Shown here: positions 1 through 34,507 of the stretch, in pieces
Numbering within the stretch: the first letter of the stretch is position 1
How the letters are laid out: the number at the start of each line of letters is the position of its first letter
Origin: Pseudomonadota bacterium
GTDB taxonomy: Bacteria; Pseudomonadota; Gammaproteobacteria; Burkholderiales; Casimicrobiaceae
Length of the DNA: 34,507 nt
Direction of reading: 5' to 3'
Assembly (NCBI GenBank): GCA_021784125.1
Contig: JAJXTF010000009.1
Coordinates: 1-34,507, forward strand
The notes under the pieces: generated by a model
Told to the model about the DNA's origin: nothing
Databases searched by the model: none
The model's input: only the letters and a program-made list of their open reading frames with translations
Program-made: the position numbers and the translations under genes

Positions 1-871
1 CCGATCTCTGCGGGTCGCCGAGCAGCGCATTGTGGCCGACGCCGGCGAGCGGCATGTCGACCGCCCCAAGGAGCCTGCAGGAGAGCTGCGGCGCGACCAT
101 CGAGTCGTGCCACGACCACAGCGACACGAACCGCAGGCCGGGGGCCAGCGGCTCGCGCGCAAGCGCCGCGAGCCAGGCGCTGCCGGGGCGCAGCTGCGAC
201 AGCGCGGTGCCGAAGAACAGCCATGCGTGCACGCTGCCGTGGTGCGGCGCCCCGATCGTCAGCACGCGCGCGAGCTTGCGCGAGCCGTATCTGCGCAGGT
301 AGGCGCGCGCGACCAGGCCGCCCATGCTGTGCGAGACGATCATCACCCGCTGCGCGCCGGTGGCGGCGAGGATGGCGTCGATCTTCGCCTCCATCTGGTC
401 GGCGAAGAGCTCGACCGATGCGAGCGGGGGCCCGTAGGACAGGCTGTAGATGCCGGGGACGCCGCGCCGGGCGAGGAACCGGGCGAGCCTGTGCCAGACA
501 CCCGCGTTGCAGAGCACCCCGTGCAGCAGCAGAACCGGGACGTCGACCGGCGCAGAAGCCGGATCCGGCACCAGGACGCGATAGAACATCATCCGCGGCG
601 CGGCGCCGGCGAGCGTCCGGAATTCCTGCCATACGAGCCGCAGCGTCTGCCGCGGCCCGAGCCACACGTCGGGCGGCCGCGGCGAGCGGTAGATCCACGC
701 GAGCGCGAAATAGACCGCGGTCATCGCCGCGATCGCGCAGGCATAGAGCAGCATGGCAGCCGCGACCCAGGCAACCGGGCTGCCGCCGGCGCCGACCGAG
801 CCTGCGGCAGCGAGCGCATATGCAAGGCCCGCCGCCAGCACCGACACCCAGAGTGTTGCCGCGGTCCACAT
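1..871 (-). CDS. Membrane-anchored alpha/beta hydrolase (lipase-like), 3' end cut by window
   Basis: 290 residues are readable from ATG at 871 before the window edge cuts the gene. Two hydrophobic stretches (about residues 5-25 and 32-60) suggest a membrane anchor. They are followed by an alpha/beta-hydrolase core: the oxyanion-type LLLHG near 114-118, a nucleophile elbow SHSMGG with Ser182, a likely catalytic Asp256 in WHDSMV and a likely His280 in GVGHN. The first elbow position is Ser rather than Gly, as in several bacterial lipases. The family (triacylglycerol lipase or PGAP1-like esterase) hydrolyses esters, but the substrate cannot be read from sequence. The start lies 13 bp after the stop of the MerR gene on the same strand, so the two may be co-transcribed. 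No clear ribosome-binding site is seen. Confidence 0.8.
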   Translation of the reverse strand, partial: MWTAATLWVSVLAAGLAYALAAAGSVGAGGSPVAWVAAAMLLYACAIAAMTAVYFALAWIYRSPRPPDVWLGPRQTLRLVWQEFRTLAGAAPRMMFYRVLVPDPASAPVDVPVLLLHGVLCNAGVWHRLARFLARRGVPGIYSLSYGPPLASVELFADQMEAKIDAILAATGAQRVMIVSHSMGGLVARAYLRRYGSRKLARVLTIGAPHHGSVHAWLFFGTALSQLRPGSAWLAALAREPLAPGLRFVSLWSWHDSMVAPQLSCRLLGAVDMPLAGVGHNALLGDPQRS

Positions 872-884
872 GCGCGGGAACGTC

Positions 885-1787
885 TCAGTCCGACGCGGAT
901 GCCGCGAAATGGCTGCGCCAGCTGCGCAGCGCGCCCACCGATGCGGCGAGATCGGGAAGCAGCACGACCCCGGGGGTCGTCGTGCGAATGCGCCGCGTCA
1001 TCTCGCCGCCGGCCCACAGCGTGACGCCCTGCGGAAGCTGCCGACGCAGTGTCGCGAGGCTGTCGGTCGCCTGCCGCAGCGGAAATCCCGCCGAGAACGA
1101 CAGCGCGACGATGTCGATGCGATGCGCCAGAGCCGCGCGGCGCACGTCGTCCTGCGGCGTCTGCGTCCCGAGCGAGGTGCACTGCGCGCCTTCGCAGGCC
1201 AGTACCGCCTCGACCATCAGCAGACCGAGCCCGTGCTGCTCGCCGGGCAGGGTCGTGAGCAGGACGCACGGGCTGCCTGCCTGGCGTGGAAACGCGTGAA
1301 TGCCCGCGCGCAGCGCCGCCTGCACCTGCTCGGTGTAGAGGTGTTCCTCGAATATCTCGATCTCGCCGCGCATCCACGCCATCCCGATCGCGTGGTTCAA
1401 CGGTCCGAGCGTGTCGAGCGCGAACTGCTGCAGTCCGTGCCGCATCAGCCATTGCCCGAGCGTCTGCTGCAGCGCAGCCGCATCGTGGGCCTTGAGCATC
1501 GCGATCACCTCGCGCTCGAGTGCGGGAACGGCCGCATCCCGGCGCGCCGGGGCGTGCGCGTCGGCGAGCGCATTCAGCTCGTCGATCGACAGCGCGATGA
1601 TCTTGCCCGGACGCATGCCGACGTCCATCAGCCGCTTGATCGCGCGCAGCCTCGTCATGTCGTCGAGCGTGTACTGGCGTTCACCGGCGTCGTCGCGCAC
1701 CGGGTTCGGGAAGCCGTAGCGTCGCTCCCACATGCGCAGCACGTCCTTGGACAGGCCGGTCTCGCGCTCGATGGCCCCGATGTTCAG
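885..1787 (-). CDS. MerR-family regulator with CarH/LitR-type cobalamin-binding domain
   Basis: The N-terminus is a MerR winged helix (IGAIERETGLSKDVLRMWER, then YGFPNP). The C-terminal half resembles the B12-binding domain of light-sensing MerR regulators. Numbered from a CTG at 1787, it has Trp138-x9-Glu148-His149, the Wx9EH signature of adenosylcobalamin pockets, and Glu183-x-His185-x-x-Gly188, where His185 would be the lower cobalt ligand. A GG pair follows in WAGGE. In known relatives the dark tetramer represses and light releases DNA; that role here is inference. The start is uncertain. The reading frame is open back to a TAG at 1860-1862 and has no ATG, GTG or TTG before the GTG at 1742, which would delete most of the recognition helix. 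CTG 1787 keeps the whole domain. Neighbours are a hydrolase and a TauE permease. Confidence 0.82.
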   Translation of the reverse strand: MNIGAIERETGLSKDVLRMWERRYGFPNPVRDDAGERQYTLDDMTRLRAIKRLMDVGMRPGKIIALSIDELNALADAHAPARRDAAVPALEREVIAMLKAHDAAALQQTLGQWLMRHGLQQFALDTLGPLNHAIGMAWMRGEIEIFEEHLYTEQVQAALRAGIHAFPRQAGSPCVLLTTLPGEQHGLGLLMVEAVLACEGAQCTSLGTQTPQDDVRRAALAHRIDIVALSFSAGFPLRQATDSLATLRRQLPQGVTLWAGGEMTRRIRTTTPGVVLLPDLAASVGALRSWRSHFAASASD

Positions 1788-1929
1788 GAGCGGATCGTGG
1801 ATTGCGCGGCGTTCATGTGCGGATTTTTCGAGGGGATCGTTACGGGCCAGCGCCCGATTCTACGTCGGCGCCTCGGCGTTGTCCTGAACGAACGGCATGC
1901 CCGTCCATGCCGGATTCGCGCGTCCGCAA

Positions 1930-2703
1930 TCAGGCACGCATCAGCTCGATCGCCCGCAGCACCAGCGCCGCGCCGTTGACGACGAGCAGCGCGGCGATCA
2001 GCCGCAGCACGCCGGCGCGCGACAGCGCGTGGTGGAGCCGATTGCCGAGCCTGAGGCCCAGCGCCATCACCGGGAGCAGGAGCACCGCGAGCGTGATCAG
2101 CTGGGCGTGCAGCAGCAGCCCGGTGGCGGCGAACAGGATGAACCTGATCCAGACGCTGAAGGTCACGATCGCGGCCGACGTCGCGCGCAGCGCGGCCTTG
2201 TCGGCAATGCGCGCCGACAGGAACACCATGAAGATCGGCCCGCCGGTCCCGAACATCACCGAGAAGACACCTCCGAAGACACCGATCGGCCACGCGAGCC
2301 AGCCGGGCGCGCTGCGCAGTCCTCGCGGCCCCGACAGGACCCAGCTTCCGTAGCCGGTCACGAAGATCCCCAGTGCGAGCATCGCCGGGCCGCGCGGCAG
2401 ATTGAGCAGCATCGTCGCGCCCAGGGCGATCCCCACCAGGATCGGCGGCAGCAGCCGCAGGACTTCGCGCCACAGCACGAGGCGGCGCAGCCGCAGGCTG
2501 GTCGCCCCCGCGGCGAAGGCGTCGAGCGAGGTCGCGAGCGGCACCGCGAAGGTCAGCGGAAAGATGTGCGCAAGCGCCGGGACTTCGACGATCGATGACC
2601 CGAAGCCGGTCGCGCCGAAGATCGTGTAGGCGAGCAGCACGACCAGCGGAACGGCCGCCAGGGCATACCAGGGGAGGTCGGGAAGCGACGGCAGGAAAGG
2701 CAT
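1930..2703 (-). CDS. TauE/SafE-family membrane permease
   Basis: A protein of about 257 residues, almost entirely hydrophobic, with about eight transmembrane segments. It carries the glycine-rich GATGFGSSIVEVPAL near the N-terminus and GVFGGVFSVMFGTGGPIFMVFL in the second half, which are the two repeat motifs of the TauE/SafE (DUF81) family. Members export or import sulfite, sulfoacetate or related anions; the substrate here is unknown. ATG 2703 is chosen because the first membrane helix follows closely; ATG 2730 would add nine polar residues and neither has a clear ribosome-binding site. It sits upstream of the MerR gene on the same strand, with about 140 bp between them, so it may share that regulator's locus. 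Confidence 0.85.
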   Translation of the reverse strand: MPFLPSLPDLPWYALAAVPLVVLLAYTIFGATGFGSSIVEVPALAHIFPLTFAVPLATSLDAFAAGATSLRLRRLVLWREVLRLLPPILVGIALGATMLLNLPRGPAMLALGIFVTGYGSWVLSGPRGLRSAPGWLAWPIGVFGGVFSVMFGTGGPIFMVFLSARIADKAALRATSAAIVTFSVWIRFILFAATGLLLHAQLITLAVLLLPVMALGLRLGNRLHHALSRAGVLRLIAALLVVNGAALVLRAIELMRA

Positions 2704-2779
2704 GCGTGACGACGATGCCTTGCGTCGCATCGCGGAGACAAGTACCGGCAGCGGCGGGATGCCCCGGCCGGAAACTCGC

Positions 2780-2785
2780 TATAAT
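2780..2785 (+). promoter_or_regulatory. Promoter -10 box of tRNA-Met
   Basis: A perfect TATAAT lies 10 bp before the first base of the tRNA, so transcription would begin at or just before the tRNA 5' end. No good -35 match is visible about 17 bp upstream; the spacer region is G/C-rich. Confidence 0.65.
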
Positions 2786-2795
2786 ACGCGGCTCT

Positions 2796-2872
2796 GGCGA
2801 GCTAGCTCAGTTGGTTAGAGCAGAGGAATCATAATCCTTTGGTCGGGGGTTCGAGTCCCTCGCTCGCTACCA
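2796..2872 (+). tRNA. tRNA-Met (anticodon CAT)
   Basis: The 77-nt sequence folds as a full cloverleaf: acceptor GGCGAGC/GCTCGCT with a G-U first pair, a D arm with GCTC/GAGC, anticodon stem GAGGA/TCCTT with loop ATCATAA (anticodon CAT), T arm GGGGG-TTCGAGT-CCCTC, discriminator A and an encoded CCA. CAT anticodons also occur in initiator tRNA and in the lysidine-modified tRNA-Ile. The first acceptor pair is matched (G-U), unlike an initiator. The loop and the following bases look like elongator tRNA-Met, so that is the call; tRNA-Ile2 cannot be fully excluded by eye. Confidence 0.93.
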
Positions 2873-2877
2873 ATCCT

Positions 2878-2907
2878 CAGGGCCTGCCGCCCACGCGGCG
2901 GGCCCTG
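2878..2907 (+). terminator. Hairpin terminator after tRNA-Met
   Basis: CAGGGCC-T-GCCGC and GCGGC-G-GGCCCTG pair as a 13-bp stem, with one internal T-G pair and a 4-nt loop, starting 6 nt after the tRNA CCA. It is followed by the weakly T-rich TTCATTTCG. This fits a termination and tRNA 3'-processing signal. Confidence 0.7.
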
Positions 2908-3003
2908 TTCATTTCGAAGCGCCCGGCCCGATCCCCGAAATCGCCCGTTCGCCGCCGCCTGCGCGCGTTCGCGGCTTCATGCTCGCAGGCGAGCGCAGCG
3001 TAG

Positions 3004-3387
3004 CGTCGATCCGCGATCGAAGAATGTGCGCCTGCGCTCCCCGATGAATGGATCGTGGCCGGCCGCGGGTTCGATTTCCGCGTCGGCGGACGCGAGTACG
3101 TCAAAGGCACCTGGCCCGGCGGGCGCACGTCGACCTTCGATGCGCGCTACTTCGACATCCTGCCCGACCGGCGCATCGTCTACGCCTATGACATGTACGT
3201 CGACGACGCGAAGATCTCGGTCTCGCCGGCCCCCGTGGAGTTCGCGCCCGAGGGCGGCGGCACGCGCCTCCGGTGCACCGAGCAGGCGGCGTTCCTCAAT
3301 GGCTACGAGTATGGCGGCAGCCGCGAGCGCGACACGGCAGGCCTCCTCGACAAGCTCGGAAAGGCGCTGCGCGAACCGGGTTCATGA
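3004..3387 (+). pseudogene. 5'-truncated SRPBCC/AHSA1-domain gene
   Basis: The readable protein matches the C-terminal two thirds of the AHSA1-type SRPBCC family: PDEW, then GFDFRVGGREYVKGTWPGG, DARYFDILPDRRIVYAYDMY, GGGTRLRCTEQAAFLNGY and a terminal LLDKLGKALRE. Members are normally about 150-160 residues; here the frame is closed by TAG at 3001-3003, leaving at most about 127 codons and no ATG. The only in-frame conventional start is GTG 3055, which gives 110 residues and drops the first strands and helix. The same frame upstream of the TAG faintly continues (LRAFAAS), so decay by a stop mutation is possible. It is probably a remnant. These proteins often neighbour VOC-family genes, as here. 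Confidence 0.6.
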
Positions 3388-3487
3388 TGTCGGTTCGGCG
3401 CCCGCCCGATCACCGAGATCACGCAGGACGCAATCAACCCGCCGCCGGCATCGAGGCGGACCACCCCTGACGAAGCTGGGAGGCACC

Positions 3488-3901
3488 ATGCAGATTCAGC
3501 CCTACCTGCTCTTCGACGGCCGCTGCGAGGAAGCCATCGAGTTCTACCGCAGTGCGCTCAGCGCCGAGGTGACGATGCTGATGCGCAACAAGGAAAGTCC
3601 CGAGCCGCCGCCTCCGGGCGTGCTCCCCGCCGGTTCGGAGAACAAGGTGATGCACGCGAGCTTTCGCATCGGCGATTCGGTCATCATGGCCTCCGACGGG
3701 CACTGCAAGGGCATGCCTTCCTTTACCGGCTTCTTGCTGACGATCACAGTCCCCGACACCGCGACCGCCGACCGGCTGTTCAACGCGCTGGCCGACGGAG
3801 GGCAGGTGCAGATGCCGCTCGCCAAGACGTTCTTCTCGCCGCGGTTCGGGATGGTCGCCGACCGCTTCGGCGTTTCGTGGATGGTCTACACGGTAGAGTA
3901 A
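3488..3901 (+). CDS. VOC-family (PhnB/glyoxalase-like) protein
   Basis: A 137-residue protein starting at ATG 3488 with a GGGAGG ribosome-binding site just upstream. It begins with IQPYLLFDGRCEEAIEFYRSAL and continues through HASFRIGDSVIMASDG and the C-terminal KTFFSPRFGMVADRFGVSWMV, which is the PhnB-like branch of the vicinal-oxygen-chelate superfamily. These proteins form a metal-binding pocket from beta-alpha-beta-beta-beta units. PhnB-type members mostly have no established enzyme activity, so none is assigned. It follows the truncated SRPBCC gene by 100 bp in the same direction. Confidence 0.88.
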   Translation: MQIQPYLLFDGRCEEAIEFYRSALSAEVTMLMRNKESPEPPPPGVLPAGSENKVMHASFRIGDSVIMASDGHCKGMPSFTGFLLTITVPDTATADRLFNALADGGQVQMPLAKTFFSPRFGMVADRFGVSWMVYTVE

Positions 3902-3946
3902 CGGCGGCGGTCGATTCCCGGCCGCATCCAATTGCCGGAGGCGGAT

Positions 3947-5224
3947 GTGGTGAAGCGCGAGGTTGCACGCGGCAGCGGCGGCCGCGTGATCATCGTCGAT
4001 TCGATCACCCAGCTCGCACCGGACGACGCCGGCGCGATCGTCGTCTGCGGCTCGCACGGAGGAACCAGCGCGGGGTCATTCGCACTCGAGGTGCCGCTGG
4101 CCGCGGTGTTCTTCAACGACGCCGGCGTCGGCAAGGACCGCGCGGGCATCGCCGCACTCGCCATGCTGCAGGCGCGCGGAGTGCCGGCAGGCGCGGTCGC
4201 CCACACCAGCGCCAGGATCGGCGATGCGCAGGACGCCTGGGACAACGGCGTCGTGTCGCACGTCAATGCGGCGGCGCGGGCGCTCGGCTTCGCGCCGGGG
4301 GCTCGCCTCGGCGCCGTGCTGGCGGAGCGTGTGGCGCGAAGCCGCGACTGCGTCGCACCGCAAGCGCATGGACCCGGCGCAGCCACGCCTGCCACGCCAG
4401 CCGTGCCGAAGTCGCCTGCCGCGTCGACAAGCCAGGACCCGTACTACCTTCCCGATCTGGCGTGGATTCATCACGTCGGTTACGGACATCACGTCGAACG
4501 CGTGCATTCGGCCATCGCCGACCTGCTGCGGAACGCAGGTGTAGCGACAGGAGCGCGAGTGCTCGACGTCGGTTGCGGCAGCGGGCTGCTGGCAAGGGAA
4601 CTGGTCGCGGCAGGCTTCGAGGTCCACGGCATCGATGCATCGCCGGCGATGATCGACCTTGCCCGCGAATCCGTGCCTACGGCCACGTTCGAGGTGCTGG
4701 CTCTGCCGGTGCGCGCTGGGGTAGGCCTTGAAGCGGACCGGGCGCGTGGCCCGGCGACCGCAGGCGAAGCCGGCCTGCCCGCGGCCGATGCGATTGTCTC
4801 GACCGGGCACGTGCTGAACTACCTCGACTCGCGCGAGGAGATCGCCGTCGCCCTTGCCCAGCTTGCGCGGGCACTGTGCCCCGGCGGGGTCATCGCGATC
4901 GACCTGATGACGGAAGCGTATTGCCGCACCCGCGACACCGTCCCGGTACATGCGAAAGTGGAGGACGACTGGGCGATCGTCACGCGCTTCTCGCGTCCCG
5001 CGCCCGTCCGCTACGATCGCGACATCACCGTCTTCCGGCGCATCGACAATCAATGGCGGCGCAGCGACGAGCACCACCGCAACGTCACCTTCGATGCGGA
5101 CGAGGCGGTGCGGATCCTGCGCGAGAACGGCGTCGAGGCGGAAGTGCGTGCTTCGTTCGGCAGCGAGAGCCTGCCTGCCGGTCTGGTGGTGGTGACCGGC
5201 ACGCGGAGGGCCGAGCGCGCCTGA
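3947..5224 (+). CDS. Fusion: uncharacterised N-terminal domain plus class I SAM methyltransferase
   Basis: GTG 3947 is chosen because GGAGG lies 6 bp upstream; TTG 3932 is the alternative. Residues 1-115 form a compact domain with conserved-looking motifs GSHGG (35-39), FNDAGVGKD (56-64), SARIGD (88-93) and GVVSHVNAAARALGF. I recognise this pattern from uncharacterised bacterial proteins but know no assigned function. A low-complexity Pro/Ala linker (about 135-165) leads to a Rossmann methyltransferase: LDVGCGSG (206-213), GIDASPAMIDLA and VSTGHVLNYLDS. The second half resembles small-molecule methyltransferases. The gene ends 68 bp from the convergent AbiE-like pair. Fusion to a methyltransferase is the unusual point. 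Confidence 0.78.
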   Translation: MVKREVARGSGGRVIIVDSITQLAPDDAGAIVVCGSHGGTSAGSFALEVPLAAVFFNDAGVGKDRAGIAALAMLQARGVPAGAVAHTSARIGDAQDAWDNGVVSHVNAAARALGFAPGARLGAVLAERVARSRDCVAPQAHGPGAATPATPAVPKSPAASTSQDPYYLPDLAWIHHVGYGHHVERVHSAIADLLRNAGVATGARVLDVGCGSGLLARELVAAGFEVHGIDASPAMIDLARESVPTATFEVLALPVRAGVGLEADRARGPATAGEAGLPAADAIVSTGHVLNYLDSREEIAVALAQLARALCPGGVIAIDLMTEAYCRTRDTVPVHAKVEDDWAIVTRFSRPAPVRYDRDITVFRRIDNQWRRSDEHHRNVTFDADEAVRILRENGVEAEVRASFGSESLPAGLVVVTGTRRAERA

Positions 5225-5292
5225 CGCCGGACCATCGCGCGCGCGGCGCGGCGTTCCGCTTGAGCGCGAACTGCGAAACCAGGGTGCGGCAT

Positions 5293-6144
5293 TCACGGGA
5301 CGCTCCTGCCGATCAGTCCGGCGTGGAAGGCGGTCACGAGCTTCAGCGCACTATCCGGATCGCCCGGATTCAGTTGCAGCACGAGCGTCAGTTCGCCCTC
5401 GGGGTCGACCTCCGGCCCGAGAATTTCGTCGAGCGTTCCGATCACCTGCTCGAAGCGCGTGCTGTGCTCCTGCAATGCGGCCCTTGCGTCGCGTCCAAGC
5501 AACCAGGCGCCCGTCGGCTCGAAATCGAACCGCTCGGTGATCGCCTGCGGGAACTCGTCATGGAGTCGGGCGAGATTTCCTGCTTCCAGGTAGCGGCGCA
5601 GCAGGAGGAACAGGTCCGCCGCATCCTTGCCCTGCGTGTATCGGTGCCGGTCTTTCCACGCCAGCACCTTGAGCACAGCCAGCATCGGCACTGTAACGAC
5701 CTGCGCGATCCGTTTCCCCGGCAAGGCAACCGTCAACGCCGTTGCCGCAGCCTCCGCGTATCCGATCACCGCCATGACCTCGTCGCCAGCAGGCGGCCAG
5801 GCAATCGTGCCGTCGTCGCGCTCGACGGCGCCGAAGGGAATCAGGTCGACCCACCCGAATCTCGTATGTCGGAGCCTGTGTGCCGCGTTCCGGTCCGTCT
5901 CGAACAGGCCGCTCGCAAGCAGCGTCCCGCGAACGGCCGAGAACGCGTCCCAATCGGCGACGGCGAACGCGAGATCCGCGTCGGTGGTTGCACGCTCGAC
6001 CTGGAGGCCGTAGCCGTAATGCAGCAGAAGGTCGCGCGCGAGCGCACCGACGAGCAGGGGGTTCGTCCCGGGCGCCGCCGCTCGAATGTCCGCCACGAGC
6101 TGCGCCAGCCAATCGAGCTCCCGACGATGCGACAGGTCAAGCAT
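5293..6144 (-). CDS. AbiEii-like nucleotidyltransferase (putative type IV toxin)
   Basis: A 283-residue protein of the DNA polymerase beta-type nucleotidyltransferase superfamily. The motif VGALARDL (32-39) is followed by TTDADLAF with Asp55 and Asp57 as likely metal ligands, and WVDLIPFG supplies a likely third acid, Asp100. A downstream helix, VLKVLAWKDRHRYTQGKDAADLFLLL, has the Lys/Arg/Asp pattern of AbiEii toxins. In known AbiE systems the toxin transfers nucleotides to RNA targets such as tRNA acceptor ends and causes growth arrest; that activity here is inference. ATG 6144 overlaps the end of the upstream partner by 8 bp, so translation is probably coupled. It differs from classic AbiEii in its poor hG[GS] motif and could be a divergent subfamily. 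Confidence 0.72.
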   Translation of the reverse strand: MLDLSHRRELDWLAQLVADIRAAAPGTNPLLVGALARDLLLHYGYGLQVERATTDADLAFAVADWDAFSAVRGTLLASGLFETDRNAAHRLRHTRFGWVDLIPFGAVERDDGTIAWPPAGDEVMAVIGYAEAAATALTVALPGKRIAQVVTVPMLAVLKVLAWKDRHRYTQGKDAADLFLLLRRYLEAGNLARLHDEFPQAITERFDFEPTGAWLLGRDARAALQEHSTRFEQVIGTLDEILGPEVDPEGELTLVLQLNPGDPDSALKLVTAFHAGLIGRSVP

Positions 6145-7156
6145 CGGTACGGAACATCTGTTCGAAGACCAGCTTCGCGGTCTCGATGCAGCGACCGTCT
6201 CCGGTTGCCATCAGGTCCGCGTACACCAGAGGCTCGGGTGCCAGCGCAGCGTCCTTTCCGGCGAAGGTCCAGAAGCGTCGATAGATTTCGACGTTGCCGG
6301 CGGCGTCGGTGCGCAATCGCAGATCGACGAGCAGCCGCGGATCGATCTTCTCCGCATAGAAGGTGGCCGTGCCCGGGCGCAGGTAGCGCGTGATGCGGCC
6401 ACCCGCCGGCTCGCCACCGAGCACGGCACCGTACCTGCCGGGGTCGATCGTGTCCCACCACGCCAAGTCGTCGGCCCGATAGCGGCCGAGCAGCAGGCGC
6501 GGTCGCAGCACGCGCGGATAGAACTCGGCCCACTGCTGCAGCAGTCGCTCGCGCTGCAGCAGTCGCCGCCTGCCTCGGGCTTGGGTGACATAGCCCAGCT
6601 CCGGCAGTTCTACCATCACCCAGCCGACGGTCCCGTGCGCCACACCGGCGCGCTGTGCGATCTCCCGATAGGGAAGCTCGACCCACTCGGGATGGCAGAT
6701 CAGCGCGAACAGGACCTGCAGGCCGGTCGCCTGGAATGCGCGTCCTGCGGGTCGCCCAGCGCCCGCGGCGAACTGCGGCTTCTCGCCCTTGACCCAGACG
6801 AGCAGCGGCGGCTGGTCGATGTAGGCATTGCCCGCGGTGTCGACGAACGGAATGCCGCGGGCGCGCAGTTGCTCGGCCATCGGCGGCGTGACGTAATCGG
6901 CGACCAGGAGCCCTTGTTCACCGAGGCGTTCGAATTGGTGGATGACCGCACCCAGCGCGTCGGGACGCAATCCGCGCTTCACATCGGCCGCGTAGGTGAC
7001 CTCGCGGCCGCCGTAACCCAGCCGCACGGTGGCGTCGACGGTGGTCTTGCGCAGCGCGACTGCCCGCCCCTCGACCGTGGTGGCAATGCCGTATCCCTGC
7101 AATCGCGCGAGGGCGGTTGCGAGAAGGTCGTCGGCACGGGCAATTTTGTCCACCAT
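6137..7156 (-). CDS. AbiEi-like antitoxin/regulator (PF09952-type architecture)
   Basis: About 339 residues from ATG 7156. The N-terminal region resembles the restriction-endonuclease-like domain of AbiEi_2 proteins: GGREVTYAADVKRGLRPDAL, then VADYVTPPMAEQLRARGIPFVDTAGNAYID. A central winged helix follows (LQVLFALICHPEWVELPYREIAQRAGVAHGTVGWVMVELPELGYV, given here as the span at about residues 168-212). AbiEi proteins repress their own operon and neutralise the partner nucleotidyltransferase. GTG 7171 is an alternative start, but it would place the promoter palindrome inside the coding region. The start at 7156 coincides with the predicted transcription start, so the message is probably leaderless. 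It overlaps the toxin gene by 8 bp. Confidence 0.72.
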   Translation of the reverse strand: MVDKIARADDLLATALARLQGYGIATTVEGRAVALRKTTVDATVRLGYGGREVTYAADVKRGLRPDALGAVIHQFERLGEQGLLVADYVTPPMAEQLRARGIPFVDTAGNAYIDQPPLLVWVKGEKPQFAAGAGRPAGRAFQATGLQVLFALICHPEWVELPYREIAQRAGVAHGTVGWVMVELPELGYVTQARGRRRLLQRERLLQQWAEFYPRVLRPRLLLGRYRADDLAWWDTIDPGRYGAVLGGEPAGGRITRYLRPGTATFYAEKIDPRLLVDLRLRTDAAGNVEIYRRFWTFAGKDAALAPEPLVYADLMATGDGRCIETAKLVFEQMFRTDA

Positions 7157-7162
7157 TTCGCA

Positions 7163-7190
7163 ATTGTCCACGCTTCGTGGACAATGTCAA
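7163..7190 (-). promoter_or_regulatory. AbiE-like operon promoter with operator palindrome
   Basis: On the minus strand TTGACA (7190-7185) and GACAAT (7168-7163) form a -35/-10 pair with a 16-bp spacer. A perfect inverted repeat with arms ATTGTCCACG (7163-7172) and CGTGGACAAT (7176-7185) and a 3-nt centre spans the spacer and the -10 box. A further half-site, TTGTCCAC, sits at 7146-7153 just inside the gene. The expected transcription start falls at about 7156, which is the ATG itself. This is what one expects of an autoregulated antitoxin operator. Confidence 0.68.
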
Positions 7191-7380
7191 TATCGTGGGC
7201 GATCAAGAGCAACAAGCCGCGAGACTTGGATCGCGCACAACGACTTCGACAACCACAGAAGGCGGACTACCCACGTTACGTGGACACCTAGATATTGGTG
7301 GACACGCAGCGTCCAAGCATCCGCACCTCGTCGTCCCCGAACCCGCGGAGGCGACCGATGGGGCTCGTGGAACGCTACGC
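7191..7380. other. Intergenic region with extra operator-like repeats
   Basis: No gene is seen in these 190 bp, which are less G/C-rich than the surroundings. The region holds CCACG-TTA-CGTGG at 7271-7283, with the same arms and 3-nt spacing as the core of the AbiE promoter palindrome. It also holds two direct copies of GTGGACA at 7280-7286 and 7298-7304, 18 bp apart. They may be secondary binding sites for the same repressor or the remains of an older copy of the locus. Confidence 0.5.
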
Positions 7381-7980
7381 CTACCGCTTCAGCTCGGCCA
7401 GCTTGACCCACTCGCCCCGCGAATTGCGGTAGCGCCAGAACTGCCTGCCGTTCACTGCACGGCCGAGGATGACTCGCCCGACGCTAGTCGGCGAGTCGTA
7501 GAGCTTGCCCTTGTAGCTGATGTGTCCATCCCGGCGCAGCGACGCCTTGTACTCGTTGCCCTTCCAGGTCGCGACGAGTCGCACGGGCCGCTCGAAGAGG
7601 CCGGCCAGCACCAATGTCCCCGCAGTCGCCCGTGTCTTCGTGCGGCGGCGATGCGTGACGAACCTGCCGCCCAGGAGCGTCGCCGTCTCGTCGCGCTGCG
7701 ACTCGTCCATCTTCTTCTTGAGCGGGCGGACGAGGTCCTGGGCGCCGCGAAGACGCCCCTTGACCTTGTTGCCCTCGAGGTTGACCACCCGCAAGAGCAA
7801 TGCCTCGAGCGGCCGGATGTGCTCGTCGTCGGTCGTCAGGTACACGCTGAACCGGTCCCACTTCCCCTTGTGGCGATCCTTCAGGTGCTGGTTGACGCGC
7901 GTCATCAGGTTGTTGGCGAGACCGACGTAGTACAGCTTCTCGCCCTTGTAAAGCGCGTAGATGCCGGCGTGCCCCCTGCG
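7381..7980 (-). pseudogene. 5'-truncated GIY-YIG nuclease-family gene
   Basis: The frame contains HAGIYALYKGEKLYYVGLAN directly followed by NLMTRVNQHLKDRHKGKWDRFSVYL, which is a GIY-YIG nuclease core with the catalytic-type GIY and YVG and an Arg/His helix. A C-terminal part follows (LEALLLRVVNLEGNKVKGRL, then HRRRTKTRATAGTLVLAGL and a DGxISYKGKLYDSPTSVGRVILGRAVNGRQFW motif). Homologues as I recall them carry roughly 50 more residues before the GIY motif. Here TGA at 7981-7983 stops the frame six residues before GIY, and the first ATG (7905) lies beyond the active-site strands. It is therefore probably inactive, unless an alternative start is used. The N-terminal sequence is not recoverable in the 68 bp before the next gene. 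Confidence 0.7.
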
Positions 7981-8027
7981 TCAAGGACCGACTGCAGTCG
8001 CGTTGCTTCGCGGCTAGCGGGTTCGCT

Positions 8028-8046
8028 GCGGGCGCGCCGCGCCCGC
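8028..8046 (-). repeat. GC-rich inverted repeat after secreted-protein gene
   Basis: GCGGGCGCG and CGCGCCCGC form 9-bp arms around a single base, 6 bp beyond the stop codon of the minus-strand gene at 8052. It could act as a terminator or mRNA 3' stabiliser, but there is no T-run. Confidence 0.45.
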
Positions 8047-8051
8047 ATCCG

Positions 8052-8849
8052 CTAGAACAGCACCCCCGAGAAGTTCGCGTTCTCCTGGCAGCCGCCCGAC
8101 ACGTTCGCGGACACGCGCCCCTCGAGGCCCTGGGCCGTCGCCTTCAGCTCGTAGACCGTCGCCGTGGACGTGAGGCTCGAGTTTCCGGTGCACACGTACG
8201 CGGCGTTGGGCATGTCGAAGAGCTGGCCGTACTGCACGATCGGCCCGGAGAGCGTGCACGCCGTCCCACTCGCATAGTTGAACGTCAGCGTGGCCGAGCT
8301 CGTCGTCTGCGATACCGACAGCGTGTAGTTGTCGGTGTAGGGAGCATTGTTCGAACTGTTGCTGCAGTTCGAATAGGCGCCGACCTGCGCACCGACGTAG
8401 TTTCCTCCGATCGCGATCTGGGTCAGCGGCTCGCGCTCGATGCTCTTGCTGAAGCTCCCCACGCCGGGCACCGTGTAGGCGAGCGTCGCGTGATAGGCAT
8501 CGACCGGGCTCGGCTGGAAGCTCGCCGCGCCCACCGCCTGCGCGTCGGGATGATCGGCCGGGTTCCACGGCGCCGCCCAGTACGTGCCCAGGGTGGTGTA
8601 GAGGTTCCCCGAGTAACGCGTACCGTCCCAGGTGAGCTCGGCGCTGTACCAGGTGGGCTTGTCGTCGGCGCCGTAGATGAAGAACGTCACGAACATGAAA
8701 CCGTCGGACTGGACGACGTTCGCTCCCCAGCCCGATTCCTGCGGCACCCACCAGAGGTCGGTGAAATCGGTGGCACGAGCGGCGCCGGGGAGGGCGCAGG
8801 TCGCGCAAAGCGCGATGCGCGCGAAGACTTGCTTGACGTGTGAAGACAT
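8052..8849 (-). CDS. Secreted protein of unknown function
   Basis: A 265-residue protein from ATG 8849 (GTG 8858 is possible). A typical signal peptide ends near ATA or ARA at residues 23-27, leading to DFTDLWWVPQESGWGANVVQSDGF. The W-x-P-x-E-S-G-W-G pattern followed by FIYGADDKPTWYSAEL is a recurring motif in exported proteins of beta- and gammaproteobacteria with no assigned function that I know. The second half is rich in Ser, Thr, Asn and Gly with several Cys (CSNSS, ACTLS, VCTGNSS, GGCQEN), which may form disulfides in the periplasm or outside the cell. Low charge and many beta-prone residues suggest an all-beta fold. No operon partner. Confidence 0.78.
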   Translation of the reverse strand: MSSHVKQVFARIALCATCALPGAARATDFTDLWWVPQESGWGANVVQSDGFMFVTFFIYGADDKPTWYSAELTWDGTRYSGNLYTTLGTYWAAPWNPADHPDAQAVGAASFQPSPVDAYHATLAYTVPGVGSFSKSIEREPLTQIAIGGNYVGAQVGAYSNCSNSSNNAPYTDNYTLSVSQTTSSATLTFNYASGTACTLSGPIVQYGQLFDMPNAAYVCTGNSSLTSTATVYELKATAQGLEGRVSANVSGGCQENANFSGVLF

Positions 8850-8948
8850 GGTGGACACTCGCGATTGATGACCCGATCGAGTTTATCGGCTCGCGCCTCA
8901 CCGTGGGAGCGATGAAACAAATTGAAACGTCCACTGCGCCGCGGCGTG

Positions 8949-8984
8949 CAAAGAAAACGAGGGGCCCGTGGAAGGCACCCCTCG
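8949..8984 (-). terminator. Rho-independent terminator after the metallophosphoesterase gene
   Basis: On the minus strand CGAGGGG (8984-8978) pairs with CCCCTCG (8964-8958) around a 13-nt loop and is followed at once by TTTTCTTTG (8957-8949). The position, about 95 bp beyond the stop at 9079, fits termination of that gene. Confidence 0.72.
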
Positions 8985-9078
8985 CGAGATGGCTGATGCT
9001 GCGTGCCGCCGAAGTTTGTTCTACGCGATCCCCGGGTTTCGGGCGGGGGCGCGCGGCGGCGGTGTTGTCAGGATCGCG

Positions 9079-10194
9079 TCACGGGCAAGTCGTGCCGTCG
9101 CAGTAGACGACGTTCTGCCAGGTGAACACCTGGGGCGTGCGCGGGTCGATCGTGAGGCGCAGCCATTCGCGCGGCGTGTTGTTCGCGCCCTGCACGGTGA
9201 TGCGCGTCAGGTTGGGGACGGCCTGCGTCGCGTGGATCATGCCCAGGGCGGTCGTCGGGTCGGCGAGCGGCTGGTCGGCTTCAAACTTGTGGGAGTCGCC
9301 GTTGAGCAGCAGCACGGGGCGGCCGAAGGCGACGGCGAGATCGGCCAGCGCCTGCACGAACGGGGTGTAGTTGTCGAGGCCGGCGCCGCCGGGAGCGATC
9401 GCCTCCGAGTCCCACATGTCGGCCTGCAGCCCGATGACGACCGCCTTCGCGCCATCGGCTTCGGCCTGCCCGAACGTACGCTGCAGCCAGCGCAGGTTGG
9501 CCGCATCACGCTCGGTGTATTCCTGCGCCTGCGCAGCGGGATCGGAGAACGGCGCGCTCCACGGCGAGCGGTCGTCGTTCGAGCCGCCGGGCATGTTGAA
9601 GGTCGCGAACACGACCTGCGACTGTTCCCACATCACGTTCTCGACGAACTGTGCGTCGGCCGGATGTGCGGGGTCCCAGGCCTGCGCCTGGCTCAGCACC
9701 TGCTTGCCGCGGCCGCCGAGCGTGTAGCCGGGCGTGGCGAAGAACAGGCTGCGCAGGGCCGCGAGCTCGTTGCGCGGGTAGCCGCTCGCGCCTTCCTTCT
9801 TCTTGTGGCAATCGCTCCATTCGTTGTCCCCGGGCGTATAGACCAGCGGATCCCTGAACTGCGCGAAGAGATCGAAGATCCCCCGGTTCCACGCCGGCTC
9901 CGCAGTGGCCGGCAGAGGGTCGAGGCCAGCGCCGGTGCAGGGCATGCTTCCGGAGTGGATGTCGCCCACGTGCATCACCAGGCGCACCTTGGGATCATCG
10001 TTGATCGAAGCGATGAGCAGCGGCGCCGCGCCGAGCAGCTCCTGGCTGTACGGCCAGTCGCCGAACACCGCCATGGTCATCGGATCGGCCGAGGCCGCGT
10101 TGATCGGCGTCCCGTTGCCAGCATGCGCGGGGTTCTGGACCAGCGCGCTGCCCAACAACATCGCAGCAAGCAGCGAGTTCGTCGTGTTCTTCAT
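9079..10194 (-). CDS. Secreted metallophosphoesterase
   Basis: A 371-residue protein; ATG 10194 is preceded by GGGAG at a 6-bp spacing. The signal peptide ends near AHA (residues 23-25). The calcineurin-like metal motifs are present in order: GDWPY (Asp46), GDIHSG (Asp78, His80), PGDNEW (Asp123, Asn124) and LNGDSHKF near residue 305. The overall fold matches the metallophosphoesterase superfamily, which uses two metals to cleave phosphate mono- or diesters. The substrate is not predictable. The mature enzyme would act in the periplasm or outside. It is transcribed alone: 217 bp separate it from the upstream gene, and a terminator follows. Confidence 0.85.
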   Translation of the reverse strand: MKNTTNSLLAAMLLGSALVQNPAHAGNGTPINAASADPMTMAVFGDWPYSQELLGAAPLLIASINDDPKVRLVMHVGDIHSGSMPCTGAGLDPLPATAEPAWNRGIFDLFAQFRDPLVYTPGDNEWSDCHKKKEGASGYPRNELAALRSLFFATPGYTLGGRGKQVLSQAQAWDPAHPADAQFVENVMWEQSQVVFATFNMPGGSNDDRSPWSAPFSDPAAQAQEYTERDAANLRWLQRTFGQAEADGAKAVVIGLQADMWDSEAIAPGGAGLDNYTPFVQALADLAVAFGRPVLLLNGDSHKFEADQPLADPTTALGMIHATQAVPNLTRITVQGANNTPREWLRLTIDPRTPQVFTWQNVVYCDGTTCP

Positions 10195-10328
10195 GTTGCG
10201 CTCCCTCGTCGAGTGGGCGAGGCGGAGATCGGGCGGCAGCGACCCGCCGGATGTCGACGGTGCCGTGCACGCTTGCGATCCCACCTCACACGACGGGAGA
10301 CTAGCGAGTGCTTGTGACAGGGGAATTA

Positions 10329-10345
10329 CCGGCACCAGGTGCCGG
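10329..10345. repeat. Perfect 17-bp inverted repeat
   Basis: CCGGCACC-A-GGTGCCGG lies in the 217-bp intergenic stretch between the DedA-PAP2 gene and the metallophosphoesterase gene. It could be an operator for the latter or a terminator stem for the former; no T-run follows on either strand. The rest of this gap shows only the ribosome-binding site of the metallophosphoesterase. Confidence 0.5.
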
Positions 10346-10411
10346 GCCCCACGAACACCTCGCGAACGGCTCGCAGGGTCACCGATCCAGCAGACTCGAC
10401 CAAACGAGCCT

Positions 10412-12472
10412 TCACCAGACCAGCAGCACGCTTTCGCCGTCGACGCGCGTTTCGACCCGCGTATGCAGGCCCGCGACTGCATGCGCGAGCATCGACAGGG
10501 GCGTGTCGAAATCCTCGAGCGTGCGGGTCGTCGCGATCAGCCCGTGCGCGGGCTCCAGACGCTCGAGCGTCACCATCGCCACCCACAGCGGCTGCGGCAT
10601 CGGCGCGTCCTGCGCGATGACGTCGGCGATCCGCCAGAGGCGAACGATGGCGCGCACATGCGCATCGACCGAGTGCACGAAGCTGAGCGCGGCCGGCTCG
10701 CCGTGGTGGAACTTGGGGAGCACCGGCAATCTCTCGATCGGCGTCGAGGGCAGCAGCCAGAGAAGTGTCGCTTTCGACGACCACGCAGGCGCCGTCCGCC
10801 AATCGCCCGCACCGAGCACGCGCGCAACCGTCGCGGCGTCGGCGACCCACTGCACGCGGAAAGGCTCCTCGTCGCGGCCCGCGAGCTCGGTGCGCGCCGC
10901 CGCGATCCCGAGCCAGGCCCCCGCTTTCCACGCGTCGAAACCGATCGACCTCGACGCCTCGGGCTTCGCGTAGCGCGCGAGATCGGCCGCGTGGTTCTTC
11001 GCGATGTAGCCTCCGCCCGACAGCGCCACGGTCGCGATCACCAGCAGCGACACGGGAAGGGCTTGCAGCGGCCGCTCGCGCACGTGCGTCGCATAGGCGA
11101 TCGTCAGCAACGCGATCCACGCGAGCCCGAGCGCCAGGCTCGCCGCGACGTCGGAAAACCAATGGACGCCGAGGTAGATCCGCGAGAACGCGATCGCGAG
11201 GATCGCCACCGCCGCAGTCAGCGCGATCGCGCCTTTCTGCCAGGCGTGCTTGCCGCGGCCGATGAGAGACGCCAGGAAACCGTAGACGACCATGGCTACT
11301 GCAGCGTGGCCGCTGGGGAAGGACAATGCGTCGATTGCCGCGTAATTGTTGAGCGGCCGCACGCGGCCGACCGCGTGCTTCAGCGCCAGCACGGTGAGCG
11401 CGGCGAACACGACGGCGCCGATCCAGTACGCCAGCGTTCGCAGGCGCCGGGTCAGCGCGAGCCACAGCGCGACGATGGCGATGACCGGCACCATCACATA
11501 CGCGCTGCCGAGCTCGGTGATCGCCACCATCAGGCCGTCGCCCCAGCCAGTGCGCAGCGCCTCCAGCGCGTCGTAGACCGAGCGGTCGAGCCGCACCAGC
11601 GGATCGCCGCTGACCACGTCCTCGACGATGCCGAGGAACAGCCACCCCGCAGCGATCAGCACCACAGCCGAGACGAGCAGGACGCCCGATTCGCGCCGCT
11701 CGGGGTCGAGCAGCGCCAGCGTCGCGCGGGCGGCGGCACCGCGTCCCGCTCGCGCCCGATCGACCGCGCGGTCGCGCATCCAGGCGAGGATCGGGCCTGC
11801 GTAGTGGATCGCCAGGCGCGTCACCTGCGCGACCAGCCACAGGCCCGCGAGCAGGACCGCGACCAGGATCACCAGTCGCGAGCTGACGGCCCCTGCGAGC
11901 TGCAGCGATGCGCCGAACAGGATGCCGGGGAGCATGTGCGCCAGCGCCCAGCCGAACGCCGACAGCACGTTCATCGCGTAGAAATGCGCGGGCGCCATGT
12001 TCGACATGCCGGCGATCACCGGCACGATCGCGCGTACGGGCCCGAGGAAACGCCCGAGGAAGACGCTCTTGCCGCCGTTGCGCTGGAAGTACGCCTCCCC
12101 GCGCGCGAGCAGCCGGGGATGCCGGCGCAGCGGCCACATCGCGCGGATCCGCTCGCGATAGTGATGCCCGAGCCAGTAGCTCACGCCGTCGCCGAGGATC
12201 GCGCCGATGACGGCGGCGGCAACTGCGAGCCCGGGATCGAGGGCCTTCAGCCCGACCAGCACGCCGCCGGCGAACACGACCGAGCTTCCCGGCACGATCG
12301 TGCCGACGAAGGCGAGCGCCTCGAGGAATGCCGCGGCAAAGATCGCCGCCAGCGCGAGATCGGGATGCGCCGACAGGTATGCGATCAGCGACTGGACCTG
12401 CGATTCCAAGGCGAAGCGGCACGCCGCAAGGGCGGGTTCGATGCAATGCCGGGCAATGCCGGCGAGGTCCAC
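10412..12472 (-). CDS. DedA - PAP2 phosphatase - LssY C-terminal fusion membrane protein
   Basis: Numbering from GTG 12472 (a TTG near residue 22 is an alternative), the 686-residue protein has three parts. Residues 30-215 are a DedA/SNARE-associated domain with FLEALAFVGTIVPGSS and GRFLGPVRAIVPVIAGMSNM. Residues 265-460 are a PAP2 phosphatase with all three active-site motifs: KHAVGRVRP (365-373), PSGHA (386-390) and SRIYLGVHWFSD (430-441). Residues 505-686 match the soluble LssY C-terminal domain. PAP2 enzymes remove phosphate from lipid pyrophosphates or phosphatidate outside the inner membrane. DedA proteins have been implicated in undecaprenyl-phosphate translocation. It lies 46 bp after the outer-membrane barrel gene and probably shares its operon. 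Confidence 0.87.
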   Translation of the reverse strand: MDLAGIARHCIEPALAACRFALESQVQSLIAYLSAHPDLALAAIFAAAFLEALAFVGTIVPGSSVVFAGGVLVGLKALDPGLAVAAAVIGAILGDGVSYWLGHHYRERIRAMWPLRRHPRLLARGEAYFQRNGGKSVFLGRFLGPVRAIVPVIAGMSNMAPAHFYAMNVLSAFGWALAHMLPGILFGASLQLAGAVSSRLVILVAVLLAGLWLVAQVTRLAIHYAGPILAWMRDRAVDRARAGRGAAARATLALLDPERRESGVLLVSAVVLIAAGWLFLGIVEDVVSGDPLVRLDRSVYDALEALRTGWGDGLMVAITELGSAYVMVPVIAIVALWLALTRRLRTLAYWIGAVVFAALTVLALKHAVGRVRPLNNYAAIDALSFPSGHAAVAMVVYGFLASLIGRGKHAWQKGAIALTAAVAILAIAFSRIYLGVHWFSDVAASLALGLAWIALLTIAYATHVRERPLQALPVSLLVIATVALSGGGYIAKNHAADLARYAKPEASRSIGFDAWKAGAWLGIAAARTELAGRDEEPFRVQWVADAATVARVLGAGDWRTAPAWSSKATLLWLLPSTPIERLPVLPKFHHGEPAALSFVHSVDAHVRAIVRLWRIADVIAQDAPMPQPLWVAMVTLERLEPAHGLIATTRTLEDFDTPLSMLAHAVAGLHTRVETRVDGESVLLVW

Positions 12473-12518
12473 ATCATCGCACGAGCCGGGCGCGATTCCC
12501 GCGCGGCTGAACCGGCCC

Positions 12519-13496
12519 TCAGAACGCGCGGATCAGCGTGATGCCGGCCTGCCGGTACGAGTAGTCGGGGGCGTCGACGTAGCCCGTCGAACGGTTGTAG
12601 CCGGCATGAAACACCAGCCTGAGGTCGGCCGCGAGCGCGCCTTCTGCGCGCAGCTCGGCCATGCGCACCGGATGGGTGTCGCTGCCGTCGATCGTCTCGC
12701 GCCCGGCACCGAGCGCGGCGGCGAGCGTCCAGGCGCCCAGGTGCCGCCGCATCGACACCGCCCCCACCCACTGCCGGTAGCGGTCGGGGTTGAAATACGC
12801 GCCGCCGACGTCGTCCTTGCTGCTCCGGTATTGCCGCCAGCGGAACTCGGCATTGAGGCCCCAGTCCGGGACCGCCTGCCAGATCAGGCGCGCGCGCAGG
12901 TGGCTGCGGTCGTTGCCGTCGGTGAAAGGCTGCCAGCCGGCGAAGCCGATCGCGGTGAAGCGCCCGGCGAAGCTGTGCTCGGCGCTCGCGGCGAACAGCC
13001 CGTAGGCAATGCCGCGCTCGATCGCCTTCTGCGTTTCGACCAGGTCGCCCGCGGCGATCATCTCGAAACCCGTGTCGGCCGAAGGCCTGAGACTCCAGGT
13101 CGCATCGCCGACGGCGCGCGTGTGTCCGGCGACCCGGACCACGCCTGCCTGGGCGTCGATGCCGGCGAGGCTGTTCGGGTCCTGCTTGCGCCAGCGGCCG
13201 ACGATGCCGGCGGCATCGCGGCTCCACCCGGACTGCGAATAGCGGATGTCCTGAACGGTCACTCCGACATGGTCGAAGTACGACACATACGGGTACAGAG
13301 CGCCCGCGCGAAAGCGTGTCGAGTGGAAGCCGTCGGTGTCGCTCGCGACGTCGACGCTGGCGATGGCAGCGACTGCGCCGGTCACGGGCGCGGATTGCAC
13401 CTGCGCGCCTCCGGGCGCGGCCGGATCGGCACGGGCCGTCGCGGTCCAGGCCAGCGCGAGCGCCGCCGCGCAGGCGGCGACCACGCACCGGGTCAC
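12519..13496 (-). CDS. Predicted outer-membrane beta-barrel protein
   Basis: A 325-residue protein. GTG 13496 overlaps the stop of the glycosyltransferase gene by 4 bp (GTGA), showing translational coupling. A signal peptide (CVVAACAAALALAWTATARA) is followed by alternating hydrophobic/polar strands typical of a barrel: YPYVSYFDHVGVTVQDIRYS, FTAIGFAGWQPFTDG and LRLVFHAGYNRSTGY. The chain ends in ITLIRAF, with the terminal Phe expected of substrates of the outer-membrane assembly machinery. It could be the export channel or a YaiO-like partner for the polymer made by the neighbouring synthase; that is inference from position. Confidence 0.72.
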   Translation of the reverse strand: MTRCVVAACAAALALAWTATARADPAAPGGAQVQSAPVTGAVAAIASVDVASDTDGFHSTRFRAGALYPYVSYFDHVGVTVQDIRYSQSGWSRDAAGIVGRWRKQDPNSLAGIDAQAGVVRVAGHTRAVGDATWSLRPSADTGFEMIAAGDLVETQKAIERGIAYGLFAASAEHSFAGRFTAIGFAGWQPFTDGNDRSHLRARLIWQAVPDWGLNAEFRWRQYRSSKDDVGGAYFNPDRYRQWVGAVSMRRHLGAWTLAAALGAGRETIDGSDTHPVRMAELRAEGALAADLRLVFHAGYNRSTGYVDAPDYSYRQAGITLIRAF

Positions 13497-14974
13497 TTCG
13501 TGCCCCAGGACTTGCGCAGCCCGAGGATCTCCGAGAAATAGCCGGCGACGCAGGCGGGCTGCAGGATCAGGCTGTAGACGAAGGCGTAGACCAGGAAGCC
13601 GCTGACGTTGCGGCGCACGTGCAGGCCATTGTGCGCGAACATCTGCGCGCCGACGCGATACATCACGTAGTTGATCAGCAGCGCCATCGGCAGAAGGGCC
13701 AGGGTCATCGGTCCGGCGATCCAGTACACGCCGAACAGCGCCAGCAGCATTCCCGGGATGAAGAACAGCGTGTAGGCGAGGTCGAGCCAGGGGAACAGCA
13801 CGTTCCACCAGACGAACAGCGTCGACATCCGCGGCTTGACCAGGATGCCGGGGAAGCTGCGGAAAGCCTCGATCATGCCGCGTGCCCAGCGCTGGCGCTG
13901 CCGGACGAACTGCTGCAGCGTGTCGGGGGCGTTGGTGAAGCAGCAGGCGTCCTCGGCATGGCCGACGCGATAGCCGCGCGAAAGCAGTGCCCAGGTCAGC
14001 ACGATGTCCTCGCCGACGCAGTCGGCCCAGCCGCCCACCTCCCGCAGTGCCGCGCGATCGTAGATCGAGAACGCGCCCTGCGCGACCAGCGTGCCCTGGA
14101 ACAGCGACTGCACGCGCTTGATCGCGGCGATGCCGTGGAAATAGTCCCATTCCTGCGCCCTGGTCACCCAGTTGCGCCGCGAATTGCGCACCAGCATCGT
14201 GCCGGCGACCGCGCGCGTGTTCGGCGGATCGGAGAGATAGCGTCCGACCAGGTTGCGCAGTGCGTCGCGATAGAGGTAGGAATCGCCGTCGAGGGTGACG
14301 ACGATGTCGTGGCTCGCTTCGGCGAGACCGCGATTGAGCGCCGCCGACTTCCCGACGTTTACGGGCTGTCGCAGCAGGTGCAGCCATTCGTAGTCGTGGG
14401 CCTCGACGATCGCCGCCGTGCGATCGCGCGAGCCGTCGTCGATGACGAACACCTCGAACCTGCCGGGATAGTTCTGGTTGGCGATCGAGCGCAGCGTCTC
14501 GGCGATCGATCCCTCCTCGTTGTAGGCGGCGATCAGGATCGATACCGGGGGGTATTGCTCGATTTCGTGGCGCGCCGGCCTGCGGTCGAGCAGCAGGCTC
14601 ATGATCAGGAACGCGTTCATGAACCCCGGGACGAGCGCGATTCCCGCGACGATGATCACCGCGAGGGCGTGCCCGACGAGCCCGGCGAGCTCGCCGATCC
14701 ACGGCAGCGCGACTGCGACCGACAGCGCGAACCAGCCGATGCTGGCTGCGAGCGCGAGCGCGAACTTGAAGCGGACGCCGACGTACAGCGGCGAATTCGA
14801 CGTACGGTCGTCGCCCGACGCGACGATCCGGTCGTAGGTCGCGTCGGCGACCGGCAGGATGGCATCGCGGGCAGGCGCGACCTCGGAGTCGGAGGCCGGC
14901 AGCGGTTGCGATTCGAACGGCGGCAGGCGCTTGCGCGCCGCCGAATCGCGGGGGTCGTTGGAGTCGTTGCGCAT
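13493..14974 (-). CDS. Processive family-2 glycosyltransferase (polysaccharide synthase)
   Basis: A 493-residue inner-membrane enzyme from ATG 14974, with AGGG 5 bp upstream. After a polar N-terminus, two membrane helices (68-92, 100-128) precede the GT2 domain: SILIAAYNEEGS (145-156), DDGS (179-182), TLDGDS (227-232), the catalytic-base motif GED (321-323) and the processivity motif QRQRW (359-363). Three or more C-terminal helices form the channel. This is the plan of chitin, hyaluronan, cellulose and poly-N-acetylglucosamine synthases. The sugar is not determined from sequence. It is the first gene of a probable operon with the barrel and DedA-PAP2 genes and is divergent from an ECF sigma factor gene. 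Confidence 0.87.
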   Translation of the reverse strand: MRNDSNDPRDSAARKRLPPFESQPLPASDSEVAPARDAILPVADATYDRIVASGDDRTSNSPLYVGVRFKFALALAASIGWFALSVAVALPWIGELAGLVGHALAVIIVAGIALVPGFMNAFLIMSLLLDRRPARHEIEQYPPVSILIAAYNEEGSIAETLRSIANQNYPGRFEVFVIDDGSRDRTAAIVEAHDYEWLHLLRQPVNVGKSAALNRGLAEASHDIVVTLDGDSYLYRDALRNLVGRYLSDPPNTRAVAGTMLVRNSRRNWVTRAQEWDYFHGIAAIKRVQSLFQGTLVAQGAFSIYDRAALREVGGWADCVGEDIVLTWALLSRGYRVGHAEDACCFTNAPDTLQQFVRQRQRWARGMIEAFRSFPGILVKPRMSTLFVWWNVLFPWLDLAYTLFFIPGMLLALFGVYWIAGPMTLALLPMALLINYVMYRVGAQMFAHNGLHVRRNVSGFLVYAFVYSLILQPACVAGYFSEILGLRKSWGTK

Positions 14975-15048
14975 GGTGCCCTAGGCAGTGCAAGGCCCGT
15001 GCCGCCGGCCGATGGGAAACAGCTTGCGGACTACAACCTCGCGCCACG

Positions 15049-15669
15049 ATGCGCTTATGCCCTAAGATTCGCCTTTGGCCCCGCTGGCAACCCGTGGATT
15101 CCGACCCCTTCGCCGCCGAGCTCGAGTCGCACCGCCGCTACCTGCTGCGGGTAGCCCGGCTGCAGCTGCGCGATCAGGACATGGCCGAGGATGTCGTCCA
15201 GGACACGCTGTTTGCGGCACTGACCGGCCGCGACGGATTCTCCGGCCGGTCGAGCGTCAAGACCTGGCTCACCGGCATCCTGAAGCACAAGATCGTCGAC
15301 GTGATCCGGCAGAAGAAGCGCCAGCCGGTGCTCGAGTCGATGTTCGAGGAGGACACCGGACTCGATGATTTCGACCCGCTGTTCCGGGACGACGGCGGCT
15401 GGGCGGCGCCCCCGGCGGACTGGGGCGACCCCGAGAATGCGCTGTCGCAGCGCGAGTTCTTCGACATCATGGAGTTCTGCCTCGAGAAGCTCCCGCCGAA
15501 CACGGCGCGCGTGTTCATGATGCGCGAAGTCATGGAGCTCGACACCGACGAGATATGTAAGGAATTGACGATCACCGCGAACAATCTGTGGGTAATCCTG
15601 TATCGGGCGCGAATGGCACTGCGCGAATGCCTGGACCAGAACTGGTTCGCCGGGCAGGCGCGAGGCTGA
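15049..15669 (+). CDS. ECF-type sigma factor
   Basis: 206 residues from ATG 15049; GTG 15094 (191 residues) is an equally good start, and neither has a strong ribosome-binding site. Region 2 is visible (YLLRVARLQLRDQDMAEDVVQDTLFAAL, then WLTGILKHKIVDVIRQKKR), followed by an acidic linker (FEEDTGLDDFDPLF). Region 4 is LPPNTARVFMMREVMELDTDEI followed by ITANNLWVILYRARMALRECL. This is a group IV sigma factor directing RNA polymerase to a small regulon. The next gene, 33 bp downstream, is a short zinc-type anti-sigma protein, a normal pairing. The divergent polysaccharide operon is an attractive target, but no matching promoter was identified. Confidence 0.88.
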   Translation: MRLCPKIRLWPRWQPVDSDPFAAELESHRRYLLRVARLQLRDQDMAEDVVQDTLFAALTGRDGFSGRSSVKTWLTGILKHKIVDVIRQKKRQPVLESMFEEDTGLDDFDPLFRDDGGWAAPPADWGDPENALSQREFFDIMEFCLEKLPPNTARVFMMREVMELDTDEICKELTITANNLWVILYRARMALRECLDQNWFAGQARG

Positions 15670-15702
15670 GACGACCCACGCTCCGCGAAACCCTTAGGCC
15701 AC

Positions 15703-15894
15703 ATGCTGCATCGACTGACCCACATGGTGTCCTGCAAGGAAGCCACGCGGCTCCTCTCCCAGAGCGAGGATCGCCGGCTGTCGCTCGGCGAGCGCGTCAA
15801 GCTGCGTCTGCACCTGGCCGTCTGCACCGGATGCGCGCGCTTCCAGCGCCAGATCGATTTCATGCGCGGTGCGATGTCGCGCTACCGGAAGTGA
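15703..15894 (+). CDS. Short zinc-finger anti-sigma factor
   Basis: A 63-residue protein from ATG 15703 (ATG 15724 is an alternative) with AGG 5 bp upstream. It contains Cys11 and then His37-x3-Cys41-x2-Cys44 (HLAVCTGC), the zinc-binding anti-sigma signature. There is no transmembrane segment or periplasmic domain, so it would be a soluble cytoplasmic inhibitor that responds to redox or zinc state rather than to envelope stress. That response is known for some ZAS-family members and is inferred here. It follows its cognate sigma gene and precedes thiS by 13 bp. Confidence 0.82.
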   Translation: MLHRLTHMVSCKEATRLLSQSEDRRLSLGERVKLRLHLAVCTGCARFQRQIDFMRGAMSRYRK

Positions 15895-15907
15895 TTGCAC
15901 CGCGGAC

Positions 15908-16120
15908 ATGGCCTCGCTGACGCTCACCGTGAACGGCAAGGTCACCGAGCTCGCGACGACGTCGGCGACGCTGGCCGACGTCGTCGCGCTGATGGGCCTC
16001 GAAGGCAAGCGCATCGCGATCGAGAGGAACGGCGAGATCGTCCCGCGCAGCCGCTACGCGAGCACACCGGTCGCGGGCGGCGACCGTCTGGAAATCGTCG
16101 GCGCCGTCGGCGGGGGCTGA
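15908..16120 (+). CDS. thiS: Sulfur carrier protein ThiS
   Basis: A 70-residue ubiquitin-like protein ([23 protein letters not shown], then [36 protein letters not shown]). It ends in the Gly-Gly tail that is adenylated and converted to thiocarboxylate to donate sulfur to ThiG. ATG 15908 gives the usual family length. It is 30 bp upstream of thiG and probably co-transcribed with it. No thiamine-pyrophosphate riboswitch is visible upstream, where the anti-sigma gene lies. Confidence 0.95.
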
Positions 16121-16150
16121 GCCCCGGCGGTGCCGGAGTAAAATGGCGTC

Positions 16151-16963
16151 ATGAACGCTCCCGCCCCCGCCTCGACGCTCGTCGACCCGCTGGTGATCGC
16201 CGGCCGCGCCTACCGGTCGCGGCTCCTGGTCGGCACCGGCAAGTATCGCGATTTCAACGAGACGCGCGATGCGATCGTCGCCTCGGGCGCCGAGATCGTC
16301 ACCGTCGCGATCCGCAGGACCAACCTCGGGCAGAACGCCAGCGAGCCGTCGCTGCTGGATGCACTGCCGCCCTCCGAGTTCACCTACCTGCCCAACAGCG
16401 CCGGCTGCTACACCGCCGACGAAGCCGTGCGCACGCTGCGCCTGGGACGCGAGCTCCTCGACGGCCACAAGCTGTGCAAGCTCGAGGTGCTGGGCGATCC
16501 GGCGTCGCTGTTCCCCAACATGCGCGAAACGCTGGTCGCCGCCGAGAAGCTGGTCGCCGACGGCTTCGACGTCATGGTCTACACCTCCGACGACCCGATC
16601 GTCGCGCGCGAGCTCGAGCAGATCGGCTGCGTCGCGATCATGCCGCTCGCGTCGCTGATCGGCTCGGGGATGGGCATCCTCAATCCCTGGAACCTGCGCC
16701 TGATCCTCGAGCAGGCGAAGCTGCCGGTCCTGGTCGACGCGGGCGTGGGCACCGCCTCCGACGCGTCGATCGCGATGGAGCTGGGATGCGCCGGGGTGCT
16801 GATGAACACCGCCATCGCCAAGGCACGCGAGCCGGTGCGGATGGCGCGCGCGATGCGGCTCGCCGTCGAGGCCGGACGCGAAGCCTTCCTCGCCGGTCGC
16901 ATGCCCCGCAAGTACTACGAGGCGAGCGCCAGCTCGCCCGCCACGGGCCTGATCGGCTCGTAG
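16151..16963 (+). CDS. thiG: Thiazole synthase ThiG
   Basis: A 270-residue TIM-barrel enzyme that condenses deoxyxylulose phosphate, dehydroglycine and the ThiS thiocarboxylate to the thiamine thiazole phosphate. Family motifs are clear: [10 protein letters not shown] near the start, the Schiff-base lysine in CKLEVLGD (Lys110), [15 protein letters not shown], and the phosphate site [11 protein letters not shown] followed by [13 protein letters not shown] 16151 follows thiS by 30 bp. The length is normal. thiO, thiE and the ThiF partner are not in the window. Confidence 0.97.
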
Positions 16964-16986
16964 CCGCAGGCCGCAGGCGCTCCGCG

Positions 16987-17673
16987 GTGACGCAGTCCGC
17001 GCCGCGACGCGCGATCAGGAGCTTCGTCCTGCGCCAGGGACGGATGTCCCCGGCACAGCAGCGCGCCTGTGACGAGCTGTTGCCCCGCTACGGCGTCGAG
17101 GCTGCCGTCCCGCTCGACTTCCCGACGCTCTTCGGACGCCGCGCCCCCGTCGTGCTGGAAATCGGCTTCGGCATGGGCGAGACGACCGCCGCGATCGCCG
17201 CCGCGCAGCCCGAGGTCGACTTCCTCGGCGTCGAGATGCACCTGCCGGGGGTCGGCGCGCTGCTGCGCCGCATCGACGAGCAGGGGCTCGCCAACGTCCG
17301 CGTGCTGCGCCACGACGCCGTCGACGTCGTCGCCTCGATGATCGCGCCAGGCACGCTGGCGGGCATCCACGTCTACTTCCCCGATCCCTGGCCCAAGAAG
17401 CGCCACCACAAGCGCCGCCTGCTGCAGCCCGCGTTCGTGCGCGAGCTCGCGCTGTGCCTGGCGCCCCTCGGCTACCTGCACGTCGCGACCGACTGGGACG
17501 ATTACGCGCAGGAAATCCTCGCCACCCTCACGGCCGAGCCGCTGCTCGAGAACAGCGCCGCGGACTTCGCCCCGAGGCCTGCGTACCGCCCGCTGACCAA
17601 GTTCGAGGCGCGCGGACTGCGTCTCGGCCACGGCGTGCACGACCTGATCTTCCGCAGGCGCGTCAGCGCGTGA
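16987..17673 (+). CDS. trmB: tRNA (guanine-N7-)-methyltransferase TrmB
   Basis: A 228-residue protein from GTG 16987, 23 bp after thiG. It has the SAM motif LEIGFGMGE (57-65), [10 protein letters not shown], the diagnostic [13 protein letters not shown] (132-144) and a C-terminal [17 protein letters not shown]. It methylates N7 of G46 in the variable loop of many tRNAs. The downstream gene is convergent and overlaps its 3' end by 11 bp, leaving no space for a terminator between them. Confidence 0.96.
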
Positions 17674-18754
17674 ACACGATGACGCCGGTGGGGCAGAGCT
17701 CGCGCTTGAGGTCTTCGCCGATGCCGCGGTCGAACATGCGCACGCTGTCCTGCACCGCCTGCGGGACCTCGATGGCGGCGAGACCGCTGTCGGCGAGCAG
17801 GCTCGTGAACGCGTTCTCGTAGACCTGCGACAGGTCGGGCTGGGCCGGGTAGACGTCGACTCTCGACAGCCCCAGCTCCGCCGCGAGGCGCTCGAGATAG
17901 GGCGTGTCGAAGACCCATTTGTCGTCCAGTTCGCGCGTCCAGGGCTTTTCGACCGGAGGCCCCAGCCTCGACTGGATGTCGAGCCGCATCGCCCGCATCA
18001 GGCGCGCCAGCGGGCCTTCGCCTGCACCCGATTGCCCGAGGACCGTCAGCACGCGCGCGAACATCGCCACCAGCATCAGCGACCCCGATTCCAGCGGCTC
18101 GACGAGAACGATCCTGCCTCCCGGCTTCAGCGCCGCCGCGACGTTCGCGAGCGCGGCGCGCGGGTCGAGCAGGTGATGGAGTATCGCGGCCCCGATGACG
18201 AGGTCGAAGGTCTGCGGCCGGAAGAACTTCCGGTGCAGGTCGAAACAGAACGTCGTGATGCGTCCGCGCAACTCGTCGCGGGAATCGACGAACCCGGCGA
18301 GCATGCGCAGAAGCTGGGGGGAGATGTCCGAGGCCACGATCTCGGCCTGCGGCAGCAGTCGGCAGGCTGCGAACACGCTCGCACCGCTGCCGGAGCCGAT
18401 GTCGAGCACGCGGCACGGGCGGGCGCGGTCGATCTGCGCGAGGGTCAGGCAGTAGTCGATCAGGTGGGTGAAATCGAGGCGCTCGAAATAGCGCTGGTGG
18501 TAGGTCGCGGCATCGTCGGTGAACTGCCCGGTCACGCCCGCCGGCGACCAGTCCCGGTCGACGATTATCGGGCCGTCGCGCAGCACCTCGACCCCGGGCG
18601 CGAGGATGTGCGCGAACGCGGGGTCGGCGGGGCCGGAACGCCGGCCCGGCGCCTGCGCCGCGAGCGCGCGCGCGGACGCTTCGCTGGGCAGCATCCGTCG
18701 CAGCCTGCGCTTCGCAGCATCGATCACGCGTGCCACCGACGGATTCCTGCGCAT
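17663..18754 (-). CDS. Class I SAM-dependent methyltransferase of glycan cluster
   Basis: A 363-residue protein with a basic N-terminal extension (about 110 residues) and a Rossmann methyltransferase core: VLDIGSGSG (116-124), [11 protein letters not shown] and [16 protein letters not shown], with a later [11 protein letters not shown]. The C-terminal 130 residues contain no recognised motif. It is 16 bp downstream of a GT2 gene and is the last gene of the minus-strand glycan cluster. It may therefore methylate a sugar, or cap a chain end, in the polysaccharide; this is inference. Its 3' end overlaps trmB by 11 bp from the opposite strand. Confidence 0.82.
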
Positions 18755-18770
18755 CGCCAGGCGGCCGGCG

Positions 18771-19865
18771 CTAGGACCTGAAGCGCTTCAGGTAGCCGAG
18801 CGCCCTCCACAGCGGCGACGCGTGGATGCGCTCGAGTTCGCGCCCGCGCTCCAGCGCCAGCGCTTCGGCATGCCGGAACGCCGGCGTCAGCTTCGCGATC
18901 TCGGCGTCGCGCTCGGCGACCAGCCGCTGCGCGTGCGCGAGCGCGTCCTGCAGCACCCCGCTGCGCGCCGATTCGCGCGCGACGATCAGCGCGCGCTCGT
19001 CGACGTGCTCGGCGTACACCTGCCGCGCTTCCTCGCCGCCCTGCGCGTGGCGCGCGCCGTCGACGGCGAGGCGCAGCGGACGCAGTGGGTCGGCAGCGTG
19101 GAAGTCCTCGATGATTCGCGAATACTCCGGGTGCCGTTCGAGCAGCGCCGCCGTCGCGGCCCGGGTCAGCGCGTCGCGCTCGCCGGAGAAGCTGACCGCG
19201 CCCTCGTGGAACACGAAGACGTCGGCGGCGAGCACGCTGCGCCATCCCGCCGCGGCGGCGCGCAGGCAGAAATCGTTCTCCTCGCCGTAACCGCGCCCGA
19301 AGCGCTCGGCGTCGAAGGTGCCCACCGCGGCGAGGCAAGCGCGGCGTATGTACATGCAGAAGCCGACCGCCGTCGGCAGGTCGGCGCGGCGCCCGGCGTT
19401 GACGGTCGCGAACAGCCGGTCGAGCGGGGCGAGCCCCAGCGTCCCCGGCGTGCCGCCGGTCCAGCCTTCGAACGGGTACGAGCAGATCGTCGCGTTGTTC
19501 GAAAAGGGCGTCACCGTGCCGATGTCGCCTTCGCGGTACGCGCAGGCGCGCATCCTGTCGAGCCAGTCGTTGGCGACCTCGGTGTCGCTGTTGAGCAGCA
19601 CGACGTCGCGGTCGGCGTGCAGCGCGAGCCCGCGGTTGACCGTGCGCACGAATCCGAGGTTCCGGTCGTTCCGCAGCAGCTCGACCCTTCCCTGCGCCGC
19701 AAGATCGTCGAGATATGCGACGATGCCGGGCTCGGGGCTCGCATCGTCGATCGCGACGATCGACAGCGGCGTGCGCTGCGCGTGGGCGAACAGGCTCTCG
19801 AGGCAACGCCGGGTTTCGGCAAGACCCCGATACACCGGGACGATCACGTCGACGGTCGTCGTCAC
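18771..19865 (-). CDS. Family-2 glycosyltransferase with C-terminal coiled coil
   Basis: A 364-residue cytoplasmic GT-A enzyme. The N-terminus is VDVIVPVYRGLAETRRCLESLF, with DD at 40-41 and the DxD-type NSDTEV (92-97), then RRACLAAVGTFDAERFGRGYGEENDFCLRA, a typical rhamnosyl- or galactosyl-transferase-like acceptor loop. Residues about 285-345 are rich in Ala, Glu and Arg and are predicted to form a coiled coil. GTG 19865 overlaps the preceding gene's TGA by 4 bp, showing coupling. Donor and acceptor sugars are not predictable. Confidence 0.86.
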   Translation of the reverse strand: MTTTVDVIVPVYRGLAETRRCLESLFAHAQRTPLSIVAIDDASPEPGIVAYLDDLAAQGRVELLRNDRNLGFVRTVNRGLALHADRDVVLLNSDTEVANDWLDRMRACAYREGDIGTVTPFSNNATICSYPFEGWTGGTPGTLGLAPLDRLFATVNAGRRADLPTAVGFCMYIRRACLAAVGTFDAERFGRGYGEENDFCLRAAAAGWRSVLAADVFVFHEGAVSFSGERDALTRAATAALLERHPEYSRIIEDFHAADPLRPLRLAVDGARHAQGGEEARQVYAEHVDERALIVARESARSGVLQDALAHAQRLVAERDAEIAKLTPAFRHAEALALERGRELERIHASPLWRALGYLKRFRS

Positions 19866-21106
19866 GGACTACGCCGCCGTGCCATCCGCCGCGTGATGCC
19901 GCCGATGCCTTCTGCGCGCAGGATCGCGTACACGCGAGCGCGCAGGGCTCTGCCCGCCCGTGGCGAGACCGCGAGGCGCAGCAGTTGCCATGCCGCGCCG
20001 GCACCCACCGTCAACGGGCGAGCTTTCGACCCCATGCCGCCGCGTCCCTCCTCGTACTGTGCGCGCAGCAGCCGGCCCTCGGCGGCGCACCACCCGGCGA
20101 AGCTGCGCTCGCCCAGGGAAGCATCGTAGGGATCGGGGAAGGCGTCGCGCAGGTCGGCGCGGTCGCGATAGAGCCAGCGATGCCAGGGCTCGATCGGCGT
20201 TCCGTCCGAATAGCGCCCGAACGCCCACGGCGTCCGGCTGACCGGATCGTTGTCGGCAACCTCCGTCTCGCGCTCGTACCAGGCGATCAACTCCTGGACC
20301 GAAGCGCTTGCCGCGGCATTCTTGATCGCCATGATGCGATGCGCACCGCTGTCGAAGCCCGTGAAATGATAGAAGCCCAGCGGCTCGCCGTCGACCTGGA
20401 ATCCGGAATCGAGGCTGCCGGTCAGCTCGCGCGTGGTCAGGTTCCAGGTCGCGACGTTGTGCCGCGACGACTTGACGATCGCCACGCCGTCGAAGAACAC
20501 CGGTGCGAAATTCACCCACTTCTGGTCGGTGAACAGGCCGTTCGGAACGTCGGCGCGGCACAGCGCCCAGGTGCGCTCGCCCCACCACTGCGCGAAGCGC
20601 CTCCCCTCGTCGCAGTTCGCCACGCCGATGAAACCCAGGTTGAAGATGCCGTGCTTGAGGCTCGCGACCTCGTTGTCGAGGACCGCGTCGAGCGTACGCT
20701 CCGGCTTGTTCTGGTGCGGCGTCAGCGCGAGGCTGGAATGCGCGAGCGTGCCGAGGATGTCGTCCACGCGCGAGAACAGCACGATGTCGGGATCGAAGTA
20801 CACGACCGTGGCGCAACCGGGCAGCTCGAGCAGCCGGGCGAGCGCGAACGGCTTGATCGCGGTCGCCAGTTCGACGATGTTGTGGGTGAAGCTCCACCGG
20901 TACCAGTCGGGGATGCCCAGCTGCGAGACGTCGAGCACGTCGTCGAAAGGCTCGCCTTCGGTCACCAGCCAGTCCGGCCGGCGGTCCGCCAGCGCGAGGT
21001 GGATGACGGCCTCCGGATGGTGGCGTCGGATGGAACGGCACAGGATGCGCACCTTGGGCAGGTAATTGACCGCTGCGCTGGTGAAGACTTGCAGCGTGCC
21101 GGTCAT
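19862..21106 (-). CDS. GT8-like glycosyltransferase
   Basis: A 414-residue GT-A-fold protein from ATG 21106, which overlaps the upstream stop in ATGA. It reads VFTSAAVNYLPKVRILCRSI at the start, VVYFDPDIVLFS with the metal-binding Asp105-x-Asp107, and KHGIFNLGFIGV and FTDQKWVNFAPVFF in the acceptor region. These are features of the GT8/nucleotide-diphospho-sugar transferase group. It is the middle of three tightly coupled glycosyltransferase genes. The C-terminal 80 residues are basic and may contact the membrane. Confidence 0.82.
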   Translation of the reverse strand: MTGTLQVFTSAAVNYLPKVRILCRSIRRHHPEAVIHLALADRRPDWLVTEGEPFDDVLDVSQLGIPDWYRWSFTHNIVELATAIKPFALARLLELPGCATVVYFDPDIVLFSRVDDILGTLAHSSLALTPHQNKPERTLDAVLDNEVASLKHGIFNLGFIGVANCDEGRRFAQWWGERTWALCRADVPNGLFTDQKWVNFAPVFFDGVAIVKSSRHNVATWNLTTRELTGSLDSGFQVDGEPLGFYHFTGFDSGAHRIMAIKNAAASASVQELIAWYERETEVADNDPVSRTPWAFGRYSDGTPIEPWHRWLYRDRADLRDAFPDPYDASLGERSFAGWCAAEGRLLRAQYEEGRGGMGSKARPLTVGAGAAWQLLRLAVSPRAGRALRARVYAILRAEGIGGITRRMARRRSP

Positions 21107-22767
21107 CGGCGCTCTCCGCCCGCGAGCTGGCGATGGAAATCGACCAGCGTGTCGAGCGCCGCATCGGCGTTCACCTCGGCGCAGAGCCGCGCGCGGTCGA
21201 GGCCGCGCAGCCGCTCCGCCGGGGCACCGAGGTCGAACGCCACGATCGGCAGCTGGAGGCGCATCAGCTCTTCGACGACATAGGAGAAGGTTTCCGGACA
21301 GATCGACGAAAAGAACAGCATGTTGACATGCTGCGCCTCGATCAGGTCGACGAGGTCGTCGCGCCGGTACGGCCCGGTGACGTGCAGGCGCTTCGACTCG
21401 ACGCGGATGTCGAGCCCGCCGATGACCGCGACGCGGACGTCGAGGCCTTCGCGATCGATGCGTGCGAGCATCTCCTTCACGATCCCTGCGCCTTTCTGTT
21501 CGCTGATCTGGCCGACGATGCCGATGGTGAGCGGCGCGGCAGCGTCGGCCCTGGGCAATCGCGCGGGCGCGAAATCGACGCGATGGGGGACCACGACGAT
21601 GCGCCCGGTGTCCAGCGTCGGGTAGGCGCGCAGCAGCAGCTCGCGCGTCGACTGCGAGAAGCAGCGCAGCTCGTCTGCGGCGGCCAGGCAGCGCCCCCAG
21701 ATCGCGCGCCAGGGGCCGATCTCGGTGGGTGGCGACAGCCGCACCCAGCTCGCGCGATGCCGCGCGAGACAGACTGCGCACTCGGAGACTGCCGGAATGC
21801 CGCAATAGCGCCCGTCGGCGTTCAGCAGCACGAACGACGGACACACCTGGAAATAGTCGTTGATCGCGACCGTCAGCCGCAGCCGGGGATTGCCCTCGCG
21901 CAGCGTCGCGAGCCATCCGGCGAAGACCAGCGGCTCGTCGAAGGAGACGGGGCTGTTCAGGAACAGCTCGTCGACGGCGGCGTGCGCGACGACGGCCTCG
22001 AGCGAAAGGAACGAGGAGATGCGGAAGATCCCGCCTTCGTCCGCGCTTCCGGCACCGGGGCCGAGGAACAGCTGCAGCCGGTAGTCGAGCGTCGGCAGAT
22101 TGTAAGTGCACAGCAGCACCGTCGCGCCGGCGGCGAGGCGCTCGTCGACGATCGTTCGCCGATAGACGTTCGCTCCGCCGCCCATGTTGTGGTCGAACAG
22201 GATCGTGACCCGGGTCGCGCCGGCCAGCCGCTGACGCAGCTCGAGCCCGATCGCCGCGTCGTCGAGCGAGGGGGCGAGGTAGTTCTGCGCTTTCGCGCGC
22301 TGCAGGATTCCGCGGAGGTCGCCGCGGCGAAGCCTGCGCGCGACGGCGCCCAGGACGTAGCCGATCCCGCGCAGCCGGCGCCGCCCCGGCCCAGCGTCGG
22401 CGGCCGAGCCGATGTCGAGCTGCGCTTTCCCGCCGTCGCCGTATTCGACTTCGAGGCTCCAGCGCGCGACGGGACTGCGGGGAATGTAGCCGGTGGCGAC
22501 GAAGCCCGACGTTTCGGCGGCGGGGAGCTGCGGAAACGCCGCCTTCACGTCCGCGCGCAGCAGCCCGCAACTGACGGGCAGGCGCGACTCCCAGCCGTCT
22601 CCCGCGAGCACCAGCGTCAGCGCGTCGATCGTCCGCGTCGGATGCGCGACCCAGCCCCAGCCGAAGATCCTCCGCCCGCGTGCAACCATGCGATCGATGC
22701 CGTACTTCAGTCCGGGCTCGCCGTCGCCGCTCATCGCGGCACCCGCCGACCGCGTTGCGACCTGCAT
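21103..22767 (-). CDS. GT4-like glycosyltransferase with N-terminal accessory domain and Cys cluster
   Basis: 554 residues from ATG 22767, with GAGG just upstream (ATG 22734 is possible). Residues about 20-120 form an accessory domain (GRRIFGWGWVAHPTRTIDAL, then SGFVATGYIPRSP) of the kind seen on some polysaccharide glycosyltransferases. The GT-B part follows: FDHNMGGGANVYR (191-203), a four-cysteine cluster Cys309, Cys322, Cys330, Cys333, GIVGQISEQKGAG near 435 and the donor-site CPETFSYVVEELM with an E-x7-E pattern. Retaining GT4 activity is expected. It is 13 bp downstream of the EEP-family gene and overlaps the next gene in ATGA. Confidence 0.8.
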   Translation of the reverse strand: MQVATRSAGAAMSGDGEPGLKYGIDRMVARGRRIFGWGWVAHPTRTIDALTLVLAGDGWESRLPVSCGLLRADVKAAFPQLPAAETSGFVATGYIPRSPVARWSLEVEYGDGGKAQLDIGSAADAGPGRRRLRGIGYVLGAVARRLRRGDLRGILQRAKAQNYLAPSLDDAAIGLELRQRLAGATRVTILFDHNMGGGANVYRRTIVDERLAAGATVLLCTYNLPTLDYRLQLFLGPGAGSADEGGIFRISSFLSLEAVVAHAAVDELFLNSPVSFDEPLVFAGWLATLREGNPRLRLTVAINDYFQVCPSFVLLNADGRYCGIPAVSECAVCLARHRASWVRLSPPTEIGPWRAIWGRCLAAADELRCFSQSTRELLLRAYPTLDTGRIVVVPHRVDFAPARLPRADAAAPLTIGIVGQISEQKGAGIVKEMLARIDREGLDVRVAVIGGLDIRVESKRLHVTGPYRRDDLVDLIEAQHVNMLFFSSICPETFSYVVEELMRLQLPIVAFDLGAPAERLRGLDRARLCAEVNADAALDTLVDFHRQLAGGERR

Positions 22768-22780
22768 CGCGCCTCGGCCA

Positions 22781-23638
22781 TCACTCGAGCGTCACGATGA
22801 TCGGCTGGTGGTCTGACGCCTGGGTGTCCAGGTCGACCCGCACGTCGCGCAGGCGCGCGCGCAGATCGTCGCCGACGAAGACGAAATCGCAGTGCAGCTC
22901 GGGCTCGCCGGGAACCGGCTTCTCGTAGAGCCTGAACGTCGCCGGATGCGGCGTCGCAGCGTGCATTTCGCGCCAGGCGTCGCGCAACGGCGGCGTGCCG
23001 TCCGAGAAGGCGGCGAGCATCCGCGTATGCTCGGCGGAGTCGGGCTCGAAATTGAAGTCGCCCGCGATCAGCGTTTCGCGCGGCCGCGGATACGTCTGGA
23101 ACGGTCCGCCGTCGTCCATGGTGATCCGCCCGTCGCGGGCATGCGCGTGACCCTCGGCGCAGATCGCGCGCAGCGCCTCGACCTGCGCCATCCGCTGCCG
23201 CGCCGAATAGTATTCGAGGTGCGTCGTGACGACGCGCAGCCCACCCCAGGGGGCGGCGATCACCGCCTCGATCGCGATCCGCGGCATCCCCGGCACGCCC
23301 GGATCGCAGGGGTACGGCAGCAGGTGGCGGTAGACCTGGCGCAGCGGAAGGCGCGACAGGATCATGTTCCCGAAGCGCCTGCGGCGCCCGTCGTCGCCGG
23401 GCTGGTCGACGGCGATGCCCGGCACCGCCTGGTAGCCCGGGAGCAGGGCCGCGATGCGCGCGAACTGGTCGGCGTCGTCCGCGCCCGCGAGCCGCGGATC
23501 GGGATAGTTGTCGGCGATCTCCTGCAGGCACAGCACGTCGAAATCGGCGAGCCGGCGAGCCTCAAAGACGATTCGTGCGGGATCGACGCGGCCGTCGACG
23601 CCGCGGCACCACTGCACGTTCCAGGTGACGAGCTTCAT
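22781..23638 (-). CDS. Endonuclease/exonuclease/phosphatase-family phosphodiesterase
   Basis: A 285-residue protein with all the metal-site and catalytic elements of the EEP fold: TWNVQW (Asn7), LQE (Glu40), TTHLEYYS, AGDFNFEP and the terminal SDHQP. There is no signal peptide, so it acts in the cytoplasm. ATG 23638 overlaps the ugpE stop (ATGA). Its position after ugpC-B-A-E corresponds to ugpQ, the glycerophosphodiester phosphodiesterase, in enteric bacteria. A role in hydrolysing imported glycerophosphodiesters or another phosphodiester is plausible but inferred; the fold alone would also allow nuclease or phosphatase activity. Confidence 0.85.
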   Translation of the reverse strand: MKLVTWNVQWCRGVDGRVDPARIVFEARRLADFDVLCLQEIADNYPDPRLAGADDADQFARIAALLPGYQAVPGIAVDQPGDDGRRRRFGNMILSRLPLRQVYRHLLPYPCDPGVPGMPRIAIEAVIAAPWGGLRVVTTHLEYYSARQRMAQVEALRAICAEGHAHARDGRITMDDGGPFQTYPRPRETLIAGDFNFEPDSAEHTRMLAAFSDGTPPLRDAWREMHAATPHPATFRLYEKPVPGEPELHCDFVFVGDDLRARLRDVRVDLDTQASDHQPIIVTLE

Positions 23639-24468
23639 CGGATGCCCGCGCGCATGAACGACTGCACGAACTGCCGCTGGAAGAGCAGGAATGCGAGCAG
23701 CAGCGGCCCGGTCGACAGCAGCGTCGCGGCGCTGATGATCGACCAGTCGATCCCCTGGTCGGTCGACGAGAAGACCTGCAGGCCGACGGTCACCGGGCGC
23801 GACTCGACCGAGTTGGTGATGATCAGCGGCCACAGGAAGTTGTTCCAGTGGTAGGACACCGAAACCAGCGCATAGGCGAGGTAGGTCGGGCGCGCCAGCG
23901 GCACGTAGACCTTCCACAGCGTCATCAGCGGCGAGCAGCCTTCGACGCGCGCCGCTTCGTCGAGCTCGCGCGGCACCGTCTTGAAAGTCTGTCGCAGCAG
24001 GAAGATGCCGAAGGCGCTCGCCATGTACGGCAACCCGATCGACAGGATCGTGTCCTTGATGCCGAGCGCCGCCATCGTCCGGTAGTTCTCGACGATCAGC
24101 ACGTCGGGCATTACCATCAGCTGCATCAGCACCAGCGCGAAGGCGACGTTGCGCCCGGGGAACTCGAAGCGCGCGAACGCATAGGCGGCGAGCGTCACCA
24201 GCACGAGCTGCGCTGCGAGCACCATCGTGACCAGCGCCACCGTGTTGACGAAGTACCGGGCGAACGGCGCCGCGTGCCAGGCCTTGACGAAGTTGGCGAG
24301 GGTCCACGGTGCGGTCAGCGAGAAGCTCGTCGAATATTCCGCCGGGTGGAACGCCGCCCAGAATGCATAGAGCAGCGGCAGCACCCACAGGATGCCGAGC
24401 AGCCACGCCGCCGCAGTCTCGAGCACGCGCAGGCCGCCGTTCCCGGTGCGGATCGAGGATGCCGTCAT
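23635..24468 (-). CDS. ugpE: ABC transporter permease, UgpE-like
   Basis: A 277-residue inner-membrane protein with about six helices and the MalG-type EAA loop (ELDEAARVEGCSPLMTLWKVYVPLARP) that contacts the ATPase. ATG 24468 overlaps the ugpA stop (ATGA) and the gene's own stop overlaps the EEP gene, so the four downstream genes are translationally linked. With UgpA it forms the channel of a carbohydrate-type importer, most likely for glycerol-3-phosphate or glycerophosphodiesters. Confidence 0.9.
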   Translation of the reverse strand: MTASSIRTGNGGLRVLETAAAWLLGILWVLPLLYAFWAAFHPAEYSTSFSLTAPWTLANFVKAWHAAPFARYFVNTVALVTMVLAAQLVLVTLAAYAFARFEFPGRNVAFALVLMQLMVMPDVLIVENYRTMAALGIKDTILSIGLPYMASAFGIFLLRQTFKTVPRELDEAARVEGCSPLMTLWKVYVPLARPTYLAYALVSVSYHWNNFLWPLIITNSVESRPVTVGLQVFSSTDQGIDWSIISAATLLSTGPLLLAFLLFQRQFVQSFMRAGIR

Positions 24469-25340
24469 TGATAGTGCGTCCTGCGCTCGAGGAACGAGAA
24501 CTGCAGCAGGGCGAAGATGCCGAGGATCGCCAGCAGCACCATCGTCAGCGCCGCGGCATACGACGAGTCCCAGAAGCGGAAGCCGATCTCGTAGATGTAG
24601 TAGAGCAGCAGCTCGGTTGCGTTGTCCGGGCCGCCGCGCGTCATCACGACGATGTGGTCGACCATCCTGAAGGCGTTGATCACCGCGTTGACCAGCACGA
24701 ACAGCGTCGTCGGCATCAACAGCGGAAAGGTCACGCGGCGGAAGAAATAGGCGCGCGAGGCGCCTTCGATCGCCGCCGCCTCGGCGAGCTGCGGCGACAT
24801 CGACTGCAGCGCCGCGAGATAGAAGATCATGAAGAAGCCGGCTTCCTTCCAGATCGCGACCACCATCAGCGCCGGCAGCGCCGTCGACCGCGTCCCCAGC
24901 CAGTTGTGGCCGGCCGAACCGAACCACGCCAGGACCTGCTCGAGCAACCCGTATTCGGGTGTGTAGAAGAACAGCCAGATGTTCGCGACCGCGATCATCG
25001 GCAGGATCGTCGGCGTGAAATAGGCGAGCCTCAGGATGCCGCGGCCCGGAATCCGGTCGTTGACCCAGATCGCCATCAGCAGCGCCAGCGCGATCGACAG
25101 CGGGATCGTGCCGACCGCGTACCAGAGGTTGTTCGTCAGCGCCTGCCAGAAGATCGGGTCTTCGATCAGGTTCCGGTAGTTGTCGAGGCCCACCCACACC
25201 GACGGGTGATTCGCCCTGGGCGTCGAATGGAGACTGTGCCAGAGGTTCGCGACGGTCGGATAGTGGGTGAACAGGACGAGCAGCGACATCGCGGGCAGCA
25301 ACAGCAGCCACGCGTGGACCCACTCGCGCGTTCGCGTCAT
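24465..25340 (-). CDS. ugpA: ABC transporter permease, UgpA-like
   Basis: A 291-residue inner-membrane protein of the MalF/UgpA group, with about six helices and the EAA loop (QLAEAAAIEGASRAYFFRRVTFPLL). ATG 25340 is preceded by GGGAG and AGGA. These elements sit at the base of a long inverted repeat between ugpB and ugpA, which may limit its translation relative to ugpB. It pairs with UgpE to form the translocation channel. Confidence 0.9.
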   Translation of the reverse strand: MTRTREWVHAWLLLLPAMSLLVLFTHYPTVANLWHSLHSTPRANHPSVWVGLDNYRNLIEDPIFWQALTNNLWYAVGTIPLSIALALLMAIWVNDRIPGRGILRLAYFTPTILPMIAVANIWLFFYTPEYGLLEQVLAWFGSAGHNWLGTRSTALPALMVVAIWKEAGFFMIFYLAALQSMSPQLAEAAAIEGASRAYFFRRVTFPLLMPTTLFVLVNAVINAFRMVDHIVVMTRGGPDNATELLLYYIYEIGFRFWDSSYAAALTMVLLAILGIFALLQFSFLERRTHYQ

Positions 25341-25347
25341 TTCATCC

Positions 25348-25382
25348 TCTCCCTCTCCCCCTCCCCTCCGGGGAGAGGGAGA
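25348..25382 (-). repeat. Inverted repeat between ugpB and ugpA
   Basis: 13-bp arms, TCTCCCTCTCCCC (25348-25360) and GGGGAGAGGGAGA (25370-25382), flank a 9-nt loop, 9 bp downstream of the ugpB stop. This CTCTCCC/GGGAGAG form recurs as dispersed palindromes in betaproteobacterial intergenic regions. Here its arm covers part of the ugpA ribosome-binding site. Confidence 0.75.
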
Positions 25383-25391
25383 AGGGCAAGC

Positions 25392-26684
25392 TTACTTGTA
25401 GCTGCGCAGCAGCCGGTCGGCTTCGCGCTGCGCGTCCTTCAGCGCCTGCGCGGGCGTCTTCGAACCGGTGAGCGCGGCCTGCAGCGCGTCGTTGAGCACC
25501 TTGGTCACGCGCTGGTTGTCGTGCGTCGACAGCTCGGCCTTGGCGTAGGGCAGTTGGTCGCGCGCTACGGCCGCGGCGGGGAAGCCGGCGACGTATTTCT
25601 TCATCTCCGGCGTGTCCCAGGCATCGGCACGCACCGCGACGTAGCCGGTATCGATGCCCCATTGCGCCGCGCGCTCGGGCTGGGTGACCCACTTGATGAA
25701 CTTGAAGGCGGCTTCGCGCTGGGCGGGCGTCGACTTCTTGAAGATGTAGAAGTTGCCGCCGCCGGTCGGGCTGCCGCGCTGCTTCATCGCGGGCAGCATC
25801 GCGACCCCGAAATCGAACTTGGCGTTGGCGCGGACATTGGTGAGGTTGCCCGTCGTCGTCCACATCATCGCGACCTTGCGTTCGAAGAAGTCCTTCGGCG
25901 TGGTCCCCCACTCGACGATTCCCGGCGGATGGACCTTGTACTTGTTGACCAGGTCGACCCAGTACTGGAGCGCGCCGACGACCTCGGGCTTGTCGTAATA
26001 GACCTCGGTGCCCGCGGCGTTCATCAGGTTGGCGCCGTTCTCGATCGCGAGTCCCTGGAACAGCCAGTACGGAAAGCCCGAGGACGGGATCTGCACGCCC
26101 CATTGCGTGACCTTGCCCGACGCGTCGCGCCTGGTGAGCTTCTCGGCGTTCGCCGTCATCTCGGCCCAGGTCGCGGGCGGACGGTTCGGATCGAGGCCGG
26201 CTTCCTTGAACGCTTCCTTGTTGTAGTAGAGGACGACCGTCGAGCGCTGGAACGGAATGCCCCAGGTCTTGCCCCCGGTCTGGCTGTTCTCCATGAACGC
26301 CGGATAGAAGCTCTTGAGCCAGGCATGGTCGTCGGCGGTCTTCACCAGGTCGTCGAACGGGACGATCGCGCCCTCGTCGATCAGCGTGTACATGTCGGTC
26401 GACAGCAGGATCGACGTCACCGGCGGATCGCCGCTCTTCACGGCGGTCAGCGCCTTGGCGATCGATTCCTGGTAGCTGCCGGTATAGATCGGCTTCAGCT
26501 GGATGCCGGGGTTCTCCTTCTCGAAGGCGGTCGCGTAGCCGTCGATGATCTTGGGAACCGGACCGCCGACGGCAATCGGAAAGTAGAACGGGACTTCGAT
26601 CGGCCCCTGCGCCTGCGCGGCGCCTGCGACAACGATGGCCGCGAACCCCAGCGCGCGGCCCAGCATGCGGAACAACGATCTCAT
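25392..26684 (-). CDS. ugpB: ABC transporter substrate-binding protein, UgpB-like
   Basis: A 430-residue periplasmic binding protein with a signal peptide ending AGAAQAQ. It has the UgpB-type N-terminus GGPVPKIIDGYATAFEKENPGIQLKPIYTGSY, followed by LYYNKEAFKEAGLDPNRPPATW and PSSGFPYWLFQGLAIENG. Close resemblance to the glycerol-3-phosphate binding protein supports that ligand or a glycerophosphodiester. ATG 26684 has a strong AGGAGGAA ribosome-binding site. It is separated from ugpC by 66 bp with tandem repeats and from ugpA by the palindrome. Confidence 0.88.
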   Translation of the reverse strand: MRSLFRMLGRALGFAAIVVAGAAQAQGPIEVPFYFPIAVGGPVPKIIDGYATAFEKENPGIQLKPIYTGSYQESIAKALTAVKSGDPPVTSILLSTDMYTLIDEGAIVPFDDLVKTADDHAWLKSFYPAFMENSQTGGKTWGIPFQRSTVVLYYNKEAFKEAGLDPNRPPATWAEMTANAEKLTRRDASGKVTQWGVQIPSSGFPYWLFQGLAIENGANLMNAAGTEVYYDKPEVVGALQYWVDLVNKYKVHPPGIVEWGTTPKDFFERKVAMMWTTTGNLTNVRANAKFDFGVAMLPAMKQRGSPTGGGNFYIFKKSTPAQREAAFKFIKWVTQPERAAQWGIDTGYVAVRADAWDTPEMKKYVAGFPAAAVARDQLPYAKAELSTHDNQRVTKVLNDALQAALTGSKTPAQALKDAQREADRLLRSYK

Positions 26685-26709
26685 GGCTTCCTCCTCGGTT
26701 GTGACAACG

Positions 26710-26733
26710 AATCGGTGAATCGGTGGATCGGTG
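26710..26733. repeat. Three tandem 8-bp repeats upstream of ugpB
   Basis: AATCGGTG, AATCGGTG and GATCGGTG run head to tail in the 66-bp gap between ugpC and ugpB, about 26 bp before the ugpB start codon. It may be a regulator binding site or a slippage-prone simple repeat. Confidence 0.6.
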
Positions 26734-26750
26734 ACTGTGGTCGACCGGCT

Positions 26751-27842
26751 TCAGGCAAGAAGCGCCGCGCCCTGCGGGCGGGCGGTGGCGCTCCTGCGCA
26801 ATCCTTCGGCATCGAAATAATGCTGCGCGCCGGCGGGCCAGCGGATCCAGGTCGCATCGCCGCGCGCGAAAGGCACGCTGCCCGGCGTCTTCACCGCGAC
26901 CGTCTGCGCCCCCATCCGGCAGGTGACCAGCGAATCGCCGCCCAGGTATTCGACGTTCTCGACGGCGGCGCGCACGCCGTCCTCGAACGCGAGCTGCATG
27001 TGCTCGGGGCGCACGCCCAGCTGGCCCGCCGCAAGGCTGCCGTCCATCACGACCGGTCCGTCGGTGCCGGCGATGACGGCCCCGCCCTGCGCACTCTCGA
27101 GTCGCAGCAGGTTCATCGGCGGCGTGCCGATGAAGCGCGCGACGAAGGTGTTGGCCGGGTGCTCGTAGAGATCGACCGGCGCCCCGTCCTGCTCGATGCG
27201 TCCGGCCCGCATCAGGACCACGCGGTCGGCCATCGACATCGCCTCGAGCTGGTCGTGCGTCACGTAGACCATCGTGATCCCGAGCTTGCGCTGCAAGGCG
27301 CGGATCTCCAGCCGCATCTCGGCGCGCAGCTGTGCGTCGAGGTTCGACAGGGGCTCGTCCATCAGGCAGACCGGCGCCTGCGCGATGATCGCGCGCCCGA
27401 GTGCCACGCGCTGCTGCTGTCCCCCCGAGAGCTGCGAAGGCTTGCGCTGCAAGTAAGGTTTCAATCCGAGCAGGTCGGCGACCCCCGCGAGCCGGCTCTC
27501 GCATTCGTCCCTGCCGACCTTGCGCACGCGCAGGCCGAACAGGATGTTCTCGGCGACGGTCAGGTGCGGGAACAGCGCGTAGCTCTGGAACACCATCGAG
27601 ATCGAGCGCGCCGCGGGAGGAAGCCCCGTGACGTCGCGGCCGTCGATGCGGATGCGCCCGCCGTCCGCAGCCTCGAGGCCCGCGATCAGGCGCAGGGTCG
27701 TCGACTTGCCGCAGCCCGAGGGCCCGAGCAGGACGTTGAGCGTGCCCGCATCGAAAGCGAAGGAGACGTCGTCGACGGCGCGCACGACGCCTTCGGGGGT
27801 AGCCCAGTTCTTGCCCACACCCTCGGCGGCGATGGCCGACAT
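26751..27842 (-). CDS. ugpC: ABC transporter ATPase, UgpC/MalK-like
   Basis: A 363-residue ATPase with the Walker A motif GPSGCGKST (40-48), Q-loop FQSYALFPHLT, signature LSGGQQQR, Walker B and D-loop VCLMDEPLSNLD and switch His in VTHDQLEA. A TOBE-type C-terminal domain (QLGVRPEHMQLAF) identifies the CUT1 carbohydrate-importer class. It energises the UgpA-UgpE channel. ATG 27842 lies only 6 bp after the trpC stop, so it is probably read from the trp transcript. It precedes ugpB, whereas in enteric bacteria ugpC follows ugpE. Confidence 0.92.
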   Translation of the reverse strand: MSAIAAEGVGKNWATPEGVVRAVDDVSFAFDAGTLNVLLGPSGCGKSTTLRLIAGLEAADGGRIRIDGRDVTGLPPAARSISMVFQSYALFPHLTVAENILFGLRVRKVGRDECESRLAGVADLLGLKPYLQRKPSQLSGGQQQRVALGRAIIAQAPVCLMDEPLSNLDAQLRAEMRLEIRALQRKLGITMVYVTHDQLEAMSMADRVVLMRAGRIEQDGAPVDLYEHPANTFVARFIGTPPMNLLRLESAQGGAVIAGTDGPVVMDGSLAAGQLGVRPEHMQLAFEDGVRAAVENVEYLGGDSLVTCRMGAQTVAVKTPGSVPFARGDATWIRWPAGAQHYFDAEGLRRSATARPQGAALLA

Positions 27843-27848
27843 CTCGCG

Positions 27849-28643
27849 TCAGCCGAACAGCGCCGTCAGCGCCGCGCCGGGGTCGGGCGAGCGCATGAAC
27901 GCCTCGCCGACCAGGAATGCGTTGACCCCGTGCCGGCGCATCTGCGCGACGTCGCGCTGCGCGAGGATGCCGCTCTCGGTGACCACCACGCGGTCGGCGG
28001 GGACGCGCGGCAGGAGCTCGATCGTCGTGTGCAGCGACACACCGAAGGTCCGCAGGTTGCGGTTGTTGATGCCGATCAGCGGCGTCGAGAGCGCGAGTGC
28101 GCGTTCGAGCTCGGGCGCATCGTGGACCTCGACCAGCACGTCGAGGCCGTAATCGCGCGCGCAGGCCTCGAGTGCCGCGAGCCGTGCGTCCTCGAGCGCA
28201 GCGACGATCAGCAGGATCGCGTCGGCACCGAGCGCCCGTGATTCGGCGACCTGGTATTCGTCGATGATGAATTCCTTGCGCAGCACCGGCAAGCTGCAGG
28301 CGGCGCGCGCCTGCACGAGGAATTCGGGAGCGCCCTGGAAGAACGGGCGGTCGGTCAGCACCGACAGGCAGGCGGCACCGGCCCGCTCGTAGGACGCCGC
28401 GATCGCGGCCGGATCGAAATCCGCGCGCAGGACGCCCTTGCTCGGGCTCGCGCGCTTGATCTCGGCGATGACCGCCGGGCGGCCCGCGTCGACGCGCGAG
28501 CGGATCGCCGCGGTGAAGCCGCGCGGCGGCGCTGCCGTGCGCGCATCGCGGTCCACCGTCGAGAACGGCCGATCGACCTGCGCGGCGATCACCTCCTCGG
28601 CCTTGGTGGTGATGATCTTCGCGAGAATGTCGCTGCCGCTCAT
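27849..28643 (-). CDS. trpC: Indole-3-glycerol phosphate synthase TrpC
   Basis: A 264-residue (beta/alpha)8 barrel enzyme closing the indole ring in tryptophan synthesis. Motifs are [44 protein letters not shown] and [11 protein letters not shown], with VTESGI near the end. No fused TrpF domain is present. ATG 28643 follows trpD by 39 bp. Confidence 0.97.
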
Positions 28644-28682
28644 GGGAGGTGTGATATCCGTCCGGCCTTCAATGCTGGCGTG

Positions 28683-29714
28683 TCACGCGGCGAACGACTT
28701 CGTCGCCGCGACGAAGCCGTCGAGCGCCCGCATCGCCGCACCGCTCGCGATCGCTGCACGCGCGCGCACGATGCCGTCGGCGATCGAATCGGCGATGCCG
28801 GCGGCGTAGAGCGCGGTGCCGGCGTTCAGCACGACGATCTCCCGCGGCGTGCCCTCGACCCCAGACATCGCCTCCAGCACCATTTCCTTCGACTCCTGCG
28901 CGTCGGCGACCTTGAGACCCCGATTCGACTTCATGTGCATCCCGAAGTCCTCGGGATGGATCTCGTATTCGCGGACCTCGCCGTTGGAGAGCTCGCCCAC
29001 CATCGTCGCCGCGCCCAGCGACACCTCGTCCATGCCGTCCTTGCCCCAGACGACGACCGCCCGCTTGCTGCCCAGGCGCTGCAGCACGCGCACGTGGATG
29101 CCGACGAGATCCGGATGGAACACGCCGATCAGGTGGTTGGCCGCCCCCGCAGGATTCGTGAGCGGGCCGAGGATGTTGAAGATCGTGCGCACGCCGAGCT
29201 CCTTGCGCACCGGGGCCGCGTGCTTCATCGCGCCGTGGTGCGTCGGGGCGAACATGAAGCCCACGCCGGTCCTGGCGATGCAGGCTGCGACCTGCTCCGG
29301 CGTCAGCATGATGTTGGCACCGAGCGCCTCCAGCGCGTCGGCGCTGCCCGATTTCGACGACACCGAACGGTTGCCGTGCTTGGCCACGCGCGCGCCCGCG
29401 GCGGCGGCGACGAACATCGAGGCGGTGGAGATGTTGAAGGTGTGCGAAGCGTCGCCGCCGGTGCCGACGATGTCGAGCAGGCTCCCGGGATCGGCGACCT
29501 CGACGTTGCTGGCGAATTCGCGCATCACCTGCGCGGCGGCGGTGATCTCCCCGATCGTCTCCTTCTTGACCCGCAGGCCGATCGTCAGCGCCGCGATCAT
29601 CACCGGGGAGACCTCGCCGCGCATGATCCGGCGCATCAGCGACAGCATCTCGTCGTGGAAGATCTCGCGGTGCTCGATCGTGCGCTGCAACGCTTCCTGG
29701 GGCGTGATGGTCAT
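28683..29714 (-). CDS. trpD: Anthranilate phosphoribosyltransferase TrpD
   Basis: A 343-residue enzyme that joins anthranilate to phosphoribosyl pyrophosphate. The PRPP site [14 protein letters not shown] is clear, followed by [21 protein letters not shown] and the [20 protein letters not shown] and GPLTNPAG motifs. ATG 29714 is 52 bp after trpG. The length is normal and there is no fused amidotransferase domain. Confidence 0.97.
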
Positions 29715-29766
29715 GGGCAGTCCGTCTGATGTCGCGGACCGGGGTCCGCGCGTTCCGGGCGGGAGT

Positions 29767-30336
29767 TTAAACCGCCCCGGCCAGGAAGTTGGCGAGCAGC
29801 TTCTTTCCGTGCTCGGTCAGGATCGCCTCCGGATGGAACTGGACGCCCTCGACGGCGAATTCCCGGTGGCGCACCCCCATGATCTCACCGTCTTCTGACG
29901 TTGCCGTGACATCGAGCACCGGCGGCAGGCTCGAGCGCTCGATCGCCAGCGAGTGGTAGCGCGTCGCGGTGAACGGCGACGGGATGCCCCGGAAGACGCC
30001 TCGCCCGTCGTGGACAATCGACGACAGCTTGCCGTGCATCACCCGCTGCGCGCGGATGATGCGCCCGCCGAACGCCTGGCCGATCGCCTGGTGCCCGAGG
30101 CAGACGCCCAGCAGGGGGATCTTGCCGGCGAATCGCCGGATCAGCGGCACCGAGATGCCCGCCTCGCTGGGCGTGCAGGGGCCGGGGGAGATGACGATCC
30201 TCTCCGGTTGGAGCGCCTCGACCTCGTCGAGGCTGATCGCGTCGTTGCGCACGACCTTGACGCTCGCACCCAGCTCGCCCAGGTACTGGACGAGGTTCCA
30301 GGTGAAGCTGTCGTAGTTGTCGAGCATCAGCAGCAT
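29767..30336 (-). CDS. trpG: Anthranilate synthase glutamine amidotransferase subunit TrpG
   Basis: A 189-residue class I glutamine amidotransferase ([19 protein letters not shown] start). It has the oxyanion motif [12 protein letters not shown], nucleophile Cys79 in [15 protein letters not shown], and the His-Glu pair in FHPEAI. It supplies ammonia to TrpE; in many bacteria the same protein also serves PabB. ATG 30336 has AGG 7 bp upstream; the in-frame ATG at 30327 is an alternative. A 277-bp gap separates it from the preceding gene, so it may have its own promoter. Confidence 0.96.
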
Positions 30337-30613
30337 GTTGGCACCTGCTTTGCGGATTCCGCGGGGTCGGCGTCGAGGGTGGCCGGACCCGATGGTTGCC
30401 TGGGGTTCCCCGGGCGCTCCAGCGGGCCGCGAGGGCTGCGGACGCGATCGGGGAGAATTGGACGTGGTGGACTAACGCCGCCACCGGTCGGTCGACCGGA
30501 CGGGGTACCGCGTGATGCGTCGCTTGCGCATGGTGGGCAATCTTATCAGTGGCGGGCCCGATGTTGCGCACGGCCCTGAACATCGGTCGGACCGGCGGCC
30601 CGGCGGCGCCCGT
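30337..30613. other. 277-bp gap within the trp cluster
   Basis: The minus strand holds a 19-codon frame starting ATG at 30532 (MRKRRITRYPVRSTDRWRR, one Trp codon). A TAAGAT -10-like box lies 14-19 bp before it. There is also an inverted repeat with 7-bp arms CCGGTCG and CGACCGG (30484-30499). No convincing terminator/antiterminator pair was seen. A separate promoter for trpGDC here is possible. Confidence 0.4.
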
Positions 30614-30946
30614 TCATTGCAGCAGGTCCCGTCCTCCGACCAGCCGCAGCCCGACGTCGACTGCGACGACGGCATCCGCCACCAGGGTGATGCTCCCCCT
30701 GCGCCGGTTGTGGCCGGTGTCGCTGTACTCGAAGCCGTAGACGCGCCGCAGCACGACCCTGCCCTCGTCGTTGCGCACCGGTTTCAGCGACTGCAGCGCG
30801 ACGGTGTCGTCGAGGAAATACATGCCGCGGGACGCGCAGGCCGCGCGCATCGCGGCGTTGGCGGTCTCGCGGACCTTCAGGCTGTCCCACACGAACCAGC
30901 CGGCGCCCGCGACCAGCAACAGCCCGACGATTCCGTACGGCGTCAA
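30614..30946 (-). CDS. DUF3301-family small membrane protein
   Basis: 110 residues from TTG 30946, which overlaps the trpE stop in TTGA, so it is translationally coupled. One N-terminal transmembrane segment (GIVGLLLVAGAGWFVWDSL) is followed by a soluble part with the DUF3301 pattern: RAACASRGMYFLDDTVALQSL, then YGFEYSDTGHNRRRGSITL. The family has no assigned function; it is often found in proteobacteria as a small inner-membrane protein. The gene carries no visible ribosome-binding site of its own. Confidence 0.75.
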   Translation of the reverse strand: MTPYGIVGLLLVAGAGWFVWDSLKVRETANAAMRAACASRGMYFLDDTVALQSLKPVRNDEGRVVLRRVYGFEYSDTGHNRRRGSITLVADAVVAVDVGLRLVGGRDLLQ

Positions 30947-32454
30947 GGCTCGGCGTCGAGCCCGAGCTGCACCATCTCCGCGGCGCGCAGCACCGCACGC
31001 GCCTTGTTCAGCGTCTCCTGCCACTCGGTCTCGGGCACCGAGTCGTGGACGATGCCGGCGCCGACCTGCACGTAGAGCATGCCGTCGCGAATCACCGCCG
31101 TGCGGATCGCGATCGCGAGGTCCATGTCGTCCTGGAAGCTGATGTAGCCGACCGCGCCCGCATAGACGCCGCGACGCGTCGGCTCGAGCTCGTCGATGAT
31201 CTCCATCGCCCGGACCTTGGGCGCGCCGCTGACCGTCCCGGCGGGAAAGCTCGCGGCGAGCACGTCCAGGCTGGTCGTTCCCTGCGGCAACTCGCCCTCG
31301 ACGTTGGACACCATGTGCATGACGTGCGAATAGCGCTCGATCTCGAACTGCTCGGTGACGCGGACGCTGCCGGTGGCCGCGACGTGGCCGACGTCGTTGC
31401 GCCCGAGGTCGAGCAGCATCACGTGCTCGGCGATTTCCTTCGGATCGGCGGCGAGCTCGACCGCCAGCTGCTCGTCGGCCTCGCGGGTCGCGCCGCGCGG
31501 CCGCGTGCCGGCGATCGGCCGCAGGGTGACTGTCTGGCCTTCCTTGCGGACGAGGATCTCGGGGGAGGCGCCGACGACGTGGAAATCGCCGAGGTCGTAA
31601 TAGAACATGTAGGGCGATGGATTGAGCGAGCGCAGCGCGCGATACAGCGACAGCGGCGACGCGGCGAAAGGCAGGTGCATCCGTTGCGACAGCACCACCT
31701 GCATGATGTCGCCGGCCGCGATGTACTCCTTGGCGCGACGCACCGCTGCCTGGAAGGCGTCGGCGCCCAGCTCGCTTTCGGCCCTGGTGACCGAGGTCGC
31801 CGTCTGGTAAGGAATGGTCGCCGGCGTGCGCAGCTTCCTGCGCAGCTGCTGCAGCCGGTCCTGCGCGTTCCAGTAGGCGTTCGCCTCGCCGGGGTCGGCG
31901 TAGACGATCAGGTAGATCTTGCCGGCGAGGTTGTCGATGACCGCGAGTTCGTCGGTCAGCAACAGCAGCATCTCGGGCAGGTCGGCGAGCGCGTCGGAGG
32001 GGGAATCCCTGCGCGCCTCGAGCTTGCGCTCGATGTAGCGGATGGTGTCGTAGCCGAAATAGCCGGCCAGCCCGCCGCAGAAGCGGGGCAGGCCGGGTTG
32101 GGGCGCGGCGCGGAAGCGGCCCATGAACTGGCGCAGGAACGCGAGCGGATCGCCGTCGTGGCGTTCGACGACGCCGCCGCGGTCCTCGACCTCGACGTGG
32201 CCGTCCCGCACGCGGATGCGCAGCTTCGCCGGCAGCCCGATGAACGAGTAGCGGCCGAAGCGCTCGCCGCCGACGACCGACTCGAGCAGGAAGGTGTAGC
32301 GCTGCTGGGCGAGCTTCAGGTACAGCGACAGCGGCGTGTCGAGGTCGGCGAAGGACTCGAGCACCAGCGGAATGCGGTTGTAGCCTTGCGCGGCCAGCGC
32401 ACGGAACTCGGTTTCGGTCATCATGCGTGGCGACTTCGAATTCACGGCAGTCAC
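30943..32454 (-). CDS. trpE: Anthranilate synthase component I TrpE
   Basis: 503 residues from GTG 32454, which overlaps the rpe stop in GTGA; ATG 32421 ([20 protein letters not shown]) matches the usual family N-terminus and is an equally good start. The allosteric tryptophan-site motif [18 protein letters not shown] is present. The chorismate-binding core follows: [55 protein letters not shown] and [30 protein letters not shown]. It makes anthranilate from chorismate with TrpG. Confidence 0.96.
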
Positions 32455-33137
32455 GTCGCGCTGCCCGCAAGCCGCGCGCGCATTGCCGCGATCGTCGCAG
32501 CGTAGTCGGAAGTGCCGAAGACCGCGCTGCCCGCGACGAAGGTGTCGGCGCCGGCGGCGGCGACGGCCGCGATGTTGTCGATCTTCACGCCGCCGTCGAC
32601 CTCGAGCAGGATCTCCCGCCCGGTGCGCTGCATCGCCGCGTCGACCAGCTTGCGCGCCGCCTTAAGCTTCTCCAGTGCGTGCGGGATGAACGACTGGCCG
32701 CCGAAACCGGGATTGACCGACATGATCAGCACGAGGTCGAGCTTGTCGATCACGTGCATCAGCCAGTCGAGCGGCGTCGCGGGATTGAACACCAGCCCCG
32801 CCTTGCAGCCCTGGTCGTGGATCAGCCCGATCGTGCGGTCGACGTGCTCGGAGGCTTCGGGGTGGAAGCTGATGATCGATGCGCCGGCCTGCGCGAAATC
32901 GGGGACGATGCGATCGACGGGCTTCACCATCAGGTGCACGTCGATCGGTATCGTCGCATGCGGCTTGATCGCCGCGCAGACCAGCGGTCCGACGGTGAGG
33001 TTCGGAACGTAATGGTTGTCCATCACGTCGAAGTGCAGGAAGTCGGCGCCCGCTGCGGTGACGGCGCGAACCTCCTCTCCCAGTCGGGCGAAATCCGCGG
33101 ACAGGAGCGACGGGGCGATGCGATGCTGGCGTTTCAT
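32451..33137 (-). CDS. rpe: Ribulose-phosphate 3-epimerase Rpe
   Basis: A 228-residue TIM barrel that interconverts ribulose-5-phosphate and xylulose-5-phosphate in the pentose phosphate and Calvin pathways. It starts [16 protein letters not shown]. The metal and catalytic motifs are [26 protein letters not shown] and [14 protein letters not shown], with VDGG at the phosphate site. It heads the minus-strand run; the ATG lies only about 5 bp from a -10-like TATAGT, so its message may be leaderless. In many Burkholderiales the phosphoglycolate phosphatase gene gph lies between rpe and trpE; it is absent here. Confidence 0.97.
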
Positions 33138-33143
33138 CGGGGA

Positions 33144-33174
33144 CTATAATCGCAGAAAAGCGCGCGTTGCGCGC
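33144..33174. promoter_or_regulatory. Divergent rpe/apaG promoter region
   Basis: TATAAT at 33145-33150 reads toward apaG, and the overlapping TATAGT (33148-33143 on the minus strand) reads toward rpe, so both -10 boxes share the same bases. No good -35 box is seen for either. GCGCGC-GTT-GCGCGC (33160-33174) forms a hairpin in the apaG leader. Confidence 0.5.
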
Positions 33175-33187
33175 ATGGAATCGGACG

Positions 33188-33571
33188 ATGGCGGAGAACA
33201 AGCGCTACCAGATCTCGGTGCAGCCCAGGGTCACCTTCCTCGAGGATCAATCGGATCCTGCCAAGAGCCATTTCGTCTTCGCCTACACGATCACCGTCAC
33301 CAACACCGGCAGCATCGCCGCCCAGCTCGTCAGCCGCCACTGGATCATCACCGACGGCGAGAATCGCGTCCAGGAGGTCAAGGGCGCGGGCGTCATCGGG
33401 CAGCAGCCGCTGCTGAAGCCCGGCGAGAGCTTCGAGTACACGAGCGGCGCGAGCATCCCGACCGCCGTCGGGACGATGCGGGGCAGCTACCAGATGATGG
33501 CCGAGGACGGGACCGCGTTCGACGCGCCCATTCCCCCGTTCACGCTGTCGATCCCGCGCACCCTGCATTGA
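33188..33571 (+). CDS. apaG: ApaG-domain protein
   Basis: A 127-residue protein starting ATG 33188. It has a single fibronectin-III-like ApaG domain: [72 protein letters not shown] and [10 protein letters not shown]. The length is typical. ApaG is associated with cobalt/magnesium tolerance and Ap4A metabolism in enteric bacteria, but its molecular function is not settled. It is transcribed away from rpe. Confidence 0.96.
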
Positions 33572-33590
33572 GCGCAGCCATCGGAGGCCC

Positions 33591-33749
33591 TCAGCGCGGG
33601 TTCCGCGGCGCCTTCGTCTCGTCCGCGGGACCGGCATCGGGCTCGCGGTCGGAATCTGCGCGCGGCTTTCCTGGCGGCTGCATCGTCCACCAGACGATTC
33701 CCAGCAGGACGAACAGTGCGATCAGCGATTCGAAATAGATCCATCCCAT
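33591..33749 (-). CDS. Small single-pass membrane protein
   Basis: A 52-residue frame from ATG 33749. It begins MGWIYFESLIALFVLLGIVW, an N-terminal transmembrane helix, followed by a hydrophilic, charged tail (PPGKPRADSDREPD and onward). No family is recognised. It is on the opposite strand to apaG (stop 20 bp from the apaG stop) and divergent from mltA. Codon use fits the neighbours and the helix-plus-tail pattern is coherent, but its short length keeps the call tentative. Confidence 0.55.
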   Translation of the reverse strand: MGWIYFESLIALFVLLGIVWWTMQPPGKPRADSDREPDAGPADETKAPRNPR

Positions 33750-33790
33750 CGTCGACACCTCGGTCGCGGGTCGCCCATGCGTCCCCGGCG

Positions 33791-34507
33791 TTGCGCCTGC
33801 TGCGTGCGGCGGCGGCCGCAGCGATCGTCACGCTCGCCGGGTGCCAGATCGTGCCGACCGTGCCGACGCCGCCCGCCGTGCCGCCGCCCCACGCCGTCTA
33901 CTCGCTCGCCGGCTTCGACGCCTTGCCGGCATGGAAAGACGACGATGCCGCCGCCGCCTGGCCCGCGTTCCTCGCGAGTTGCAAGGCGCTGCTGGCGCGC
34001 GCGGCAGTCCGGCCCGTGTGGAGCGACGTCTGCGCAGCGGCCGGCGCAGTCGATCCGCACGCCGCCGCGGCCGTCCGCGGCTTCTTCGAGCTTCATTTTA
34101 CGCCGTGGCGCGTTGCGAGCAGCGACGGCGGCGAGACGGGACTCGTCACCGGGTATTACGAGCCGCTGCTCGCGGGCGCCTACGCGCGGAGCGCGACCTA
34201 CACGACACCGCTGTACGCCGAGCCCGACGACCTCCTGACCGTCGACCTGGCGACGCTCTATCCCGAACTGCGCGGCAAGCGGGTGCGCGGGCGCCTCGAC
34301 GGCAGGCGCGTCGTGCCCTACTGGACGCGGGCGGACATCGACGCCGGCCGCGCCGGCTCCGCCGCCAGGGCCCTGGTCTGGGTGACCGATCCGGTCGACG
34401 CGTTCTTCCTGCAGATCCAGGGCTCGGGCCGCATCGCGCTGCCCGATGGCAACGTGCTGCGGCTGGGCTACGCCGACCAGAACGGGCAGCCCTACCGCTC
34501 GATCGCG
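33791..34507 (+). CDS. mltA: Membrane-bound lytic murein transglycosylase A, 3' end cut by window
   Basis: The readable 239 residues start at TTG 33791, chosen because it gives a compact lipoprotein signal (RLLRAAAAAAIVTLAGC, lipobox LAGC with Cys18) and no ATG or GTG is in frame nearby. MltA motifs are clear: TGLVTGYYEPLLAGAY, YTTPLYAEPDDLLTVDL, VPYWTRADID and DAFFLQIQGSGRIALPDG, then LGYADQNGQPYRSI. The enzyme cleaves the glycan strands of peptidoglycan and forms 1,6-anhydro ends. The catalytic aspartate lies in the missing C-terminal part. It is anchored to the inner face of the outer membrane. Confidence 0.93.
   Translation, partial: MRLLRAAAAAAIVTLAGCQIVPTVPTPPAVPPPHAVYSLAGFDALPAWKDDDAAAAWPAFLASCKALLARAAVRPVWSDVCAAAGAVDPHAAAAVRGFFELHFTPWRVASSDGGETGLVTGYYEPLLAGAYARSATYTTPLYAEPDDLLTVDLATLYPELRGKRVRGRLDGRRVVPYWTRADIDAGRAGSAARALVWVTDPVDAFFLQIQGSGRIALPDGNVLRLGYADQNGQPYRSIA

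Follow-up and report, generated by a model that had tools for sequence, protein, structure and literature searches.

LssY of Legionella itself carries a DedA and a PAP2 domain, and it has the LssY_C domain in common with the protein described here. It is the namesake of the Pfam LssY_C family and belongs to the lssXYZABD locus, treated in a paper concerned with this secretion locus (PMC6959600). The Legionella protein sits in a type 1 secretion locus with lssB/lssD-type genes; Pfam recovered no type 1 secretion family among the 20 frames scanned in our window (the whole stretch of 34,507 nucleotides that was analysed). In the literature searched, we found no publication on the "LssY C-terminal" domain and none treating LssY together with PAP2.

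Fusions of DedA and PAP2 have been discussed on several occasions. Sit et al. described many DedA-PAP2 architectures (PMC9876793), and Todor et al. proposed that a fused PAP2 may dephosphorylate the pyrophosphate ahead of flipping; the latter authors also reported that COG0586 proteins in both E. coli and B. subtilis cannot do without Glu39, Asp51, Arg130 and Arg136, and that any one of four E. coli DedAs sustains viability alone (PMC10127716). PA4011 of Pseudomonas aeruginosa, with DedA at the N-terminus and PAP2 at the C-terminus, carries both domains in one chain as the window protein does (PMC12893004). According to Sposato et al., deletion of PA4011 left the fosmidomycin MIC unchanged and gave fewer colistin-resistant mutants, and PA4011 failed to replace the C55-P flippase PA4029 in its mutant; they concluded that PA4011 is likely outside C55-P flip-back and suggested "phosphoregulation or membrane lipid remodeling" instead (PMC12893004). 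The PA4010-PA4011 operon is reportedly PhoP-regulated, with PA4011 up at low magnesium, and "peptidoglycan recycling" is entered in the PA4011/PA4010 rows of a table in the same source (PMC7916210). A functional metagenomics study described phosphatase activity in two DedA-domain proteins having no known phosphatase domain (PMC6355987); therefore, activity in a DedA-bearing protein alone would not prove PAP2 responsible.

Domain layout and spread of the fusion protein

The preliminary description of this locus had proposed that DedA, PAP2 and LssY_C are fused in one protein. Pfam confirmed this layout, each domain scoring above its own cutoff:

10412 to 12472, minus strand: whole fusion reading frame, 686 codons from GTG 12472
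11924 to 12295, minus strand: VTT/DedA domain, residues 60-183 (Pfam PF09335, 71.9 bits, cutoff 33.9)
11087 to 11428, minus strand: PAP2 phosphatase domain, residues 349-462 (Pfam PF01569, 58.6 bits, cutoff 27.2)
10559 to 10891, minus strand: LssY_C domain, residues 528-638 (Pfam PF14067, 36.6 bits, cutoff 25)

A separate search of the window's own genome recovered the VTT/DedA domain of the fusion at the identical place. GTG 12472 is the earliest possible start and TTG 12409 an alternative one, giving 665 aa, which we regard as the likelier of the two. It is favoured because in the relatives G291 and G283 the codon that matches TTG 12409 is preceded at short distance by an in-frame stop, and because 87 of the 126 relatives have 13-16 residues ahead of the conserved "HP" proline, where the window protein has 14 with TTG and 35 with GTG. 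Against this start, the matching codon reads CTG in G284 and G289, which are the closest relatives.

We rejected the idea of a chance or artefactual fusion, because the same layout was found in 126 other aligned proteins (125 distinct) and because dN/dS between the window protein and four same-genus copies stayed under 1 throughout (DedA 0.14-0.33, PAP2 0.15-0.47, LssY_C 0.25-0.70). As judged from sequence, the fusion protein is real and intact; three-domain proteins of this kind are common, and the design is no novelty.

The spread of this kind was surveyed in 274 genomes drawn from the class, of which 95 contained LssY_C. Stretches from 60 survey places, mostly the best-scoring ones, gave 52 frames longer than 600 aa, 5 stand-alone LssY_C proteins and 3 frames cut by contig ends (L046, L049, L073). 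The genome scan yielded at least 80 named loci; 74 of those 80 were aligned, and six with a short frame at the match start were omitted (L099, L122, L124, L140, L152, L166). The alignment thus consisted of the 52 survey frames, the window protein and 74 named loci, that is, 127 long proteins of which 126 are distinct, L123 being dropped as identical to L062. On the first 53 aligned proteins (alignment A1), Pfam detected VTT in 53, LssY_C in 53 and PAP2 in 46. Named carriers among the matches listed include Paraburkholderia, Caballeronia, Collimonas, Mesorhizobium, Azospirillum, Pseudomonas and Desulfacinum. In the window's genus, 8 of 22 genomes had the fusion; in one of these eight it is spread over two contigs, and in another a contig end truncates it.

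We also looked at 17 further proteins, kept outside the 126 and chosen by odd frame length or by absence of an LssY_C match, hence not an even survey. PAP2 was degraded in G012 and G007, G231 was a complete three-domain protein, and G254 had DedA only. G173, G186 and the second copy of G202 kept the seven PAP2 key residues with a partial LssY_C region, the latter two extending to a contig end, and they were counted on neither side of the comparisons below.

Residues, clade and topology of the three parts

The positions that matter for the comparison with characterized DedA and PAP2 proteins are the following:

12320 to 12322, minus strand: Glu51, equivalent of YghB Glu39 in the first re-entrant helix; Glu in 127 of 127 aligned proteins
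12284 to 12286, minus strand: Ser63, where YghB has Asp51; acid-free in 126 of 127, L104 having Glu
12032 to 12052, minus strand: Arg141 to Arg147, corresponding by alignment to YghB Arg130 and Arg136 in the second re-entrant helix
11354 to 11380, minus strand: PAP2 motif C1, KHAVGRVRP, residues 365-373
11306 to 11317, minus strand: PAP2 motif C2, PSGH, residues 386-389
11150 to 11185, minus strand: PAP2 motif C3, SRIYLGVHWFSD, residues 430-441
10973 to 11062, minus strand: extra membrane helix, residues 471-500, from the AlphaFold2 model, hydropathy and loop charges

The DedA signatures had been described as intact, and this held for Glu51, Arg141 and Arg147 but not for the equivalent of Asp51, which is Ser63. 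The window DedA therefore shares with E. coli YqjA and YghB, and with other COG0586 undecaprenyl-phosphate flippases, the equivalents of Glu39, Arg130 and Arg136; the basic pair is present, whereas the acidic pair Glu39/Asp51 of the YqjA/YghB type is incomplete. Across the 127 aligned proteins position 63 reads A in 43, T in 38, S in 37, V in 6 and I, G and E in one each. Arg141 and Asp95 are invariant (127 of 127), the position of Arg147 has R in 124 and K in 3, and in G012, which lies outside this set, Asp replaces Glu51.

The window DedA falls in an 18-row clade (98/97) together with E. coli YabI, the P. panipatensis protein that joins DedA and PAP2, one Mesorhizobium frame and 14 of 16 further three-domain rows. 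Outside lie YqjA, YghB and DedA, the three-domain rows L037 and L038, and C275, the stand-alone DedA encoded in the window's genome, in which Asp51 is kept. This placement is to be read with caution, as a larger quick DedA tree flags long branches, YabI among them. The acid at the place of Asp51 is also missing in YabI (Thr) and in the P. panipatensis protein (Val). YabI further resembles the window DedA in Glu39, in the acid of the GD motif and in both Arg, while being short (254 aa), unlike the fusion. The P. panipatensis protein (437 aa) is of the PA4011 type by architecture and length, not by PA4011 sequence, and differs from the window protein in having no LssY_C. If YabI counts among the four E. 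coli DedAs each able to sustain viability alone, the missing Asp would not by itself exclude carrier transport.

As had been claimed, all three PAP2 active-site motifs are intact, KHAVGRVRP, PSGH and SRIYLGVHWFSD corresponding to Kx6RP, PSGH and SRx5Hx3D, with all seven residues present (K365, R372, S387, H389, R431, H437, D441). Among PAP2 proteins of solved structure, PgpB of B. subtilis is nearest (phmmer E 5.5e-13), and its structure 5jki matched the fold of the window PAP2 with a VIA Z of 23.7 over 195 residues (rmsd 2.4), followed by A. aeolicus LpxE (VIA Z 16.3). PgpB thus resembles this part in fold and sequence, but its 222-residue chain is too short for DedA or LssY_C. In NCBIfam, the undecaprenyl-diphosphatase SepP (NF047884) gave 48 bits and UptA 42.8 bits, both weak against equivalog cutoffs of 250, so the window protein did not reach the SepP equivalog cutoff. 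The phosphatase of the window copy is probably active and would act at the periplasmic face. Considering the full seven-residue set and the dN/dS of its PAP2 part, the phosphatase is under selection in the window's lineage and may be central there, which speaks against PAP2 as an optional module.

The AlphaFold2 model of the whole protein, built from 53 sequences, had a pLDDT of 90.8 and a pTM of 0.80; its fold-match list was filled by PAP2 rows and barely covered the DedA part. Loop charges (KR/DE) were 3/0, 2/0 and 2/1 on one side of the membrane and 3/4, 0/1, 2/1 and 1/1 on the opposite side. By helix count and positive-inside loops, the PAP2 active site and LssY_C are both predicted to be periplasmic: as the last PAP2 helix goes back inside and helix 471-500 leads out again, LssY_C would share its face of the membrane with the phosphatase site.

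The stand-alone LssY_C proteins (L032-L035 and L072, 435-457 aa, LssY_C being the sole Pfam match in all five) provide independent support for an outside location. A lipobox pattern was found in 4 of the 5, and L072 reads LMTGC, outside the pattern used; we read these N-termini as putative lipoprotein-type signals, which suggests that LssY_C is made for the periplasm. The neighbourhoods of two of them, L034 and L035, had no common partner among the 10 frames scanned. L034 is flanked by an RTX-repeat protein, a LysR regulator, an FMN reductase and a pirin, L035 by phospholipase-D-like, glycogen-phosphorylase-like and META-domain proteins, and three of the 10 frames were without match.

The LssY_C domain itself has W558 and W613 invariant in 127 of 127 aligned proteins, and its model (residues 505-686) is confident as a fold on its own (pLDDT 94.5). 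A search of the PDB with its sequence profile gave no match up to E 1, nor did Foldseek give one for the model at E<=0.001. The best VIA score, Z 5.1, is in the common range of the tool, and folds beyond the list may match as well; the top rows were AMPK regulatory/adenylate-sensor fragments (Z 5.1-4.8), YugN (4.9) and Chk1 KA1 (4.8), and the BamC N-terminal domain came lower (Z 4.2).

PAP2 state in relatives with and without LssY_C

We then compared the PAP2 residues over the family. Of the 126 distinct proteins, 77 had all seven and 42 lacked one or more of H389, R431 and H437; in the most degraded PAP2 parts, the counts for individual residues vary with the alignment. On a quick tree made from the DedA and LssY_C columns only, the loss of key residues took no fewer than 15 changes, and well-supported branches forced 6 of these. 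One clade holds 22 Paraburkholderia/Caballeronia/Burkholderia rows, every one with a PAP2 that is dead by its residues, and the set is complete in the window protein and in L056, its nearest row in this tree. Change counts carry no direction; we infer that intact PAP2 is the older state, because regaining the full set of seven is hardly likely.

Other relatives have no PAP2 at all. The frames G203, G010 and G072 (421-455 aa) consist of DedA, a further hydrophobic helix and LssY_C. In G203 and G010 both Pfam domains are over cutoff (LssY_C 33.9 and 27.5 bits), while the LssY_C of G072 is below it (20.4 bits, E 4e-4). By alignment, G112, G229, G257 and G144 appear to be degenerate PAP2-less versions, and G112, G257 and G144 had no LssY_C match by Pfam. 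On the DedA tree these seven PAP2-less rows required at least 5 changes, of which 1 was forced by well-supported branches.

DedA-PAP2 proteins without LssY_C served as control, and 34 of 34 kept all seven residues. This set comprises 30 proteins from one genus, the P. panipatensis protein, G162 (from the same genus), G272 and G073; the LssY_C region was absent in 31 of 31 main control proteins, and Pfam detected no LssY_C in G162, G272 and G073. As 31 of the 34 controls share one genus, few lineages stand behind the statement that loss of PAP2 occurs only beside LssY_C. The median ratio of PAP2 to DedA change reached 1.39 for the dead Paraburkholderia proteins and 1.52 for the remaining dead ones, compared with 1.27 for all proteins outside the dead class and 1.0 for the alpha/Pseudomonas subset of the latter, which is suggestive of faster PAP2 change in dead lineages but not decisive.

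The most useful new point is that the phosphatase appears to be the expendable part of these proteins. No published account of repeated phosphatase loss beside LssY_C was found in the literature searched.

Genomic context and possible function

The preliminary description had noted that the gene follows a polysaccharide synthase operon. Upstream of the fusion we found:

12519 to 13403, minus strand: gene between the glycosyltransferase and the fusion, same strand, with a provisional start and without Pfam or NCBIfam match
13493 to 14974, minus strand: membrane family-2 glycosyltransferase (GT2), PgaC/IcaA-, NodC- and BcsA-like by Pfam, PDB and NCBIfam
15049 to 15669, plus strand: ECF sigma factor, divergent from the glycosyltransferase

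The middle gene, provisionally labelled "YaiO", lies 46 nt from the fusion frame, or 109 nt with the TTG start, and GT2 scores under the NCBIfam equivalog cutoffs. A synthase gene is thus present, but its linkage was seen only in part of the genus, and for this reason we rejected the operon as general functional support. GT2, middle gene and fusion stand together in 4 of the 8 fusion-bearing genomes of the genus (window, L192, L193, L195); in G294, GT2 lies about 9 kb from the fusion on the same contig. PgaC/BcsA-like synthases polymerise directly from UDP-sugars, without a lipid carrier. A polymer-export unit, in which the fusion works with GT2 and the intervening gene, would account for the shared strand, the close packing and the recurring trio; we nonetheless consider it very improbable, as both neighbours were absent from the stretches around G291, G290 and G286, and as in 140 wider loci, 13 of which span less than 8 kb, the middle gene had 0 matches and GT2 3 weak partial ones (92-122 aa), in addition to a synthase type that is independent of a lipid carrier.

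We give a probability of about 0.5 to the reading that the fusion is an accessory DedA lipid transporter of the YabI/PA4011 type, whose lasting partner is the periplasmic LssY_C and in which PAP2 is an optional module. It starts from the observed domain order, residue states and DedA clade, and from the repeated loss of PAP2 and not of DedA or LssY_C: with the phosphatase dead or missing in many relatives, PAP2 is probably an optional extra, inserted between DedA and LssY_C. By this mechanism, the phosphatase at the periplasmic face, a side predicted from helix count and loop charge, would take the phosphate off a membrane lipid, and the DedA part would then carry across the membrane either the dephosphorylated lipid or a phospholipid related to it. 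LssY_C, held near the phosphatase face by the extra helix, might bind a partner or gate the transporter; being the fastest-changing of the three domains, it fits poorly with the role of a core partner. A more specific version appears doubtful to us: DedA and LssY_C would form a two-part lipid-transport unit, a DedA channel with LssY_C as its periplasmic docking or gating domain, which lineages retain while PAP2 is switched off or excised, a dead PAP2 serving as a lipid-binding antechamber in place of an enzyme.

Several alternatives concern the substrate. That PAP2 acts on phosphatidylglycerophosphate, phosphatidate or a lipid A phosphate, and DedA scrambles or returns the product, is a possibility we hold tentatively, and it overlaps with the accessory-transporter reading, which names no particular lipid. 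PgpB and then LpxE are the nearest solved proteins, the PhoP control of PA4010-PA4011 and the rise of PA4011 at low magnesium (PMC7916210) point the same way, and so does the remodelling suggested by Sposato et al. (PMC12893004); however, the nearest fold leaves the substrate unfixed, PAP2 enzymes being promiscuous, and the loss of PAP2 in relatives counts here too. The preliminary description had instead favoured recycling of the undecaprenyl carrier, PAP2 making the monophosphate from the pyrophosphate outside and DedA flipping it back. Its coupling of phosphatase and flipping is plausible for the window copy, given the seven residues and the predicted periplasmic site, but is not the conserved function, because PAP2 is dead in 42 of 126 LssY_C-bearing relatives or absent from others. 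Carrier recycling could call on the complete PAP2 residues, on the SepP and UptA similarities, on the outer-face active site predicted by helix count, on the link raised for DedA-PAP2 fusions by Sit et al. (PMC9876793) and Todor et al. (PMC10127716), and on the "peptidoglycan recycling" rows (PMC7916210). Yet those NCBIfam scores are far under 250, the Asp51 equivalent is absent from a YabI-type DedA, the synthase next door is PgaC/BcsA-like, and PA4011, as reported, showed no fosmidomycin effect on deletion and no rescue of the flippase mutant (PMC12893004). The window's own genome, moreover, already has one BacA, a second PAP2 protein (222 codons) and two further DedA-domain frames, with the canonical C275 among its DedAs and no DUF368 match in an assembly that is 94.85% complete; hence the fusion is not needed for the housekeeping steps. 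With PAP2 dead or deleted in so many relatives, we found carrier recycling unsupported and judge it unlikely.

DedA-PAP2 fusions have been cited as an argument from genomes that DedA proteins flip undecaprenyl phosphate (PMC9876793, PMC10127716). This argument becomes weaker, since nearly all DedA parts of the fusions examined here are of the YabI kind, without the second proton-binding acid, and PAP2 is often dead by sequence beside LssY_C. Paraburkholderia/Caballeronia proteins with a dead PAP2, like DedA-LssY_C proteins that have none, may be seen as natural experiments on what DedA does without the enzyme.

Sequence around the fusion gene in the window

Immediately upstream of the frame encoding the DedA-PAP2-LssY_C fusion, the motif GATGATG is conserved in four relatives of the same genus, even though the ATGs it contains do not share the fusion's reading frame. 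Downstream lies a protein whose match to Metallophos is weak (19.6 bits, below the cutoff of 21.5). The coordinates of these and further features are as follows.

5293-7171, AbiEi/AbiEii type IV toxin-antitoxin pair
7381-7905, RAMA-domain protein beside the AbiEi/AbiEii pair
9079-10200, protein with the weak Metallophos match
12469-12477, GATGATG
17663-22767, minus strand (that of the fusion), cluster that includes a methyltransferase, a GT2 and a group 1 glycosyltransferase

Stand-alone LssY_C proteins

LssY_C was also found as a stand-alone protein in five other genomic loci.

L032, 3766-5118
L033, 716-2023
L034, 7106-8470
L035, 7812-9185
L072, 4278-5597

These proteins are 435-457 aa long, carry lipoprotein-like signal sequences and match LssY_C with 158-167 bits, whereas the window fusion scores 36.6. 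In L034, an RTX-repeat gene directly precedes the LssY_C gene.

Unusual three-domain relatives

Paraburkholderia sp. BL21I4N1 carries, in one genome region on the same contig, two differing three-domain copies with dead PAP2 domains (loci L168 and L171), whose PAP2 motif residues read HPSHGFD and QPSHGYD. The three-domain protein of L097 clusters with deltaproteobacterial ones while its contig is labelled as an FCB-group bacterium; this placement reflects either transfer or mis-binning of the contig. Finally, the protein of L104, from the metagenome-assembled genome Proteobacteria bacterium JA6.bin32, has a complete PAP2 set and carries Glu where YghB has Asp51, the sole acid at this position among the 127 three-domain proteins.
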